Origin: a virus
Virus record (IMG/VR): IMGVR_UViG_3300048924_000100
Location: 1-64,000 of that record
DNA: 64,000 bases
Direction: 5' to 3' (one strand)
The notes under the pieces: generated by a model
What the model was told of the DNA's origin: nothing
The model's database searches: none
Seen by the model: only the letters and a program-made list of their open reading frames with translations
Translations under genes and position numbers: made by a program
Shown: positions 1-64,000 of the stretch, piece by piece
Layout of the letters: each line of letters starts with the position of its first letter
Numbering within the stretch: position 1 is the stretch's first letter

Positions 1-1
1 G

Positions 2-235
2 AATCCTCAGGATCACGGTGGTCTTTACCATACCCTTACACCTGAACAATGGGTGCATGCTAACAGCGCACTGAACCTCTATCGGGATAGGCTGCTGAGC
101 ACCGACGTGATCAATGAAGACGAAAAGGGTGGCTACGCGCTGACCATCGCTCGTAAGAACTACGTAGAGCGAACCGGTAACCTGGTAGACCCGTTCTACA
201 AACCACCTACCCCTAACGGCTTTATCCAAGCCTAG
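2..235 (+). CDS. Hypothetical protein, 5' truncated by the window edge
   Basis: The reading frame is open from base 2 to the TAG at 233-235, so the 77 visible residues are the C-terminal part of a longer protein. A GTG at base 53 could be read as a start, but the frame stays open through the window edge and there is no good ribosome binding site before it. The visible part is hydrophilic and ends Pro-rich (PFYKPPTPNG). No family recognised. The next gene begins 9 bases after its stop. Confidence 0.7.
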   Translation, partial: NPQDHGGLYHTLTPEQWVHANSALNLYRDRLLSTDVINEDEKGGYALTIARKNYVERTGNLVDPFYKPPTPNGFIQA

Positions 236-244
236 GAGCAAGTC

Positions 245-565
245 ATGCTGAAAGAGAAAACAGAAGATGACGGGAAAACCGAAGCAGAAAAGGAGCGGCA
301 AAGGGAATTAAGGGAGTGGTTGGAGACAAGAAAGCCCCAAGACCTTCTGGGTATGCTTCAGGGGCTTTTTCTTTGCGCCCAGCAAGGCACCACGGTATTG
401 ACGTCAATGCATGTTAACGCTGAGACTGGGGGACGTGAAGACTATGACTTGGAGGTCGACGATTTCCACCTCATAGCACTCGAAATGCACGACCGTTTGG
501 TTGACGCACAAGAAGAAGTCTCAGAGTTGACCTACCAAGTAATAGAGCTCACTGAACGCGATTAA
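245..565 (+). CDS. Hypothetical small charged protein
   Basis: 106 residues. An AGGAG just before the ATG gives a suitable ribosome binding site. The first 30 residues are very rich in Lys, Glu and Arg and are likely a helix. A short hydrophobic stretch (LLGMLQGLFLCAQQG) follows, and the C-terminal third is acidic and probably helical or coiled. No family recognised. It follows the truncated gene with a 9-base gap and so probably shares its transcript. An early-type promoter lies directly after it. Confidence 0.75.
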   Translation: MLKEKTEDDGKTEAEKERQRELREWLETRKPQDLLGMLQGLFLCAQQGTTVLTSMHVNAETGGREDYDLEVDDFHLIALEMHDRLVDAQEEVSELTYQVIELTERD

Positions 566-582
566 GTTATAGCCCGTCTCAG

Positions 583-606
583 ATCTACATTACTAACTCG
601 CAATAT
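583..606 (+). promoter_or_regulatory. Early-type phage promoter (TACATTAC)
   Basis: TACATTAC at 586-593 in an AT-rich gap, 44 bases before the next ATG. It matches six other sites in this window and resembles the TATATTAC early element of phiKZ. The downstream TGATTAAC-like part shared by most other copies is weak here. Confidence 0.65.
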
Positions 607-637
607 AACGCAATACTTTTTAAGTAAGGGAATTGGT

Positions 638-1390
638 ATGAACTTTGTAACCAAACAAGAAGCTCGTCGTGTTAACGCAATCAAGCACAACCGTCCGCGT
701 GAACTTACCCATGCAGAGAAGATCCTGCTGGCTGGTGTTGAACTGTCGAAGAAAGGCAAGTACGACATCGAGGAACTCAAGACCCTCTGCACGCTGATGC
801 TCGAAACCACCGGCGGGGAACGTCTGGCAGACAAGCTGAAAGAGGCTGTGAACGACCCTGTGGCGATGCAGTCGCTTATCGAGGTCTATCCTCAGGTTGA
901 GTTCTACGAGGCCATCAACCTCGGCGTAGACGTTCTCAACCCGTTCGAACGTCTGCACTACGAAAACTGGTCTATGTCTGCGCTCGTAGGCATGGCCAAC
1001 GTCATCTCGTTGTTCCACCAAATGCTGCCAAGTCTGCCTCAGGGCGTAGAGACGTACATCTATACCCCGTGGACCAGCCTGCACGCTCTGAGAGCCGAAT
1101 GGGAAGGCGATAAGAAGCAAACCAAGTACCTGGGCCACGCGATACCTTCGCTGCATCAGAAGGCGCTTAAGGAGCTCATGTTGGAGCCACAGTGGAAGGG
1201 TAGCACGTTCGGTACTATCATCTCTGCCGGTCTGCTGCGTAACAAGGATCTGTGGCGTCGTGCTAAGAAGACTCCACCTGTTAGTGACTTCGATCTGGCT
1301 TTTTATGAAGACCGCAAGTTTTCGACTAACGGCTACATTCTCGTAGCTACCAACAAGAAGACAGCAACGAAACTGTACTTCTGCGTCTAA
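638..1390 (+). CDS. Hypothetical protein, 250 residues
   Basis: First gene after an early-type promoter, with an AAGGG ribosome binding site before the ATG. The N-terminal 75 residues are helical and basic. The middle has many aromatic residues (FYEAINLGVDVLNPFERLHYENW), broadly globular and soluble. There is no signal peptide, membrane segment or known motif. Codon use matches the neighbours (many C or T third bases). No function can be assigned; its place directly behind a putative early promoter suggests early expression. Confidence 0.75.
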   Translation: MNFVTKQEARRVNAIKHNRPRELTHAEKILLAGVELSKKGKYDIEELKTLCTLMLETTGGERLADKLKEAVNDPVAMQSLIEVYPQVEFYEAINLGVDVLNPFERLHYENWSMSALVGMANVISLFHQMLPSLPQGVETYIYTPWTSLHALRAEWEGDKKQTKYLGHAIPSLHQKALKELMLEPQWKGSTFGTIISAGLLRNKDLWRRAKKTPPVSDFDLAFYEDRKFSTNGYILVATNKKTATKLYFCV

Positions 1391-1411
1391 ATAAGGATAG
1401 GAGGTTCTCCC

Positions 1412-1669
1412 ATGATGAGCGAAGCTAAAAAGAACCATATTGCTCACATCGAAGGCATTTTGAGTCGTGGAGAGCCTGCTCTCGAAGTGAAGGGTAAAGT
1501 AAACCCTGCTTGGATAACCTGGTACCGTGCTAAACGCGGGGTATCGGGTAACGTTGCACTGAACAAGGGTAAACGACTAATACAGGAAGGCCTTGAACCT
1601 AAGGTCGTACAACCTCCTAAAGAACACAGGTCGCGTAACCCTTACGGTAAACTCACGTTAATGTTTTAA
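1412..1669 (+). CDS. Hypothetical small basic protein
   Basis: 85 residues, strongly basic, preceded by a GAGG ribosome binding site 7 bases upstream of the ATG. The middle (WITWYRAKRGVSG) and the Lys/Arg-rich C-terminus suggest possible nucleic-acid contact, which is only an inference from charge. It follows the 250-residue gene by 21 bases and is probably co-transcribed with it. No family recognised. Confidence 0.7.
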   Translation: MMSEAKKNHIAHIEGILSRGEPALEVKGKVNPAWITWYRAKRGVSGNVALNKGKRLIQEGLEPKVVQPPKEHRSRNPYGKLTLMF

Positions 1670-1696
1670 CCCCTCTATAACCAGGAGATGCACTGC

Positions 1697-2182
1697 ATGA
1701 AAGCAATTAAGCGTATTGGGTTTGGTTTGATCACTCTTATCGTGCTGTTGTTTGTTTTCGCTCCGCTGTTTGCGACGGCTAATACAAATGTCGACAGCCC
1801 GACGTACAACGTTAACGACAAGGAAAAGAAATACGTCTGTGACGCGTTCACTCGCAACACAGTCGATGCTAAAGGTAAGCTCACCGACAATAACCCCAAG
1901 TACACGAACACTACCGTACTTGAAGATCAAGATGGGTTTACTGTAAAGGCCGGTGCTGCTTTCAAAGAAAACCTGGTGCTCAGTAATGGGTTGCTAGGTG
2001 CCGGTGGCAACATGGGGTCTGATAGTCACACTATCCTCATGAAACGCTCTGACGTTCCAGGGGCATTGTACTTCATGATTTACACCTTCGTGAACGACAA
2101 AGATCCAAAGGCCCGTACTACGTCTGATGATTCACCGATCAAAGACCTCGTTGTTCTGGGGCAGTGCCAACGTAAGCAGTAA
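1697..2182 (+). CDS. Probable exported protein with signal peptide
   Basis: 161 residues. The start at 1697 is preferred over an in-frame ATG at 1688, because the AGGAG at 1683-1687 abuts 1688 but is correctly spaced for 1697. The N-terminus is a textbook signal peptide: MKAIKR, a long hydrophobic core, then FATANT as a likely signal peptidase I site near residue 30. There is no lipobox. The mature part is small, polar and has one Cys near each end, which could form a disulfide in the periplasm. Followed by a strong terminator. Function unknown. Confidence 0.75.
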   Translation: MKAIKRIGFGLITLIVLLFVFAPLFATANTNVDSPTYNVNDKEKKYVCDAFTRNTVDAKGKLTDNNPKYTNTTVLEDQDGFTVKAGAAFKENLVLSNGLLGAGGNMGSDSHTILMKRSDVPGALYFMIYTFVNDKDPKARTTSDDSPIKDLVVLGQCQRKQ

Positions 2183-2190
2183 CTTCCTGT

Positions 2191-2246
2191 ATAAGCCGCA
2201 GATGCCTTAGGGTGTCTGCGGCTTATGGTTGCTTACTTCTTTTTAT
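2191..2246 (+). terminator. Rho-independent terminator
   Basis: 12-base stem ATAAGCCGCAGA (2191-2202) with TCTGCGGCTTAT (2215-2226), then a T-rich run near 2237-2246. It ends the unit that starts at the promoter near 586. Confidence 0.85.
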
Positions 2247-2288
2247 TAACACTGCACCACCTATCTAATACACCGGTTTGAGGGATTA

Positions 2289-2759
2289 ATGATGTCAACA
2301 GCTGCAGCGCTGGTTATTCGCGAATTCCCAATGGAAGTCATCATGGCCGACACCATGGAGGACCTGTTGAGCCTGTTTCAACAACTTATTCGCTTTGAAG
2401 ACGCACTGGTTAACCTGGACATACACAAGGATCCTCTCGCTATGGCTCAGACCATGGACGAGATCTTGCTTATGGTTGATCGCTGTGTGTTGGCTTACAT
2501 CGACGAGGAACCTGTAGCCTTCATGATGATCGACAAAGGCGAACCTTACACGGTTGGCTCTCTGTTTGTGGCCGAGGAACACCGTAGCCAGGGTATCGGC
2601 GAAATGCTGGTCAACATGTTGCGTGAGTACCACCCGAATAACGAACTCACTGTGAACTGTCATAAAGGAAACACTCGCGCTTTGAGTTTCTACGAGCGTC
2701 TGGGCTTCGTGTTCACAGAAAGCGAATTGATCATGAAAGGTGTGCTTGCGGTAGATTGA
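2289..2759 (+). CDS. GNAT-family N-acetyltransferase
   Basis: 156 residues. The C-terminal half has the GNAT acetyl-CoA site: a beta strand, then RSQGIG at about residues 99-104 (the R/Q-x-x-G-x-G/A loop of motif A), then a helix, and near the end FYERLGF, the usual motif B signature. The protein should transfer an acetyl group from acetyl-CoA to an amine; the substrate is not predictable. The N-terminal 60 residues are helical. It has its own GAGGG ribosome binding site and stands between a terminator and the next early-type promoter. The start could also be the second ATG at 2292. Confidence 0.85.
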   Translation: MMSTAAALVIREFPMEVIMADTMEDLLSLFQQLIRFEDALVNLDIHKDPLAMAQTMDEILLMVDRCVLAYIDEEPVAFMMIDKGEPYTVGSLFVAEEHRSQGIGEMLVNMLREYHPNNELTVNCHKGNTRALSFYERLGFVFTESELIMKGVLAVD

Positions 2760-2776
2760 TTTACAGGGTTTTTCAC

Positions 2777-2800
2777 ATCTACATTATTAGAGTGATTAAC
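2777..2800 (+). promoter_or_regulatory. Early-type phage promoter (TACATTAT)
   Basis: TACATTAT at 2780-2787 followed by GTGATTAAC (2792-2800), 41 bases before the next ATG. It matches the extended consensus seen at six other places in the window. Confidence 0.75.
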
Positions 2801-2828
2801 ACCAACTGTTCTTAATGGGAGAACACTA

Positions 2829-4874
2829 ATGTCTTTGAAAACTTCTAACGTACCAGCAATGCCAACGCTTGCAATGTTGGGCGACAATGGCGGTGTTGTA
2901 ACGGTTAACCCTGAATGGTGTGATTGGTACGAACTCGTGTTCAACGTGCCTGCTGGTGAAGGTTACATCAAGGGCAAAGAGATCATGCACCAGATCGACG
3001 GCGCGTTCTCCGAGTTCTTCGTTCAGCGCAGCGAAGCAATGAAGAGCGCGATCCACGCAATGGTAGCCGACGACCCTAACAGTCCCGGCACCCGTTACCG
3101 TTCGATCGAAGAAGCCCGCAAGTCGTTCACCCTCATCGGCAAGCATGCGATGGACTACGACCACAAGGAAGAAGTGTTCACGTTCGACGGCTACTTCAGC
3201 GTTACGGACCTGGAAGCTATCCTCTTCATCCATCGTGCGGAAGAGCTGATCGGCAAAGCCAAGAAGCGCTTCGGTGATTTCCTCGGCACCGCTGGCAACA
3301 ACACCGAGAAACTGGACGTTAACCAGCTCATGCAGGTTATGCAACCGTCACTGGAACCAAAGGACGTAGACTCGCAGATCTTCGCTACTCCTGTAGCCGA
3401 ATCGTCAAATCGCGCGTACATGTTCCCTAAAGCTAAACCTTCAGCGTTTGCTGATCTTCCAAAGGAAGCCCATGACGGTTATGCGGATCGCGCGGTAGGT
3501 ATTACCGAGCAACGTATGTCCGCCCATCTGACTTCTCCGATGGCCGAGCAGTTCAACTCTGTTGTTGAAGCTCACGCTGCTCTGACTGAATCCGGCATAC
3601 TCAGCCAGAACCTCAGCCGGGCGGTCAATGGGTCTTTCCATATCGAAGGCTATTTCACTCCTAAAGATCTGGAAGCGATCCTGTACTTGTACCGCAACAA
3701 CGACCCAATGGTGTTCCCTAAACAGGATGCTAACGGTCTGCCTAAAGACAACAGTGCGGTTAAACCACTGTACCGTAAAAGCTTCATGGAACTCTTGGGG
3801 GTTACTGACACTTCCAGTTCCGATGAAGTTGCAGCTGCTCTCTGTACGGCGCGTATTGCGTTGACAGAGCACTACAAGAACCGCCCTAACCAGTCGATCG
3901 ATTACCTGGCCGGAGCGACGAGTACACGTAAAGTACCAACCGGTATGGAAATCGACCCAACTGCGCTGAGTCGCAACCTGGATGCTGAGACCGTTGGGCT
4001 AGGCAGGCTTTCTGGCACTCCTCGGTCGGTTTGGTGTTCTTTGAGTAGTCATCCGGCTCCGGAAGGTTTCGACCTTACCCCACCTGAAATGACTGACGGT
4101 GACGTGTTGCACCGCACTCACATTCTTAGTAACGATTGTGTGTTGCATATTGCGTATGACCGTAACGGTGATCAGGCTTTCTATCAGTGCACCAAGCAAG
4201 GTAACCTGGTTAAAGCTGCACGGGAACCGAAAGGAACTCGTGGTCGCACCTACATGACGACCGAGGAGAAGTTTGTTGATGGGATGGCAGGCCTACTGAG
4301 TGACGCTCTGGAAAATCCGGGCTCCGCTGCTAAAGCTCTTCGTCGCTCTACCGGTGATGATTTAAAGGGGAAGCTGACTGCGGAGATTGTTGGTGGCGGT
4401 CTGCGTCGTGGTGAATGGCCGGGTGAAGTTTCTGCCCGTACTGCAATCAATCGCACGACCATTGTGGGCGGAACTCGTATTCACTGCTTTGAGCCGGGTG
4501 ACGACGATTTCCCAATGCTGTCTGCGCTGCTCAAGAAGTTGGAAACCTTCGACGAGCAGTTTGTGGACCTCAAACTTGCATATATGCGGATCGCGGTAGC
4601 GGCTCCATGGGCTGAAGACGGCGTAACACGCTTCGAGAAGGGCGATGGCTTCTTTACTTTGGTGCTGGAGAAAACTACCGGAGCAGTGGTCGAGCTGTTC
4701 TCGCTTAAAGCCACCGAGTACGTAAACCAACCGGATCAGATCGTGGTGTTTGAACATGATCCTGAGACGGTCAATTACGACAGCATCAGTGCATTGTTCG
4801 AAGTGTTTAACAACATCACGCCTGAAGATGTTGCTGCCGCCAAAGAGAAGGCACTTAAGCTCCACGGCGAGTAA
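2829..4874 (+). CDS. Hypothetical 681-residue protein with an internal duplication
   Basis: Large soluble protein directly behind an early-type promoter. Two related segments are visible: FDGYFSVTDLEAILFIHR at about residues 117-134 and IEGYFTPKDLEAILYLYR at about 273-290, each preceded by a helical stretch and followed by a basic one. The protein therefore contains a duplicated domain. The C-terminal third is mixed alpha/beta with no known catalytic motif, signal peptide or membrane segment. A terminator follows closely, so it may be a single-gene unit. Size and an early promoter suggest a role soon after infection, which is inference. No family recognised. Confidence 0.8.
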   Translation: MSLKTSNVPAMPTLAMLGDNGGVVTVNPEWCDWYELVFNVPAGEGYIKGKEIMHQIDGAFSEFFVQRSEAMKSAIHAMVADDPNSPGTRYRSIEEARKSFTLIGKHAMDYDHKEEVFTFDGYFSVTDLEAILFIHRAEELIGKAKKRFGDFLGTAGNNTEKLDVNQLMQVMQPSLEPKDVDSQIFATPVAESSNRAYMFPKAKPSAFADLPKEAHDGYADRAVGITEQRMSAHLTSPMAEQFNSVVEAHAALTESGILSQNLSRAVNGSFHIEGYFTPKDLEAILYLYRNNDPMVFPKQDANGLPKDNSAVKPLYRKSFMELLGVTDTSSSDEVAAALCTARIALTEHYKNRPNQSIDYLAGATSTRKVPTGMEIDPTALSRNLDAETVGLGRLSGTPRSVWCSLSSHPAPEGFDLTPPEMTDGDVLHRTHILSNDCVLHIAYDRNGDQAFYQCTKQGNLVKAAREPKGTRGRTYMTTEEKFVDGMAGLLSDALENPGSAAKALRRSTGDDLKGKLTAEIVGGGLRRGEWPGEVSARTAINRTTIVGGTRIHCFEPGDDDFPMLSALLKKLETFDEQFVDLKLAYMRIAVAAPWAEDGVTRFEKGDGFFTLVLEKTTGAVVELFSLKATEYVNQPDQIVVFEHDPETVNYDSISALFEVFNNITPEDVAAAKEKALKLHGE

Positions 4875-4887
4875 CCCGTTATACCCT

Positions 4888-4910
4888 GGGGTAGTCTAAC
4901 TACCCCTTTC
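4888..4910 (+). terminator. Rho-independent terminator
   Basis: GGGGTAG (4888-4894), loop TCTAA, CTACCCC (4900-4906), then TTTC. Short T run, so it may be leaky. Confidence 0.7.
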
Positions 4911-4969
4911 ACCGCTGTACCCACTTACCAGAAACCATTCGGTCTTCTGAAACTATTGGAGTAGTAAAC

Positions 4970-5533
4970 ATGGCTAGTCTTTTTCGTACCCGTGAGTTGT
5001 TGGAATCTTTCCCTAGTCGCAGTGTGACTGTGGAGAGTGCCGCAATCGTTAACAGCAAGAACGATCTGTTGATTCGTTTTGTTATCGACTTCGGCGTTAA
5101 TGGTCGTCTTGCTCGTAATACCACGATCAAGATTGATCCAACTGATCTGTTGCTTTCTACCAAGGCGCTCAAAGCTTACGAGCACACCTTGTTTGAAATC
5201 ATCGGCATGTTCGAAGACATGCTGCATTGGGTGACCAAGTCCGATGCGGCTAACACCGCTGATCTGTTGAACCCATCACCTGAGAACATCTTCAATCGGG
5301 TGCTGTGCGAAGAGAAACCGTTAATGTTCCATGCTGTGCGTTTGCGTAAGCATATGGTTTTCTCCATGTTCGGTGAGAACCTGTACGACGCAGACATCCG
5401 GGTTGATTATAACCAGGAAGCCGGCATGCGCATGTTTACCGACAAGATCCATTCCTTGGTCGACTCTATTCGTGACCACCTCAACGCAATTGAAAAATTG
5501 CCAATGAACAAACTCTTGCAGGGAGCAAAATAA
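4970..5533 (+). CDS. Hypothetical protein, 187 residues
   Basis: Mixed alpha/beta soluble protein with a GGAG ribosome binding site before the ATG. A beta-rich N-terminal half (residues 15-60) is followed by a mainly helical second half. No known motif. Its stop overlaps the start of the next gene (TAATG), which implies translational coupling with the exported protein behind it. There is no clear early-type promoter in the gap after the preceding terminator. Confidence 0.75.
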   Translation: MASLFRTRELLESFPSRSVTVESAAIVNSKNDLLIRFVIDFGVNGRLARNTTIKIDPTDLLLSTKALKAYEHTLFEIIGMFEDMLHWVTKSDAANTADLLNPSPENIFNRVLCEEKPLMFHAVRLRKHMVFSMFGENLYDADIRVDYNQEAGMRMFTDKIHSLVDSIRDHLNAIEKLPMNKLLQGAK

Positions 5534-5997
5534 TGCGTAAGGTATTTTTGGGTCTGTTGTGCGTCGTTTCGTTCCACGCCTTTGCTGGCGAGATGCTGGA
5601 ATGTGAGAGCCGTGGTTACGCTGCTTCGGCAGATGACATGGACAAGATTGATCAGCAACCTCGTCATAGCGAGTTCCTGGTTGAGAAAGATAAGGTTATC
5701 CAGGTAGCCGTTGGTCGTGCGTTCTACGCGGCGGAACCAGAAGACTTTGGCTTCGAGAAGGATGTATTGACCTTCTACAACCGTCACGCTAACCAAGTGC
5801 TGTACATCTACAAGAGTAATGGCAAGACTGAGGTGGGGGTAAGCGCCCTTAACAAAGATTCGGATGATCTTTATCTGGACAAGGACGAGTTTACGCAATG
5901 TGGTTTTAACGAAAGCCGACGCGGTGTTGCTTTGAAGACATCGTTCACCATGCACAGCCGGAGAGTAGATCCTGCTCTCCCGGTGTTCACTTTTTGA
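5533..5997 (+). CDS. Probable exported protein with signal peptide
   Basis: 154 residues. MRK followed by a hydrophobic core and FHAFAGE gives a signal peptide with cleavage likely after Ala-18 (AFA-GE). The mature part holds two Cys (ECES near the start and TQCGF near the end), suggesting a periplasmic fold with a disulfide. The start overlaps the upstream stop by one base. This is the second exported protein of this arm; the two are not obviously homologous. Function unknown. Confidence 0.75.
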   Translation: MRKVFLGLLCVVSFHAFAGEMLECESRGYAASADDMDKIDQQPRHSEFLVEKDKVIQVAVGRAFYAAEPEDFGFEKDVLTFYNRHANQVLYIYKSNGKTEVGVSALNKDSDDLYLDKDEFTQCGFNESRRGVALKTSFTMHSRRVDPALPVFTF

Positions 5998-6007
5998 GGA
6001 GATTGCA

Positions 6008-6388
6008 ATGCCACTTTATTACCAAGGTGACTTAGACAAAGACCTGGCCTCTCTGGAAGGTCTTGACTACGTCGATGCTATCAAGAGTTTGTGCCAGCAG
6101 TTTGCATACGGTGCGATCCAACAGATAGTACTCGACCGTCAGGGGTACGACGAGTTTGCTAAACGTAACCTCCCGGCAATTCTGGCGTTTGCTGATAGCG
6201 TCGGGGTCAAAGAGTTCTGCCGGGTGGTCCAGATACTGTGGGCTGAGCAAGCCAAGCTCAACAACTATCCAATGATCGGTGCATTGGACTGTTCATGTGA
6301 TGGTCCTGGTCAGGCTGAACGGGAGCTGGCTGAAATAAGGAAGAAGCGGGGGCAGGGTTCTGTCCATACCTCTAACACCTTACACTGA
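6008..6388 (+). CDS. Hypothetical protein, 126 residues
   Basis: Soluble, mainly helical protein with a GAGGAG ribosome binding site. Two Cys lie close together (LDCSCDG, residues about 97-103), possibly a metal site but not a full motif. It lies 10 bases after the exported protein and 10 before the next gene, so it sits inside a multi-gene transcript. No family recognised. Confidence 0.7.
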   Translation: MPLYYQGDLDKDLASLEGLDYVDAIKSLCQQFAYGAIQQIVLDRQGYDEFAKRNLPAILAFADSVGVKEFCRVVQILWAEQAKLNNYPMIGALDCSCDGPGQAERELAEIRKKRGQGSVHTSNTLH

Positions 6389-6398
6389 GGAAAGAGCA

Positions 6399-6869
6399 AT
6401 GGGTAACGGTATTTTTCTGGGTACGTCGGTTATTAACGGGGTACCTACCCTCTTTCAGTACACAATGCAACCCAATGACCCGGTTGTTATTGTGGAACTG
6501 TACAACCCGTCCAAAGATGATCTGGTTCCTTCGGCGCCAGTGATTGATCGCGATCGGTTCAAACCGGGTACCTACGAGTCGCCACTTCGGCGGCATCTCA
6601 AGGATACCGGAGTTATCTCTGAGGGCTCAGTAGACAGCCTTGGACACGCGTACCTCAACCAAGCAATCGCTGAACAGGTTCAGAAATTGGGGCAGGAACA
6701 GTGGGCAGTAGTTCTTGCTGAGCACGGTGAACCCCTCCCGGAAAATTGGGACGTGATAGTTAAAAGCAATGTAACGATGTTTCTAGAAAGTCCGGATACA
6801 GCTCGTCGTCTTGTTGAGCGAGTATCGGAAGATGCTGTCGTAAAGATTATTGTTCCAGGCAAGGAGTAA
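6399..6869 (+). CDS. Hypothetical protein, 156 residues
   Basis: GAGGAAAG ribosome binding site. The N-terminus (MGNGIFLGTSVINGVPTLF) resembles that of the 82-residue protein at 29775 (MGDVFLGIATINGATFI), so the two may share a small N-terminal domain. The remainder is mixed alpha/beta with an acidic helical C-terminus. No known motif. Spaced 10 bases from the previous gene and 3 from the next. Confidence 0.7.
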   Translation: MGNGIFLGTSVINGVPTLFQYTMQPNDPVVIVELYNPSKDDLVPSAPVIDRDRFKPGTYESPLRRHLKDTGVISEGSVDSLGHAYLNQAIAEQVQKLGQEQWAVVLAEHGEPLPENWDVIVKSNVTMFLESPDTARRLVERVSEDAVVKIIVPGKE

Positions 6870-6872
6870 CCG

Positions 6873-7526
6873 ATGATCAGTCGGAATAAAGATTGGTTCG
6901 TCAAGTCCGGTTACTGGCGTAACGTTGCTCGTGTGTTGGAACGCATGGGCGGTACCTACGAGAACCAGATCGAAGTATCCGTGTCGCCTGTTAACTCGGA
7001 TGATCTGGGCTGGAGCACTATTGGTCAGGTGCGCATTCGTCGGCATGTGACCATTGATGCACGGGATGTGTTTTCCCACCACTTCCCGGATTATCTGGAA
7101 CGTGAGTTGGAAGAACGCTTTGGGAAAGGTATTGCTAATGCGCTTCTGCATGAAGATCTCCTAAAAGAGATCGACCCGTTCAAGCACAGGGTAATGGCCC
7201 GGCAGTGGGTATGGGGTGGTGGTATTCCCTTCGTACTCATTGCCCGGGAGCCTCACAAGTTCCCTGCGTTGATCCAGTTCTGGATTGACCACCCTGTTGA
7301 AGACAGGCAACAGGCTTTGTTCCTACCGCTCATCGAAGAACACGAAGAGCGGATGAAGCAACCTGTGTTGAACAACGTTCCTCGCGAATGGGTGGAGAGC
7401 TACTACCGCTGGATGAGCAACATGCAACCAGGCGATCCCACGACTGATGAGATCAGGCGGTTCCTGGAAAACAATCCGGTGGAGGTACTTGGGTTTCCAC
7501 CTATCGTCATTATTAAGGATGAATAA
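6873..7526 (+). CDS. Hypothetical protein, 217 residues
   Basis: Strong AAGGAG ribosome binding site. The protein is soluble and rich in Trp and Arg (for example RQWVWGGGIPF), with an acidic helical segment near residues 155-165. No known catalytic motif, membrane segment or signal peptide. It sits between an unrecognised gene and the HNH endonuclease gene, which begins 4 bases after its stop. No function assigned. Confidence 0.7.
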   Translation: MISRNKDWFVKSGYWRNVARVLERMGGTYENQIEVSVSPVNSDDLGWSTIGQVRIRRHVTIDARDVFSHHFPDYLERELEERFGKGIANALLHEDLLKEIDPFKHRVMARQWVWGGGIPFVLIAREPHKFPALIQFWIDHPVEDRQQALFLPLIEEHEERMKQPVLNNVPREWVESYYRWMSNMQPGDPTTDEIRRFLENNPVEVLGFPPIVIIKDE

Positions 7527-7530
7527 CTAA

Positions 7531-8364
7531 ATGGTCGAGGTTAACGAGCTGAACTACGCCAAAGACTTGTTAACCGCCCCCGATTTGGTGGTCTACAAGT
7601 TGCTAGGGTATCCGTCAAACGTTTTTATTCTTGAGAAGGCTTTAAAGGCCAGGTTGAAAAACGAACCTGGGTACGAAGTCTGGGTGCCCTTCCATTATTA
7701 CCGATATCTTCCCGCTAACGTCAAAGGGGACCGCGTGTTCCTGAAAACGGAGCAGGTGCTAGTTAGTAATCGGGGTAACGTAATCTCTTTGATCCGCAAC
7801 GGCCCGAGATTGGCCAGTAAATGGATTCAAGGTGGTTACTACACGTCCTCTTTTAAAGATCTGGATAAACAAGAGCGGTTCCTGATTCATAGAGCGCTAG
7901 CCTGCCTTTTTATTGCCAAACCCGATGAGTTCTTTAGGGAGTCGTATGCAAACCTTCAAGTTAACCACATTGATGGAGACAAGCTGAACATCGAGTTGAG
8001 TAATCTTGAATGGGTGACCTGCTCCGGCAATGTTGTCCACGCTCTGGAGACGGGCTTGACTGTAAAAAGGCTTGGTTTAAACCACCATGGGTCTAAGCCG
8101 GTAAAGGTCACTATCGGGCCAGGTATGTTCTATGGCCGTGAGTTTATTCTTATCGGGCAGAAAGAAATGAAAGACAATGGGTTTAACTATACTCCCGTTG
8201 GCTATTGCTGTTTGGGTAAATCTAAAACTTATCGCGGGTGCAAGTTCTCCTTTGCAACCGAAGCAGAAATTAGATATTTGTCGAGAGGGCTGCCGCCAGA
8301 AGTGATGGCAGCAATACCACCTTCCAGAAAGGAAAAGAAACGTGAATTGGCTCACTCACTCTAA
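7531..8364 (+). CDS. Free-standing HNH homing endonuclease
   Basis: 277 residues. The HNH core is at about residues 141-162: VNHIDGDKLN, with the invariant His146, followed by SNLEWVT with Asn158. This spacing is typical of phage HNH_3 (His-Asn-His with NUMOD-type) homing enzymes, which cut DNA with one metal ion. The N-terminal 130 residues may bind DNA, and the region after the HNH core has a short repeat-like DNA-binding look. It has a more AT-rich base composition than its neighbours, which suggests a mobile gene that arrived separately. It overlaps the next gene by 23 bases, so insertion did not disturb that gene. Confidence 0.85.
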   Translation: MVEVNELNYAKDLLTAPDLVVYKLLGYPSNVFILEKALKARLKNEPGYEVWVPFHYYRYLPANVKGDRVFLKTEQVLVSNRGNVISLIRNGPRLASKWIQGGYYTSSFKDLDKQERFLIHRALACLFIAKPDEFFRESYANLQVNHIDGDKLNIELSNLEWVTCSGNVVHALETGLTVKRLGLNHHGSKPVKVTIGPGMFYGREFILIGQKEMKDNGFNYTPVGYCCLGKSKTYRGCKFSFATEAEIRYLSRGLPPEVMAAIPPSRKEKKRELAHSL

Positions 8365-8914
8365 AAGTAACAGAAGTGTTGGATTTATCCAAGACGGAAG
8401 TGTGTCAGAAGGTGGTTGTTGTCCGCATTTAGAAGATGGGGATACAGCTTATGGCGAGTCTTCTGAAAACGATAGCCATGGTTCAGAAGCGTATTTATAC
8501 TGCAAATCCTGCTACGATCAGTTTCTGATTGATCGTGAGTTGGAGTCCGAAGACTGCGAGGACTGCTGTATGGATGTACCCAGGAATGAGGGATCGCATT
8601 ACATCCCACATATCTGTGAAGAACTGCCACGAGAGAGCAACCGCATTTTCGTGTGCAACATCTGCAAAGAACTCCCTGCTCACCAGGATCGCCTGGCGCA
8701 GGATGAACTGGACAGGGAAGCCGAACAACGGGAGGCTGAAATGAACAACAACGATTCCCATTTGTCTCGCGAAGATGACGGTGTAGACCCCGAACTCGAC
8801 GACGACGATATTGATGTCTACGAGGACGAAGTCCACTTCGAACCACTCGAGCCCGAGGAAGGCGAAGAACCGGACGTTCGCTCTGCTGATGACGATGACG
8901 AGGAAGAAGAATAA
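8342..8914 (+). CDS. Cysteine-rich protein with acidic tail
   Basis: 190 residues, starting at a GTG with AAGGAAA upstream. Residues 25-115 hold several paired Cys: GCCPH, CKSC, CEDCC, HICEE and CNIC. These look like zinc ribbons or knuckles. From about residue 130 to the end the protein is a nearly pure Asp/Glu tail. A zinc module plus a polyanionic tail is a design used by proteins that mimic or displace nucleic acid or bind a host protein, but the function is only a guess. The start lies inside the HNH gene (23-base overlap) and the stop overlaps the next start by one base. Confidence 0.75.
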   Translation: MNWLTHSKSNRSVGFIQDGSVSEGGCCPHLEDGDTAYGESSENDSHGSEAYLYCKSCYDQFLIDRELESEDCEDCCMDVPRNEGSHYIPHICEELPRESNRIFVCNICKELPAHQDRLAQDELDREAEQREAEMNNNDSHLSREDDGVDPELDDDDIDVYEDEVHFEPLEPEEGEEPDVRSADDDDEEEE

Positions 8915-9372
8915 TGCTTCATCCAAGTAAGGTCGACGAGGTCATCGTAGATGAAGCGCGCAGCGCTCGTATTCAGGAGAAGTACAAACGCCTGGTGGAT
9001 CACGGTCTGTACGAAAACAACGACCTGCGTTCTTTCGCTAACAGTCAGTGGAACGCTATCGTTCATTTCGACGATAAGACGCTCTACGTGTTTACGTACC
9101 CGATCACCTCTACTAAACCGACCTGCTACATTAAGACCTGCTCTTGCGGTACCGTGATCTTCAAAGAGCAGATCGAATACATTGTTGAACGTCCTGTTGA
9201 TCTCGAAGACGTTCTGGACGCCATCCAACTGGCTCTGGATTTTGTCGGCGATGAACTTGCTGTACCTTTACCAACAAGGGCGTTTAACGGAGTTAGCGTG
9301 GATATCGATGGTTCCGGTGAACCCGTCCCCTTTTATCCTGGCCACACAACACAACCAAAGGAATCTGATTGA
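8914..9372 (+). CDS. Hypothetical protein, 152 residues
   Basis: Starts on the last base of the upstream stop (TAATG), so it is translationally coupled to the acidic-tail protein. Contains a CSCG pair preceded by another Cys (CYIKTCSCG, residues about 70-78) in a beta-rich stretch. The C-terminus is Pro/Gly-rich and probably disordered. No family recognised. Confidence 0.7.
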   Translation: MLHPSKVDEVIVDEARSARIQEKYKRLVDHGLYENNDLRSFANSQWNAIVHFDDKTLYVFTYPITSTKPTCYIKTCSCGTVIFKEQIEYIVERPVDLEDVLDAIQLALDFVGDELAVPLPTRAFNGVSVDIDGSGEPVPFYPGHTTQPKESD

Positions 9373-9373
9373 A

Positions 9374-9655
9374 ATGAGCACCACGGTAAAGATCCAACAA
9401 AAACTCGGCATGGACCCGTTCAAGAAACTGAACTCCCAGCTGAAAGAAGCCGGTCTGCATCTTGTGCACAGTGATGGTAAAGATCAACCCGACCGGAAGA
9501 TCACACAAGAAAACGTGATCTGCAAGGTCAAGCAAGTGTTTAACCTCGGCAAGAAGATGGAAGTCGTCCTGGACGTAGATCGTGCGTTCAAACCTGAAGA
9601 GCTGCGTTTCCAGCAATTCGGTGATGTCTTCTATCTTGTGCGCAAAGGGGCATAA
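9374..9655 (+). CDS. Hypothetical small protein, 93 residues
   Basis: The start at 9374 is supported by an AAGGA at 9358-9362. An upstream extension in the same frame lies wholly within the previous gene and has no ribosome binding site. The protein is basic at the N-terminus and beta-rich at the C-terminus (RFQQFGDVFYLVRKG). It lies 1 base after the preceding stop and directly before a terminator. No family recognised. Confidence 0.7.
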   Translation: MSTTVKIQQKLGMDPFKKLNSQLKEAGLHLVHSDGKDQPDRKITQENVICKVKQVFNLGKKMEVVLDVDRAFKPEELRFQQFGDVFYLVRKGA

Positions 9656-9664
9656 GAGCAACAC

Positions 9665-9722
9665 CCTCTCCTTCAGGTCGGGCCAACAGGCTTGAGGGAG
9701 AGGTTTCACCCCTTTATTTTTT
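9665..9722 (+). terminator. Rho-independent terminator
   Basis: CCTCTCCTTCAGG (9665-9677) pairs with CTTGAGGGAGAGG (9691-9703) with G-T wobbles, then CTTTATTTTTTG. Ends the long unit of small genes. Confidence 0.8.
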
Positions 9723-9745
9723 GTTTGCTAGTGGGAGGATTTGTA

Positions 9746-10384
9746 ATGGACAACTATAAAGACGGTGTTGTTTCGTTTGACCGTATTACAGTATTGGGGC
9801 GGGACTTTGTTACGGGTTCTTACAAGGATGACTTGGCGGTGTTCAACTACGCCTTTGATGTCAAACCGTTTGTGACCAGTAACAAAAAGAAAAAGAATGC
9901 CCCTGAGAAGTACACGTATCAGTGGGAAGGTTATTTCAACATGATGGTCAACAGTACCCGCATTCGTCTGCATCCTGTTAAGGACGACCACGGGCTGTTT
10001 GAGATGGAGAAGAAACTGGAGTTGGCGAGGGAGAAGATGGTTGCCTTCGTTAAGGAATGCAAAGAACGACGTAAGGTTAACGCGAAAGGTGACCGCTATG
10101 ACAAGCAGTGGCTCAATCGTCCTGAGACACCTTACTCCGGTTACGTGCATTCGACCATGTACAAGAACGGCAGCGGCAACCTTGCAGTAGCGGACTGTCA
10201 CAAGACGATCCACTGGTGGTTAGAAGCCTGGGAAGATGAGAAAGGCAAGACAGTTTACGACTCGACCTATGACCATACGTTGAAGTCTATTGACGACTTC
10301 GCTCGTGGGCTGGGTAAGGCTTGCAAGGCAATCCAAGAATTGCGCAAGTTCTTCTCAAGAGAGCTGGAAGCAGTCCCAAGCTAA
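9746..10384 (+). CDS. Hypothetical protein, 212 residues
   Basis: The ATG at 9746 is preferred because GGGAGG lies 8 bases upstream; an upstream in-frame start lies within the terminator. The protein is basic with a Lys-rich loop (SNKKKKNAPEK, about residues 45-55) and a Lys/Arg-rich helix near the middle, then an aromatic stretch (HWWLEAWEDEKG). It could bind nucleic acid, but no fold is recognised. It lies between a terminator and the promoter of the chaperonin gene, with no early-type promoter of its own. Confidence 0.7.
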   Translation: MDNYKDGVVSFDRITVLGRDFVTGSYKDDLAVFNYAFDVKPFVTSNKKKKNAPEKYTYQWEGYFNMMVNSTRIRLHPVKDDHGLFEMEKKLELAREKMVAFVKECKERRKVNAKGDRYDKQWLNRPETPYSGYVHSTMYKNGSGNLAVADCHKTIHWWLEAWEDEKGKTVYDSTYDHTLKSIDDFARGLGKACKAIQELRKFFSRELEAVPS

Positions 10385-10394
10385 AAGATTTAAA

Positions 10395-10418
10395 ACCTAC
10401 ATTATTACTGTGAATTAC
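10395..10418 (+). promoter_or_regulatory. Early-type phage promoter of the chaperonin gene
   Basis: TACATTAT at 10398-10405 followed by GTGAATTAC (10410-10418), 50 bases before the chaperonin ATG. It fits the extended consensus shared with six other sites. Confidence 0.75.
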
Positions 10419-10455
10419 ATTGTTTATATCGAAACCCAGCTATGGAGATTCACCC

Positions 10456-12153
10456 ATGTACATGCAACTCTCTAACAACGGTCATACTGACGCCACTCGT
10501 CGCAATACACAAGACATCGTCGAAGACGTAATGATGGATGTCCGCGACGCCGTTGTAGCCACCATGGGTCCAAACGGCAAACTCTCTGCTATCACCGTCG
10601 GTACTTCTGTGAAGGTAACCAAAGACGGCGTTACGGTTGCGAAGAGCCTGAAGTTTGTTAACCCGTTCGAAGAAGCGGTTAACCGCATCATTACTGAACC
10701 TGCTGTCAAAACCGACGTCGAGTGCGGTGACGGCACCACTACCACCATCCTGCTGACCTCCGAGCTGTATCGCCTGTACAGCCAGTTCCCTAACTATCGC
10801 GAACGCAAGTTCATCGACATGCTGGGTAACAAGATCATTGATCAACTCAGCCGTATGTCGATCACCGTAACCAACGACAGTCCAGAGCTGTACAATCTGG
10901 CCCTGACGTCCTCTAACGGCGACGAGGCGCTTGCTACGGTCATCACCAATATCTATCACGCTGCTGGTGATAAGTACCCTGAGATCGAGCTCAAGGAAGG
11001 CCTGGGTGGCGAGGACCAGATCGTCACTACAGACGGCCTGCTGATGAACCTGATCTACAGTAACCCATCGTTCAGCAAGAACGGTAACGGTACTGCGTCG
11101 GAGTTCACCGACTTCTACCCGATCGTTATCGACGACAACATCCGTAACGTTGATCCTCAGGTACTGGGGCCTATGCTCAAGCAACTGTTGGATCGTACTG
11201 AAGACAGCGCTGGAACGTTCCTGCTGATTGCTCGTTCTTTCGATAACGCTATCAACAGCATGATCCTGCAAATCAACAACCAGCTGAAGCGTCCAGCGTT
11301 TATCTGTGCACAGACCAACTTCGGCGGTTCCGTGGGTACCTTGCTGATGCAGGATCTCTCGGTGCAGTTGAATGCAAACATGGTCAAAGTGTTGTCTGAC
11401 ATCGTGTTCGCTGATTTGAACAAGTGCCAGGATCATCTGACCATCGGTTCGACGCGTTCTGTTTTCGTTCCGTCTATTCTGCCAACCATCGAGCGCATTG
11501 CTCGTCAGGTAGAGTCGATTGAACAGGAGCTTAACAGCTACGAACGTGGTGAGCGTTTCAGCATGCGTGCTCGTTTCAACGAGAAGCGTTTGCGTGATCT
11601 GAAGGGTGAGCTGGTTACCGTGTTTGTGGGTGGCGAAACTCAGTCTGAGATCAAGGAACGTATCGACCGTTTCGAAGACGTGTCGAAAGCAGTCAAGTCG
11701 GCGCTGGTTAACGGGATCCTGCCTGGTGTGGGGAGTGCTCTGGTAACCGCTGGTATGTTTGCTATCAGCGAACTGTCTGAGGAAGATGAAAAAGACCCAG
11801 TGTTCGCTCAGATCATTGAGGTCATGGAAGAAGTGGTATTCTCCCAGTACATCTTACTGATGGGCGACATGCTGGTACCCGTGGATATTCCTGTTACGAA
11901 AAGACTGGACGCCCTCCGTCGGGTTCGCAAGCAGATTGCTGGTAACGTAATGGATATGGATCACCCTAATCCAATTCCTGCGGTCAACCTGCGTGATAAC
12001 ACCCGAGGGTCTCCGCGTGAGCTGGGTATCTTCGACACGGCGTATGCTTCGATCACTGCATTGCGTGGTGGTATGGCGACTGCTAAAACCTTGGCCAGTC
12101 TCGATAGCATCTTGATCGGGGACAAACTGGCTGCGGTAAACGTTCAGTCTTAA
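10456..12153 (+). CDS. Phage GroEL-like chaperonin
   Basis: 565 residues, close to the usual 548 of GroEL, and therefore a full-length subunit of an ATP-driven folding ring. Equatorial-domain motifs are in order: MGPNG (residues 37-41), TKDGVTVAK (55-63) and the phosphate loop GDGTTTT (91-97). The C-terminal equatorial part has SEIKERIDRFEDV near 396-408, which matches the segment holding GroEL Asp398, then GILPGVGSAL. The position of GroEL Asp52 seems to be Ile or Thr, and the C-terminal Gly-Gly-Met tail is absent. EL and OBP carry such chaperonins, and the EL protein works without GroES; no GroES-like gene is seen here. The start at 10456 has a GGAG 8 bases upstream. Own early-type promoter and terminator. 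Confidence 0.93.
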   Translation: MYMQLSNNGHTDATRRNTQDIVEDVMMDVRDAVVATMGPNGKLSAITVGTSVKVTKDGVTVAKSLKFVNPFEEAVNRIITEPAVKTDVECGDGTTTTILLTSELYRLYSQFPNYRERKFIDMLGNKIIDQLSRMSITVTNDSPELYNLALTSSNGDEALATVITNIYHAAGDKYPEIELKEGLGGEDQIVTTDGLLMNLIYSNPSFSKNGNGTASEFTDFYPIVIDDNIRNVDPQVLGPMLKQLLDRTEDSAGTFLLIARSFDNAINSMILQINNQLKRPAFICAQTNFGGSVGTLLMQDLSVQLNANMVKVLSDIVFADLNKCQDHLTIGSTRSVFVPSILPTIERIARQVESIEQELNSYERGERFSMRARFNEKRLRDLKGELVTVFVGGETQSEIKERIDRFEDVSKAVKSALVNGILPGVGSALVTAGMFAISELSEEDEKDPVFAQIIEVMEEVVFSQYILLMGDMLVPVDIPVTKRLDALRRVRKQIAGNVMDMDHPNPIPAVNLRDNTRGSPRELGIFDTAYASITALRGGMATAKTLASLDSILIGDKLAAVNVQS

Positions 12154-12167
12154 AGCGTAATAAATGA

Positions 12168-12195
12168 GGGGGAGCTTAGGCTCCCTTTTATTTTG
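12168..12195 (+). terminator. Rho-independent terminator after the chaperonin gene
   Basis: GGGAGC (12170-12175), loop TTAG, GCTCCC (12180-12185), then TTTTATTTTG. Confidence 0.85.
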
Positions 12196-12212
12196 TCTTT
12201 TGAGGAGCAATA

Positions 12213-12416
12213 ATGACACCACAAATGAGAATACTGTTTACCGGATCCAATGGACTCATCTTCTTTGGGTGGCTAATCTTTGGGATAATCATCAACGGGG
12301 AAGTACTATTAGGCAGTGTATTAGTGTTGTCGTTTTTCATCCTGGTACTTAGGACGAACTCGCAACTGGCCTTTATTGCCTCTATTGTTATCCCGGTTAT
12401 TTGTCGCCTTATCTGA
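12213..12416 (+). CDS. Small integral membrane protein
   Basis: 67 residues with a GAGGAGC ribosome binding site. Two hydrophobic spans are visible: about residues 12-40 (GLIFFGWLIFGIII onward) and 50-66 (LAFIASIVIPVICRLI). It is probably inserted in the inner membrane. No family recognised. Lies between the chaperonin terminator and the next gene. Confidence 0.65.
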   Translation: MTPQMRILFTGSNGLIFFGWLIFGIIINGEVLLGSVLVLSFFILVLRTNSQLAFIASIVIPVICRLI

Positions 12417-12485
12417 CCATAATGCCAGGAGATACTATGCCGGACGTCTTTACGTTAGGTTTATCTTTTCTCCAGGAGAACCACT

Positions 12486-13082
12486 ATGGCGGTTAAGACT
12501 CATATGGCGTTGTTCGTTGAACGTTTCATTAAGTTCAATAAGAGTCGCTATGCCAACGACCCAGCTTATCTTGCACTATTCGAAGGCCTGACTGAATCCG
12601 ATTTGCAGCTCGGTACTGTTAACGATCCAGGTGACGGTACCCGCAACATGATGATCGCTTCGCCCGGTCGGAACTTCCGCTGTGATCCACTGCAATCGTG
12701 GACACCGTCGGATGCTTCTAAGACCTTGGAGTTGTACACTCTGAGGAACACTACACCGCTGGCAGACATCAGCGAACTGGAAACACAGTCTGTTCCCGGT
12801 TTGTATTCTTACATGGATGGTGTCGACACTCTTGTGGGTGTTGTGATCAGCTTCAATGTCGCAGATGGCAGTGAAGCACCAGCTATTGCAGCTGTCGTTA
12901 CAGCAGGTTTGAAATACGCTATCCCGACCATCACCACTACTGATGGTGATACGTTCGTCCAACTCATCGGCTTTACCTACACCGGTAACTTGGAGTGGGT
13001 GAAAGGTGTGTCTGGGATTCGCGTGATTCCACCTACGGATTACGGCGTACTGGGCGTTGACCCAGATGCACCGATCGTTTAA
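12486..13082 (+). CDS. Hypothetical protein, paralogue of the protein at 27954
   Basis: 198 residues, with a CCAGGAG ribosome binding site. Its N-terminus (LFVERFIKFNKSRYANDP) matches that of the 192-residue - strand protein at 27954-28532 (LFLDRFIAYNQDRYKDEP). The similarity continues weakly through a Thr/Pro-rich middle to a beta-rich C-terminus. The paralogue is next to the tail fibre, so a virion or fibre-related role is possible for both, but this copy lies in the early-type + strand arm. No known motif. Ends at a terminator. Confidence 0.75.
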   Translation: MAVKTHMALFVERFIKFNKSRYANDPAYLALFEGLTESDLQLGTVNDPGDGTRNMMIASPGRNFRCDPLQSWTPSDASKTLELYTLRNTTPLADISELETQSVPGLYSYMDGVDTLVGVVISFNVADGSEAPAIAAVVTAGLKYAIPTITTTDGDTFVQLIGFTYTGNLEWVKGVSGIRVIPPTDYGVLGVDPDAPIV

Positions 13083-13107
13083 CCCATTGGGTTGAGCGGC
13101 TACAAGT

Positions 13108-13143
13108 AAAGCCTACCGTTGGGATTTTCCCGCGGTAGGCTTT
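13108..13143 (+). terminator. Rho-independent terminator
   Basis: AAAGCCTACCG (13108-13118) pairs with CGGTAGGCTTT (13133-13143). The right arm itself supplies the short T run. Confidence 0.8.
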
Positions 13144-13235
13144 ATGGCTGATACAGCCCAGTTAAAATTTAATATCACACTCACGACTATTATCTACACC
13201 CGATAAAAGGTCATCTGTATTAAGGAGTTTCATCC

Positions 13236-13808
13236 ATGACCGCACAACTAAAAGCTGCAATTACGGCAACGGCTGTAATGGACGAAGACGAGTACGCACT
13301 GGTGTGCCGTGCTTTGGACCCGTCATTTGTTGACCATTTCCATACCCTGGGGGTTATGAAAACCGTACTGCGTGAAATGGTGTATGGGATCGACCACCTG
13401 CGTGATCTGGTCGAGCATCCTGAATGCCCTGCCAATAAGACGCTGGTAACGGTTGACCTGGATCACTACAAACTGGAATCATTCTTCCTGTTTGAGCAAC
13501 TGTTCCGGGCCACTAACAACGAGACCTGGAAGATCAAGCTGCCCACTCCCGATGTTAAGAAATCTCTCACCGACTTCTTCGAGAGACGTTACATCGAAAC
13601 GTTCCACTTCATAATGGAGCGGTTGGGTCTTGAAGAGCTGGAGTTCATGGTGGACAAGATCAGGTTCTCGGTTGAGTTCAATGAACTGATTCCTGACAGC
13701 AAGCTGTTCATCTTCCACTTCACTAACCTGGATACAAAGGAAAGTGTAAACCTGCCGTTTGGACGTCGTCGTACACAACACTCCTTAAAGGTCAAACGAA
13801 ATGATTGA
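13236..13808 (+). CDS. Hypothetical protein, tandem paralogue of the gene at 14066
   Basis: 190 residues with an AAGGAG ribosome binding site. Soluble, mixed helical protein. Aligns along its length with the 187-residue protein at 14066: FVDHFHTLGVMKTVLREMVY against FVDTFLKFIPDVRKLQEFVY, and both end with a KE-V-LPF-R-RT pattern. The two are therefore diverged duplicates separated by a small membrane protein and a promoter. No catalytic motif. The 93 bases before the start hold no convincing early-type promoter. Overlaps the next gene by 8 bases. Confidence 0.75.
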   Translation: MTAQLKAAITATAVMDEDEYALVCRALDPSFVDHFHTLGVMKTVLREMVYGIDHLRDLVEHPECPANKTLVTVDLDHYKLESFFLFEQLFRATNNETWKIKLPTPDVKKSLTDFFERRYIETFHFIMERLGLEELEFMVDKIRFSVEFNELIPDSKLFIFHFTNLDTKESVNLPFGRRRTQHSLKVKRND

Positions 13809-13980
13809 TCCAAGAGACCTGACCGACAAAGATGATGATGACTGGATCGCTCGCATGGTTGAGGACCCTATTCGTAAACAACAACGTAAACGTCGCGACA
13901 AAACGTTTCTCCTGATCACTGGATTGTGCCTCATTGCTCTGGTAGTGGGTGCTGTGATCGGCTGGAAGTTTCCTATTTAA
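13801..13980 (+). CDS. Small single-span membrane protein, 59 residues
   Basis: The ATG overlaps the end of the upstream gene by 8 bases and the frame runs to the TAA at 13978-13980. N-terminal half is very polar (DLTDKDDDDW, then KQQRKRRDK), followed by one strong membrane span of about 22 residues (FLLITGLCLIALVVG onward) and a short tail. The basic stretch just before the span predicts a cytoplasmic N-terminus. Too short to classify. Confidence 0.65.
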   Translation: MIDPRDLTDKDDDDWIARMVEDPIRKQQRKRRDKTFLLITGLCLIALVVGAVIGWKFPI

Positions 13981-13997
13981 GATAAGGCGCTGTTCAG

Positions 13998-14021
13998 ATC
14001 TATATTACCTAGGTGAATAAC
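13998..14021 (+). promoter_or_regulatory. Early-type phage promoter (TATATTAC)
   Basis: A perfect TATATTAC at 14001-14008 followed by GTGAATAAC (14013-14021), 57 bases before the next ATG measured from the core. One of the best copies of the extended consensus. Confidence 0.8.
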
Positions 14022-14065
14022 ATAAGTTTCATTGGGGTCTTTCACGAAGTTAGAAGGGATAAGTT

Positions 14066-14629
14066 ATGAGTATAGCACTACTGAAGATGGAGGATTACAA
14101 TGGACTGAGATCTATTTCTACCCCTACGCTTGAAAGTAAACGTCTGGGGTATTTCAAGCGCATCTTGAACGTAGAGTTCGTGGACACCTTTCTGAAGTTC
14201 ATACCGGACGTCAGGAAGCTCCAGGAGTTTGTCTACGCGATCGACTGCTTGACAGAAATTAGCCGGAGCAGTTCATTTCCTTCTGGTCGCATGCTGCAAA
14301 GCGTCGACATCACTGAGAAGGCGGCGGTCAAGTTCAATGAGTTACGTTGGTTAACGCGTGATCAGTCTTTCTTGGGATGCCAAGTCAGTGCTGACACCGC
14401 TGAGTACATTGAAGAGTTTTTCAGTTACGAGTACCCACGCTTGTTCGGTGAGTTGTTTGATAAATCTCGCCTTCCATTCGCCACCTTCGCACTCGACGGT
14501 GTGTGGTACAACTTGACTTTCAACCGTAGCTTCAACAAACTAAGAACGCACTCTGCGATCAAGTTGATTAGCGCGGATCGAAGCAAGGAAGTGTATTTAC
14601 CTTTCCTTAGATCACGTACCGGGGTCTAA
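14066..14629 (+). CDS. Hypothetical protein, tandem paralogue of the gene at 13236
   Basis: 187 residues, AAGGGAT ribosome binding site, directly behind an early-type promoter. Shares the FVD-F-plus-hydrophobic-helix region and the C-terminal LPFLRSRTG with its neighbour at 13236. Mainly helical N-terminal two thirds, beta-rich end. No known motif. It is a one-gene unit flanked by a promoter and a strong terminator, so it can be expressed apart from its paralogue. Confidence 0.75.
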   Translation: MSIALLKMEDYNGLRSISTPTLESKRLGYFKRILNVEFVDTFLKFIPDVRKLQEFVYAIDCLTEISRSSSFPSGRMLQSVDITEKAAVKFNELRWLTRDQSFLGCQVSADTAEYIEEFFSYEYPRLFGELFDKSRLPFATFALDGVWYNLTFNRSFNKLRTHSAIKLISADRSKEVYLPFLRSRTGV

Positions 14630-14635
14630 GCGCTT

Positions 14636-14686
14636 ATTACCCTTACTAGCGACATTGCTAGTAAGGGTAATATGTTTTCTTTTTTA
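14636..14686 (+). terminator. Strong rho-independent terminator
   Basis: 15-base perfect stem ATTACCCTTACTAGC (14636-14650) and GCTAGTAAGGGTAAT (14657-14671) with a 6-base loop, then TTTTCTTTTTT. Confidence 0.9.
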
Positions 14687-14731
14687 TACCGCTGTAACTT
14701 TGTAACGTACTACTAAAACAAGGAGTAACAC

Positions 14732-16231
14732 ATGTCATTACTAAATGCAAACGAAGCCACCTACATCAAACGGGCTCGTATGACATCTGCTTTCTTTCGC
14801 AAGATCGGGCAACCCGATGAGATGATAAACGTTATCGGCAGTTATGGGGATGCCGAGATCGCTGATACCTTTGCGCCTAAAGACGGGGCACCGGGTGAAG
14901 CGTACGTTGTTGGTAACGTGCTTTACATCTGGGATGCCGAACAGGGGTTCTGGATCTGTGGTGGTGAGATCGGGGATAAGTGGGAGCGTGTTCATCCTCA
15001 CAACATCCTCGAAGCCAATCGTCCTGGTCTCAAAGCTGACCTGCTCCATGAAGCTGAAATGAAGGCGTGGGTGCCAGCTGCTGACAGGACCGGTGTAGTC
15101 TGGTTCATCGATCATGTCTACACATGGGACGAGATGTATACGTGCTACAGGAAGGTCGGACCTATGGTAGACCTCAAGGGTAGCACTACTGACCCAGCCA
15201 AGGTAACCGACGACTTCTTGCACGAGCTCTACATGTCAGACGTACGGGCTAACTACCAGGGTACGTTTGAAGCGTGGAAGCTACAGAACCACGACATCAG
15301 TGGGTTGTTGAAAAAGGCTACTGGTACCGAGGGTCTTCCTTCTGCAATAGCACCAGTGCGCGAAACTGCTCTGACAAACGAGGAGATCCTGGCAAAGCAT
15401 TTCTCATTAGACGTCGGGGCTGGTTACGGCGGAACCTACGGGGAATGGTGCTCTCAGAATGGCGACCTCAATGCCGTTCTGCGTAGTGCGTCTGGTTACA
15501 CTGCACAGGACCCCGATCACCTGGAATACGTACGCCGTCTGGAAGAGCAACGTATGCGGATCCATCAACGGGACATATTGGCAGACGCCAAGGAACACCC
15601 ATCTCTGGATGACGTGTCTTCGTTGCTGGAAGGTGCTCTACAGAAGCTTGAGGGTGAAGAAAGTGATGCTGCTTTCAAAGCACTCGATGCCTTGAAGAAG
15701 GTAAAGGTCGATCTTCGTCGTAAGCGTCGTAACACCTGGCTGCGTTGGTTGCTCTTCTGGGCTATCGTGGGTGGTGCGGTTTACGGTCTGTATAAGTGGT
15801 TGCCCACCCAAGTGGTAAGCGGGCATTACACTGTGCCGAAGACTTGCTCCGTTCCTTTCGGCAACGGTTTGATTCAGGGTATGCGTTACTACAACTACTC
15901 TTACAAGTCGTTGTTCGGTGTTCACTTTACTCTGGAAAGCACTGTACGGGAAGAGACCGACGTTACCAAGAACGGTCAGGAGTTCACTATCTTTGGCTTG
16001 TCTCCTCGCAATGAGGCTGCAACCGAAGAAGAGATGGCACTGGCAGACAAGGCATTGAAGGCTGCCGAAGTGGAAGTGGAAGGTGCGCCTAAACCACCTA
16101 AAGGCAAATGGTGGCGTATAAACGTGTGGTCTAGTGACAAAGGTACTCAGTGGATGAAGCCAGCCGAGTTGTATCTGTTCGCCTCTGAGAAGTACACAAC
16201 CATGGTCGCTTATAAGGACTTCTGTAAATGA
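14732..16231 (+). CDS. Membrane-anchored protein with tail-fibre-like modules
   Basis: 499 residues, AAGGAG ribosome binding site. Residues about 32-80 (INVIGSYGD, then GEAYVVGNVLYIWD and FWICGG) match a module repeated in the tail fibre at 23696-27943. Two related repeats follow: ANYQGTFEAWKLQN (about 170) and AGYGGTYGEWCSQN (about 230). A coiled, charged helix precedes one membrane span (about residues 330-352, WLRWLLFWAIVGGAVYGLYKW), and a 150-residue C-terminal domain follows. With the basic RRKRR before the span, the fibre-like part should face the cytoplasm and the C-terminal domain the periplasm. Function unknown. Its stop overlaps the next start (ATGA). Confidence 0.75.
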   Translation: MSLLNANEATYIKRARMTSAFFRKIGQPDEMINVIGSYGDAEIADTFAPKDGAPGEAYVVGNVLYIWDAEQGFWICGGEIGDKWERVHPHNILEANRPGLKADLLHEAEMKAWVPAADRTGVVWFIDHVYTWDEMYTCYRKVGPMVDLKGSTTDPAKVTDDFLHELYMSDVRANYQGTFEAWKLQNHDISGLLKKATGTEGLPSAIAPVRETALTNEEILAKHFSLDVGAGYGGTYGEWCSQNGDLNAVLRSASGYTAQDPDHLEYVRRLEEQRMRIHQRDILADAKEHPSLDDVSSLLEGALQKLEGEESDAAFKALDALKKVKVDLRRKRRNTWLRWLLFWAIVGGAVYGLYKWLPTQVVSGHYTVPKTCSVPFGNGLIQGMRYYNYSYKSLFGVHFTLESTVREETDVTKNGQEFTIFGLSPRNEAATEEEMALADKALKAAEVEVEGAPKPPKGKWWRINVWSSDKGTQWMKPAELYLFASEKYTTMVAYKDFCK

Positions 16232-16857
16232 AAAGTATCAAACATGTAAACGTGGGAACCGTGGGTCACATTGACCACGGTCGTGTGTTGCAGTACAGAG
16301 GACCGCGAGGGTACAAGCCAAATATGGCTGACATCTCGTGGAGTACACCGCACATAAAGGTTTACCACAATCCGTTCACACCGGAGTTCATCAACTGCTT
16401 CAACGGGTTGCTGTATGTAGCTGGTCGTGTTGTTCATGACATGGACATCTACGCAGAGGTAGAGACCCCTTCCGGGAGGGGTGCTCTTATCGACGGCCTT
16501 ACCATTCTCGACTACCCGGGTATCATCCACGACGAACCTCCACAGTTCATGAGGGGGAGCAAAGGTGGTATTCACGGCATCGGTAACCTCACCAGTAAGT
16601 CGTCCTTGCTATTGGATGAATTTATCGCGCAATCCGAGATCGGGTACCTCTCGAACCAAACAAAGTTAATTCGTCGAGAGGGTAACAAACAGCTACTCGT
16701 GGCTGACCGTAAGTCGATCATTCCTTCGCGGCGTGCAATCCAGTGGGCAATTGAAATGCGTAACTGGAAGGACAAGGATCTGTTCAAGCTGTTGGGTATG
16801 AAGCAATTCACTCCTGAGCAGTTGGCTGCACTGAGATGGGAACGTAAGGATGGCTAA
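16228..16857 (+). CDS. Hypothetical protein starting with an EF-Tu-like G1 sequence
   Basis: 209 residues. The N-terminus reads HVNVGTVGHIDHGR, almost the same as the G1 loop region of EF-Tu (HVNVGTIGHVDHGKTT), but the Lys-Thr that bind phosphate are replaced by Arg-Val. None of the later GTPase motifs (DxxG, NKxD) is evident, so it is not a working translation GTPase. The rest is unrecognised, with a basic, helical C-terminal third. It overlaps the previous stop (ATGA) and the next start by 8 bases, so it belongs to a coupled operon. The EF-Tu-like end might be mimicry, a recruited fragment or chance. Confidence 0.75.
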   Translation: MKSIKHVNVGTVGHIDHGRVLQYRGPRGYKPNMADISWSTPHIKVYHNPFTPEFINCFNGLLYVAGRVVHDMDIYAEVETPSGRGALIDGLTILDYPGIIHDEPPQFMRGSKGGIHGIGNLTSKSSLLLDEFIAQSEIGYLSNQTKLIRREGNKQLLVADRKSIIPSRRAIQWAIEMRNWKDKDLFKLLGMKQFTPEQLAALRWERKDG

Positions 16858-17041
16858 AGATTTAAAGCAAGAGATGGAACACAACATCGCCCTTTACAGG
16901 GAGTTTGGTCCTAAGCCTGGTGACTCCTTTGCGGTGTTAGCGGGTATAGGCACTGTTGTAATGCAATCCAAGACCTTGCCTTCTGGCTTGATCATTGAAC
17001 CTTTTGAAAACATGGAGAAAGAAAATGGGCGATCGTCCTAA
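16850..17041 (+). CDS. Hypothetical small protein, 63 residues
   Basis: Starts inside the previous gene (8-base overlap) and ends inside the next (17-base overlap). The only upstream purine run (GTAAGG) is very close to the ATG, so initiation probably depends on coupling. Acidic N-terminal helix and a small hydrophobic middle (FAVLAGIGTVVM). No family recognised; a real gene is likely because the overlaps fit the operon pattern. Confidence 0.55.
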   Translation: MAKDLKQEMEHNIALYREFGPKPGDSFAVLAGIGTVVMQSKTLPSGLIIEPFENMEKENGRSS

Positions 17042-17612
17042 CCCTAACAAGGGTCGCAGCATGGTTCCAGTTAACCACAAGCTGAAGTACACCGAAGAAG
17101 ACATGGTTAAGGCCATGGAGTTTGCCAAGCGTAATGCTCGCGGTAACCTGATGAAAGAACTCGGTCTTACCGAACTCAACTCCGGTATCGGTAGCACTCC
17201 GTCGTCTAACTGGTTTGCCAAGGGTGAGCAGGACGACTTCCCTGAGCTGGTTAATCAGGACCGTGCAAGTCTGTGTTTGGGCAAGCTGTCTGATGATGAG
17301 ATGGCGACTCTGGTCTTCATGCAGGGTGACGTTGATAAAGAAACCGACATGCGCCTGTCGATTGCCGCCATGCAGTCCGGTCAGCAGTACTACTCGAAGA
17401 TCGCCGCAGTAACGGGTGGTAAGGAACGCATCCGCTGGTTGTCGCGTCACCTGGAACTGTCTCTGCAACGTCAACGGACCCAACGTACCGCTATCTGGAA
17501 CTACATCATCGATACGTACGGTGAGTGTGGTGGCGAGGCTTCGATTCTTGAGGCCTGTGAGAAGTTGGGATTGTCTAAGGAATACGCCATGGCTCGTATG
17601 CACATCGCGTAA
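17025..17612 (+). CDS. Hypothetical protein, 195 residues
   Basis: The ATG at 17025 is chosen because GGAG lies 7 bases before it; an upstream in-frame ATG at 16995 lacks a ribosome binding site. The protein is helical and basic, with repeated Arg-rich stretches (IRWLSRHLELSLQRQRTQR near residues 140-158) and a C-terminal helix-turn-helix-like segment (EASILEACEKLGLSKEYAM). A DNA-binding role is plausible but unproven. Ends 16 bases before the next gene. Confidence 0.7.
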   Translation: MGDRPNPNKGRSMVPVNHKLKYTEEDMVKAMEFAKRNARGNLMKELGLTELNSGIGSTPSSNWFAKGEQDDFPELVNQDRASLCLGKLSDDEMATLVFMQGDVDKETDMRLSIAAMQSGQQYYSKIAAVTGGKERIRWLSRHLELSLQRQRTQRTAIWNYIIDTYGECGGEASILEACEKLGLSKEYAMARMHIA

Positions 17613-17628
17613 AACTGTAGGAGGAATG

Positions 17629-18156
17629 ATGGAACAAGTACCCAAGTCGGTAAAGAGTCGTTTGCTAGGACAGCTCCCACTTTACCACATTAGCTTTAAC
17701 GGCGCTCTGGAGGGTCTGTGGACGCCTGGGGAACAAGCAGGCTTCGATGTACCGGGTGAAGCTGAAGACAGCTCCTGGGCGTATCCTGAAGCGCCTATGA
17801 CAGCTATTTCAGTTGGCCCAACCGTGGAAGATTGTTTCCGTGGTGTTTTCCCTAATGTGGCTCATTTCTTTGAGAAGGATAAACTCCCCCACATTAACTT
17901 CTACGTTTATAGCCCGATGTTTGTGGGTGTTGAACGGGTAGTGCTTCCCAAGACGTTGACGGAAGACGGCTGGGTGTGGGATGCGCATGTGACGCATGAG
18001 TATCGGATTCTCGATCCAGTGCACATGAAGGTCGTGGGTGAGATTCAGGTGATGAACACTAACAGTTCGCCTCTCTTGAAAACTAACCCCTACAACAATT
18101 TGCACAACCCCAGGGAAAGTGTAGGGCCTGCGTCTATTCGCTGCAAGTGGGTGTAA
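17629..18156 (+). CDS. Phage protein of a YHIS-type family, possible ADP-ribosyl-like fold
   Basis: 175 residues. The layout matches a family I recall from many phages and bacteria: an N-terminal LYHIS, a WTP or LxP turn, a central TVEDCFRGVFPN helix (usually SIDGCLRAL), a beta strand FYVYSP, and an end reading YRILDPVHMKVVGEIQV. Such proteins have been suspected of an ADP-ribosyltransferase-like fold, but I know of no proven activity. The start is taken at 17629, 5 bases after AGGAGG; an ATG at 17626 is too close. No membrane or signal sequence. Confidence 0.65.
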   Translation: MEQVPKSVKSRLLGQLPLYHISFNGALEGLWTPGEQAGFDVPGEAEDSSWAYPEAPMTAISVGPTVEDCFRGVFPNVAHFFEKDKLPHINFYVYSPMFVGVERVVLPKTLTEDGWVWDAHVTHEYRILDPVHMKVVGEIQVMNTNSSPLLKTNPYNNLHNPRESVGPASIRCKWV

Positions 18157-18158
18157 AT

Positions 18159-18461
18159 ATGAACGGTCATGATTTTGTTCCACCCATCCTCGACAAGATT
18201 ACCAAGGCATTGGATGAAGCGTATCGCCTGGGTGGGACGAACAACTACAAGCTGCATCTGCAACAGACGCAAGAGGTTCTTTTCTCGCTGGCGCCTGAAC
18301 TGATCGCTCTGGTAGAGACCAAGCACGTTCTGGAGAACGTTGTTGCTCCTAACGAACCAGTCGTGCCTGGTGCTGAGCCAATGAAGCTGGTGTCGTTGGC
18401 TATTCAGATTTCGAACATCCGTAAAAGGAGGGTTACCCCTGATGAAAGAGAACAAGGATAA
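18159..18461 (+). CDS. Hypothetical protein, 100 residues
   Basis: Starts 2 bases after the preceding stop, so translation is probably coupled; a GTG at 18147 is an alternative start with no better signal. Helical, with an amphipathic second half ending in a basic patch (ISNIRKRRVTP). No family recognised. Confidence 0.65.
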   Translation: MNGHDFVPPILDKITKALDEAYRLGGTNNYKLHLQQTQEVLFSLAPELIALVETKHVLENVVAPNEPVVPGAEPMKLVSLAIQISNIRKRRVTPDEREQG

Positions 18462-18469
18462 ACACCAGG

Positions 18470-19057
18470 ATGATAACTAAAGGACTCAGCTTTACCGACA
18501 ACTTCCCATTGGCTGATGTTGGAGAGGCGCAATTCAGAGTTAACCGCAACACAGGTGAAATCGTTACAGCCAATACACACTGGCGGTTGCGACAAGAGAC
18601 CGTGCTTATTCGCCACGGTCTTCGTGAACCTATCCGGTTCTACGGTGTAACACAAACTGCTCACGGTAATCTGATTGCCATGAGTGATGGGCATCAAACG
18701 CGTTATTACTGGATCAATTCAACTGGTCGTCGTGATACGTATTTGATACAGGGCTCTTCGTTTACATTTGAAGAAGCCTGGGAACACTTGTTCGAAGCAC
18801 TGGTCTTGGATGGTCGTGCTACATCCATTGCCTTGTACAGTCGCATCAGTTTCCTCTTCATTTGGTATTTCAGTCAGATCAAGCCTAAACCGGCATACCT
18901 GGCTACAGAAGGTTCATGGAGAGGTGTTAAGAAAGAAGTCTTGTTCGAATGGCTACCTGACATCGGACAAAGAGCAGTACAGGTAACTATCGCTGGTTAT
19001 AAACCCGTTGCAGTACCCCTGGCGGATCACCCGCTTGTAGGCTTGCTGCGCAAATAA
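18470..19057 (+). CDS. Hypothetical protein, tandem paralogue of the next gene
   Basis: 195 residues. The second half matches the 154-residue protein at 19075: FTFEEAWEHLFEALVLDGR against HSYEEAVEMLFKHLVMDDR, and both end with LADHPLVGLL or LESHPIVYIL. The first half is beta-rich. A purine-rich AAGGAT lies about 12 bases before the ATG. No known motif. It is a diverged duplicate of its neighbour with a longer N-terminal part. Confidence 0.7.
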   Translation: MITKGLSFTDNFPLADVGEAQFRVNRNTGEIVTANTHWRLRQETVLIRHGLREPIRFYGVTQTAHGNLIAMSDGHQTRYYWINSTGRRDTYLIQGSSFTFEEAWEHLFEALVLDGRATSIALYSRISFLFIWYFSQIKPKPAYLATEGSWRGVKKEVLFEWLPDIGQRAVQVTIAGYKPVAVPLADHPLVGLLRK

Positions 19058-19074
19058 GTTAAGAGGCAAATGAA

Positions 19075-19539
19075 ATGACAAACGCACAACGTAAACCAGT
19101 ATTGAGCATCACCAACATCAACGGCAACGGTCAACAACTTCAGGTGACCTCTTACGAGCACCAGACCACTTACATTGTGTCCGGCGGTGATCTCAAGCTG
19201 TATGGCGGTACCATGTACCTGATTCAAAAGCCTTCTCACAGTTACGAGGAGGCTGTGGAGATGTTGTTCAAGCACCTCGTAATGGACGATCGTGAACACG
19301 CGATCAACTACTACAACCTGGTAAGTAGCTTCTTCATCGGGCACTTCGGCAATGCAGACCGCGACAATTTCAAAGCAACACTGACCAGCCGTTGGCACAA
19401 ACTGTTCCTGCACGTAGAACTGGAACGTCGTCCTGGTCTGGATGCATCGCTGATGTTCTTCCACGTCCACGAGAAAGAGATGTTGGTTTCTCTGGAGTCT
19501 CACCCGATCGTTTACATCTTGGCCAATGAAAAGCAATAA
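19075..19539 (+). CDS. Hypothetical protein, tandem paralogue of the previous gene
   Basis: 154 residues with an AAGAGG ribosome binding site. Beta-rich N-terminal 60 residues, then the EEAVEMLFKHLVMDD helix and a C-terminal LESHPIVYIL shared with the gene at 18470. No catalytic motif or membrane span. Duplication followed by divergence is the simplest explanation for the pair. Confidence 0.7.
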   Translation: MTNAQRKPVLSITNINGNGQQLQVTSYEHQTTYIVSGGDLKLYGGTMYLIQKPSHSYEEAVEMLFKHLVMDDREHAINYYNLVSSFFIGHFGNADRDNFKATLTSRWHKLFLHVELERRPGLDASLMFFHVHEKEMLVSLESHPIVYILANEKQ

Positions 19540-19552
19540 GGGGGGATACAAC

Positions 19553-19777
19553 ATGCCAGTAGTTAAGCAGAGTCTTGAAGAGCGTCTGGAAAGGCTGGTT
19601 GAGCGTTGTAATTACGATCGCACACCTATCACGTTGTTCTTCGATCCTACCGACGGACAGTGGCATGGTGCTCTGGACGACCTTACCGGGCATATCGCGG
19701 GTAGCCTGGTAGCTGAAGAACACTCCGGTGACTTCGATGATGTACTGGAAGCACTGGAAGCAGAGCTAGAACTCTAA
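19553..19777 (+). CDS. Hypothetical small acidic protein
   Basis: 74 residues. The ATG at 19553 is preferred to an in-frame ATG at 19526 because a GGGGGG run at 19541-19546 gives its ribosome binding site. Acidic C-terminus with Asp/Glu-Leu repeats (VLEALEAELEL). No family recognised. Last gene of the left arm, ending 5 bases before a bidirectional terminator. Confidence 0.7.
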   Translation: MPVVKQSLEERLERLVERCNYDRTPITLFFDPTDGQWHGALDDLTGHIAGSLVAEEHSGDFDDVLEALEAELEL

Positions 19778-19782
19778 GTAGC

Positions 19783-19837
19783 TATAACTACCCTCACCCC
19801 GCAAAGGGTGAGGGTAGTTATATACCTGTTTCTTTTT
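19783..19837. terminator. Bidirectional terminator between convergent units
   Basis: 17-base perfect stem TATAACTACCCTCACCC (19783-19799) and GGGTGAGGGTAGTTATA (19806-19822) with loop CGCAAA, followed by a T run near 19830-19837. Serves the + strand arm and the - strand fibre block. Confidence 0.9.
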
Positions 19838-19844
19838 TGCTTTA

Positions 19845-21080
19845 TTACGACACCAATTCCAACACCGGTCTCCAGCCGTAGCCAGGATAAGGTGTATCAT
19901 CGGGTTCATACCACACACCTGCAAATCCAGGATAGCCCCGCAGCAAAGTACCACCGCTTGTACTGGCCTCCTGACAGATGATCAACTCACCGCTACTGGT
20001 TCCGCCTAACCACCCCATATCGGTTGGGCTGTTGCTTGCCCATGCTTCGCCTTGATACTCGGTAGTAACTCGGAGGAAATAGTTATCGTAGTCCCCGCCG
20101 CGTGTACCTGTAGGGTTGTTACCATCGCCACCCGTCATTAGCCTTACTTTGTAGGTATGGCCCCCGAAGGTGATAGTCGTACCACCGTAGATCAAATTAA
20201 GTGCGTTAAGCTGTGACCAAGATAGCGCGTTATGGGTGATCAGCTTAGGCATGTAGAACGTCTTGCCAGCATCAACGAACTTCAGCCAAGGCGTGTTGTC
20301 ATTGATAAGCGTAGCCGTTGTCAACCCTACAGCCGCCGCTAAGGCAGAACCAGTAATGAAGTTACTCGCCAGTACCTCACCCCTATAAGGGGTAGGAGGA
20401 ATGGTAGACTTCTTCACAAGGATAGGTCTCCAGCTATACCACAGCTGAGGACTGTTAGGGTCGACATACCACATGCCAGTTACTTGCGCATAGGGAGTCC
20501 CACCACCAGAGTCACTACCACGGGTAATGTGACCCGCCGAGCAAATAGTCCCCACACCTAATTCAGTGGAACCATCAAACGTAGCTACGCCCAGCATAGG
20601 ACCGGTGTAGTCTCCCCAGTACTCAGCATTAGGTGGGAAACCAGCGCGGTCCAAGCTGTCATACACGTTATACATGTAGCGGTTCCATTCGCCGCCGGAG
20701 TTTGCTGCACCGATCCCACCGGTAGCACTTATAGCACCGGTCATCAGCCGAACAATATAAATCTCACCGCCGATGGTAGTTTCTGCACCCCCACTAGATA
20801 ACCCGAGAGCGTTAAGGTCTTCCCAGCAGACGTTGTATCTGAGCGGTTTCTTGGCAATGTACAACTCCAGGCCATTGTCTTCGATGAAGTGCAACCAACC
20901 GGATTCAGAGTTAAACGCAATACCAGCGGTCAACCCCATTTTTGCAGCAAGCACATCACCGTAAACAAAATCAGATGAATGGGCCACCCCTTTAAAGGGC
21001 GTACTTGGTGGGAATGGGAGATCGCTATCGTCCCCACCACCGACCTGTGCATTTAAGACGCTTAGTAACGATTCAAGCAT
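19845..21080 (-). CDS. Probable virion/tail protein with two repeated domains
   Basis: 411 residues, AGGAG before the ATG. It is a paralogue of the 420-residue protein at 22358. Each has two copies of a roughly 190-residue domain with recurring signatures: PFKGVAHSSDF or TPYRGEVLASNFITG, then SGWLHFIEDNG or TPWLKFVDAGK, a KK-or-PK basic spot, VRLMTG, a GGEWNRYMYNVYD or GGDYDNYFLRVT motif, and a Trp-Arg-Pro end (GWRPVL). The Gly/Tyr/Trp content and position beside the tail fibre suggest a receptor-binding or fibre-decorating protein. No enzyme motif. Most - strand genes here lack early-type promoters, in line with late expression. Confidence 0.7.
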   Translation of the reverse strand: MLESLLSVLNAQVGGGDDSDLPFPPSTPFKGVAHSSDFVYGDVLAAKMGLTAGIAFNSESGWLHFIEDNGLELYIAKKPLRYNVCWEDLNALGLSSGGAETTIGGEIYIVRLMTGAISATGGIGAANSGGEWNRYMYNVYDSLDRAGFPPNAEYWGDYTGPMLGVATFDGSTELGVGTICSAGHITRGSDSGGGTPYAQVTGMWYVDPNSPQLWYSWRPILVKKSTIPPTPYRGEVLASNFITGSALAAAVGLTTATLINDNTPWLKFVDAGKTFYMPKLITHNALSWSQLNALNLIYGGTTITFGGHTYKVRLMTGGDGNNPTGTRGGDYDNYFLRVTTEYQGEAWASNSPTDMGWLGGTSSGELIICQEASTSGGTLLRGYPGFAGVWYEPDDTPYPGYGWRPVLELVS

Positions 21081-21120
21081 GGTGTTACTCCTACTAACAC
21101 GGTCTCCCTGTTATAAAAGA

Positions 21121-21141
21121 AAGCCTCCCCGAAGGGAGGTC
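21121..21141 (-). terminator. Rho-independent terminator (- strand)
   Basis: Stem at 21124-21129 and 21134-21139 with a CGAA loop on the + strand; read on the - strand it is followed by CTTTCTTTTA. It ends the DUF1353-like gene. Confidence 0.75.
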
Positions 21142-21148
21142 ACTGTCA

Positions 21149-21613
21149 CTAAGCTGCGAAGCTACGCATTGGCGTCTTCGGAGTGGTTGGATTGGTAGCG
21201 ATCCGGTAGAGGTTAACGCCTGTCATGATGACCATGCGTTTCCACCGGGTTACTTCCAACACTTCCATGGACTCCTTCAGGATGCGGTCGATCTCTTTAC
21301 GGTCAACAGCAACGTCCGTAGGAACGCCGTTAATGACCTGGGTGATCTTGTACGTCTGACACAGCTTGTCATGCAGGGTGCATGCTTGACTGTATTCCCC
21401 CATCGGTGGAAGCAACCACCACAGCAGGCGAGGAATAGTGGCACCGTCGGTTTTAAAACCCGTTTCCACATCAACGTACTTGTCCGATCCTTCAACCCCG
21501 ATGTAATAGCGGAACCCAGGTATAGTGTCCCAGATATCCTTGCCGTAATACGTACTGGCAGGTTTGTCATACTGAAGCTGTTCGACTGCGCTGAACCGTG
21601 TAAACGTACTCAT
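21149..21613 (-). CDS. DUF1353-like phage protein
   Basis: 154 residues. The signature FKTDGATIPRLLWWLLPPMG at about residues 53-72, followed by YSQACTLHDKLC, matches the DUF1353 family of phage tail-region proteins, in which the Cys/His pair may be structural or catalytic. The family occurs next to tail and lysis genes but has no settled function. AGGAG precedes the ATG. A neighbour of fibre genes on both sides. Confidence 0.8.
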   Translation of the reverse strand: MSTFTRFSAVEQLQYDKPASTYYGKDIWDTIPGFRYYIGVEGSDKYVDVETGFKTDGATIPRLLWWLLPPMGEYSQACTLHDKLCQTYKITQVINGVPTDVAVDRKEIDRILKESMEVLEVTRWKRMVIMTGVNLYRIATNPTTPKTPMRSFAA

Positions 21614-21667
21614 CGTTCAAACTCCTGCAAGCTGGGAATCCTCCCCCTTTCGAGGGAGGTAAGTGGA

Positions 21668-22321
21668 TTACAAGGTGAAGAACTCAGCAGGAGGTGCTGG
21701 TAGCTCTTCCATGGTAGTTGCTTTAGCGATATCGTCCTTGTACTTCCAGGCCGTCTTGTAACCTACCAGCACTTGGACAAAGGTCTTATCGGCCAACGCC
21801 ACCATTTGTGCAGCGTTCAGATCGACCGAAACGTTTTCCCAGACACGGAATTCGAAGGCCATATCTTGACCAGCAGCGACCAGCTCTTTTGCGATGGTAC
21901 GCAAGTCAGAGATGTTACCGCGGTCAGTTGTTCTAACCTGAACGTGGTAAATGGTATTCTCGTCGAACTGATAAGGGAACCCTTTGGTAAAGGCATTCAG
22001 CTGCAGGGTAGCCGCCTGTGCCGTCAGGAGGGCTTTCTTTTCAGCCAACTTGCTGGAGGCTTCACCCGGATCAAACGAGCGCACAGTCCAGGTCTGGTGC
22101 CACACACCGTCGATCAGTTCTGGACGGCCTTCGAGAACCACATCACCCGCAGGCTTTGAAGTCGGCTGTACAACTTCGATACCGAAGCTGACCAGTAACT
22201 CCGAGTCCACTGTAGCACCGAACAGGGTGTTAGGGGCGTAAAGGGGCATGTCAGTAAGGAACAGGGGGTAAGTGCCAGATCCAACATCGATCAGGCGGGT
22301 CAAACGCGTAACCGTCGTCAT
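21668..22321 (-). CDS. DUF4376-like tail protein
   Basis: 217 residues. Residues about 70-180 carry the layout of DUF4376: DGVWHQTWTVRSFD, a helix with repeated KKALL and AAT, NAFTKGFPYQFDENT, VQVRTTDRGNISDLR, and a helical end. In other phages this domain is found in fibre assembly or C-terminal fibre proteins. The N-terminal third is beta-rich and specific to this phage. AAGGA lies upstream of the ATG. Probably a fibre-associated or assembly protein, by context. Confidence 0.7.
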   Translation of the reverse strand: MTTVTRLTRLIDVGSGTYPLFLTDMPLYAPNTLFGATVDSELLVSFGIEVVQPTSKPAGDVVLEGRPELIDGVWHQTWTVRSFDPGEASSKLAEKKALLTAQAATLQLNAFTKGFPYQFDENTIYHVQVRTTDRGNISDLRTIAKELVAAGQDMAFEFRVWENVSVDLNAAQMVALADKTFVQVLVGYKTAWKYKDDIAKATTMEELPAPPAEFFTL

Positions 22322-22357
22322 GATAATTCCTTGTAAACAAAATCAATTGAAAGTGGA

Positions 22358-23620
22358 TTAGCCAACCAGTTCTAGTACTGGCTTCCAACCATAGCCGGCG
22401 TGAGTAGTGTTAGGGATCTGATACCAGATACCATCGAAGCCAGGGTAACCCCGAGTAGCCCAACCGCCGTAAGGAGTGTAAATCTCTTGGAGGATAGACA
22501 ACTCACCCGAACCAGCACCGCCACCCCAACCCAGGTCAGTTCCGGGGTCGTAAGCACCCCAAGCGTCACCAATAGGGGTGTACAGGTTAGTCACCCTCAT
22601 CAGGTAGTTACTGTACTCACCACCAGCCGCGTCACCAGGGTCAGCGTTGAGACCTGTCATCAGTCGAACCTTATACGTCAGCCCACCGATAACAATTGTC
22701 TTCGATCCATAAACCGCACCCACTGCGTCTAACTGCTCATGGGTAATGTTAACCATCAGCGTTTTCTTGGCGATGTAGAACGTCTTACCAGCATCAACGA
22801 ACTTCAGCCAGGTAGAGTCGTCGTTCAGCACAGTCCCATCGACCAACCCAATCGCAGCTGCCAGATCGGTAGCTGTAATGAGAGTAGCTTCCCCTTTAAA
22901 CGGTGTAACTGGGATCGGTGCAGTGGTGCCTTTCTCATACAGCATAGGACGCCAGCCGACGAAGTCCGCCATGTCGGGTGGGTTGGTATACCAGACACCC
23001 ATGATGTTGGGCGGTGAAGTGCCAGGGTACTGAACACCACGCAACGCGTGCCCACCACCTTGCCCGCCAGAGATTGGGTTCTTCACGTGACTCATAGCCC
23101 CCAAAGTGGTGAGCTTATCTTCAGACCCTAGTGGAATCCCCAGCATGTGGCTATCGTAATGACCCCATACTTCTTTACTCGCTGGGAGTTCGTCTACCCG
23201 TTCTCCGTCATACACGTTGTACATGTAGCGGTTCCACTGACCCCCGGCGTTGACAGGGTTTTCAGGGTTGAGGAAGTTAGCCGCCATCCCTGTCATGAAA
23301 TCAACGATGAACGTTTTACCTAACAGGTTGATTTCTTTACCCGTTTGTGCCGTATCGACAGCACTCCACGGCAGCGCGTAGCGTATAGGCTTCTTAGCGA
23401 TGTAGATGTTGTAACCATTATCCTCAACGAAGTGTAACCAACCCGATTCGTTGTTGACCGGGATACCGTCGGTCAGCCCTATTTGAGCTGCCAGGTTTGT
23501 ACCGGTGATAAAGTCTTTAGACCGTACCACACCCTTAAACGGGGTACCTGCCGGAAAGGGCAGGTCATGATCGTCCTCTTCCCCCGCATCAGACCCTTTA
23601 AACAGAAGTGCTTCGATCAT
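22358..23620 (-). CDS. Probable virion/tail protein, paralogue of the gene at 19845
   Basis: 420 residues. The start at 23620 is preferred over an in-frame ATG at 23629, because GGATGGG lies just before it and it aligns with the start of the paralogue (MIEALL against MLESLL). It has the same two-domain build: FKGVVRSKDFITG, SGWLHFVEDNGYN, GGQWNRYMYNVYD, then a second copy with STWLKFVDAGK and GGEYSNYLMRVT, each finishing in GWRPML or GWKPVL. Possibly host-range relevant because paralogous fibres often diverge; that is inference. Confidence 0.7.
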   Translation of the reverse strand: MIEALLFKGSDAGEEDDHDLPFPAGTPFKGVVRSKDFITGTNLAAQIGLTDGIPVNNESGWLHFVEDNGYNIYIAKKPIRYALPWSAVDTAQTGKEINLLGKTFIVDFMTGMAANFLNPENPVNAGGQWNRYMYNVYDGERVDELPASKEVWGHYDSHMLGIPLGSEDKLTTLGAMSHVKNPISGGQGGGHALRGVQYPGTSPPNIMGVWYTNPPDMADFVGWRPMLYEKGTTAPIPVTPFKGEATLITATDLAAAIGLVDGTVLNDDSTWLKFVDAGKTFYIAKKTLMVNITHEQLDAVGAVYGSKTIVIGGLTYKVRLMTGLNADPGDAAGGEYSNYLMRVTNLYTPIGDAWGAYDPGTDLGWGGGAGSGELSILQEIYTPYGGWATRGYPGFDGIWYQIPNTTHAGYGWKPVLELVG

Positions 23621-23660
23621 AGTACCCATCCAAACACATAAGTGAGAGCTAACTGCACAG

Positions 23661-23680
23661 AAGCCCCCAAGATGGAGGCT
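23661..23680 (-). terminator. Probable rho-independent terminator (- strand)
   Basis: AGCCCCC (23662-23668) pairs with GGAGGCT (23674-23680) with one mismatch; on the - strand it is followed by CTTCTGTG. Lies just after the large fibre gene. Confidence 0.5.
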
Positions 23681-23695
23681 CCCATGTATTAGCAG

Positions 23696-26600
23696 TTAAG
23701 GAACCACAGCACCAGGCGAACCGACCCACTCGACACCATCCCAGGTGAAGGTTAATTGTGTACGACTACCCGTCAGCGGAGGTGGACTACCACCGTGCCA
23801 GGCCAGAACAGTAGCGCCAGTTGCAGCGAAGGTGATCACACCAGCAGCACCGGTGATCTTGAACACCACCACCAACCCACGGGCACTAGCTCCTTTCGGA
23901 CCATCGGCCAGCGTAATGGTTTTGGCCGTTGCAGCGGAGTTATCCACTCTAACGAACTCAGCAGTAGCAGGGTCAACCGTTGCAGTTGCACTGATGTTGC
24001 TGATTGCCAAGTCATAACGATCGAACGATACCCAGGCAAGACCTTTACGAAGGTACTGCTTACCGTCGTTTGGTGCGTCGGTAAGCCGTGCGTTGATCTG
24101 ACCTTGCGCTTTACCGAACGCCGCGAGGATCGTGTCGGCTGCTGCAATAGCAGCGTTAGACCCAACGGCATACCCAGTCAGTGTATTCGTCCGAACCCGA
24201 GCTGCTGTAAAGTAAAGGTTAGTGGATCCTTCCACAACAGCGTCAGTAGTACCCGGAGAAGCCGTCAGTGCAACGTACACGCTACCGGTCCAGCGGAACT
24301 GACCGTTGGTTGCGAGGGAGATGTAAATCTTCCCTGTTTCACCAACTCCAGGGAAAGCCGCTTGGTTAGCAAACTCCAGCACGTCGTCGACATAACTCGG
24401 CAACTGACCAGCAGGAATCTTACCCGCTACCAGTGTCGCAACGGTGACGCCGAGATCCGCGGTAGCCACACCACCAAGGCTAGCCAGAGTAGGAGCAGCG
24501 TAGACGCTCCACGTATGGTCACCCTTACGCAGGTAGAGGTTGGAGTCCACCGGGGTATCAGCAAACCCAGGCACGAAGGCGTTGATCTGCGCCTGCACCT
24601 TACCGAACGCTGTGATCACCGTGTCAGTGCCCAAAACAGCACTGCTAGCGGCAAGGCTCAACCCGGTTAGAGGTGACGAACGAACACGAGCAGCCGAGAA
24701 GTAGAGATTGGTAGTACCCTCTACAACTGCATCCGATGTACCAGGCGAAGCTACCAGTGCGACGTAAACAGTACCCGACCAGCGATACTGAGTGTTGGTG
24801 TCCATGGCGATATAGATCTTGCCAGTTTCACCAGTGCCAGGGAACGCCGCTTGGTTAGCGAATTCCAAGACATCGTCTACGTAGCTAGGAAGCTGACCTG
24901 CTGGAACAACCCCACCAACAAGCGTTGCAACCGTAACGCCCAATGCCGAAGTCGGCACACCGCCCAGAGAGGCCAGCGTAGGAGCGTTATACGTTGCCCA
25001 GGAACCAATAGGCTGGCCATTGGCGCGCACACGCATGTACGGAGCACCGTCAGCCGGAGGTTCAGCGATCTGGGTCGGGAATACCAACTCAATCCACTCA
25101 CCCTCGTTGGTGGAAGAACCGGACTTCAGGGAACGGACGTACAGCTTGCCGTTAACCATGTTCGGTGCTTCGTCAACTGGCAGGACGATCCAGTCATTAC
25201 CCAGACGTACCGCTTTACCGAAGGACAGCAGAGGCGAGTTAACATCACCCGCTACCAGCCGACCCCAATACACCCAACCATCCACAGTCGAGTTGTAGTA
25301 GACCTTGAAGGTATCCGATACAGCCCAGTCACCAGGGTTACCAGTGAAGCCCAACGGCGGCGCATCAACGCCAGCAGGCAGCGTGATCCAGGACGAACCC
25401 TTATCACCCTTGTCGCCTTTCTTGCCGATACCGATTGGACCTGGGACACCTTGCACACCCTGAGGACCGCGAACCAGACCGATGTCGATCCACTTGCCGC
25501 CTTCAGCAGTAGTCCAGATAGCCAGGTTGTTACCAACCAGATAGCCATCACCCAGGTTACCCGTCGGATGAGCGGTAGCCAGGTCAGCCAGAGTGTTGTA
25601 TGCACCCAAGATCTGGATGGACGTACCTGGATCACCTTTCTCGCCGTCTTTACCAGTAGGACCCTCAGGACCGATGATATCGAATGGACCTTCCCACAGA
25701 CCGTCGACCATTACGTACAACAGCTTACTGCTTTCGATGAAGTAACCGTCACCGTCTACAGCGCCCTGATCAGGACGAGGCAGGTACTGAACAGCTGGAG
25801 TCGTACCACGTAGGTTTACACCGTGACCTTGAGCACCACGGTCGCCCTTAGCACCAACTGGACCGCCGTCATACCAGATGCCGCCATGCGCCAACTGAAT
25901 ATGGTTATTCAAGTCGATGTAGGCTTTACCGGAGTTGCTTGCGGCATCAGGGATGGTTTGATCACCAGGGGTCAGAACCTTGATGATGTCGATGGATGTA
26001 CCGTTGGCACCATCAGCACCCGGGAGACCGTCATTACCCTTGAACGAACCCAGCACAATCCAGTTACCGCCAACAAAGGCGTACAGGGTGTTGGTATCAC
26101 GAGCCGAGTAGACGTCCTGTTCAGCAGGCGTGGCAGGCAGTGCGGTGTAAGTAGCTACCGAGCCTTTAACGATGATGTTGGTACCGTTAGTACCGTTAGC
26201 CCCTTGCAGCGAAGCCAGGAACTCGTTGGCTTCACCGGTAAAGCCCGCGTCCAACCAAACTTGGTAAGCCGACTTGCCTTCGAAGCGACCGATGTCATGC
26301 CATGTGCCGTCATTGTAGACCCACAGGTGACCTGTATCAGCTGTCACGTAACCGTCTTGCTCAACTACACCTTGGATGTTCCCCAGGGAGTTTTGGTTGG
26401 TGACAGTACCCTTGACGTTCAGGTTCTGACCACGGTCGCCTTTAGGACCAGGAACAACCGACTTCAGTGATTCCAACCAGGCTTGCAGATCACCACCGAA
26501 ACCATCCGCAACAGCCAGCTCATAAGCCGACAGACCACCAGCGGAGCCGAGGTCAACGTACTGTGCTTGAGTGGTTACCCAAACGTACAGGTGACTACCA

Positions 26601-27943
26601 ACGTACCAGGCTTCAGTAGCAGTACCCGGAGTAGGCAGCGCACCAACAGTGGCCTTGGAACCCATAACTTCGAATGGAGCACGGGCAGGGCCTTCGTCAC
26701 CCTGAGGACCGGGTTCAACCGATACCAGCGACGCAACGAACTGTGCTTCAGTACCCGCGTTGCCCAGAGACAACCACGATTGATAAGCGGACTTACCAAC
26801 CAGGCCAGCCAGGAACTCGCTCTGAGAACCCGTGTGACCAGCATCCAGCCACACTTGATACGAAGACTTACCTTCCGGACCTTCCAGACCGATAGACACC
26901 CACACCGGATCAGGTATAGGGCTGCCTTCAGGCAGCGTGGTGCCGTTGAAGCCAGGAACCAGCAACCAGATGTCAAGACGCCAGATATAAGCATCACCTA
27001 CAGCCGAAGCATTAACGTCAGGCAGTGCGCGGTTGTCAGGCCAGGTACCCAGCAGGGTAATGCCACGAGGACCCAACAGCGAACCAGACCCGATCCATTC
27101 AGTCAGGTTCCATACCCACAACTGACCTTCACAGAAGTAGCCGGAGCCGTCTGGCAGGTTAGTCGTGTCGATGGCGTCGAGTTCAGTCAGGTTTTCCAGG
27201 GTACCCAGAATCTTAACCGTACTGGCTTCGCCTGGTGCACCTTTCAGGTAAGCGAGGAAGGCTGCCTGGTTACCGGTATGACCTTCGTCAAGCCAGACGT
27301 CATAGGCAGAGTCGCCTTTCATGGCACCGACGAATTCTGCTTCAGTGCCACTGTGGCCTTGATCCAGCCAAGACTGGTAAGCACTCTTGCCAACCAGTTT
27401 ACCCAGCCACTCAGCTTCAGTACCGGTTTCACCGAGATCTACAGCGGACTGGTATGCCGATTTACCCGCATCACCTTTAAGGCCGATGTTGACCCAACCA
27501 TCTGGCTGAGGGATCAACAACCACACGTCACCTTTCCAAGTGTACGCATCGCCTACTTTCTTAGAAGCAGGAGCTGGTAGCGGAGTTGCATCAGGCCACT
27601 TGCCCAGTACATTGATGCCGCGTGGACCCAGCAAGGAGCCGGAACCAATCCACTCGGCGAGGTTCCAAACCCAGAGTTGGCCTTCGGTGAAATACGCCGA
27701 ACCAACGTCGAGGTTGGTAGTATCGAGTGCATCCAGCTCGGCTTTGGTGTTCAGGTTACCGAGGACGTTAACGCCCCCAGCGATCAGTGCTTCGATCTGA
27801 GCCTTCAGGTAAGCGGTACGCGCCGCCAGCGCCACAGCTTGGAGGTTGGAGTTAGCGGATTCATCGCCGCCTACAACGTCTGTCCCCCGTGCCATAAGTG
27901 GGACGCTGGGAAACGCATCCGGTTTTTCAATGATATCAGTCAT
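23696..27943 (-). CDS. Large tail fibre with collagen-like repeats
   Basis: 1,415 residues. The N-terminus (NLQAVALAARTAYLKAQI) matches the base of many phage tail fibres. Residues about 90-850 alternate a beta module (for example GKWPDATPLP to VGDAYTWKGDVW) with at least seven copies of a 25-residue SAYxxWLDxGxxGxxxxFLxxLxG unit. Collagen-like Gly-x-y runs are interspersed (GPKGDRG, GPEGPTGKDGEKGDPG, GKKGDKGDKG). From about residue 985 two repeats of about 150 residues begin APTLASLGGV and end in an AFGK helix. The C-terminus looks like a small beta sandwich. It should form a trimeric fibre with a distal receptor-binding tip. Confidence 0.9.
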   Translation of the reverse strand: MTDIIEKPDAFPSVPLMARGTDVVGGDESANSNLQAVALAARTAYLKAQIEALIAGGVNVLGNLNTKAELDALDTTNLDVGSAYFTEGQLWVWNLAEWIGSGSLLGPRGINVLGKWPDATPLPAPASKKVGDAYTWKGDVWLLIPQPDGWVNIGLKGDAGKSAYQSAVDLGETGTEAEWLGKLVGKSAYQSWLDQGHSGTEAEFVGAMKGDSAYDVWLDEGHTGNQAAFLAYLKGAPGEASTVKILGTLENLTELDAIDTTNLPDGSGYFCEGQLWVWNLTEWIGSGSLLGPRGITLLGTWPDNRALPDVNASAVGDAYIWRLDIWLLVPGFNGTTLPEGSPIPDPVWVSIGLEGPEGKSSYQVWLDAGHTGSQSEFLAGLVGKSAYQSWLSLGNAGTEAQFVASLVSVEPGPQGDEGPARAPFEVMGSKATVGALPTPGTATEAWYVGSHLYVWVTTQAQYVDLGSAGGLSAYELAVADGFGGDLQAWLESLKSVVPGPKGDRGQNLNVKGTVTNQNSLGNIQGVVEQDGYVTADTGHLWVYNDGTWHDIGRFEGKSAYQVWLDAGFTGEANEFLASLQGANGTNGTNIIVKGSVATYTALPATPAEQDVYSARDTNTLYAFVGGNWIVLGSFKGNDGLPGADGANGTSIDIIKVLTPGDQTIPDAASNSGKAYIDLNNHIQLAHGGIWYDGGPVGAKGDRGAQGHGVNLRGTTPAVQYLPRPDQGAVDGDGYFIESSKLLYVMVDGLWEGPFDIIGPEGPTGKDGEKGDPGTSIQILGAYNTLADLATAHPTGNLGDGYLVGNNLAIWTTAEGGKWIDIGLVRGPQGVQGVPGPIGIGKKGDKGDKGSSWITLPAGVDAPPLGFTGNPGDWAVSDTFKVYYNSTVDGWVYWGRLVAGDVNSPLLSFGKAVRLGNDWIVLPVDEAPNMVNGKLYVRSLKSGSSTNEGEWIELVFPTQIAEPPADGAPYMRVRANGQPIGSWATYNAPTLASLGGVPTSALGVTVATLVGGVVPAGQLPSYVDDVLEFANQAAFPGTGETGKIYIAMDTNTQYRWSGTVYVALVASPGTSDAVVEGTTNLYFSAARVRSSPLTGLSLAASSAVLGTDTVITAFGKVQAQINAFVPGFADTPVDSNLYLRKGDHTWSVYAAPTLASLGGVATADLGVTVATLVAGKIPAGQLPSYVDDVLEFANQAAFPGVGETGKIYISLATNGQFRWTGSVYVALTASPGTTDAVVEGSTNLYFTAARVRTNTLTGYAVGSNAAIAAADTILAAFGKAQGQINARLTDAPNDGKQYLRKGLAWVSFDRYDLAISNISATATVDPATAEFVRVDNSAATAKTITLADGPKGASARGLVVVFKITGAAGVITFAATGATVLAWHGGSPPPLTGSRTQLTFTWDGVEWVGSPGAVVP

Positions 27944-27953
27944 GGCTCAACCT

Positions 27954-28532
27954 TTAATAAGTAATAGTGCCGTCGTATTTGTACGTACCGTCGTATTTAG
28001 GCGGACCGATTACGTTGGCCTCTACAACAGTCAACGTGCCCACAACGGTGTGTGAATCGATGGACACGGTAGTGACACCCGCATCAATGGTGATTTCTGC
28101 ATCGAGCAAGTCGTACAGACAGCTAGCCTTAACGAGAGCCTTTACAGCCGCCTTCGTCTTTTGGCCATTGCTTACTAACACTGCTCCAGTACTGCTACCG
28201 CTCCCTCCTGACAAGAGGTAAATGCCCTGCGTGCTCTTTGCTTTTAACTCAACCAGGTCGAGTGGATCAGGTTCGACGAGTGTTGCGACTTCATTGATAA
28301 CGTAGTCCGCAGGGGTGTAATGTTGATCGAACCCGATGAACTGGTCAGGAGCGTCTACATCCACCAAATAACTGGTGGTGCCGGCGTTTACCGACTTGCG
28401 GAAATTCGCAAAGAAAATGGTGCTAAGCGTCAGGGCTCCAAGCACGGTTACAAAGTCAGGTTCATCCTTATATCGATCCTGGTTATAAGCAATGAACCTG
28501 TCCAAAAACAGTTGTTCGTTTGGAAAGGCCAT
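27954..28532 (-). CDS. Hypothetical protein, paralogue of the protein at 12486
   Basis: 192 residues. The N-terminal LFLDRFIAYNQDRYKDEPDF matches the + strand paralogue at 12486, and both have a Thr/Val-rich second half. It ends with YDGTYKYDGTITY, a Tyr/Thr-rich tail. First gene of the - strand fibre block and 10 bases before the fibre gene, so a fibre chaperone or baseplate-linked protein is plausible by position, but nothing in the sequence proves it. Weak ribosome binding site (GCGGAAC). Confidence 0.7.
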   Translation of the reverse strand: MAFPNEQLFLDRFIAYNQDRYKDEPDFVTVLGALTLSTIFFANFRKSVNAGTTSYLVDVDAPDQFIGFDQHYTPADYVINEVATLVEPDPLDLVELKAKSTQGIYLLSGGSGSSTGAVLVSNGQKTKAAVKALVKASCLYDLLDAEITIDAGVTTVSIDSHTVVGTLTVVEANVIGPPKYDGTYKYDGTITY

Positions 28533-28620
28533 ATTAAGTTCCGCGGTGGCGTCAGGGGTGGTAGATCATAAAATTGATAAATAAAATAAGCAGTGAAAAT
28601 TAATTTATAATAAAACTCAG

Positions 28621-28644
28621 ACCTACATTATTTACTCGTAACCC
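28621..28644 (+). promoter_or_regulatory. Early-type phage promoter (TACATTAT)
   Basis: TACATTAT at 28624-28631 in the AT-rich gap between divergent units (28533-28674), 51 bases before the first + strand start. The downstream element is CTCGTAAC, a variant of the common form. Confidence 0.7.
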
Positions 28645-28674
28645 GCATTATTGTATTTGTATTGAGGGGGGTTT

Positions 28675-28785
28675 ATGCGTAAGAGACGCACCAACAAACT
28701 AGCAGTAGCTATTCTTTTGATTCAGATACTCGGACCTTTCGGTGCCATCGGGATAGCATACTTCCTGGCACCATTTATTAAATAA
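28675..28785 (+). CDS. Very small membrane protein, 36 residues
   Basis: MRKRRTNKLAV begins a frame that ends with TAA at 28783-28785. The ATG has a strong GAGGGGGG upstream and is the first start after an early-type promoter. Basic N-terminus, then one hydrophobic span (AILLIQILGPFGAIGIAYFL). Probably an inner-membrane peptide with cytoplasmic N-terminus. No family recognised. Confidence 0.6.
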   Translation: MRKRRTNKLAVAILLIQILGPFGAIGIAYFLAPFIK

Positions 28786-28806
28786 CAAATTGTTAAGGAT
28801 TTTGTA

Positions 28807-29763
28807 ATGAAAATTGTAAACCTACAGAAGTTTCTCAAGATGCCTGCTGGTACCCTGTTCGCGACTTATATTCCGCACAGCTATGAGTTCGGACCGCTGA
28901 CTATCAAAGACGACACTTGGAAAGAAGGGCCTAACAACTTCTTTTTCCAGGAGTTGTTAGAGGTCAGTAACGACGGTCGTGAAATGATCAAGATCCTGGA
29001 CGTGGCTGTCGGTGGCCTCACGTCGTTTAACCTCGACCTGAGTGAACCTGGTCGTATAGGGCCATGGGATGAGGATACACTGTTTGCGGTGTACGAACCT
29101 GCTGACGCTAAACAGTTGATCACCCGCTTGCTGAAAGCCTTTGGCGAAAGTGGGCTGATGGACCGAGCGCTAGTAGAAAAGATAGATCAGGTCATTACAC
29201 CTACTCGTTTGGAAGAAGCACCGTCGGTAGTAGGTATGGTTAACCCGAGCCACAAAGCCGCCTACGCAGCATTGGCCGGTTTGAACGTTGGTCCTTCTCC
29301 CGGTACTGAAGCACTGGTAGTTAGCGCCAACGCAGAAACTGCTAATCGTCGTTGTGTACACGTCATCCGCCCTGACAAGAACGGGGTTGAGGTCAACTAC
29401 GGTCGGTTGGCGGTAGGTCATGTGGAGGGCATTCCTTTTGTTGCTCAGGTAGAAAGCCTGATCACCATGGGTATCCCTTGCATCTACGTCGAGCGTATTC
29501 CGAAGTTCGTCCAAGACATTACGTTGGTTGTTAAGTGGATCGACAACGGAACTGAATGTGAAGCCACGTTCTACGCCTTGGAGAAGGAAGACCTCGCTCC
29601 ATTGGGCTTGGCTTTGTCCAAGAACGATTGTGCGGTAATGGCTACTTACATGGGTTGCTTCTTGCAGGTGTGGGCTAACGGTAAAGCTGCCAGTGAACGC
29701 AAGACGATCGACCACTTCGTTCACCGCATGTCACCAGAAGAAATCGAAGCTTCTAAGTTCTAG
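28807..29763 (+). CDS. Hypothetical protein, paralogue of the protein at 31203
   Basis: 318 residues. The C-terminal half (about 175-318) is related to the 141-residue protein at 31203: GVEVNYGRLAVGHVEGI against GFELNYGRQVVGELEGI, EKEDLAPLGLALSKND against SKDDLRPLAIAFSKLN, and both end in SPEEIEASKF or TPEQIEHSKF. The N-terminal half is a separate alpha/beta region absent from the shorter copy. No catalytic motif. AAGGAT precedes the ATG by a suitable distance. First sizeable gene of the + strand unit. Confidence 0.75.
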   Translation: MKIVNLQKFLKMPAGTLFATYIPHSYEFGPLTIKDDTWKEGPNNFFFQELLEVSNDGREMIKILDVAVGGLTSFNLDLSEPGRIGPWDEDTLFAVYEPADAKQLITRLLKAFGESGLMDRALVEKIDQVITPTRLEEAPSVVGMVNPSHKAAYAALAGLNVGPSPGTEALVVSANAETANRRCVHVIRPDKNGVEVNYGRLAVGHVEGIPFVAQVESLITMGIPCIYVERIPKFVQDITLVVKWIDNGTECEATFYALEKEDLAPLGLALSKNDCAVMATYMGCFLQVWANGKAASERKTIDHFVHRMSPEEIEASKF

Positions 29764-29774
29764 GGGGAACTACG

Positions 29775-30023
29775 ATGGGTGATGTCTTTCTAGGTATTGC
29801 CACCATCAACGGTGCAACTTTTATTGCTGATCAAGATTTGTTGATTGGTATGCGGTTGCACTTCCGCCCTTACAAGGGCCATCACGAATACAAGCGTTTC
29901 GAGAAACAGACGATCTATGCGTTAACTCGGGGTTGTGAGAAAGTGCTGGTGGCTTATTTCAAACACATTAATAGAGACGTGCGGGTGATGTTGGAATATA
30001 CGGCTCGCAAGAAAGTCTACTAG
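29775..30023 (+). CDS. Hypothetical small protein, 82 residues
   Basis: GGGGGAA ribosome binding site. N-terminus (MGDVFLGIATINGATFIAD) resembles that of the 156-residue protein at 6399, suggesting a shared small domain. Basic overall (KGHHEYKRFEK). No family recognised. Spaced 11 bases from the previous gene and 8 from the next. Confidence 0.7.
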   Translation: MGDVFLGIATINGATFIADQDLLIGMRLHFRPYKGHHEYKRFEKQTIYALTRGCEKVLVAYFKHINRDVRVMLEYTARKKVY

Positions 30024-30031
30024 GAGGTCAT

Positions 30032-30319
30032 GTGGCAGAAGTAGTTTCACTTAGTGACTTCCGCTTAAAGAAAGCAATGGCTTGTCTTTCAAAAACATAT
30101 TCCGACAGCCCTGATATCTTCAAGAAGTATGTGGAGACGATGGACACCTATTGGTTCCGTAAGGAGCTGATGTCGTTGGATGCACGGATTGAGCGGTTGG
30201 ATAAGCTTATCCAGGCTAGGTCGGGTTATATTGACTTTGCTCTATTGAAAGAGAAGCAAGAGGTTGTTCTGTACCGACACAACCTAATCCAGGACTACGA
30301 TAAAAGAAGAGGTCAGTAA
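30032..30319 (+). CDS. Hypothetical small protein, 95 residues
   Basis: Starts at a GTG with an excellent AGGAGG upstream; the overlapping ATG in another frame meets a stop at once. Helical, basic protein with the N-terminus MAEVVSLSDF, similar to MGEVVYIKDW at 30319 and MGQVVQM at 32284. No family recognised. Its stop shares bases with the next start (TAATG). Confidence 0.7.
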   Translation: MAEVVSLSDFRLKKAMACLSKTYSDSPDIFKKYVETMDTYWFRKELMSLDARIERLDKLIQARSGYIDFALLKEKQEVVLYRHNLIQDYDKRRGQ

Positions 30320-30612
30320 TGGGCGAAGTCGTATACATCAAAGACTGGAAGAGTAAGCGTTTCGACTATGTCGACGCAGCCAGTAACGACATGGTAAATG
30401 AAGTCAAGAATCTGATGTCCCGGGCGTATGTACTTAACAAGAACATGCCGCAACTCCCCACCGTAACTGCTCGTGAAAAGGCGGTTCTTGATGCGCTGGA
30501 CTACACCATGAAAGCGCATGCCCTTGCAAAGAAGCACGGTATCGCAATTACTAATCATCCTAACGGTACTTACTCCGTAGGTCTTTACACCAATCAACCA
30601 CAGGAGCAGTGA
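30319..30612 (+). CDS. Hypothetical small protein, 97 residues
   Basis: Begins on the last base of the upstream stop, with AGAGG before it. N-terminus MGEVVYIKDWKSKRF resembles the preceding gene's N-terminus. Helical middle, polar C-terminus (TNQPQEQ). No known motif. Part of a coupled run of small genes. Confidence 0.7.
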   Translation: MGEVVYIKDWKSKRFDYVDAASNDMVNEVKNLMSRAYVLNKNMPQLPTVTAREKAVLDALDYTMKAHALAKKHGIAITNHPNGTYSVGLYTNQPQEQ

Positions 30613-30614
30613 CG

Positions 30615-30875
30615 ATGGACGACTTCTTTAACGATATCGCTATGACCACGAACACCCTCGAACCAGAAGTCGCTGAGAAGGTCAACGAGGTTTTGCATGT
30701 ACGCGGTAATCTCGAGACCGCCTTCGTCGAAACTCTCATGTCGTTGGTCAACAGCAGCGCCGGGATTGAAATGCCCGAGGAACAACGTGCGCAGCTGGAC
30801 AGGGTGTTCGTGATGGCGCGTGACGACCTCGAGAAGTTGCGAGTGATGCTCTTTCAGAAAAAGGAAGGTGAGTAG
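30615..30875 (+). CDS. Hypothetical small protein, 86 residues
   Basis: ATG at 30615 is favoured by AGGAGC 7 bases upstream; a GTG at 30609 is too close. Acidic and mainly helical, probably a small coiled protein. No family recognised. Its stop overlaps the next start by one base. Confidence 0.7.
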   Translation: MDDFFNDIAMTTNTLEPEVAEKVNEVLHVRGNLETAFVETLMSLVNSSAGIEMPEEQRAQLDRVFVMARDDLEKLRVMLFQKKEGE

Positions 30876-31087
30876 TGGAAAACGATGAAGAAGTAAAACC
30901 TCCTATGATTTTCAAGGCCTCTTGCAGTTGGGAAGCATTCCTGCTGGCCATGATCTTCCTGGTAATGTGGGTCGTCGGGTGGGTACTCGCCAAAGGGTTC
31001 ATCAGCACGTTCTTCGCTGTGATCTTCTTCCCTTGGGGTTGGTACCTGATTGCTGAGAAAATCATGCTTGCCTACGGGTGGGTGTAA
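30875..31087 (+). CDS. Small membrane protein, two spans
   Basis: 70 residues, GTG start overlapping the preceding stop, with AAGGAAGG upstream. After a short acidic N-terminus come two hydrophobic helices (about residues 18-38, AFLLAMIFLVMWVVGWVLA, and 42-66, STFFAVIFFPWGWYLIA). Probably inner membrane. No family recognised. Ends just before a terminator. Confidence 0.7.
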   Translation: MENDEEVKPPMIFKASCSWEAFLLAMIFLVMWVVGWVLAKGFISTFFAVIFFPWGWYLIAEKIMLAYGWV

Positions 31088-31092
31088 GTACC

Positions 31093-31119
31093 CCTACCTC
31101 CCCTTTACGGGGAGGTAGG
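31093..31119 (+). terminator. Rho-independent terminator
   Basis: CCTACCTCCCC (31093-31103), loop TTTAC, GGGGAGGTAGG (31109-31119), then AATATTT. Confidence 0.8.
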
Positions 31120-31145
31120 AATATTTAAGATACATTTTCTTTGAG

Positions 31146-31169
31146 GCCTATATTACTAGTGTGATTAAG
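31146..31169 (+). promoter_or_regulatory. Early-type phage promoter (TATATTAC)
   Basis: Perfect TATATTAC at 31149-31156 followed by GTGATTAAG, 54 bases before the ATG at 31203. A GTG at 31161 lies within the element and is therefore unlikely to be a start. Confidence 0.8.
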
Positions 31170-31202
31170 ATCATTCGATCTTTCATACTCCGGAGTAATA
31201 CC

Positions 31203-31628
31203 ATGAGAAAGAGTTACGATCACATTCCAGTTCTGATCCGTAAATGTGAAGACGGTTTTGAGCTCAACTATGGCCGTCAGGTGGTAGGGGAGTTGGAGGG
31301 CATTAAGTTCTGTTCCGAAGCTTGGTACATGGACTTGTTGCAGCTCGAGTACACCGAGGTGGAGGAAGTACCAGCGTTCCTGCTGGACTTCGTTGTGGAT
31401 GTCGAGATCGGTCATGACCGTAAGGCCTTTCATCCTCTCTCGAAGGATGACCTGCGCCCTCTGGCCATTGCGTTCTCCAAGCTTAACGGTGGACGCTGGA
31501 CAGGTGTGCGTCACAAGGTCCGTTGGTTGGAGACCTACCGCAACGGTCACGTGGAGAATGCTCATCAGACTATTGATGAGTTCTACCTCGAGATGACTCC
31601 AGAGCAGATCGAACACTCCAAGTTCTGA
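31203..31628 (+). CDS. Hypothetical protein, paralogue of the protein at 28807
   Basis: 141 residues. The start at 31203 has a GGAG upstream; extending to the GTG at 31161 would run into the promoter. It corresponds to the C-terminal half of the 318-residue protein at 28807, with NYGRQVVGELEGI, SKDDLRPLAIAFSK and a C-terminal EHSKF. Alpha/beta, soluble, no catalytic motif seen. It has its own early-type promoter. Confidence 0.75.
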   Translation: MRKSYDHIPVLIRKCEDGFELNYGRQVVGELEGIKFCSEAWYMDLLQLEYTEVEEVPAFLLDFVVDVEIGHDRKAFHPLSKDDLRPLAIAFSKLNGGRWTGVRHKVRWLETYRNGHVENAHQTIDEFYLEMTPEQIEHSKF

Positions 31629-31674
31629 TCTGCTTTACCACTCCCCCAATTTCACTTTGTAAAAAGGTTCTATT

Positions 31675-32037
31675 ATGAGCACTGAATTTAACTCCCCAAG
31701 CCGTCGTCGTGTTGTAGCTACCATGCACCGTGCTAAGTCCAAAGACGTGATCATGGCTAGACACTATAGCTACTTCGACACGGCGCTTCCTCGGATGTTG
31801 CAGCTGGCGATTTCGTATTGCAATGAAGGCGACTTCATTGAGTTCGTCAGTACAGAGTTTGGGCACCAGTTGGGTGTCTTGCACATTCGTAAGGGTGGGC
31901 GTTTCGAGATTGAAATGAGTTCGCTGGTTAAGGCTAGCCCTAGCCTGCTGAAGCTCATGAACGAAGATGCCGGGTGGAGTAACAACCTGGTAAACGCAGC
32001 TTTAAAGAAAGCCGGCAGTACAAACGTCATTCATTAA
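31675..32037 (+). CDS. Hypothetical protein, 120 residues
   Basis: Soluble mixed protein with a basic N-terminus (SRRRVVATMHRAKSKD). No known motif. The ribosome binding site is weak (AAAGG about 10 bases upstream). It lies 46 bases after the previous gene and shares its transcript, since no terminator lies between. Confidence 0.65.
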   Translation: MSTEFNSPSRRRVVATMHRAKSKDVIMARHYSYFDTALPRMLQLAISYCNEGDFIEFVSTEFGHQLGVLHIRKGGRFEIEMSSLVKASPSLLKLMNEDAGWSNNLVNAALKKAGSTNVIH

Positions 32038-32048
32038 GGAGTAACACA

Positions 32049-32270
32049 ATGGAATTTGAATCCATGTTGGCACAGCTTAAGAAACTGGAACAAAAGTCTG
32101 ATGCGGCATGGGAGCAACTCCATGCGCTGTTTGCTCAGGCTCATAATGCATTTGATGATAACGAAGAATTCGATCGCATTCACGAGGAGATCGAAGTCAA
32201 GCAGGGTGAGATTGATGCGCTCGCCAAAGAAGAAGAGTCGATCCTGGCTCAAATGGAACAAGCCGCCTAA
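32049..32270 (+). CDS. Small coiled-coil protein, 73 residues
   Basis: AAGGAG ribosome binding site. Nearly the whole sequence is a heptad-like helix rich in Leu, Glu and Gln (ESMLAQLKKLEQKSDAAWEQ near the start). Predicted to form a coiled coil, perhaps a dimer. No family recognised. Confidence 0.65.
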   Translation: MEFESMLAQLKKLEQKSDAAWEQLHALFAQAHNAFDDNEEFDRIHEEIEVKQGEIDALAKEEESILAQMEQAA

Positions 32271-32283
32271 AAGGAGTAAGATC

Positions 32284-32550
32284 ATGGGACAAGTCGTTCA
32301 GATGTTCGCACCGAAGGCTACCACCTATGTCCGTAGCCAAAAAGCTATTGACCTGGATAATAAGCTTAAGCTCTATCATCGCATTGAGGGGCTGGAACAC
32401 GTGAAGAGCGTGTTTATTTCGCTGGTGCGGACTCTGGAAGATCCCCGGGATGCTTTCACCGCACGGCAGATGGCAGCAGAAACTCAACGTGACATCGATA
32501 AAGCCGTGGCAGAATTTACAGGTCTGTACGGTGCGCTCGATAACTGGTAA
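32284..32550 (+). CDS. Hypothetical small protein, 88 residues
   Basis: ATG at 32284 with AAAGGAG upstream. N-terminus MGQVVQMF is like those at 30032 and 30319. Helical, basic, with a C-terminal RDIDKAVAEFTGL helix. Last gene before a bidirectional terminator. No family recognised. Confidence 0.7.
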   Translation: MGQVVQMFAPKATTYVRSQKAIDLDNKLKLYHRIEGLEHVKSVFISLVRTLEDPRDAFTARQMAAETQRDIDKAVAEFTGLYGALDNW

Positions 32551-32557
32551 GCAGCTA

Positions 32558-32591
32558 TACCCTACCTAACCCATTTGGGTTAGGTAGGGTA
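32558..32591. terminator. Bidirectional terminator between convergent units
   Basis: Perfect 15-base stem TACCCTACCTAACCC (32558-32572) and GGGTTAGGTAGGGTA (32577-32591), loop ATTT, followed on the + strand by CCTTTTATTTTTTG. Confidence 0.9.
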
Positions 32592-32615
32592 GCCTGTCCA
32601 TCCTTTTATTTTTTG

Positions 32616-33614
32616 TTATGCGGCAGCTGTTGTTACGCAGCAGGCTTCGATGCCCTTAGCCATTTGGCTAATGCATTCACGCGTTTGCTCTGCCAGCTTG
32701 ATGATCACCATGATACTTGCCATTACACGCTTAAGTTCGGTGATCTCTTCGATCAGTTCCTTTTTGCTGTACTGGCTACTGCTCAGACCGTTGATCTTTG
32801 CTTGAGTATCTTTGATAGCATGCTCATGCTCGTTCTTCATTGCTCGGATAGTTTCCAGACTGTTGTCTGTAGCTTCGAGACAGCGGTGTGACCAGCTGAT
32901 CCATGCCTTGGTTTCAGCCAAGCCTTTGCGTGGCTCCTTCATCCCTGTGAAGCCGTTCAAGAACGTCTGGATAGCATGACCCAGTACCTTACGATCGCCG
33001 CTACCCTTGGCGTACTCTTCCTTGCGCGCAGTCAGCTCCTCGTAAAGAGCCTTGAACTTCTTGGCACACTCGTTCAACTTGGGCTTGTCAAGCAACTCAG
33101 CTTCGAAGACTTCCTTGATGAGTGGGGCAGCTGCCTGCTTAGCCTTGGCCGGTTCGGCCTGCTTGAGCTCTTCAACCTTCTTCGTGAGTTCCTTCTTTTT
33201 AGGAGAGGCTTCAGAAAGTGTTGCGACCTTCTTCTCAACCTTGGCAACAACTGCCTTGACGTTCTCCTCGGTCACCTTTGGAGCTTCAACTTCCTTAACA
33301 GCTGCTTCAGTCTCCTTGACGACTTCTTTAGCCGCGGTCGAATCTTCCTTGTTCGTTTTGCCAAAGAAGAAGTCCCAGATGGAGGTGAACATCTTCTTGA
33401 TGTATTCCCACATCTTGGCGATGCCATCACCGAGGTCGCTGAGGAGGCCTTCAGTGCCCGTTACAGACGAGCGGGTGATATCGTTGGCGTCGAGTACACC
33501 AATGATGTAACGCTGCGCATACGTGAGGTCAAGGCTCTCAGAGCCATTCAGCGAATCCAGCAGGCCGTCCATGACGGTTTCAACGTGGCTTACTTCCGGT
33601 AATGTATCGAACAT
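32616..33614 (-). CDS. Probable virion protein, Ala/Lys/Glu-rich
   Basis: 332 residues. The ATG at 33614 has AGGAAG 7 bases upstream; a TTG two codons earlier is less likely. The N-terminal 90 residues are a compact region with aromatic helices (MWEYIKKMFTSIWDFFFG). Residues about 95-165 are extremely Lys/Glu/Ala-rich and probably helical, and the C-terminal half is helical. Such composition fits inner-head or scaffold-like proteins of giant phages, but this is inference. Orientation matches the fibre block and lysin. No enzyme motif. Confidence 0.6.
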   Translation of the reverse strand: MFDTLPEVSHVETVMDGLLDSLNGSESLDLTYAQRYIIGVLDANDITRSSVTGTEGLLSDLGDGIAKMWEYIKKMFTSIWDFFFGKTNKEDSTAAKEVVKETEAAVKEVEAPKVTEENVKAVVAKVEKKVATLSEASPKKKELTKKVEELKQAEPAKAKQAAAPLIKEVFEAELLDKPKLNECAKKFKALYEELTARKEEYAKGSGDRKVLGHAIQTFLNGFTGMKEPRKGLAETKAWISWSHRCLEATDNSLETIRAMKNEHEHAIKDTQAKINGLSSSQYSKKELIEEITELKRVMASIMVIIKLAEQTRECISQMAKGIEACCVTTAAA

Positions 33615-33633
33615 GATCAAACTTCCTAGAGGG

Positions 33634-36477
33634 TTAGAAAAGGGTTAGTGCGCTGTTGGTCATCTTGAGCGGACGGCCATTCAATTCTTCGCTGATATCC
33701 AGGGTCTCTTCACCAGTTACGTTAGCAAACGCCACGTGACCTTCCATGCGCCCCATCAAAGCATCCACCTGTTCTTTACTCCAGGCCAAGATGTCCAAGC
33801 TGCGAGTGGTGATGTTGAGTTTATCCCCAGTGTCCATGTCCAGCATCCGGAAGAAGCATTGAGCTGCATCTTGTCCGGTACGCCAGATCCTGCCTTTCAC
33901 TTGCCGCAACTCGTGTTCCCTGAATGGGGAATCCAACCCGATGATCTGGTTAGCCATCAACAACGGATAACCTTCCTTCAGACTGTTGTACACGGCCACC
34001 AAAGGATTGGTACGCTGGTCCTCACCAAACTTCTTGATGGTGGGTTCCCGGTCGCTGCTGTTCTCGCCATACACCGATACAGGCTTGTAACCCTGAGCGG
34101 TCAAGTAATCAACCGAGAGTTTCAAGGCTTCAACGTAAGAGGTAAAGATAACAGTCTTCTTCTCTACGTCGTCAATGTACTTAGGCAACTCAGCGTGAGC
34201 GATTAGATCCTTAATGGCATTGATACGTGCACGACCCAAAACGTTGCCCAGGGCTTCACCACGGATCTTCAGAGCCAGGTACTTAACCGCTGATTTCACG
34301 TTACGGAACTCAGCCAGCTCAGGACCCCGGATACCACGTTCGATATCCTCCTCTACAGACTTGCAGAAGGCACTGTCAGCTGCATCCGTGAAGTTGTTGT
34401 ACCCTTGGGTGCGGAACCGATTAACGACCGCCTTGTAGCGCTGTAGCTCGGCCAACTCTTTTGGGTGCTTCAGGACCGTGTGCTCATAGCGTTGAACCAC
34501 ATCGTTATAGAACACGATGAATTCTGCCATGTGTGCATTGTAGAAACGAACTCGCTCCACAATGTAGGTCTGCATCTCCAAACGAATAGCGTCCAAGGTG
34601 TACTTCTCCCCGTTAGGGATTTTAACCTTGATGATCTCGAACGGAGGAGGATCACCCATACCAGCCAGTTCAGGGATAGAGAACTTGCCACGACCGATAC
34701 GATTCGCCAGCAACGCGATAAGCGCAGGACGGTTACGACCATAGCTCGCCATGAAGAACTCTCTAGCGGGCTTGTCGAAGTGTTTATCGATAAGGCAGGT
34801 GATAGGGTAGATCTCACTCCCAAGTGCCTTCAGCGGCGTCCCAGACATCGGTAGCGCATCCTGGAACAACCCGTCATCCGCCAACTCAACCAATCGACGC
34901 GTTTGCTTAGACTTCATGTCGTTAAAGTTGTGAGACTCATCGACGATCAGACTAAACTGTTGCTTGTTGCGTTTCATGGCTTCATTAAACCATTTGCGCA
35001 AGTGGTCGTAGTTGTTACCCTGGAGGAACTCGTAGTGCACGATGTAGTAGTCGTAGTCATCGGTCAACAAACGACCGGATGTAGACGTCCATACGCGTGG
35101 CATCTCATGGAAGTGCTTGCGCATGTTACCGAGCCAGACTTCTTCCACGATGTTCAGAGGGCAGAGGATGATGCACTTGTTATCACTGACCAACGTTGAC
35201 CACATTAACGAGGTCACGGTGTTGTGTGTCACGATCCAGTTATCAACAATGTACAAACAGTCTTCACTGTCAATACTGATGCAGGCGGTTTCGATCTGCG
35301 GTTGTTGTTCGATAGCCACCAACTTGAGTTTGAGGTTCTCGTATTGATGTAGATCAACAATCTCACCTAACGGAACGCCTACCAGGCTGTCCACTAACCC
35401 GACCATGTCACGGTGTTTAAAGGTCACCTTGAACGAAGTGCCGAAGAGTTCCTGAGAAGCCACCCCTCCAAGACTCCACATGAGCTTCTGGAAGTTGGTA
35501 GCACCGTAGACGTTGTCCACAACCACCGATACGCCAGCCTCTGACAGATGACACCCTGACTGCTCGATCATGAGCTTAGCGATCTGGTGTCTTTCCCCGT
35601 AGGAGAGTTCTGTCACTGGGTCAGCCATATGTATACCAGCAGTCAGCAGACCGGTAGCAATCGTGAGCAAATCCAGATGAGAAGATGAGGTGTCTTCATT
35701 CACGTTACCCACCAGTGGGATGTGGTAACTGAACTGGTCGAAGTGATTGATGATGTCCCTGGTTGTAGTGACGTAGGTCTGGGCGACGATGTTACCTTGT
35801 TCGTCAACACCGGCCTCGGCCACTTCCCACAGATGTAGCGGGTGTGATTCAGCAGTACGGCCATCCTCAAAGGTAAACCGGAAACTCTCGGTAACACCTT
35901 GGGGGAAGTAACCCGTGATGTTGGCAACGTTCCCCTTGGGTCCTATCACCTGGTCACCTATCTTAAGGTCACCAAGGCGCTTCCAGCCACCCGGTACTTT
36001 AACCTGGGTGTTCAGGGGCATTGCTTTACCGCTACCTACTGCCGCATCGAGCAACAATCCTTTAAGGTGGTAGCTGGGCTTAATGATGGGGTACTGTTCC
36101 AGGAACTCACGTTGTTTGGGGAACGGTGCTACCTTGAACCGCTCCAGTCGTTTGAAATCAAACTGTTTGCCGATGGGGTTAACAGTGTCCTTAATCCAGG
36201 TTTCTGTTTCAAGCAGGTGCTTTAATTCAGCCAGCTCTCTACGACGACTACGGAGGTTACGAACCTTCAGCAACTCTCCCAGAACCAGATGCAGTTCTAC
36301 CAAGAAGAAGTTATGGACCTTGATGGTATCCCAGGTTTCCCTGCGGATCTGCCATTTGGTAATAAGGGAGCTGCTGTAGAACTTCTCAATGTCTCGTGCC
36401 AGTGCGCCGTATGAAACCCCTGTGATGTGAACGTATACCCCAGTTTGCTTTACAGCAACTGAAAATAAGTTGAACAT
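33634..36477 (-). CDS. SNF2/SF2 helicase interrupted by an intein
   Basis: 947 residues as translated, of which 268 are an intein, leaving a 679-residue helicase. Motif I is split: DAAVGSGK ends at residue 151 and Thr420 follows the intein. The other SF2 motifs are in place: Walker B VDESHNF (512-518), motif III MSGTP (544-548), VIFTSY, and motif VI QVKGRIWRTGQ (858-868), which is the SNF2-type arginine finger. The spliced protein should be an ATP-driven DNA translocase or helicase acting in phage DNA replication, repair or packaging. GGAGG lies 7 bases before the ATG. Without splicing the P-loop would be broken, so splicing controls activity. Confidence 0.9.
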   Translation of the reverse strand: MFNLFSVAVKQTGVYVHITGVSYGALARDIEKFYSSSLITKWQIRRETWDTIKVHNFFLVELHLVLGELLKVRNLRSRRRELAELKHLLETETWIKDTVNPIGKQFDFKRLERFKVAPFPKQREFLEQYPIIKPSYHLKGLLLDAAVGSGKAMPLNTQVKVPGGWKRLGDLKIGDQVIGPKGNVANITGYFPQGVTESFRFTFEDGRTAESHPLHLWEVAEAGVDEQGNIVAQTYVTTTRDIINHFDQFSYHIPLVGNVNEDTSSSHLDLLTIATGLLTAGIHMADPVTELSYGERHQIAKLMIEQSGCHLSEAGVSVVVDNVYGATNFQKLMWSLGGVASQELFGTSFKVTFKHRDMVGLVDSLVGVPLGEIVDLHQYENLKLKLVAIEQQPQIETACISIDSEDCLYIVDNWIVTHNTVTSLMWSTLVSDNKCIILCPLNIVEEVWLGNMRKHFHEMPRVWTSTSGRLLTDDYDYYIVHYEFLQGNNYDHLRKWFNEAMKRNKQQFSLIVDESHNFNDMKSKQTRRLVELADDGLFQDALPMSGTPLKALGSEIYPITCLIDKHFDKPAREFFMASYGRNRPALIALLANRIGRGKFSIPELAGMGDPPPFEIIKVKIPNGEKYTLDAIRLEMQTYIVERVRFYNAHMAEFIVFYNDVVQRYEHTVLKHPKELAELQRYKAVVNRFRTQGYNNFTDAADSAFCKSVEEDIERGIRGPELAEFRNVKSAVKYLALKIRGEALGNVLGRARINAIKDLIAHAELPKYIDDVEKKTVIFTSYVEALKLSVDYLTAQGYKPVSVYGENSSDREPTIKKFGEDQRTNPLVAVYNSLKEGYPLLMANQIIGLDSPFREHELRQVKGRIWRTGQDAAQCFFRMLDMDTGDKLNITTRSLDILAWSKEQVDALMGRMEGHVAFANVTGEETLDISEELNGRPLKMTNSALTLF
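35221..36024 (-). other. Intein (class 3-like) within the helicase Walker A motif
   Basis: 268-residue in-frame insertion between Lys151 and Thr420 of the P-loop. It begins with Ala, not Cys or Ser (AMPLNTQVKVPGGWKRLGDL, the block A layout), and ends VTHN before a Thr. Class 3 inteins replace the first nucleophile with a Trp-Cys-Thr triplet, and all three are present at intein positions W66 (HLW in block B), C248 (ACISID in block F) and T266 (VTHN in block G), with the last His267-Asn268. The middle (about 100-215) is a partial, degenerate LAGLIDADG-like region (ATGLLTAG, MWSLGG). Activity is inferred. Confidence 0.88.
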
Positions 36478-36519
36478 TGAACTGCCTCCAGTGGCAATAC
36501 TTTAAAAAGAGGGAAAGTG

Positions 36520-37947
36520 ATGAGCGAAGAAAATAAAGGCGTCGAGGTGGAAACCCATACACCTGAAAGCTCCATGGAGCTGCTGAAAGAAATGACTACG
36601 CCAAAAGAAGGCATCGGCAAGCACCTTATGTCCCCGGAAGAAGCAGCCCAGCACGTCCGTGATCCTAGCCAACCCGAAGCAATTAGCTGGGCGGTTCATG
36701 TGAACGACGATGGCCGGGCTGTCGGTGCAACTGTTACCGAACAGTACGCTAACCTCAACACGGTAGACATCCCAAAACTGTGGGGTCACTCCCTGCCGCT
36801 GATCTTCCCACTGCACCGCGCCCAGCCTTCGGATCCAATTCCTGATTGGGCCCAGGCGATGATCATCTTCTACAAAGCCATCCACGGGCAAGACGTTGAC
36901 GTCAGCAACCTGCACATTTATTGCTATCGCGGTCTGGATGGCGAAGAAGAAATTAACTGGTTCCGTTTCCAGATCGGCGAGGTGTCGCACACCTACGCGG
37001 TGCGTTTCAAAGATGTTGATCTGTTCAGGGACAAGATGTTCGAAGAGAACCCACTGGAGTGGACCTACCAGCGTCGTCCTTCTGCCCGCGGTCTGAACAT
37101 GAATGTAACCCAGGCGCCTATAGAGTTGCCACTGAGCTTCTTCCCATTGGAGTTCAGTAAAGGTCCGCTGGATGACCTGTTCGACGGTGATTTCACCCAA
37201 GCGCACGACATCGTTGAACGTCTGAATGAAGACCTCCTCGACCGTCTGTCTGAGCTCAACCGTATCGCCATGAAACTGGCTGATCTGATCGTTCAGAAAG
37301 ACCACGACCTGTACCTGAGCTTCAAAGGTGTTAACGGTCTCAAGCAGATGAACGTGGCACTGGATCGTGTCTATCCAAAGCTGCCTGAATCCGGTGAGAT
37401 CGTTCTGGGTGACGAACCTATCAACATCTTCGAATGGTCCGGCTACAGCAAGGTCGTTCAAGTCAACATCAAGCGTATCAGCCACGGCACTCGCCAGATC
37501 AACCGCATGTTCGACAAGTATCGTGCGTTGATCAATCCACATCCAGCTATCCAGGAGATCTTTGATACCAACCTCAAAGAACAACTGATGGCGTCCAGTC
37601 ACTTCCTTAACCGTGTCTATGGCTTCTCCGCTGCTTACGGCGTGAAGTACATGGAAGAAGTGGCCAACGAAGTGATCGGCAAGCTGAACGCACATGGCGG
37701 CGCTATCGGCCTGGATCTAAACGAGTGGGTCGTTTACGAGTACCACGAAGAAGGTCGTCCGACTCCGATTGAAACCGAAGAGCTGGACTTCAAGAAGCAG
37801 ATCCTCAACAGCTACACGCAGAGCTTCGTAGACGCCCTCTACGGTTACCTGCTCGACGTGCAGAACCCGTACATCAAACCGTACACCTACCGTGAAGTAG
37901 TGGCCGGCGATGACGGTATCGAAGTAGGCACCATCCGTCAGGTATAA
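36520..37947 (+). CDS. Hypothetical protein, 475 residues
   Basis: ATG at 36520 with GAGGG upstream; a GTG at 36517 is less likely. The protein is acidic at the N-terminus, alpha/beta in the first half and mainly helical from about residue 205 (AHDIVERLNEDLLDRLSELN). No known motif, membrane span or signal. It is divergent from the helicase, with only 42 bases between starts and no early-type promoter. Flanked by a bidirectional terminator, it is a single-gene unit. Length and lack of motifs fit a structural or accessory replication protein, unresolved. Confidence 0.75.
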   Translation: MSEENKGVEVETHTPESSMELLKEMTTPKEGIGKHLMSPEEAAQHVRDPSQPEAISWAVHVNDDGRAVGATVTEQYANLNTVDIPKLWGHSLPLIFPLHRAQPSDPIPDWAQAMIIFYKAIHGQDVDVSNLHIYCYRGLDGEEEINWFRFQIGEVSHTYAVRFKDVDLFRDKMFEENPLEWTYQRRPSARGLNMNVTQAPIELPLSFFPLEFSKGPLDDLFDGDFTQAHDIVERLNEDLLDRLSELNRIAMKLADLIVQKDHDLYLSFKGVNGLKQMNVALDRVYPKLPESGEIVLGDEPINIFEWSGYSKVVQVNIKRISHGTRQINRMFDKYRALINPHPAIQEIFDTNLKEQLMASSHFLNRVYGFSAAYGVKYMEEVANEVIGKLNAHGGAIGLDLNEWVVYEYHEEGRPTPIETEELDFKKQILNSYTQSFVDALYGYLLDVQNPYIKPYTYREVVAGDDGIEVGTIRQV

Positions 37948-37959
37948 AAACCACGACTA

Positions 37960-37991
37960 CCTCTAACAGCCCTTTGCGGGGCTGTTAGAGG
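37960..37991. terminator. Bidirectional terminator
   Basis: 13-base stem CCTCTAACAGCCC (37960-37972) and GGGCTGTTAGAGG (37979-37991) between convergent genes. There is no strong T run on the + side. Confidence 0.8.
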
Positions 37992-38004
37992 CGTTATGGC
38001 TGCA

Positions 38005-38766
38005 TCAGGGTACTGGTATTGGAGGAAGGCCTGCTGTTACCAATGCCGCGTTAGCTTCAACGAGGGCTGCTTGGGTTGCAGTAAGACTGTCCTGTGCTTC
38101 GGTAAGATCGGCCTGAGCCAGCAACAACGCATCCTTGGTGGTGATCAACTGCCCTTCCAATTTTGCGATGTACGTATCCTTGTTGGCAAGCGAAGCGGTC
38201 AGAGTCTTTACTTTCGCTACATCGTTGCTAGCGTCAGTGATCAAACCCTTGCGAGTATTCTCATACGCGTCAGCTTGGGATTGGCTTACGTACCCTACGG
38301 TTGGAATGGTTCCCAGTCGTACAGTAGAAGTAACCCCCAGCGTAGCGGTGATGTACTGCTTGGTGTGATCCAGAACCTGTTGCATCGCCAACGCCATCGA
38401 CGGCGGTACAGGACCCAGATCAGCGATCATGCACATGCGCTCGTACGACACACCGTCTACCAACGGGAACGAAGTCAGGTAGGTGGTCGGTACGTAAACA
38501 GGAAGCCCGTTACGGTCCAGCAAAGCACAGATGATCGCACCAGAATCTTTGGCGCGCTTAAGCACTGTTGGGAAGTCTTCAGCAGTGACCCCCACCGGTG
38601 CAAACACCAAACTGTAGAGATCCAGCTTAGCCCCTTCCATCTCGTGGATGGTCCGGGTAGCTTCTACCGTGTAATAGGTAGACTGGTTTACAATCTGGTC
38701 AAATGGAGCAGCTGCTTCGAAGCGACCCGCCGCATTCATCGACGGAATCATGTTTTGGTCAGCCAT
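38005..38766 (-). CDS. Probable virion protein with C-terminal coiled coil
   Basis: 253 residues. The first 165 residues are a mixed domain (AFAPVGVTAEDFPTVLKRA and CALLDRNGLPVYVP). Residues about 175-235 are a long Ala/Leu/Thr/Lys helix, probably a coiled coil, and the end is LPPIPVP. The weak ribosome binding site lies in the end of the upstream gene, 2 bases away, so the two are co-translated. The orientation matches structural genes. No family recognised. Confidence 0.6.
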   Translation of the reverse strand: MADQNMIPSMNAAGRFEAAAPFDQIVNQSTYYTVEATRTIHEMEGAKLDLYSLVFAPVGVTAEDFPTVLKRAKDSGAIICALLDRNGLPVYVPTTYLTSFPLVDGVSYERMCMIADLGPVPPSMALAMQQVLDHTKQYITATLGVTSTVRLGTIPTVGYVSQSQADAYENTRKGLITDASNDVAKVKTLTASLANKDTYIAKLEGQLITTKDALLLAQADLTEAQDSLTATQAALVEANAALVTAGLPPIPVP

Positions 38767-38768
38767 GG

Positions 38769-40112
38769 TTATTCACTCACTACACCGTCATGCAACATTT
38801 GATACTTCGTCAGCACCAGGATCTTGACCTTCCCGATACGACGGGCGACGTAGGTTTGACCGAACCGCTCCACACGGGTGATACCTTGAGGTGGCAGACT
38901 GATCGGAGTTACCGTTTCAGCAGCAGCCAGCAGGTTCTCCATCTGGAAGATGAATTCCATCGTGGTGTCACTCATCAGACCGAAGTCCGAATCTTCCGAC
39001 GAAATCAGCGAGTAGTCAGGGAACAATGCAGTGATCTTTTCCATGCCTACACGGTTGTTCAGCTTAGCCACGAAGGCACAGTTGAGCGACTTATAAAGGA
39101 ACGGAACTTCCTGCATCGATTTTATGACGTGGTCCGTCGTCATGTTCGGAGTCAAGTAGCGATCCACCAACGCCATCATCGTTTCACGATCGGTAATTGG
39201 TGAGTATTGCTTGGCGCCGTTGGTTTTGTTCAGCAGACCATACCGGTCGAAGTTCGGGATAACATAGAACTCGAGCGGGTTGAACAGATCCGGGATCTTC
39301 TCTTCCCAGCGTGGGCGAGGAAAGGCGGAATTAGCGAGGATCTCTTGTTGCAGTTGGTCGAACAGTTGGTCTTCGGCGTCTTTGCCGTTACCCCACCAGA
39401 TGTAGGTCCAGCTACCGACGTTGAAGCTCGGGGTGTTAATGAGGTCCATGATCTGGAATTCAAGAACATCACGGTCGGTGTAGGGCCAAGCGCTTTGGTT
39501 GTTCAGCGTCTTCAGGCGATCTTCGATCACCTTCGGCGTTTCCAAATCCAAGCGAGCTGCGATCTGTTGGAAGTTAGCTTCCATCAGGAAGTCCATCTCT
39601 GCCAACGGCAGTGGATGTACTGCGGTGAACTTAACGCGCGGGAACTGATCCTGGAAGTACGCGTCGGCAAACCACAGGTAGAACTCTTGCTCTTCGCCGG
39701 CAACAAGGTGGTTACCGTGTACGAAACTCGGCAGCCAGATGATGTTGTCGGTTACCATTTCACCGATATCAGTAATCTCGATATCGTTAGAGAAGTTGGC
39801 TTGCAACAGCAACAGCATGTTTGGGCGGCTACTGGTGATGTTACCCAGTTTGGCTTGGGCATAAAGCCAGTCACCCATTTCGATTTGCCGTGTGGCAATC
39901 GCAACTGGCATCTTAACTTCAACGTCATCCGTCGTCGTCAGGAAGTTAACCAGTTCAGTAACAGAAGCACCGTCTGTTTTAGTAAAGGACCCAGGGTCAC
40001 GTTGGTAACTTCTGGATTTATTGGAAAGCTCTCCCAAAGGGGCAGCATTTTCTGGATTGTTGTTATAAAGTGGTGATATACTACCGAAAGACAAATACCT
40101 TGTAACGCTCAT
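38769..40112 (-). CDS. Probable virion protein, 447 residues
   Basis: ATG at 40112 has GAGG at a correct distance; a GTG at 40121 is less likely. A soluble, Asp/Glu-containing protein with many aromatic residues and no membrane spans. N-terminal SVTRYLSFGSISPLYNNN and a repeated Leu/Met-rich middle. No enzyme motif. It is directly followed by the 253-residue gene. Orientation and size fit a virion protein. The family is not recognised. Confidence 0.6.
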   Translation of the reverse strand: MSVTRYLSFGSISPLYNNNPENAAPLGELSNKSRSYQRDPGSFTKTDGASVTELVNFLTTTDDVEVKMPVAIATRQIEMGDWLYAQAKLGNITSSRPNMLLLLQANFSNDIEITDIGEMVTDNIIWLPSFVHGNHLVAGEEQEFYLWFADAYFQDQFPRVKFTAVHPLPLAEMDFLMEANFQQIAARLDLETPKVIEDRLKTLNNQSAWPYTDRDVLEFQIMDLINTPSFNVGSWTYIWWGNGKDAEDQLFDQLQQEILANSAFPRPRWEEKIPDLFNPLEFYVIPNFDRYGLLNKTNGAKQYSPITDRETMMALVDRYLTPNMTTDHVIKSMQEVPFLYKSLNCAFVAKLNNRVGMEKITALFPDYSLISSEDSDFGLMSDTTMEFIFQMENLLAAAETVTPISLPPQGITRVERFGQTYVARRIGKVKILVLTKYQMLHDGVVSE

Positions 40113-40142
40113 AACTCTCACCTCTTCAGTAAGGATGGTCCC

Positions 40143-40595
40143 ATGTTAGCGGTCTTTAGAGAGCTAACCAACAGATCTATAGAATTTGTCCTCTCGTTGA
40201 CAAAGGGTGAAACGCTTGAAGAGCAATTGACATCAGCTTTGAAGACTTCGATCTTCCTAGTGACTGTCCTCATGTTTACAGCCACCAGCCTTGCGATTGC
40301 GAACTGGAACATGCGAACGGAACTCTCGGATGTAGAGGTCGGTATTTCTAAAGTAAACCTTTTGTTCGACGGGGACAACGGTGGGCCTATTAAAGGGTTC
40401 ATCAGGATCAATGACATGTTGGCGGGGCAGAACATCGCCCTAAAGCAAGAGAACATCCTGTTTCTCAGGACTAACGCCCGTCTGTTTGAACAGAATCACT
40501 GGTTGCGTTTGCAACTGCTCCAGACTCTGGACGAGAACGAACTCCTGCGTAGAAACAACAAAATGCTGGTTGATAAAGTCCTTCGTAACAGGTGA
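40143..40595 (+). CDS. Membrane-anchored coiled-coil protein
   Basis: 150 residues. One membrane span at about residues 35-56 (IFLVTVLMFTATSLAIANW) is followed by a long polar helix rich in Leu, Asn, Gln and Arg (LRTNARLFEQNHWLRLQLLQ) that should form a coiled coil. A single anchor plus an extended coiled coil resembles an inner-membrane spanin, but no partner lipoprotein is visible nearby, so the role is unsettled. The start lies 30 bases from the divergent gene. Confidence 0.6.
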   Translation: MLAVFRELTNRSIEFVLSLTKGETLEEQLTSALKTSIFLVTVLMFTATSLAIANWNMRTELSDVEVGISKVNLLFDGDNGGPIKGFIRINDMLAGQNIALKQENILFLRTNARLFEQNHWLRLQLLQTLDENELLRRNNKMLVDKVLRNR

Positions 40596-40653
40596 AATGA
40601 TTCTTCACCCTGGCACCCATTAATGTGTAACTACACCTCTTAGGGGCGCCACA

Positions 40654-42171
40654 ATGGACGAAATTATTCCAACGATAAACATGGTCGTTTATCTCATTGC
40701 AAATGCCTTAGAACCCAAGGAAGGACGTCGTAAGCAACATTACTACTTGGGCGGGCATGGTTATACCTACGATGTCAAAGAAGAGGGCAAGAAGAAACTT
40801 GCCAAGGACGTAGCCACCTCCACGGGCTATTACACCGGTAACAAACAAAAGCCAAACACTGTTGTGGTGGTGCAAGACATCGTGAGTCTGACTGTACCGA
40901 ACGGGCACAGTTTGATCGACAGCTTGATGAAAGGATTCTTGGAGGTTCTTAAAGTAGCTAATGAGCGTAAGCAGAAGAACTTGTGGATCATTACTCCCCA
41001 CAAGGAACTCGAGCTCATCAGCAAGCTGCAAGAGCCCGCATGGAAAGTTATAACGGGTCAGGAAGTGAAGGTGGGTAAGCACATCCTGACGCCTGAAGAA
41101 GTTAAGACTGGCCTTGCGATCTATGAACAGCTGGAAATCCTGAAGGCCGATAAAGAGCGTAAACTGTTCTTTGACCTCGCAGGTTCCGCTGAAGGTGGTC
41201 TGGGTAACCGACTAGCACACAAACAAATGGAGATCGCTGAGATCGCCAGCGTCTGGGGTCACGAGGAGAAGCCGGATGTTTCGGTGATGTCTCGTAAGGA
41301 CTATGAGAACCCGGAGTCGGATTTTAACAAGATGGTCGACGCCACTCGGTGGTACTTCGAAACAGGTAATCGTTCGAAGTTTTACGACTTGCTGCATGGG
41401 TACCGGGTCTACAATTTTGGTAAAGTGGAGCCCGACAAAAACTACTACGGAAAAATCACCCCTGACGTCACGTATTCGAAGTTGTACAGCTTGGAACCAA
41501 TTACCCTGTTGGACAAGATGTATGAGTTTACCGCTAAAAAGATTGCGAACCCAGATGGGTACCTTTCTGCGGGAACGCTCAACAACCTCACGGGTAAAGA
41601 CGTTGCGCGTATGTTGGACGGGATTCCTGCTGTTAAGGAAAACAACAACCTGGTATCACCTGTTACTAAAGGCAACGGTAAACCGGTCCTGATCGAACTG
41701 ATCTCGCCTGTATTGATGTCGTATCGTATTCGTGAGTTCTTGGACACCATGGACATTGTGCTGGAGTCGTTCCTTAAAAAGGATGACAACAATGTCTTCG
41801 GAGCAACCAAGTTCTATGACATCACGGATCAGATCTTCGTTAAGGAAGCCAATACCAAAGGTGTTGTCAAGTTGAAGTTGCATCCCGAGTTTAACCAACT
41901 CAAGACGGCATTTAAGATACCGGTAGAGCACCGCAATGCGGTTAAGCCCGTACCGATCATGTTGTCGATTGGTTATGACATCCCGACGCGTAACTCGTTT
42001 AACTCGGTTGAAGACCCCGATGTGGAAGTATGGGTGGCTGTTGACTCCCGTAACGAGCAAGGCATGCGTTACTGCACACTGGTGAAGACTAAAGACTTCA
42101 TTTATGTACAGACTGCGGCTGGGGCTAATCTTCGCGTGTTGTCAGAAGCGGAACTGGGTAGAAAGTCATAA
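40654..42171 (+). CDS. Hypothetical 505-residue protein, possible RNase H-like fold
   Basis: AGGGGCG before the ATG. The first 215 residues have a loose RNase H-like layout: a strand (NMVVYLIANA), a Gly-rich hairpin, a helix SLIDSLMKGFLEVLKVANER, a strand LWIITPHKE and a late GNRLAHKQMEIA helix. The usual first Asp and the Glu are not clear, so the assignment is weak. The C-terminal half is a separate beta-rich domain. Ends at a bidirectional terminator. No other motif. Confidence 0.55.
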   Translation: MDEIIPTINMVVYLIANALEPKEGRRKQHYYLGGHGYTYDVKEEGKKKLAKDVATSTGYYTGNKQKPNTVVVVQDIVSLTVPNGHSLIDSLMKGFLEVLKVANERKQKNLWIITPHKELELISKLQEPAWKVITGQEVKVGKHILTPEEVKTGLAIYEQLEILKADKERKLFFDLAGSAEGGLGNRLAHKQMEIAEIASVWGHEEKPDVSVMSRKDYENPESDFNKMVDATRWYFETGNRSKFYDLLHGYRVYNFGKVEPDKNYYGKITPDVTYSKLYSLEPITLLDKMYEFTAKKIANPDGYLSAGTLNNLTGKDVARMLDGIPAVKENNNLVSPVTKGNGKPVLIELISPVLMSYRIREFLDTMDIVLESFLKKDDNNVFGATKFYDITDQIFVKEANTKGVVKLKLHPEFNQLKTAFKIPVEHRNAVKPVPIMLSIGYDIPTRNSFNSVEDPDVEVWVAVDSRNEQGMRYCTLVKTKDFIYVQTAAGANLRVLSEAELGRKS

Positions 42172-42179
42172 GCACCTTA

Positions 42180-42214
42180 CTAACTACAGGAGCCTTACGG
42201 GCTCCTGTAGTTAG
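42180..42214. terminator. Bidirectional terminator
   Basis: 15-base stem CTAACTACAGGAGCC (42180-42194) and GGCTCCTGTAGTTAG (42200-42214) between convergent genes, followed by GTTTAT. Confidence 0.85.
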
Positions 42215-42229
42215 GTTTATGGCTGCTTC

Positions 42230-43051
42230 TTACTTCAGGTTGGACAAGGTCTTAACTTGTTCGTTAAAGACCGCTGTGAGGTCGTTCAGGAGCACCAGGA
42301 CTGCACCAGACAGGTTGGTCAACGCAACGAACTTGTTGACGATGGTTTCGATGTCGTCGATACCCTGTTCACTGATCACCAGTTCGTTCGACTGGATCTT
42401 GTGCGTCAGCAGTTGACCCAGCTCGTAGACGTTGCTCAGTTCTTTGGCCAACAGTTCAATGTCACGCGCACCCAGGGTCTGGACGGTGTCATTGAAGGTG
42501 TCAACGCAAGCAAAGAACTCGTCGAAGTTGAAGTACACTTGACCGAGGTTGAACTTCAGTTTGCGGGCACCGTTAGGCAGTTGACGAACGAAGTTTTCGG
42601 TCTTGCTCAGAGCGTTGTCGAAGTCGCGGATGCTCCAGTTGAAGCTGCGATCGATACGCCCTGTACGAATGACTTGCTTCAGCCAATCATATAGTCTCGA
42701 TGCTTCTGTTTTCAAACTGCACACGATGTAGATGCCGTCGGTAACAGCTTTGGTGTGAGCCATCATGTTGCCCATGCCAGCAGCGAAGCCTTCTGGGGTC
42801 AGGATCTCAACACCGGTGTTCTTGACGTACATCACCTTGTTGGCACTGATGTTGTGTTGCGCAGCCGTGGCATCGACCTTATGAATCGACTTGCTCAGCA
42901 GCGCCATGCGGCTATCGATAGAGGAAGTGAACTCTTTAAAGAACAACTTAAAGTTCTCACCAATGCTCAGGGCTTCGAAGCCTTGGACAGTAAATGGTTC
43001 TGGATTTTGGACCAGCGCCAGGTAGTTCGGGATATCGGTAGATTGTTCCAT
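42230..43051 (-). CDS. Probable virion protein, 273 residues
   Basis: GAGG precedes the ATG. Mainly helical, with Leu/Lys/Glu helices across the length and no known motif. Divergent from the RecA-like gene with a 104-base gap and no early-type promoter. Similar in orientation and composition to the other - strand proteins of this region (32616, 38005, 38769). Function unknown. Confidence 0.6.
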   Translation of the reverse strand: MEQSTDIPNYLALVQNPEPFTVQGFEALSIGENFKLFFKEFTSSIDSRMALLSKSIHKVDATAAQHNISANKVMYVKNTGVEILTPEGFAAGMGNMMAHTKAVTDGIYIVCSLKTEASRLYDWLKQVIRTGRIDRSFNWSIRDFDNALSKTENFVRQLPNGARKLKFNLGQVYFNFDEFFACVDTFNDTVQTLGARDIELLAKELSNVYELGQLLTHKIQSNELVISEQGIDDIETIVNKFVALTNLSGAVLVLLNDLTAVFNEQVKTLSNLK

Positions 43052-43155
43052 TACTGACCTCTGTATTGCTATAGTTTGGGGGAGGGCAGCTTGCCCAGTA
43101 ATAATCGGGCAGATTGGCCCTGGATTGAATTCATAAAATTATCAGGAAGGTAACA

Positions 43156-44658
43156 ATGTCAAGTCTGACAAGTGGGTTTTCTTTTGTTGACGCGATCAAA
43201 TCCTCGGATTCGCTGATTCCAGCATATAACGTATCGCCGATCAACGACATGGTCAACGGTGAACACGTCATCGGTCCAGGCGGTGTGACTTACCTTAACG
43301 GCGGTGCATGCCGTAACAACGCAGTGTGTGGCGGTAACAACACACAGAAGACTGGTGAAGCCGTACTGCAAATCGTGCGCATGCTGTTCCGTATTCCAAC
43401 ATCGATCTCCTTTATCATGGACATCGAAGCCACTTTGTCGATCAAACGTATGGCTGACATGTACGACCGGGAATGTGGGATTCCGGGCTACTTCATGGAA
43501 CACGTTCTCAACAAACGTCTGTTCTACTTCAACCGTAACGACCACAAGGCTAACCCATTCGGTCGCCATGATCCTAAAGCTGAGATCTCTGGCGTTGACG
43601 GTACTTGGGTACACAACTTCTTCAAAGACCTGAACGTTAAGGTTAAAGAAGACATCAAGGCCAAGAAAGACATTTACATCACTACGCCGTATATCGGTAA
43701 CGATGGCTTGCCAATCAAGCTGATCACTCCGATCATTACCTTTGTGGACTCGATCTCCGAGATGCACTTCCACAAGGTATCGGCACACTTCCAAGACGGT
43801 GACGTCGACGAAGGCGGCGAGAAGCGTACCCGCGACATGGCTATCGGCAACATGAAGCGTATCGTCTATGAAGACGCTGACGTGCTCGGTGGCGAAGTCG
43901 GTTGCGTACAGTTCTGGACCGCTCAGGTTGTTGAGACTATCAACATGTCTGGCCGTCCTCAGGAAAAGGAATCCGTCTTCATCCGTCCTGGGAAGAAACT
44001 CAAGGGGCCTAAGTCTCTGATGCGTATCCCACAAGTAGGCTGGGAGATCATCAAAGGTTCCGCACTCAAGAGCGGCCAGGAATGGCTGTACCCTAACCCT
44101 TTCGGACGTGACATTGTTCTCGATGCAGATGCCAAAGAAAACCCTGATCTTCTATTTTACCCATTCACTGCTTATCGTAACAAGAGTGGTTCTAGTGGTG
44201 GCAGTTTCTTCTTTATTGGTTCCCAAAGTCTAGGGATTCAAGAAGGTTTGACCATGTATCATGCTATGAAAACCAATGGCATGTTCGGTCTGGAAGGCTC
44301 GGCAATCAGTCACGTCTGTGTCCTGTATCCGGAATGTAAACTGGGTCGTACCACCGTCTGGGAGAAAACCCTGACCGATGCAAAGCTGGAACGTGCGTTG
44401 ACCATCTGCTACCAGATGCTGCACATGCAGTCCTTCTGGCTCGATACACCGAAGCGTTATCGCCTCACCCCGCAAGAACTTTACACCAAGATCAAGGAGC
44501 AGGGGTACAGCTGGGACGACATTCTGGAAAACACCGTGTACTACTGGCACACGAACCCAGAGATCAAGAAACACACCGTCTCAACTATGGAGCTGTTGAA
44601 GATCGCCATCGGCGAGCGTAAGCCATATTGGCTAGAAAAAGAAGTCGCTAAGAAATAA
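43156..44658 (+). CDS. RecA/UvsX-like recombinase
   Basis: 500 residues. The N-terminal core has the order of a RecA fold: an ATP loop GGNNTQKTG at residues 59-67 in place of the usual GPxSxGKT, then SFIMDIEATLSIKRMADMY at about 86-104, which parallels RecA FIDAEHAL with Glu91 in the place of the catalytic Glu. The phosphate-binding Lys-Thr is kept. The protein should bind ssDNA and drive strand exchange in phage recombination-dependent replication, as UvsX does. The last 150 residues have no RecA counterpart that I can see. AGGAAGG lies upstream of the ATG. Confidence 0.65.
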   Translation: MSSLTSGFSFVDAIKSSDSLIPAYNVSPINDMVNGEHVIGPGGVTYLNGGACRNNAVCGGNNTQKTGEAVLQIVRMLFRIPTSISFIMDIEATLSIKRMADMYDRECGIPGYFMEHVLNKRLFYFNRNDHKANPFGRHDPKAEISGVDGTWVHNFFKDLNVKVKEDIKAKKDIYITTPYIGNDGLPIKLITPIITFVDSISEMHFHKVSAHFQDGDVDEGGEKRTRDMAIGNMKRIVYEDADVLGGEVGCVQFWTAQVVETINMSGRPQEKESVFIRPGKKLKGPKSLMRIPQVGWEIIKGSALKSGQEWLYPNPFGRDIVLDADAKENPDLLFYPFTAYRNKSGSSGGSFFFIGSQSLGIQEGLTMYHAMKTNGMFGLEGSAISHVCVLYPECKLGRTTVWEKTLTDAKLERALTICYQMLHMQSFWLDTPKRYRLTPQELYTKIKEQGYSWDDILENTVYYWHTNPEIKKHTVSTMELLKIAIGERKPYWLEKEVAKK

Positions 44659-44670
44659 GCGGCTATATGT

Positions 44671-44709
44671 ATAGGGGACTCAATCCATCGAGTCCCTATT
44701 CACTTTTAG
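44671..44709 (+). terminator. Rho-independent terminator after the RecA-like gene
   Basis: ATAGGGGACTC (44671-44681) pairs with GAGTCCCTAT (44690-44699) with one bulged G, followed by TCACTTTT. Confidence 0.75.
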
Positions 44710-44722
44710 GGGAATGCAAACA

Positions 44723-45097
44723 ATGGACAGTACTGAACAATGTGGAAATGTCGTGTTGGTAGTAGCTGACAGTAACTTTATCAATCTCTGTGTAGACCCT
44801 TTTGCTTACATGGCCAGCTTGAAAGCTAAGCTGGCTGAACGCTCGGACCAAGGCGTTACCATGTACACTGTTTCTGGTAAGTACGGGCTGGGCAACGTTG
44901 ACAACACCATCGGGGTGATTCCAGTCGACGACAAGAACAAGACCGTGTTTGGTCAAACGTTGGAAAACGTAACCATGTTGTTCGACCAACTGGTGACCAT
45001 CACTATCGCTACGAACGATCCCTTCCTCTCGATGGCGTGTGAGGTTGTGACCAACGCCAACAAGCCTTACACCAAGTACGGTTATCAGAGGAAGTAA
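44723..45097 (+). CDS. Hypothetical protein, 124 residues
   Basis: The ATG at 44723 is chosen because the AGGGGA at 44708-44713 abuts an earlier ATG at 44714 but fits 44723. Alpha/beta with a strand-rich core. No known motif. First of four consecutive + strand genes without recognised function, which may form a replication or structural unit. Confidence 0.7.
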   Translation: MDSTEQCGNVVLVVADSNFINLCVDPFAYMASLKAKLAERSDQGVTMYTVSGKYGLGNVDNTIGVIPVDDKNKTVFGQTLENVTMLFDQLVTITIATNDPFLSMACEVVTNANKPYTKYGYQRK

Positions 45098-45099
45098 TC

Positions 45100-45780
45100 A
45101 TGGCAAAGAACCGTAAAGGTTTTGAAGACTTTATCCTGACCTTTATGGGTAAGGTCACTAAGGGTGGAGGCAACCGGATTATTTACGAACGGTTGTTCAA
45201 AGCCATGAATGACAAACAGTTTGAAGAGTTCATGGTCAAACTGGAAGAAATCGAAGTGCTGGCCATCTGGGGCAGTAACAACGACCCGAACGAAATGATC
45301 GATTGGGAGAATCTCAAGAAGCTGGCCAAGGAGTATAACGTCTCCCTGGAACAGCGTCTGGTGATCTACGATGAGGAGACGGGCATCAAGTCGATGACAC
45401 CGTACACCGCGATCGTGGGTACCGATGTATTGCGTAAGCAACGTCAGATGTGGGTAAAAAAGTTCTCCGCTGCCAAAGACGATACAAAAATCGACGACCT
45501 CACTGGGCAGGTCATGGGTGACAGCCGTTCGACCGGTATTAGCCAACCTGAGATTACTGTTCTTCGTAACCTCGGCCTGACTACCATGGCCAACGAACTG
45601 TATAACGTCAAGGGTGGTGATCAGCAGGCCCTGCGTGCGTACAAGAACGACATCCTCACCACGGGTAAGACCAACACCAACTCCAGCTTGGAGCGAGGCG
45701 ATATTGCCAAGGTGTTGAAGACCGCGTATTACTTGCTGCGCGCTCGTGGTATCGACAACAACATGAACTCCCGTAACTAA
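45100..45780 (+). CDS. Hypothetical protein, 226 residues
   Basis: Starts 2 bases after the preceding stop, with GAGGAAG upstream. Basic N-terminus, helical middle (KKLAKEYNVSLEQRLVIYDE) and a C-terminal helical region. No known motif. It is followed 8 bases later by the next gene. Confidence 0.7.
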   Translation: MAKNRKGFEDFILTFMGKVTKGGGNRIIYERLFKAMNDKQFEEFMVKLEEIEVLAIWGSNNDPNEMIDWENLKKLAKEYNVSLEQRLVIYDEETGIKSMTPYTAIVGTDVLRKQRQMWVKKFSAAKDDTKIDDLTGQVMGDSRSTGISQPEITVLRNLGLTTMANELYNVKGGDQQALRAYKNDILTTGKTNTNSSLERGDIAKVLKTAYYLLRARGIDNNMNSRN

Positions 45781-45788
45781 GGTGTACC

Positions 45789-46220
45789 ATGGAAGACATG
45801 AATGATCTGTTGCACCTTAAAGTGGTGATCAACAACGCCCTGATCGATCTCCAGGGAGAAGACCGTCCTGACTTCAAGCTTCCGTTGGCAGGCATCTTCC
45901 TGGTGCCGCTGGTGCGCTTTGGTGACGGCTACGACACCTTCAACCGTGGGATCACTGCTACCGGTGCCGCTTATGACGCCTGGATCAACTTCCAGATGCA
46001 GGTGCTGACCGACCTGGGTACTAACCGCGAAAAGCTCATCGACGATTTCGAGAAGCTGCTGAGTGGCGTTATTAATGGTACCCCAGGTGGTGAAATCGTC
46101 AAGAACCATGAAGACCGAAAGGCTCTGTCTTACCTCGTGTTGCTGGCTACTCGCGTCTACGGTGATGCCATGCGTCTGGAGGCTCCTGATAAGGATGCTG
46201 ACAAAGGCGGTGCCCAATGA
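45789..46220 (+). CDS. Hypothetical protein, 143 residues
   Basis: Helical and slightly acidic protein with an AAGGTG ribosome binding site. No known motif. Its stop overlaps the start of the next gene (ATGA), so translation is coupled. Confidence 0.7.
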   Translation: MEDMNDLLHLKVVINNALIDLQGEDRPDFKLPLAGIFLVPLVRFGDGYDTFNRGITATGAAYDAWINFQMQVLTDLGTNREKLIDDFEKLLSGVINGTPGGEIVKNHEDRKALSYLVLLATRVYGDAMRLEAPDKDADKGGAQ

Positions 46221-46957
46221 TGAACAAGGTGTTGGAAATCTACACGGAGATTGATTGCATCTATGATCCTCGTCGTGGACTACTCAGTCTGTTGATGACA
46301 CCTGACATCGAGGACGACGCTGAACGTGTTAAGCAGGGTAATGCACTCTGGGACCTGCACGTGGCCGATAACTACAAGGCACGTGAACTCGACTACTTCA
46401 GTTACCCGTTCTTCAACATTGATCGGGAAAAGTATGAAGCAGCCTGGAAGAAGCGTTCCGTCAGCTCGTGGCTCATGTACTACCCGTCTAACTTCTACAA
46501 CGAGTTCATCCGCACCGTGGTGCAGCTGGAGCAGTTGGACGAGAAGCCAGTAGCGATCAAGACAGTTAACCTGAACGTTAACCTCTACCCTTATGAGTTC
46601 GACCAGGCAATGATCGATGAGTTTGTCCTTCATTGTCAGGGAGCGTTCAAGGGGCTGGTTAAGGTCAAGACGTTCAGCAGTAATCCTGCGAAGATGGACG
46701 CTGGGTACTACAAGCAATTCCGTTACGTATTCAAATACGATTCGCTGGTCGGTGAAGACTCCAGACTGCTGATTGAGTCCTTGAGCAAACACCCGATCCC
46801 GAATACGGCGTTCGTGGTGCCTGACATTCTGGCTAAGAAACTCGATTCCTTTACCGGTAGTGTTTCTGACCTGATCTTCAGCATCAGTATGGCCCTGGGT
46901 ACTGCCATTACCCTGGTTCCCATCAAACACAAGTTCTTCGATTACGCAGAAGCATAA
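46217..46957 (+). CDS. Hypothetical protein, 246 residues
   Basis: Starts at the first of two adjacent ATGs (46217/46220), overlapping the upstream stop. Mixed protein with many Tyr and Phe, and a helix plus strand end (SVSDLIFSISMALGTAITLVP). No known motif. Ends at a bidirectional terminator. Confidence 0.7.
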   Translation: MMNKVLEIYTEIDCIYDPRRGLLSLLMTPDIEDDAERVKQGNALWDLHVADNYKARELDYFSYPFFNIDREKYEAAWKKRSVSSWLMYYPSNFYNEFIRTVVQLEQLDEKPVAIKTVNLNVNLYPYEFDQAMIDEFVLHCQGAFKGLVKVKTFSSNPAKMDAGYYKQFRYVFKYDSLVGEDSRLLIESLSKHPIPNTAFVVPDILAKKLDSFTGSVSDLIFSISMALGTAITLVPIKHKFFDYAEA

Positions 46958-46968
46958 ACAACCTGTCA

Positions 46969-46997
46969 CTAGAGTGGAGGCACTGCCTCCACTCTAG
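46969..46997. terminator. Bidirectional terminator
   Basis: 13-base stem CTAGAGTGGAGGC (46969-46981) and GCCTCCACTCTAG (46985-46997) with loop ACT, then CTTTAT. Separates convergent genes. Confidence 0.85.
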
Positions 46998-47016
46998 CTT
47001 TATGCATGGGTTATTT

Positions 47017-47559
47017 TTAAACAGCGTTACCATCTATATCGACCAATTGCATGCCCTGGACAAGTTCACCCGGTTTGATTGGGGCGATGTCGGCGGTTGG
47101 GTCCAACAGGGACTTGGTAGGGTCCAACAGATACCCTGACATGTCGAACACTGGCAACGAGATAACACCGCTGCTGATGGTCTTCATGGCTTCGAGCATT
47201 TCGTTAAAGGCGAGTACGTTGGTTTCACCTTCTTTCTTCTTGGCTTTTTCCTTACGGTTATCCCGTACGGTTTTTTCCATGTGGCCGATCAGCGAGCTGA
47301 CACCTTCCAGAAGAGACGCACTGGTAGGCTTGGCCAGGTATTGCTGCATCGCGTAGTTCAGGAGCAAGGCACGGTTCTGTTGGATAGCGTCTACCAGTTT
47401 ATTCTGGTCTTCGTCTTCCAGGTCCAAGACCAAAGCCTTGCGCAGGGAGTTCATGGCTTCAGCGACTTCATCATCCTCGGTCCGGTGCTTCTTATCGAGG
47501 TCCGAGAGTTTGTCTGCAAATGGGGAAAGCTCTTTTACTGGCTGTTCTGTAGTGTCCAT
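47017..47559 (-). CDS. Hypothetical acidic helical protein, possible small terminase-like
   Basis: 180 residues, almost all helix for the first 130 residues. The pattern of a central paired helix, a Leu-rich stretch (LLEGVSSLIGHMEKTVRDNR) and then a Lys-rich KEKAKKKEGET spot is reminiscent of small terminase subunits, which form rings and bind DNA. No helix-turn-helix is clear, so the call is weak. The start has only a weak AGG 11 bases upstream. It diverges from a + strand promoter that overlaps its 5' end. Confidence 0.5.
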   Translation of the reverse strand: MDTTEQPVKELSPFADKLSDLDKKHRTEDDEVAEAMNSLRKALVLDLEDEDQNKLVDAIQQNRALLLNYAMQQYLAKPTSASLLEGVSSLIGHMEKTVRDNRKEKAKKKEGETNVLAFNEMLEAMKTISSGVISLPVFDMSGYLLDPTKSLLDPTADIAPIKPGELVQGMQLVDIDGNAV

Positions 47560-47569
47560 AATTTTTTAA

Positions 47570-47593
47570 ACCTATATTACTAGGGTAGATAAC
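47570..47593 (+). promoter_or_regulatory. Early-type phage promoter (TATATTAC)
   Basis: Perfect TATATTAC at 47573-47580 followed by GTAGATAAC (47585-47593), 31 bases before the ATG at 47612. It directs the + strand pair that follows. Confidence 0.8.
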
Positions 47594-47611
47594 AGTAAGG
47601 AGCATGGTTTC

Positions 47612-48238
47612 ATGATACTCACTAAACGGTCTGTGCTCCAGCTATTGAGCAAGTTCCCTATTGTAGGGAAATGGGCACAACTGGAACACTGCAAGCAGTT
47701 GTTGCAACAATTGGATGAGGTGCAGAGAGGATACGGCTCCGCAAAGGTCCGTTTTATTGACTCTGTCACACTTCTATACGATGCGTTGCTGGAAGCCTGT
47801 GCGTTCGAGTTACAGGACGACTTTGTGTGGTTCTATACCCTAGAGTTAAATGTTTACACACGCACCTCTGGGGATGCTCACAGGCTGTTAGGAGCGCTGA
47901 TGCGCGGGGAACTTGTAAAGGTGGAAGATTGCTTCCGCAGTTACGATGTGGGTAGGAAGGTACCTTTCATGGACTGGTACAGTAGTGGTCATACAACAGC
48001 ACTCTTCTTTACGTATGGGGTTAATCTGATTAAGGTGTATTGCGAGCAACATGCTGAGCAACTCACACCCGATCAGGTTAAGACGAAGAAGCGTGTTTAC
48101 AATCCACCACTCGACGCATTCTTAGTAAGCAAGCACTTCAAAATGTTAACTGAAGACTTAATATCGCTTGCTCGCTTAATGGTGCGTTCACAGCAAAGGG
48201 TGCTCAATGGAGAAGCCAAAGAAACACTTAAGGGCTAA
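47612..48238 (+). CDS. Hypothetical protein, 208 residues
   Basis: AAGGAG 10 bases before the ATG and an early-type promoter just upstream. An ATG at 47604 is in a frame that stops at once. Helical protein with a basic C-terminus (RSQQRVLNGEAK). No known motif. It overlaps the next gene by 32 bases. Confidence 0.7.
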   Translation: MILTKRSVLQLLSKFPIVGKWAQLEHCKQLLQQLDEVQRGYGSAKVRFIDSVTLLYDALLEACAFELQDDFVWFYTLELNVYTRTSGDAHRLLGALMRGELVKVEDCFRSYDVGRKVPFMDWYSSGHTTALFFTYGVNLIKVYCEQHAEQLTPDQVKTKKRVYNPPLDAFLVSKHFKMLTEDLISLARLMVRSQQRVLNGEAKETLKG

Positions 48239-48650
48239 TCAGCTGGACAGTATCTCCCACAAGTATGTCGATGACGATCAGCTACAGGACACACCTGCAC
48301 GGTTGTACCGTAAGCTGTTGCACAAAATGGACATGAACCCACGTAAGTGGATCAGTTACTTGCGGGACTATCTGGACTGGCGGGTGACTACCGCTGATCC
48401 TGATAAGGCAAAAGAGGAGCGAACCACGCGTACCGGCAATATCAAGGACACGTACTTTCAGAAGCCTGGCTTAACGTTTAGCAAGTTTCTGGAAGGGCTT
48501 TCAATTTTAAGGATGGCCAAGGTAGAGATTATCTTCAGGATAACTGACACCGAAGGCAAGGTATATGAAGTATCGGAGATCCAGCGAATCGTGGGTAAAG
48601 ACCGCGCTCAGCTACCTCCGGTACGTGATGACGAACCTGAAAGTTCTTGA
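48207..48650 (+). CDS. Hypothetical basic protein, 147 residues
   Basis: Starts within the previous gene with AAGGG some bases upstream. Strongly basic (RKLLHKMDMNPRKWISYLR near residue 32), with a C-terminal beta-rich part (VEIIFRITDTEGKVYE). Possibly nucleic-acid binding by charge; no motif seen. Ends before a terminator. Confidence 0.65.
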   Translation: MEKPKKHLRANQLDSISHKYVDDDQLQDTPARLYRKLLHKMDMNPRKWISYLRDYLDWRVTTADPDKAKEERTTRTGNIKDTYFQKPGLTFSKFLEGLSILRMAKVEIIFRITDTEGKVYEVSEIQRIVGKDRAQLPPVRDDEPESS

Positions 48651-48662
48651 CCGGTACGGTAT

Positions 48663-48703
48663 AGGTGGGGGTCATTCCCCACCTCAACCTCCTTTATTTT
48701 TTT
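48663..48703 (+). terminator. Rho-independent terminator
   Basis: AGGTGGGG (48663-48670) pairs with CCCCACCT (48677-48684), followed by CCTTTATTTTTTT. Confidence 0.85.
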
Positions 48704-48722
48704 GTTTGATGGAGACATTCTC

Positions 48723-49829
48723 ATGGATTTATTCAGCGGACTGGATCTCAATCCATCTGTTACCGCGTTCCAGAGCAACACCAACACCGCAATGAAGTCG
48801 GTTAAAGACTCTTCGTTGACACCGGCTGACGTTACTACAGCTAACCAGAAGCAGGGTGTGGCACTCAAGACCAGTCGTGATACCGGCGTCATGGGTACTA
48901 TCACCGAGTACCGCTCCACCGCTGTAGAACAACTCAACGGTATTATTGGTTCGTTGTCGGGCGGGTTCCTAAACCTCAAGGACCTTACCAAGAGTATCAA
49001 GATGGGTCCTGATGGGGTAACCTTCAGTGACAACGCGATTATCGCTGCGGTAACAGGTGCGGCAGGCTACAAGGTCAGTGGCGGTCAAAGTGGTGCAGCT
49101 CGGGCATTGTCAGCTTCTTTGGCTAACGAGTTCAAGAAGATCACTGGTCTGAACATCAGCAGCATCCTGACTACCCAGGGTACTGACTTCCGAGTTAACG
49201 GCAACTGGCGTGGACAACTGGGTAAACAAACCCTGAACATGCTCGGTAAGGCAGCAGGCTTCGATGACTTGCTGGACACCAGTGTTAAGGGGGCGTTCTA
49301 CAACAGCGTACTGAAGAATGCCTCTATCTTCGGTATGTCGGACAGCTACCGCAAGATCTGGGATTCTTATCCGAAAGGGTTTGAGCTGATCAAGCGAGAC
49401 GCTGCATTGGAAGCGATGGAAAACGTCATTACCAATGGCGATATCGAATCCATGGATGCCATGCTTAAACTGTTCGACACACAGACCAAGAACGTGTTGT
49501 TGGGCAAATACCCACGGTTCGTTGCGACGCTGTTCAGTAACTTCAAGTTTGACAAGACCGCTATCCCGGAACAATACCCCGCTATCCGTGATAAGTTGTT
49601 GGCGATCCTGGTAGACTTGATTGGGCCTAACTGGTACCTGAAGCAGACCTACTTTGGCCCAGTGTTGGACATGGGGTTGATGAACGCTGCGAGTAAGGAC
49701 CTGATCACCTTGCTACAGACTGTAGACGAACTGGTTCCATTGCTCTGTACAGCTGGTCTGTTCCATGACGGTTCTGCGCTGCAACAACTCCGGGGACAGT
49801 TTCCTGGTGCAGCTAAGTACGCTTTCTAA
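48723..49829 (+). CDS. Probable virion protein, 368 residues
   Basis: ATG at 48723 with GGAG 8 bases upstream; a TTG at 48702 is inside the terminator. Ser/Thr/Gly-rich N-terminal 150 residues with helices, then a mainly helical domain (residues about 175-340). There is no membrane segment or enzyme motif. It converges on the - strand 725-residue gene and may be a tail or head protein on the + strand. Unrecognised family. Confidence 0.6.
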   Translation: MDLFSGLDLNPSVTAFQSNTNTAMKSVKDSSLTPADVTTANQKQGVALKTSRDTGVMGTITEYRSTAVEQLNGIIGSLSGGFLNLKDLTKSIKMGPDGVTFSDNAIIAAVTGAAGYKVSGGQSGAARALSASLANEFKKITGLNISSILTTQGTDFRVNGNWRGQLGKQTLNMLGKAAGFDDLLDTSVKGAFYNSVLKNASIFGMSDSYRKIWDSYPKGFELIKRDAALEAMENVITNGDIESMDAMLKLFDTQTKNVLLGKYPRFVATLFSNFKFDKTAIPEQYPAIRDKLLAILVDLIGPNWYLKQTYFGPVLDMGLMNAASKDLITLLQTVDELVPLLCTAGLFHDGSALQQLRGQFPGAAKYAF

Positions 49830-49836
49830 ACAACGC

Positions 49837-49878
49837 TATAACCCCTCCTACCCTTTGCGGGGTAGGAGGGGTTATAGT
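49837..49878. terminator. Bidirectional terminator
   Basis: 18-base perfect stem CTATAACCCCTCCTACCC (49837-49854) and GGGTAGGAGGGGTTATAG (49861-49878). Separates convergent genes. Confidence 0.9.
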
Positions 49879-49892
49879 TACTACCGAGTTTT

Positions 49893-52070
49893 TTATCGTG
49901 AAATAGGACGGGAAAAGATACGTGCCAGGTCACCCACGATCGAATCACTCACCTTGGCTGCAATGTTGTCAGCCCGGATGCTTTGCTTCATGTCGAGGGT
50001 AATACCTGTCAGGTTACGGTTGAGGCGGGCGTACTTCATTACGGTGTCAAGGTAATCGATACCGGTCAGACGAGACAGGTAGTTGTTGTACGCGGTGTCA
50101 TCGTTAAACAGACGGTTGGCGATCTGCGATGGGTTGGTCGCATCCAACAGACTGATGGAGCGGTCTACCGGAACAGTGATCAACGGCTCAAGGTCAACAA
50201 TGGTGAAGTCAATCTTGATGTTCAATGGACGACGGTCGATAGTCCAACCGCCATCACCCGAACCGATGGTAAAGCTCAGACTCTCCATCATGCCGGTACG
50301 AATGATCGAACGGGACTTACAGAAAGCCTTCAACATGAACGGCGAGGTGTAGGTAGAACCACCCGCAGTGTTAGGGGCCACCATCGGCAGGAACAGTGCC
50401 AGCAATACCCAGATCTTCATGATCTGCTCATACGGGTGAGCGTAGTTGCAGTGGGACGAGATCGAGTAGCTTTCCTTGTGCAGGTTAGTCGTCGAACCAT
50501 CCCAGTGATCAGCGATCTTCACATAACTGTTGTTAACCAGCGCCAGCGGGATGTTACCGATTACCGTACCAGACAGCGCGCCGATCGCACCTTCTTTAAG
50601 GGTGTTTACAACGGAGTCAATGATACCGATACCCGTTGCACCACCAGCCACGTCAAAACGGAAGTCGTTCGAAGCCTTAACTACCGAGTTGAACTTCTCC
50701 GCCATAGGGGACGGGGAGTGACTGTTGGAGAAGCTGTCTGTTACGGGACCCACGCCACCATCTACCCGGAAGGTGATTGCATCAAGACCACCGGAAAACG
50801 CTGTCTGTACCAAGTCGGCTACGTCGCCTGCCCAGGTACGGTCGTTCGGGTTGTCTTCATACGAGATGGTTTGGCCGCTTGCAATGGCCGCATTACCGCC
50901 GGTCTGCGAAGAGGCTGGTTGTGGACGAGTGGACGGCTGGTTAGGGTTAGGGCTCAACGCAGGACCAGGAGCACCTGCACTGGAGTTCTCCATCTGCGCA
51001 CCGGGGTTACCGTCGGTACCCAATTGACCAGTACCGCCAGCACTTAGACTGTCACCCTGTTCTTTAAAGCCGTTGTTGACGTTGGCGTAGGCGGTCTCGT
51101 TGGCATAGGCACTGTCCTGCTCAACGAACTTGCCTTCATCGTCACCACGGTACTTACCAACCGAACCGAACTCCTTCTCGATGAACTGTTGAGTGGGATC
51201 GCCTGCCCACACGGTATCGTCGAAGGTAACCTCTTCCATCAACTGCTGAGCACGGGTGAACTTCTCTTCAGGCGTTGTCAGTGCCTCGTTATCCATCTTC
51301 GCCAGTTTATTCAACATGACCCGATGTTTACGAGTACCCTTCATGATCAACCGCATTAAGTCGATCGTGCCGTCGGAGTTGATAACGTCGGGCATTAACA
51401 GACTCATGTCTGCTACGGCCTTGCTGTTATCGTAATCAGGCTTACGGCCATACAGGCTGTCGGTTTGTTCCTGGTTACGCTTAGGCAGCACTGGGTCGAT
51501 GTAACCCAGCTTAACCATGAGGTCGTTGAGGATACCCGTGGCCGCCATGGTGTACGCGCCCATCGCAGGCTTACAGGTCCAGAAGTTGTTCTTCGGAGAA
51601 TCAGTCAGGAACGACAGGAACTGGATACCGATACTGATCAACTGCATAGGCCAGAAGGCAATAGCCGTAGCAGCCTGACCCATGTAGAACGCCAATCCTG
51701 GAGCACGACCTTTGTTAGCAATGATCGCAGCAGAAGGACTGAACATGTTGGTAATGAAACTCAGCAGACCCGCAAACTGAGGAACACTCGGTGTCAGGGT
51801 TAGCAAGGTAACGTTGTTCTCGTATACCTCTTTGTACATGCTCCCCATGCCACCATCAGACGAATTCAGGAATCGACTGTAGCGAGGGTCAGTAGCCGGG
51901 CTGGATTGCGGAATAGGGTTAACGTAGCGGTTATCACCAGTTGCGCTGCTAAACACGTTGAAGTAACGATCCCAGTCCATTTGTTGCAACAGGTCGCTGG
52001 GTTGAACACCACGTGTAAGCAAACGAAACGACTTGGTGATAATGTCGCGATCTCGAACACTTACGGTCAT
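49893..52070 (-). CDS. Probable virion protein with membrane-active segments
   Basis: 725 residues. No clear ribosome binding site before the ATG. Near the N-terminus are hydrophobic helices (LAFYMGQAATAIAFWPMQLI at about 130-150). The middle (about residues 360-400) is a Pro/Ser/Gly/Gln-rich disordered stretch. A further hydrophobic segment (WVLLALFLPMVAPN) lies near 555. The C-terminus is polar. It lies directly upstream of the giant lysin on the same strand, and could be a tail or injection protein that meets the cell envelope; this is inference from context. Confidence 0.65.
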   Translation of the reverse strand: MTVSVRDRDIITKSFRLLTRGVQPSDLLQQMDWDRYFNVFSSATGDNRYVNPIPQSSPATDPRYSRFLNSSDGGMGSMYKEVYENNVTLLTLTPSVPQFAGLLSFITNMFSPSAAIIANKGRAPGLAFYMGQAATAIAFWPMQLISIGIQFLSFLTDSPKNNFWTCKPAMGAYTMAATGILNDLMVKLGYIDPVLPKRNQEQTDSLYGRKPDYDNSKAVADMSLLMPDVINSDGTIDLMRLIMKGTRKHRVMLNKLAKMDNEALTTPEEKFTRAQQLMEEVTFDDTVWAGDPTQQFIEKEFGSVGKYRGDDEGKFVEQDSAYANETAYANVNNGFKEQGDSLSAGGTGQLGTDGNPGAQMENSSAGAPGPALSPNPNQPSTRPQPASSQTGGNAAIASGQTISYEDNPNDRTWAGDVADLVQTAFSGGLDAITFRVDGGVGPVTDSFSNSHSPSPMAEKFNSVVKASNDFRFDVAGGATGIGIIDSVVNTLKEGAIGALSGTVIGNIPLALVNNSYVKIADHWDGSTTNLHKESYSISSHCNYAHPYEQIMKIWVLLALFLPMVAPNTAGGSTYTSPFMLKAFCKSRSIIRTGMMESLSFTIGSGDGGWTIDRRPLNIKIDFTIVDLEPLITVPVDRSISLLDATNPSQIANRLFNDDTAYNNYLSRLTGIDYLDTVMKYARLNRNLTGITLDMKQSIRADNIAAKVSDSIVGDLARIFSRPISR

Positions 52071-52090
52071 TGATAAATACTCGGTTTGTG

Positions 52091-52126
52091 AAAAGAAAAA
52101 AGAAGAGGTGGGAGTTACCCCACCTC
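52091..52126 (-). terminator. Rho-independent terminator (- strand) after the lysin gene
   Basis: Stem at 52105-52112 and 52119-52126; read on the - strand it is followed by a T run from the A-rich 52091-52103. It ends the giant lysin gene. Confidence 0.85.
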
Positions 52127-52134
52127 CTGTAACA

Positions 52135-55100
52135 TCAGATGTTTACGCTGTTAGGCGCAGGCTCTGAGTTCTTAGACATCTTCTCCAAGAAGCCATGGAT
52201 ACCAGCCAGCAATGCGTTGGTGTCTTGTTGCTTACTGACACCTTCCGCTGTAGTGGTGGTAAGTTTCTCCATCAAGCCGTTCGGATCAGCAGGTTTCTCC
52301 TCAGCGGAGAGTTGCTGACGCGGTACCGGCTTGTACCCTTCGGGCGCGAGCTGACCATTCGGCTGCGGAACAGCACCAGGACCAGCAACAGGACCAGCAG
52401 GGTTAGCAGTTGAACCACCTCGTTGACCAGGCAATGGCAGGGAGGTATAAGGCCCAGGAATTGCTCCTGCACCTGCTCCCGGCGCAACACCACCCTCTCC
52501 ACCAGCAGGGTCGTTGTTTCGCATTGCCGGAGTTGGCATGGTCGAAGTATCTGGCGGAGTCGATGGCATTTGACCTGGATCGTACTGCTGATCTTTAGCC
52601 GTTACCATTCCACCCGCTGTTGTGTCTTGACCTGCTGACTGACCTGCACCTGAAGCTTGTGCAAACTTGTCTGCCGCTTCCTGGGACTTGAAGCCTACGT
52701 GCACATGACCACCAGTAGCACCAGCCGAAGCCTTAGCGTACTCGTTAATCAACAGGAAGTCAGACGGACCCAAGTTAGCGGTCTGCAGAATCCCTGCTAC
52801 AATCCCCATGGCCTGACTAGCGCCACTTGGACCGTTGGTCAAGGTAAAGTCCAACGCCAGTCCTTTAGCGTGCTTGGACTGAGGTTTTGCACGTTGATGG
52901 TACGCATCATTCAGCGCCGAGAAGTAACGGAAGTTAGGAACCTGGCTCTGGATCAGTTGAGCAAGACGAGTAATACCAGGGTGAGCGTTACCGCCCGCAA
53001 TGGCCTCTCCTGACTTAAGACGCAAGCCACTCGAGTTAATACCTGTACCGCCGCCTACCAGAGAACCACCTTCACCACCGCCATTCGTTGGAGCACCGCT
53101 GTAGTCACCACCGCCGCCGCCAGGAGCCATCAGGCTTGGAGGAGTCCCGTAGGAACCACCACCGCTTGCAGCACCCTGTGCGTTACGAGAGCCACCACCA
53201 GGAGCCACACCAATCGCCGGAGTATTACCCCCACCAATGGTTGGGCCGCCGCCGTACATCCCACCAGCACCTTGAGTAGGTGCAGCGTTAGTACCTTGGG
53301 CACTCGCATCATCCGCCTTCAGCTGACCACCTTGTAATTGCTTCAGGTAGTCAGTGTAGAGCTGGAAGCGCTTAGGCATACCCGGCAATTCATTACCACC
53401 ATTCAAGCCAGTGGCAGAACGACCGAAGTTACCGTCTTGGGTGATGCTTTGCAACAGCTTGCTGTTTTTGTAGAAGTTAACCGCAATAGCCGCCATGACG
53501 TTTGGATCGTTAGACGCCAGCTCCGGATTATTCACCAGGTCAATACCCAGCTGTTGTCCGATGCGTGCGTACTGTGCCCGACCCGTCAGTTGTACCAAGC
53601 CACGACCACGATACTTCCACCCATCCCCTGGTGCGATGTTACCCAGTGACTGACCTTTACCACCACCGTAAACAGTGTTAGCAATAGCCACAGGACCTGC
53701 CGCAATAAGCGCACGCGCCTGTGCCAGACTAGTGACCTCACGGAAGGTCTTCATCAGGTTTTCAGGGGAGGTGTAGTTCATGTTTTCTACGGTACGACCA
53801 AAACCACCGGTCTCGTAGTTGGTGAGCGCCAGCATCTCAGCGATTGCACGTGGGTCGGTAAACCCTTGTTTCATCATCTCGCGCATGATCAGCTGTTCTG
53901 CCAACGTCTTCGGTACTTTAACCCCGTTATCCTTCCCGTCGGCTGATTGCACCCCACTGAGGTCCAGGTGACTGGTATCGCTGTCGCCTGTCAGAGGAGC
54001 ATAACCGTAGGAGTTTCCAGGAGTCTGATACACACCGCCCAGGCCGTAGGTGTTGCCCGTGCCAGAACCAGTGCTAGTCCCCGTACCAAACTGTCCACCC
54101 AGACCAATGTCGCGACTATTTCTAGCCTGGCTTGCGTCTTGGACGTTTGCCTGTTTCGACGTAAAGTCACCGCCCGTCTTGTGAGGGGAGATTTCAGTGG
54201 CCCAAGCTTGAGCGTTGGTCTTGCCCGCTTCTTTCTCTGGATCCTTCAACTTAGCCGTTGTACTGGCTTCACCAAGAGTTGTCAGCATCCGATCAACCCG
54301 ATCTGGCTTATCTGGTGATACCGCGTCTTTAAACGGTGCAGCCCTGACGACCCAAATCGGAACCAGCAACGACTTACTGACTTCTACCTTGGTCTCTACC
54401 AGCCCCTTGGCGATTTCATATCGAGCTGTTACCGACAGAGTTCTCCACACCACCCCAGGGTTACCGCGGCGGTAGTTCTGCATCAGGTTGAAGTAGTTGA
54501 TGAGGACTGGCATGAAACGGTCTTTAAACCACTTGCACCAGTTATCTGCATCACCAGAGTCGACACGGAACGAGTCCTTGAACAGACCGAAGATGTCACC
54601 CACCTGACCTTTAAACTGAGCACCCCCTTCAGCAACAACCATCAGGGATTCGCAGTAGCGTTCCAGTTTCAGAACCGCTTCCACACGCCAGGTCAAGTCT
54701 TGATCGTTACCGTAGCACGCCAAACGAATGCCAGTGAGCATATCCACAGGACGATTGTCTGGCAGCAGGTCTTTGATGAACACCGCAGAGGCTACCGGGG
54801 AGACTTTGTACGAGTTGTTCAGCTGAGCCAACTGGCTGTTCACTTCGTTCAACCGGTTCTCGGCTCTCTGTACCGACTGCATCTTGTCAGAGCTGTCAAA
54901 GAAACCGCGAGGGGCATTAACCTGCGCTTGCAGGGTCGCCTGTTCCTTCTTCAGAGAGTCAACGCTTTGAGGCATTTGAACTGCGGCATTATCATCAACC
55001 CCATCGGTCTTGCGATCGATGTACTTCTTCAGTTCTTCCAGCAAGTTGTTGCAACGGACGACTGTAGCCTTCTCACCCAGAATCGGGGTATCCGGATCGA

Positions 55101-58100
55101 TCTTAGCCACAATCGAATACGGGAACGGCATTACCGACCCAAGGGTCTGGTGTACCTGTTTGGCTACTTTGTATACGTCCTGGGTCTTGGCGTCGTCGTA
55201 GTCCTTTAACGACTTCATCTTGACCACATCGAGGCAGGCCATGTAAGTCAGGTACACCGGCTTGAAGCGACCGTTGAACCAGCTGAACACGCTACCCAAT
55301 TGTTGCTTGCTGTTGCGGTCAGTGATGAACGACTGGAGGATCTCTTGAAGAGGAGCATCCTTGGACAACGACGCACGACCGTTACCGATCACAACGAAGT
55401 CCTTCAGTTTATCCTCGATCTGCAAGATCTTCTCGGCAAGGTCGCTATCGGAATCAGACACACCGTACTGAGTCATCCGGAGTTCGAACTGTTTCCCCGA
55501 ACCACGAGTCACATAACGATAGATCCCGTAACCGACCGCACCAACTGCCAGGGCACCCAAGACATATGGGTTAAACAGCAGAGGAGCAATCGCACCCCAA
55601 GCACCTGCCAGCAGCGGAGCAGCAGCAGCGGTCATCGCGCCCACACCAATGTCAATACCGACCATGGACGCAGCACCGGCTGCCAACTGGTAAGCACCGA
55701 CTACGTTAGCTGCTGTCTCAACCGTGTCACCCACTTTCTCTAGCGCACCGCCTTCGTCGATAAACCCTGTGTCAACCAGGGCATCAACACCCATGCCTAC
55801 GGCCATGCCAGCGCCGAGCTTGAGACCGCCCTTCAGCATGCGACCCTTCGGAGCTTTACGACCCGCCAGCTGCTTAGCACGCTCACCCTTGGTGCGTTTC
55901 TTCCCACGCATGTGATCCAGGGCATCAGTACCTGCACCTGTAACACTGCCATGGCGCATAAAGCTGATCATGCCTTTCGCAATCGCCCCAATCCCTGTGG
56001 CAATAAACGGCAAGGTCTTCATACCGACCTTGGCAAAGCTACCCAACATCTTGAAGCTGTTCAACCAGGAGCCAGTGAAGAACTTGGTCAAGCCGAAGAT
56101 ACCGCCAGCGATAGCGCCGAGACCGTCTTTCAACAGACCGAAGATACCCTGACCTTTCTCTTTGGACTTCTTATCGCCCCCACCAAAGAACCCCATGCCC
56201 TGAGACATCTTGATCAGAGCATCCTGAGCATCCTCAGACTTCTTCTCCTTAGCCTTTTCCAACTTGTCGGCACGGGAGTTCAGACGATTATTCTCATTAG
56301 GTTGTTCACCCAGGTGTTCTCGCAGACGTTGGTTGATCCCTTCCTTGAGGTCACCCATGAACCCGCCCACTTTAGGTGTGCCGTCTTCCGCTTCACGACG
56401 TTCCAATTCCTCTGGACTCACTAAGCCCTGTTGAGCAGCAGAGGTCTTGTAAGCCGAGCTTTTAAGCTTGACCTTCAACTTCGGAGGCTTAACATCCGTG
56501 ATAGGCATGTTAACGTGTTCTTCGGATTCAGGTGTGTACGGCGAAGAAGGCATCTCCTCAGCGTAGTTCCAGTGTCTCATCAACAAGTGGTAGATACGGT
56601 CGACCGCGTTAACGATCGGGCTGTAGTCGGCCTTGAGGGCCTTCATGGTGGCATCCTTAGCCTTAACCATGCCCGGGATTGCTTTAGCCTTCGCCTTGTT
56701 GAACAGGTCCAGGGTCAGCGCACCGAACTTCTTGCCCGCATCACCCAACTTGTTGATGCTCATGCCCATCGAGGTTTTCAGACCACGGTCGTAGTCCTCT
56801 TGGGTAACGATGATCTCGCCGTCCTTGTCAAACACTGGACCGTCGATCTCATGCCAACCTGTCAGCTCAACAGCTTCACCACCCTCACCACGTTTCCAGT
56901 ACTCGCCCTTACCAAACCGTTTGCCCACCAAGACCGGAGAAGATTCACCCTCTCTGTAAACGTCCATCTGGTGAAAGCGATTAACGATACGGTCTTTCAA
57001 GCCAGCAGCACGACCGAATGGATCGACCCACTTAAAGGCTTTAATGGCGAAGTCACGGATCTTGTTCAGACCACTGAGCAGGACTTCCTTGTTCTCTTTG
57101 GTGAAGAGTTTAGCCGCAAGACGCCGTGCACCAATAATGGTGTCAGTGGACATGTCCTTAACGCTACCGCTGATCTGCTTCCACGACGTGATGAGGAATC
57201 CTTTCGTCGCATCGTAGTAGTTGCGGTTGGCCAACTTGTTCGCTTCCAGAATCGGAACATCCGAACCTTCTTCGTACAAGTCTTCCGTGTCCAGCGCTTC
57301 ACGGGCCTTAGTCATGCTGTGGAACTTGCTGTAGGCCAGTGCTACCGCAGCGCCACCACCCAGCAATGCAGCCGCTTTAGGGTCGTGGAATGCATAGGTC
57401 GCCAAACCACCCAGAAGACCACCCAGTACCAGCGGTTGGTTATCCAGCAGCTTATCCACGCCTTTGTTGAACATGCCTTTCAGGTTGGTAGATTTCAGAC
57501 GGTCAATGATCGACCGCTTGCCGGCTGCCACGTCACGTTCTGTTTCGGAAGAACCGCTAATCCCACCACCACCTTTACCGCCAGGCTGGTTGTTGAGGAT
57601 TCGGGTCAGGAGGTCATTACGCTCACCACCCATCTCCACCAGACGCTTAACCTGTTCGTTGAGGGTGTCCATACCGGCATTCAACGGAGTCAGATCCAGC
57701 AGTTGCCCTAACGGGTGACCAGGCCCGAAACTAGCAATGCTGTTCTTCAAATCACCCATACTTGCCAGGGATTCAGTCAGCTTGTCCATTCCTTGAACTT
57801 TAATACCGTCTGCGTGCTCCTGATCGGGGATTACAGACGTTCTACCACCAAACTGCGGCACGTTGTAAGGCATGCCACCAAAGCTGCCTGAGCGCGTCGG
57901 TAGAGGGGCACGATCGGGGATAGGTTCACGAGTCTTCCGGCTAGGGTCAGCAATGAACTTCGCCAGGTGATCCCAGAGCATCTCCATGTTGATGTCATCA
58001 CGGCCATACTCATCCGTGGTCACCAGACCGGCTTCCTTCAGCGCATCGTAACTACCGGTGCCTTTCAGGATATCCAGTTGGTTGGTAATGTCAGGAACAA

Positions 58101-60117
58101 CACCACCGAGACTTTTAACAGCGTCAGCAACACCCACCACATTCTTACGGGCCTTTTCAGTCGGCAGGTACGTCGCCTTCTTAATACGGTCCGCATCGCT
58201 ACCTTGTTCGAACTCATTGATGTGGTTATCAGTGATGTCGAAAGCCGCCTTCATGGCACGACGGATCTCAGCAGCAATCTTCGGAGAGACCCCTGCGTGT
58301 TGATCCAGCTTCATGAAGTTCCACGGCGTGAACGCTTCTTCCTTATCGGCGCCCTGAATCAGCTGCATCGACAAGGCACGTTTAGCCTCAGGACTGAGCG
58401 AACCCATACCCATTTGGTCAATCGTGTCAGTAACGTTGTTAGACGCGGTTGCAGCAGCACTGAAGTTGTTACGGTTCAGTACTTGGGTGACAGCGTTGTT
58501 AACCTTCTGGTCGTGCGAGATGAACTTAGCCTTCACGTAGTCATACGACGCAGGCTTGAGCTTATCGTCGCCAGTACGCACCTTTTCCAACGACAGGTGA
58601 ATCTGGCTCAGCCACTGCGGAATGATTTCGTTCAGGGTGCGGTCACTACGACGGCTCCACTGAGTTTGTTCAAAGCTGTCTGCCAAGGTGCGGTTGGTCA
58701 GCGAGTACCGGCTGCCACTGTTAGACCAGGAGTTCTCGTACAGAGTCCCCAAGCCTTTGTTGGCTGCTTTCTTAAGCCCATGGAGAACTTGCCATTCCAT
58801 CTTCGGAATAGGCTTCTCGTTAGGACCCAACGAATCCAGATACTCGTCGTAGTCTTCATGAGCGTTTACGTCCATGCCACCACTGTAGTGGCGTTGCATG
58901 GCGTTGACCAAGCCCGGTGCGTTACCCGTGGCATAAGTCGCAACGTTACCCAGATCCTCCATTCGCTTGTAAGCATCTTCCGCCCACTTCGCAAACTTCG
59001 GATAGTTCTTCTTGAACTTGGCCAGGTACTCACGTGCCTTACCAGACTTCATGAGGCGCGGTAGGTTACTGATGAACAGACCAGCAGCAGCGTTACCCGC
59101 GATGTCACCGAGATTGAGGTTCATACCCTCTGTCATCTCGGAAGCCATGCGCAGAGAGCTTACAACTTCGCCCACGCCCTGAATACTACTGCCCCTGGCA
59201 TCCTTACCGAACTTGTCGTTAATGAACTCACCGATACCGCCGAACTTGCTCTTGACGGTACTGAAGAACTGCGAGCGGATTTCTTTACGGATTGCCTGGC
59301 TGTGAGAGGTCTTCTCGTAGTCCGACATCCTCGAGAATTCACTGATGCTCTTCAGCTCGTTGATAACCCGATGCTGAGCAGCTTCCTGGAACTTGTAGTA
59401 CTTGGCGTTCGTCAGGTACATCCGGGTCATGACGTTCAGCTGCATGGCATCGCTACGAGCTTTCACTCGACGCTGATGATCCAACAACTGTTCCATGAGC
59501 TGGTTGTTACGTGCCAGCGAACGGTTAAGGGTGTTGATACCCCCAATGGTCCGACCGCCAACTTCAGACATCATGTCCATGGTACGGTCAGCGATGGTTT
59601 CCATCGTCGAACGTTCTAGCAGGGAATTAGCTTCACCTGCCTCCATGACCATTCTGATCTCGTCTTCGTTGACGCCTTCCATCTGAGGAGTCTTGTCACC
59701 ACCCCCCTCATAGTCGACCTTTTCCCAGTCCGAAAAGTCATGATCACTGAACTTCATCAGTTGATCGGAGATTTTATTAGGACCCCCTTTACCCAGTTTG
59801 GATCCAGCCCTTTTTGCAAGGTACTGAAGATCCTGCACCGTCTGGTAACTATCCCCCTTAACTTCCTCCATTACCTCCTTACGGCGGCGGTTAAGATCAG
59901 CGACGTTACTGAAGGCCCCGAGCCAAGTATTGGGCAAAGCCATTTTGAGGGTGTTGACCCTGGCGTCTGTGTCACCAATGGTCTTGCCGACGACCCCCGA
60001 TAGGAAGCCTGTAGCAAAGCTTCTGATAAAACCTGCTTTGGGTTTATCAAAATCGTCGTCAAAGTCTAGATCGCCACCGAAGGGATCATCGTCCCACGAA
60101 TCAAAATCATCGGCCAT
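52135..60117 (-). CDS. Giant virion protein with GH19 and M15 peptidoglycan hydrolase domains
   Basis: 2,660 residues. The N-terminal 1,000 residues are helical and charged. Hydrophobic spans lie between about 1350 and 1540 (for example GALAVGAVGYGIYRYV), as in tape-measure proteins. Residues about 2090-2260 are a GH19 glycosidase (Glu2102 in NYETGGFG; RGRGLVQLTGRAQY near 2170), which cuts glycan chains. After a Gly-rich linker, about 2355-2480 is an M15-type peptidase, with His2416 and Asp2423 in SKHAKGLALD and His2473 in GHVHVGF. The tail is a Gly/Pro/Gln-rich disordered stretch. It likely pierces the cell wall at infection and matches the giant structural lysin next to RNA polymerase in phiKZ. 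AGGAG precedes the ATG. Confidence 0.88.
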   Translation of the reverse strand: MADDFDSWDDDPFGGDLDFDDDFDKPKAGFIRSFATGFLSGVVGKTIGDTDARVNTLKMALPNTWLGAFSNVADLNRRRKEVMEEVKGDSYQTVQDLQYLAKRAGSKLGKGGPNKISDQLMKFSDHDFSDWEKVDYEGGGDKTPQMEGVNEDEIRMVMEAGEANSLLERSTMETIADRTMDMMSEVGGRTIGGINTLNRSLARNNQLMEQLLDHQRRVKARSDAMQLNVMTRMYLTNAKYYKFQEAAQHRVINELKSISEFSRMSDYEKTSHSQAIRKEIRSQFFSTVKSKFGGIGEFINDKFGKDARGSSIQGVGEVVSSLRMASEMTEGMNLNLGDIAGNAAAGLFISNLPRLMKSGKAREYLAKFKKNYPKFAKWAEDAYKRMEDLGNVATYATGNAPGLVNAMQRHYSGGMDVNAHEDYDEYLDSLGPNEKPIPKMEWQVLHGLKKAANKGLGTLYENSWSNSGSRYSLTNRTLADSFEQTQWSRRSDRTLNEIIPQWLSQIHLSLEKVRTGDDKLKPASYDYVKAKFISHDQKVNNAVTQVLNRNNFSAAATASNNVTDTIDQMGMGSLSPEAKRALSMQLIQGADKEEAFTPWNFMKLDQHAGVSPKIAAEIRRAMKAAFDITDNHINEFEQGSDADRIKKATYLPTEKARKNVVGVADAVKSLGGVVPDITNQLDILKGTGSYDALKEAGLVTTDEYGRDDINMEMLWDHLAKFIADPSRKTREPIPDRAPLPTRSGSFGGMPYNVPQFGGRTSVIPDQEHADGIKVQGMDKLTESLASMGDLKNSIASFGPGHPLGQLLDLTPLNAGMDTLNEQVKRLVEMGGERNDLLTRILNNQPGGKGGGGISGSSETERDVAAGKRSIIDRLKSTNLKGMFNKGVDKLLDNQPLVLGGLLGGLATYAFHDPKAAALLGGGAAVALAYSKFHSMTKAREALDTEDLYEEGSDVPILEANKLANRNYYDATKGFLITSWKQISGSVKDMSTDTIIGARRLAAKLFTKENKEVLLSGLNKIRDFAIKAFKWVDPFGRAAGLKDRIVNRFHQMDVYREGESSPVLVGKRFGKGEYWKRGEGGEAVELTGWHEIDGPVFDKDGEIIVTQEDYDRGLKTSMGMSINKLGDAGKKFGALTLDLFNKAKAKAIPGMVKAKDATMKALKADYSPIVNAVDRIYHLLMRHWNYAEEMPSSPYTPESEEHVNMPITDVKPPKLKVKLKSSAYKTSAAQQGLVSPEELERREAEDGTPKVGGFMGDLKEGINQRLREHLGEQPNENNRLNSRADKLEKAKEKKSEDAQDALIKMSQGMGFFGGGDKKSKEKGQGIFGLLKDGLGAIAGGIFGLTKFFTGSWLNSFKMLGSFAKVGMKTLPFIATGIGAIAKGMISFMRHGSVTGAGTDALDHMRGKKRTKGERAKQLAGRKAPKGRMLKGGLKLGAGMAVGMGVDALVDTGFIDEGGALEKVGDTVETAANVVGAYQLAAGAASMVGIDIGVGAMTAAAAPLLAGAWGAIAPLLFNPYVLGALAVGAVGYGIYRYVTRGSGKQFELRMTQYGVSDSDSDLAEKILQIEDKLKDFVVIGNGRASLSKDAPLQEILQSFITDRNSKQQLGSVFSWFNGRFKPVYLTYMACLDVVKMKSLKDYDDAKTQDVYKVAKQVHQTLGSVMPFPYSIVAKIDPDTPILGEKATVVRCNNLLEELKKYIDRKTDGVDDNAAVQMPQSVDSLKKEQATLQAQVNAPRGFFDSSDKMQSVQRAENRLNEVNSQLAQLNNSYKVSPVASAVFIKDLLPDNRPVDMLTGIRLACYGNDQDLTWRVEAVLKLERYCESLMVVAEGGAQFKGQVGDIFGLFKDSFRVDSGDADNWCKWFKDRFMPVLINYFNLMQNYRRGNPGVVWRTLSVTARYEIAKGLVETKVEVSKSLLVPIWVVRAAPFKDAVSPDKPDRVDRMLTTLGEASTTAKLKDPEKEAGKTNAQAWATEISPHKTGGDFTSKQANVQDASQARNSRDIGLGGQFGTGTSTGSGTGNTYGLGGVYQTPGNSYGYAPLTGDSDTSHLDLSGVQSADGKDNGVKVPKTLAEQLIMREMMKQGFTDPRAIAEMLALTNYETGGFGRTVENMNYTSPENLMKTFREVTSLAQARALIAAGPVAIANTVYGGGKGQSLGNIAPGDGWKYRGRGLVQLTGRAQYARIGQQLGIDLVNNPELASNDPNVMAAIAVNFYKNSKLLQSITQDGNFGRSATGLNGGNELPGMPKRFQLYTDYLKQLQGGQLKADDASAQGTNAAPTQGAGGMYGGGPTIGGGNTPAIGVAPGGGSRNAQGAASGGGSYGTPPSLMAPGGGGGDYSGAPTNGGGEGGSLVGGGTGINSSGLRLKSGEAIAGGNAHPGITRLAQLIQSQVPNFRYFSALNDAYHQRAKPQSKHAKGLALDFTLTNGPSGASQAMGIVAGILQTANLGPSDFLLINEYAKASAGATGGHVHVGFKSQEAADKFAQASGAGQSAGQDTTAGGMVTAKDQQYDPGQMPSTPPDTSTMPTPAMRNNDPAGGEGGVAPGAGAGAIPGPYTSLPLPGQRGGSTANPAGPVAGPGAVPQPNGQLAPEGYKPVPRQQLSAEEKPADPNGLMEKLTTTTAEGVSKQQDTNALLAGIHGFLEKMSKNSEPAPNSVNI

Positions 60118-60144
60118 CTTTAACTCCTAAGGGATAATTTTTAA

Positions 60145-61761
60145 ATGAAACCCACAAACCTAACGTTGCTGGACTTTAACAAAATCGGACCGCCTGTGTT
60201 TAAGCCGGTAACGTCCACTGACGCGTTTGAAGGCATGACCCAAAACCTCAATGATGAGGGTCTGTATTCGCTGGAAATCTTTGGCAAGCTGGGTAGCAAA
60301 GAGCGCGACGAAACCGAAGCGTACATTGACACCAAATTAGAAATTTTCAACCCAACTTACTTTAAAGCGATGATTCAAACAAAGTCGCTTTACCTCGGAA
60401 TTCTCAAAGGCACGGAATATGCAGTCTGGGACCCACAGGCCAAAGATTTCATAAAATCCAACCTGCTGGAAGGCGAGACAGGTTTCAGTTTCTTTGCGAG
60501 TCATTTCAAGGAACTGACCCCTGGGTTAACCGAGAGTTACAAGCGTAAACAAAAGGTTGAGTTGGTTAACCGTTTCAAGCCAATTGCCTTGGCCGCTAAG
60601 GTCCTTGTTCCGCCGGCTGGTTTGCGAGACATCGAGTTCCAACCCGACGGTACGGTAGTAGAGCCAGAGATTACCGACTTCTACCGCAAGCTGTTGTTCC
60701 GCACTCGTGTGGTGTCGCTCGGTAGTAAAGAGGATGGGGATAACCCGCTGTACGATACTGTGCGCTGGGGTCTTCAAAGTTCCTACAACGACATCGACCA
60801 ATACATCTTTGATCTCATGGATGGCAAGTCGGGTCTGTTTCAACGTCGGGTCTCTACGCGTGGCGTGGTATCCGGCACACGTAACGTTATTACCGCACGT
60901 AAGGTCTCCAGAGAGCATTTGCACAGAGGGAACGGGGTAAGCCCCAACTCGGTGGACATGGGTCTCTATCAGGCGCTGCTGAACTTCCAGTACGTCTGCA
61001 TTCACGCTTTGCTCACCAAGTACCTGGGCACCATCTTCAGCCCGGGATCCCAAAACGTCAAATTGGTCAATACCAAGACACTGGAGTATGAATATGTTGA
61101 GGTCTCAGCAGCCGTTGTCGAAAAGTGGTCAACCGCAACAGGTATCTCCAAACTCTTCAACGGTTTCGGAAATGCTCGCCTCAGATCAAAACCCATCATC
61201 CTTTCTGGGCACTATCTGGCGCTGGTGTACGACGACGGTAGCGATGTTTGTGTCCTGAGTGACATCAACGACCTGCCTGCCGGTAAAGACCGTAAGCTGG
61301 TAACGCCGATCACTTACATGCAACTCTATTACCTCTCCTGCCACAAGGTTATTGGCGACCAGGTCTCTCAGCAGACTCGTTACCCAGTAATCGGTATCGG
61401 TTCGATCTTCCCTGCCAAGGTTAACCTCTTGAGTATTGAAGGCGCCAAGCCGCGTACCATTCGTGACACTGAGTGGGAAGTGCTGGAAGAGTGCATGCGT
61501 TATCCGCACAACCTGGAGAAGCCGGACTACTTCGACGCCATGTCGGTGGACCCTTCTCGTGAAGCGGGTTTGGACTCTGACCACGACGGTGACATGCTCA
61601 ACAGTAACAGCGTCTGTGCCGAAGACAGTAAGGCTCAAGTGAACGACCTTTTCGGCAAACGCGAATACTACATCAGTGGCAGCGGTCGGTTCCTCTACGA
61701 CCCTGTGAACGAACCCATCTTGTTTATGCTTAAAGCCGCCACAAGCGGTATGGAGGAATAA
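60145..61761 (+). CDS. RNA polymerase beta'-like subunit, N-terminal part (virion RNAP)
   Basis: 538 residues. Residues 479-484 (DHDGDM) carry Asp479, Asp481 and Asp483 in the spacing of the NADFDGD loop, which holds the catalytic magnesium of multisubunit RNA polymerases. The flanking region resembles the beta' double-psi barrel (YPVIGIGSIFP, LDSDHDGDMLNSN). Only the N-terminal half of a beta' is present, as in phiKZ, where beta' is split in two. It is probably part of the RNA polymerase carried in the virion, judging from its place next to the giant lysin. It diverges from that gene with 27 bases between starts, and the next RNAP gene starts 4 bases after its stop. Confidence 0.9.
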   Translation: MKPTNLTLLDFNKIGPPVFKPVTSTDAFEGMTQNLNDEGLYSLEIFGKLGSKERDETEAYIDTKLEIFNPTYFKAMIQTKSLYLGILKGTEYAVWDPQAKDFIKSNLLEGETGFSFFASHFKELTPGLTESYKRKQKVELVNRFKPIALAAKVLVPPAGLRDIEFQPDGTVVEPEITDFYRKLLFRTRVVSLGSKEDGDNPLYDTVRWGLQSSYNDIDQYIFDLMDGKSGLFQRRVSTRGVVSGTRNVITARKVSREHLHRGNGVSPNSVDMGLYQALLNFQYVCIHALLTKYLGTIFSPGSQNVKLVNTKTLEYEYVEVSAAVVEKWSTATGISKLFNGFGNARLRSKPIILSGHYLALVYDDGSDVCVLSDINDLPAGKDRKLVTPITYMQLYYLSCHKVIGDQVSQQTRYPVIGIGSIFPAKVNLLSIEGAKPRTIRDTEWEVLEECMRYPHNLEKPDYFDAMSVDPSREAGLDSDHDGDMLNSNSVCAEDSKAQVNDLFGKREYYISGSGRFLYDPVNEPILFMLKAATSGMEE

Positions 61762-61765
61762 AGGT

Positions 61766-64000
61766 ATGAATCTCCCACCGGCGATTACACTCAGTCCCCT
61801 GGACGCCGTAACCGGGGACGAGGCGCTGTATCCACAGTTTTACCGCGCCTTTGTACAGCGTAAGCGTCAAGAGTTGATCGCCCCTGTCTTTATCGGGATT
61901 GGCGAGATTATCTTGCCACGTGCCTCGCTCGTCCACTTCTTTCCTAACAACCCACAAGAGATTGGTCCGTCTATCTCTGAAGCCTTTATCAGCAACTACC
62001 CCGATGAGGTCTTTGTTGAGTTCCCGGCTAAATACACCCCGGTGATTGGTAGCGGTCGTGCTGTGGCGATCAATGCTCGTCAAGTCATCCAGGGTTATCG
62101 TGGGTCGCACTACAAGTACAACTGGACCAAAGACATTGGCACTGTCTACAACAAGGAGAAGGTACTGGTCGTTAAGAGCTACGGTCTTGCCGATATGCTC
62201 TGGCATCCACGTGCTTCCTTGTTCATCAACTTCGAGCGGTATTACAACCACTTCAACCTGTTGATGGAAGGTGCCAACGAGGAAGCGGTTAAGGGGCGAC
62301 GCAAGCAGTTCTTCCGTATTGACCTGCCGTTGCACCTGCCATCCTTTTCCGACCTGATGATCGATTATGATCACTACGTCGAAAGTTTCCGTGATGGGTT
62401 GCCGCTGCCTAGCAACAAGACTGTACGGACCACCAAGCAGGAGAGTTCTTACTGGTTGATGGACTGGATGGCATTCTTGTTCGGTGACTATCAATACAGC
62501 CTGCTTAACAAACTGTCCGATAAGGCGATCGAAGATTTCCACCTGATCTTCGTGTTTAACAGCCGCGCGCTCGTTATCCACCTGGGTACACTGAAAGGGT
62601 GGCTGGATGCAGAACTCGATAAGAACGTAGCTATCAAGGAAGAGAAGCTGCCAAAGAGTGATCGAGAAAAACACGGTAAGCGCCTTAACGCGTCTAAGCG
62701 TGTCTACCTAGCACTGCTTAACCTTACACGTGGTGGTGTCACGGAAGAGGAAGTGGTTAAAGAGGAAGAGTCTAATGAACGAGAAGGAGAAAAAGCCGAG
62801 AAGGCTGAGCGTCTGGCTGCAGAAGAGAAGGGAGCTTCGAAAGGGCAAGGCAAAGCATCCGGTGGATCCGGAGAAGGAACGCTTCCTCGCAAAAATGACG
62901 GTGGGCGAACTGCTAGTCATCCTGACCCTCTCCGTGATGCTTTCGGTGGCAGTCAAGAAGCTGACGACGGAGTTCCTGAAGGGACACGACAAGAGGGAGA
63001 CGGAACAGATCTTGCGAGCACTGAAGAGTGGACATCACACGTAGACGACCGACTGCTCGAACAAGAGAAGGTTGTCGCCGAAACGTCCGTCAAGAAAGAT
63101 CCGTTTCCCAAGTTTGAAAGCGGTATCGCTGCTGCTCTGGAAGAGCGTGCTCGTGAAGGCAGCCTGACAGTTGCTGAACAGCAGTTCTTCATGCGCAAGG
63201 GTACTCAGGTTTATCACATCGAAATGGAAAACGGTCAGAGTCTGGCTGAATACATGGAGATCAAGCCTGAGTCCCTGAAAGAGCTTACGAGCGACGCTAA
63301 GATCGAGGGTAACTTCCCCACGATCCTGGATCAATCGATGCTCCAGAGCCGCGCCAAGGTCTTGAAGCAGGGGTACGTGGATAAGTTCTTGCTCAAAGAC
63401 ATGGCACAGATGGCAGTGGCGATTCAGAACGCTGGTTTCGCCCTTAACGACTACAAGCATGAGGTTGTTGAAGGCGTTGAAGGTGCTTACGACGTCATCA
63501 CCATTCAGGTTCACCCGGTTGATGGCGAACAGTCGACTCACCCGATCCGTTTCCCACGGGTCAGTAACGACGATGCTTCCTTTACCGTCGATGGTGTGAA
63601 GTCTCACCTGCAACTGCAACGCATGGAGTTACCGATTCGCAAGATCGATTCGGGCACCGTGCTGTTGACCAGTCACTATGACCGCCAGTTGATGGTGACT
63701 CGTAGCAAGAAGGTGGTTGATGACTTGGGCGTGTGGCTGAAGAAGCAGATCCTGCTCCGTGCTATGGCTAATAAGGACATTACGCTGAGTCGTGGTAACG
63801 GTCGTAACCGTGACTACACAGGTCCGCGTATCTACACCATCCTGGCCAGTCGCTTTCAGTGGATCAATGTGGGCGGCTACATGCTGGACTTCCGCATCGA
63901 GAAGCTGTTGGAAGATCACCCTGAGTTCAAGAAGTTCACCAAGCCGGATATGTTCCTGGTGGGCGTCAAGGACAAGAAGCCAATCACGATCGACAGCTAC
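61766..64000 (+). CDS. RNA polymerase beta-like subunit, N-terminal part, 3' truncated by the window
   Basis: 745 codons, open to the window end. ATG at 61766 with GGAGGA 8 bases upstream. Residues about 590-640 contain RFPRVSNDDASFTVDGVK, then QRMELPIRKIDSGTVLL, parallel to the beta segment FIINGTERVVVSQL. It should be the N-terminal beta piece of the split RNA polymerase, by analogy with phiKZ, paired with the beta' piece just upstream. Residues about 335-420 are a low-complexity linker rich in Glu, Lys, Gly and Asp, unusual for an RNA polymerase. The same bases code for a membrane-protein-like frame (62775-63044). Confidence 0.8.
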   Translation, partial: MNLPPAITLSPLDAVTGDEALYPQFYRAFVQRKRQELIAPVFIGIGEIILPRASLVHFFPNNPQEIGPSISEAFISNYPDEVFVEFPAKYTPVIGSGRAVAINARQVIQGYRGSHYKYNWTKDIGTVYNKEKVLVVKSYGLADMLWHPRASLFINFERYYNHFNLLMEGANEEAVKGRRKQFFRIDLPLHLPSFSDLMIDYDHYVESFRDGLPLPSNKTVRTTKQESSYWLMDWMAFLFGDYQYSLLNKLSDKAIEDFHLIFVFNSRALVIHLGTLKGWLDAELDKNVAIKEEKLPKSDREKHGKRLNASKRVYLALLNLTRGGVTEEEVVKEEESNEREGEKAEKAERLAAEEKGASKGQGKASGGSGEGTLPRKNDGGRTASHPDPLRDAFGGSQEADDGVPEGTRQEGDGTDLASTEEWTSHVDDRLLEQEKVVAETSVKKDPFPKFESGIAAALEERAREGSLTVAEQQFFMRKGTQVYHIEMENGQSLAEYMEIKPESLKELTSDAKIEGNFPTILDQSMLQSRAKVLKQGYVDKFLLKDMAQMAVAIQNAGFALNDYKHEVVEGVEGAYDVITIQVHPVDGEQSTHPIRFPRVSNDDASFTVDGVKSHLQLQRMELPIRKIDSGTVLLTSHYDRQLMVTRSKKVVDDLGVWLKKQILLRAMANKDITLSRGNGRNRDYTGPRIYTILASRFQWINVGGYMLDFRIEKLLEDHPEFKKFTKPDMFLVGVKDKKPITIDSY
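62775..63044 (+). CDS. Candidate overprinted small membrane protein inside the RNAP beta linker
   Basis: 89-residue frame, +1 relative to the beta gene. ATG at 62775 with an AGAGGAAGAG run about 5 bases upstream. The protein has a basic helical N-terminus (KEKKPRRLSVWLQKRRELRK), a clear hydrophobic span of about 18-20 residues (ELLVILTLSVMLSVAV near residue 49) and a polar end. The host frame here is a disordered linker, as expected where a second coding frame constrains the sequence. It may be a real nested gene or a chance reading; the host frame is certain, this one is not. Confidence 0.35.
   Translation: MNEKEKKPRRLSVWLQKRRELRKGKAKHPVDPEKERFLAKMTVGELLVILTLSVMLSVAVKKLTTEFLKGHDKRETEQILRALKSGHHT

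Follow-up and report, generated by a model that had tools for sequence, protein, structure and literature searches.

The 64,000-nucleotide window, by which we mean the whole stretch of DNA analysed, belongs to a virus record of 214,198 bp and carries on its reverse strand the gene for a SNF2-like helicase precursor, a homologue of phage EL gp166, PhiPA3 gp233 and phiKZ gp203 (the annotation of PhiPA3 gp233 itself notes similarity to phiKZ gp203 and EL gp166). Among named phages, Pseudomonas phage EL and its kin have the helicase genes closest to this one, and the source of the window is a jumbo phage related to phage EL. The Walker A motif of the helicase is interrupted exactly between its Lys and Thr (GSGK/T, the slash marking the insertion site). 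The features of the gene are as follows:

33634..36477, reverse strand: SNF2-like helicase precursor gene, 947 aa
36025..36477, reverse strand: N-extein, residues 1-151, ending ...DAAVGSGK, as placed by alignment to empty-site homologues
35221..36024, reverse strand: predicted class 3 intein, 268 aa, AMPLNTQ...IVTHN, precursor residues 152-419
35986..36024, reverse strand: block A / N1, AMPLNTQVKVPGG, with Ala and not Cys or Ser at position 1
35824..35865, reverse strand: block B / N3, DGRTAESHPLHLWE, with H64 (B:10) and W66 (B:12)
35341..35724, reverse strand: endonuclease remnant, intein residues 101-228
35554..35601, reverse strand: degenerate LAGLIDADG helix, YGERHQIAKLMIEQSG, intein residues 142-157, with Ser156 at the catalytic Asp position
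35242..35289, reverse strand: block F / C2, TACISIDSEDCLYIVD, with C248 (F:4, the class 3 nucleophile position) and Cys256 at F:13
35221..35232, reverse strand: block G / C1, VTHN, with T266 (G:5), H267 and N268
33634..35220, reverse strand: C-extein, 528 aa, first residue Thr

The 268-residue insertion, its Ala1, its THN end and the residues W66, C248 and T266 all lie where a preliminary description of this DNA had placed them, and removal of the insertion leaves 947 - 268 = 679 residues, in agreement with the spliced length of about 679 residues expected there. With the insertion in place, the Pfam ResIII model matches the precursor with 20.7 bits (E 4.3e-4), and once the insertion is removed the match rises to 39.4 bits (E 7.5e-10) and spans the junction. 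The first Thr of the C-extein is the Walker A Thr and also occupies the +1 nucleophile position.

Whether the interruption is foreign to the helicase can be read from its homologues. The joined extein of 679 residues aligns in one piece to the helicases of Joad, RisingSun, YC1, Miami, OBP and others, and in two pieces to those of EL, FishSpeaker, CF8, VP4B, PDCC-1 and others, with the interruption at the same GSGK/T in the loci read (GSGK/S in CF8). Joad, YC1 and OBP have no insertion at this site, so that its presence varies among homologous hosts; the preliminary description had held that conservation of these residues as part of the helicase fold would speak against an intein, and related helicases do without them. 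Conservation of the 268 residues in every EL-clade helicase seen might suggest a genuine subdomain of the helicase in place of an intein, but related insertions occur in other P-loop ATPases (e.g. terminase and a DnaB annotated as intein-containing), the insertion is predicted to take up an intein fold, and the empty-site homologues align without a break across the site, which refutes this reading and leaves its probability practically negligible.

The identity of the insertion comes from comparison with solved inteins, relatives and fold: no intein model of Pfam matches it, and Pfam and NCBIfam searches on the insertion alone returned nothing useful. In a phmmer search against solved structures all significant matches were inteins, namely 6riz (E 6.8e-9), a WCT-bearing, class 3-like engineered gp41-1 variant, 6bs8 (E 8.7e-8), the class 3 DnaB intein of M. 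smegmatis, gp41-1 (6qaz) and M. chimaera DnaB1 (6rix/6riy); MAP kinase matches in the same search are due to chance. A profile built from 11 sequences matched the same set of inteins. Neither of the two outcomes that, by the preliminary description, would have refuted an intein was observed. To 6riz, 6bs8 and 6qaz, the three best matches listed, the insertion aligned in register at both ends, which places W66, C248, T266, H267 and N268 on the expected positions of blocks B, F and G; the block F-G stretch matches weakly when taken alone and draws its support from this register. An AlphaFold model of the insertion (mean pLDDT 86.7) shows the Hint fold, and its Foldseek matches include PI-SceI, 6bs8 and 6rix. 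Relatives are present in 252 phage records, and matches in PHROGs to primase, terminase and helicase loader most likely reflect inteins within the family profiles and not host-protein homology.

Class 3 inteins are defined by Trp at N3:12, Cys at C2:4 and Thr at C1:5 (PMC7891396), and a Cys-His-Thr triad is known in the M. chimaera DnaB1 intein (PMC7664689). The insertion has Ala in place of Cys or Ser at position 1, Trp at B:12, two residues past the block B His (H64-L65-W66, aligned to 6bs8 and 6riz), Cys at the F:4 branch-point nucleophile position (C248, aligned to the block F Cys of 6bs8), and Thr at G:5 followed by His-Asn and the +1 nucleophile (T266-H267-N268/T+1). When 11 orthologous inteins are aligned, Ala1, H64, W66, C248, T266, H267, N268 and T+1 do not vary. 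The alignment to class 3 inteins proposed earlier thus puts W, C and T in register with blocks B, F and G of 6bs8, and sequence, profile, fold and site polymorphism all support the class 3 assignment. The DnaB inteins 6bs8 and 6rix/6riy share both the signature and the Hint fold (TM-score by target 0.75-0.80) but differ in being mini-inteins of about 140 aa that lack an endonuclease remnant. PMC3196547 cites a report of efficient splicing by the class 3 Snf2 intein of Deinococcus radiodurans, which resembles the window intein in class and in its Snf2-named host.

One position departs from the usual pattern. At F:13 the window intein has Cys256 (35257-35259, reverse strand), and most relatives have His there. 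A His at this position is usual, not obligatory, in class 3 inteins. Among close relatives the residue is Cys, His, Lys or Ser, and the characterised class 3 intein AceL NrdHF also has no F:13 His yet splices (PMC7891396); given this variability within the clade and the AceL NrdHF case, Cys256 is not disqualifying.

We therefore regard it as highly probable that the insertion is a class 3 intein, predicted to excise itself post-translationally from the helicase precursor, non-homing and inherited vertically. If it follows the route of the class 3 inteins already characterised, H64 and T266 would activate C248 for attack on the peptide bond that follows the Walker A lysine; the N-extein would then be transferred from C248 to Thr+1, and cyclisation of N268 would release the intein and leave GSGKT intact in the 679-aa helicase. 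Splicing of the window intein is thus predicted from its sequence, and it is reasonable to infer that the helicase is inactive until splicing has occurred. That splicing has instead been lost, so that translation yields a precursor that is dead or has some other function, is very unlikely: the replacement of the block F His by Cys, the dead endonuclease and a report that the class 3-like Arsp-FB24 Arth_1007 intein, which has no block F Cys, does not splice (PMC3196547) would be in keeping with such a loss, but the class 3 signature residues are all intact and invariant, and the splicing blocks and the helicase are both under strong purifying selection.

The endonuclease region had been described as short and degenerate, and comparison with longer alleles bears this out. 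The inteins of FishSpeaker (L017), CF8 (L022) and PhiPA3 (L025) share the class 3 triplet and the same or an equivalent GK/T site (GK/S in CF8), but are 345-358 aa long and match Pfam LAGLIDADG_3; by eye these full-length alleles carry two LAGLIDADG motifs, the second intact with DTDG and reading LLQGLLDTDG. The inteins of EL, the window and their kin have lost the first motif, and at the second they show IEQSG in place of the LDTDG of the intact alleles. Every row of our alignment A1 has Ser at the position of the catalytic Asp, apart from EL, which has Val where the window intein has Ser156. The window intein accordingly lacks the two motifs with catalytic Asp that characterise a LAGLIDADG homing endonuclease, and Pfam finds no LAGLIDADG match in it; the AlphaFold model keeps one predicted alpha-beta-beta-alpha-beta-beta-alpha (LAGLIDADG-like) unit. 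Loss of the first motif together with substitution of the catalytic Asp suggests that the nuclease is dead throughout the EL clade.

The window intein is a new copy of a known element, since an orthologue is already present in the deposited EL helicase. The EL gp166 intein, which we take to be the InBase entry PP-PhiEL Helicase, lies in the same gene at the same GSGK/T site, has Ala1, the WCT triplet and the same deleted and degenerate endonuclease, and is 41% identical to the window intein over its full length; it differs in being 262 aa long against 268 aa and in having Lys at F:13 where the window intein has Cys. The site is filled in all 12 EL-clade helicases examined (the window, phage EL and 10 others).

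In Nei-Gojobori estimates from six close relatives, the exteins had dN/dS of 0.054 and 0.069, the splicing parts of the intein 0.058 and the middle endonuclease remnant 0.135, figures that are imprecise since dS in many cases approaches or exceeds 1; for the pair with the window that is least saturated (L011, dS 0.75) the remnant gave 0.114. The splicing domain is under strong purifying selection and the remnant is under purifying selection as well. Mean intein dS was somewhat above extein dS in the same phage pairs (1.12 vs 0.74-0.80). The earlier suggestion of a decaying intein thus holds for the nuclease motif, seemingly dead across the EL clade, but not for the remnant as a whole, whose omega of about 0.13 speaks for constraint: the intein is endonuclease-dead yet not visibly eroding.

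Intein and extein identities are correlated among the 12 clade members (r = 0.95, the pairs not being independent), as expected under vertical inheritance. Intein and extein trees agree on the main supported groups and resolve neither the deep branching order nor that among the closest six. The data are most simply explained by a single ancient insertion that lost its endonuclease before the clade diversified and has been inherited vertically from then on. With the LAGLIDADG endonuclease disabled, the intein would have lost autonomous homing and would be passed on vertically in EL-like phages, and it may persist since loss of splicing would destroy the ATPase and precise deletion is probably rare. 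The phages form a well-resolved clade whose class 3 intein apparently lost its endonuclease before they diverged and then descended vertically, which makes the EL clade a useful test case for the persistence of non-homing inteins, and its natural F:13 variants (Cys, His, Lys, Ser) offer material for class 3 chemistry.

Persistence might also mean that the class 3 intein with its dead endonuclease is kept as a switch, with the redox state or the stage of infection governing helicase splicing, perhaps via Cys256 near the nucleophile. The presence of the intein in 12 of 12 clade helicases despite its predicted inability to home, the selection still acting on the remnant, the annotation of a homologous OBP helicase as virion-associated and the account, in PMC6195587, of the M. 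smegmatis DnaB helicase intein as an oxidative-stress sensor are consistent with such a role. We nevertheless consider it unlikely, as close relatives have Cys, His, Lys or Ser at the Cys256 position and fixation is also expected from the mere difficulty of precise loss. A broader form of the idea, that the non-homing Walker A inteins of the clade are splicing-dependent timers holding ATPases inactive until a given infection stage or virion entry, would cover the helicase and terminase inteins and, in most genomes, a second helicase; we find this quite unlikely too.

The other inteins that such timing would involve lie elsewhere in the same record, outside the window and on the forward strand:

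record 124,656-125,411, forward strand: class 3-type intein, 252 aa, at GGGK/T of the second helicase (locus L030)
record ~88.5-89.4 kb, forward strand: class 3-type intein, 315 aa, at QQGK/T of the terminase large subunit (locus L031)

Most clade members carry an intein at the second-helicase site. In two related phages, G004 and G007, no intein match was found at the second helicase and the frames are short (511 and 523 aa), so that this site looks polymorphic and is apparently empty there. The terminase intein begins with Tyr, where some sister phages have Met, Leu or Pro; the LAGLIDADG motifs of both inteins appear altered by eye, and phage EL has four intein places. In RefSeq, intein-bearing genes of different kinds, among them genes that GenBank names terminase and gyrA, are annotated as 'DarB-like antirestriction', possibly because the annotation was passed on via the shared intein.
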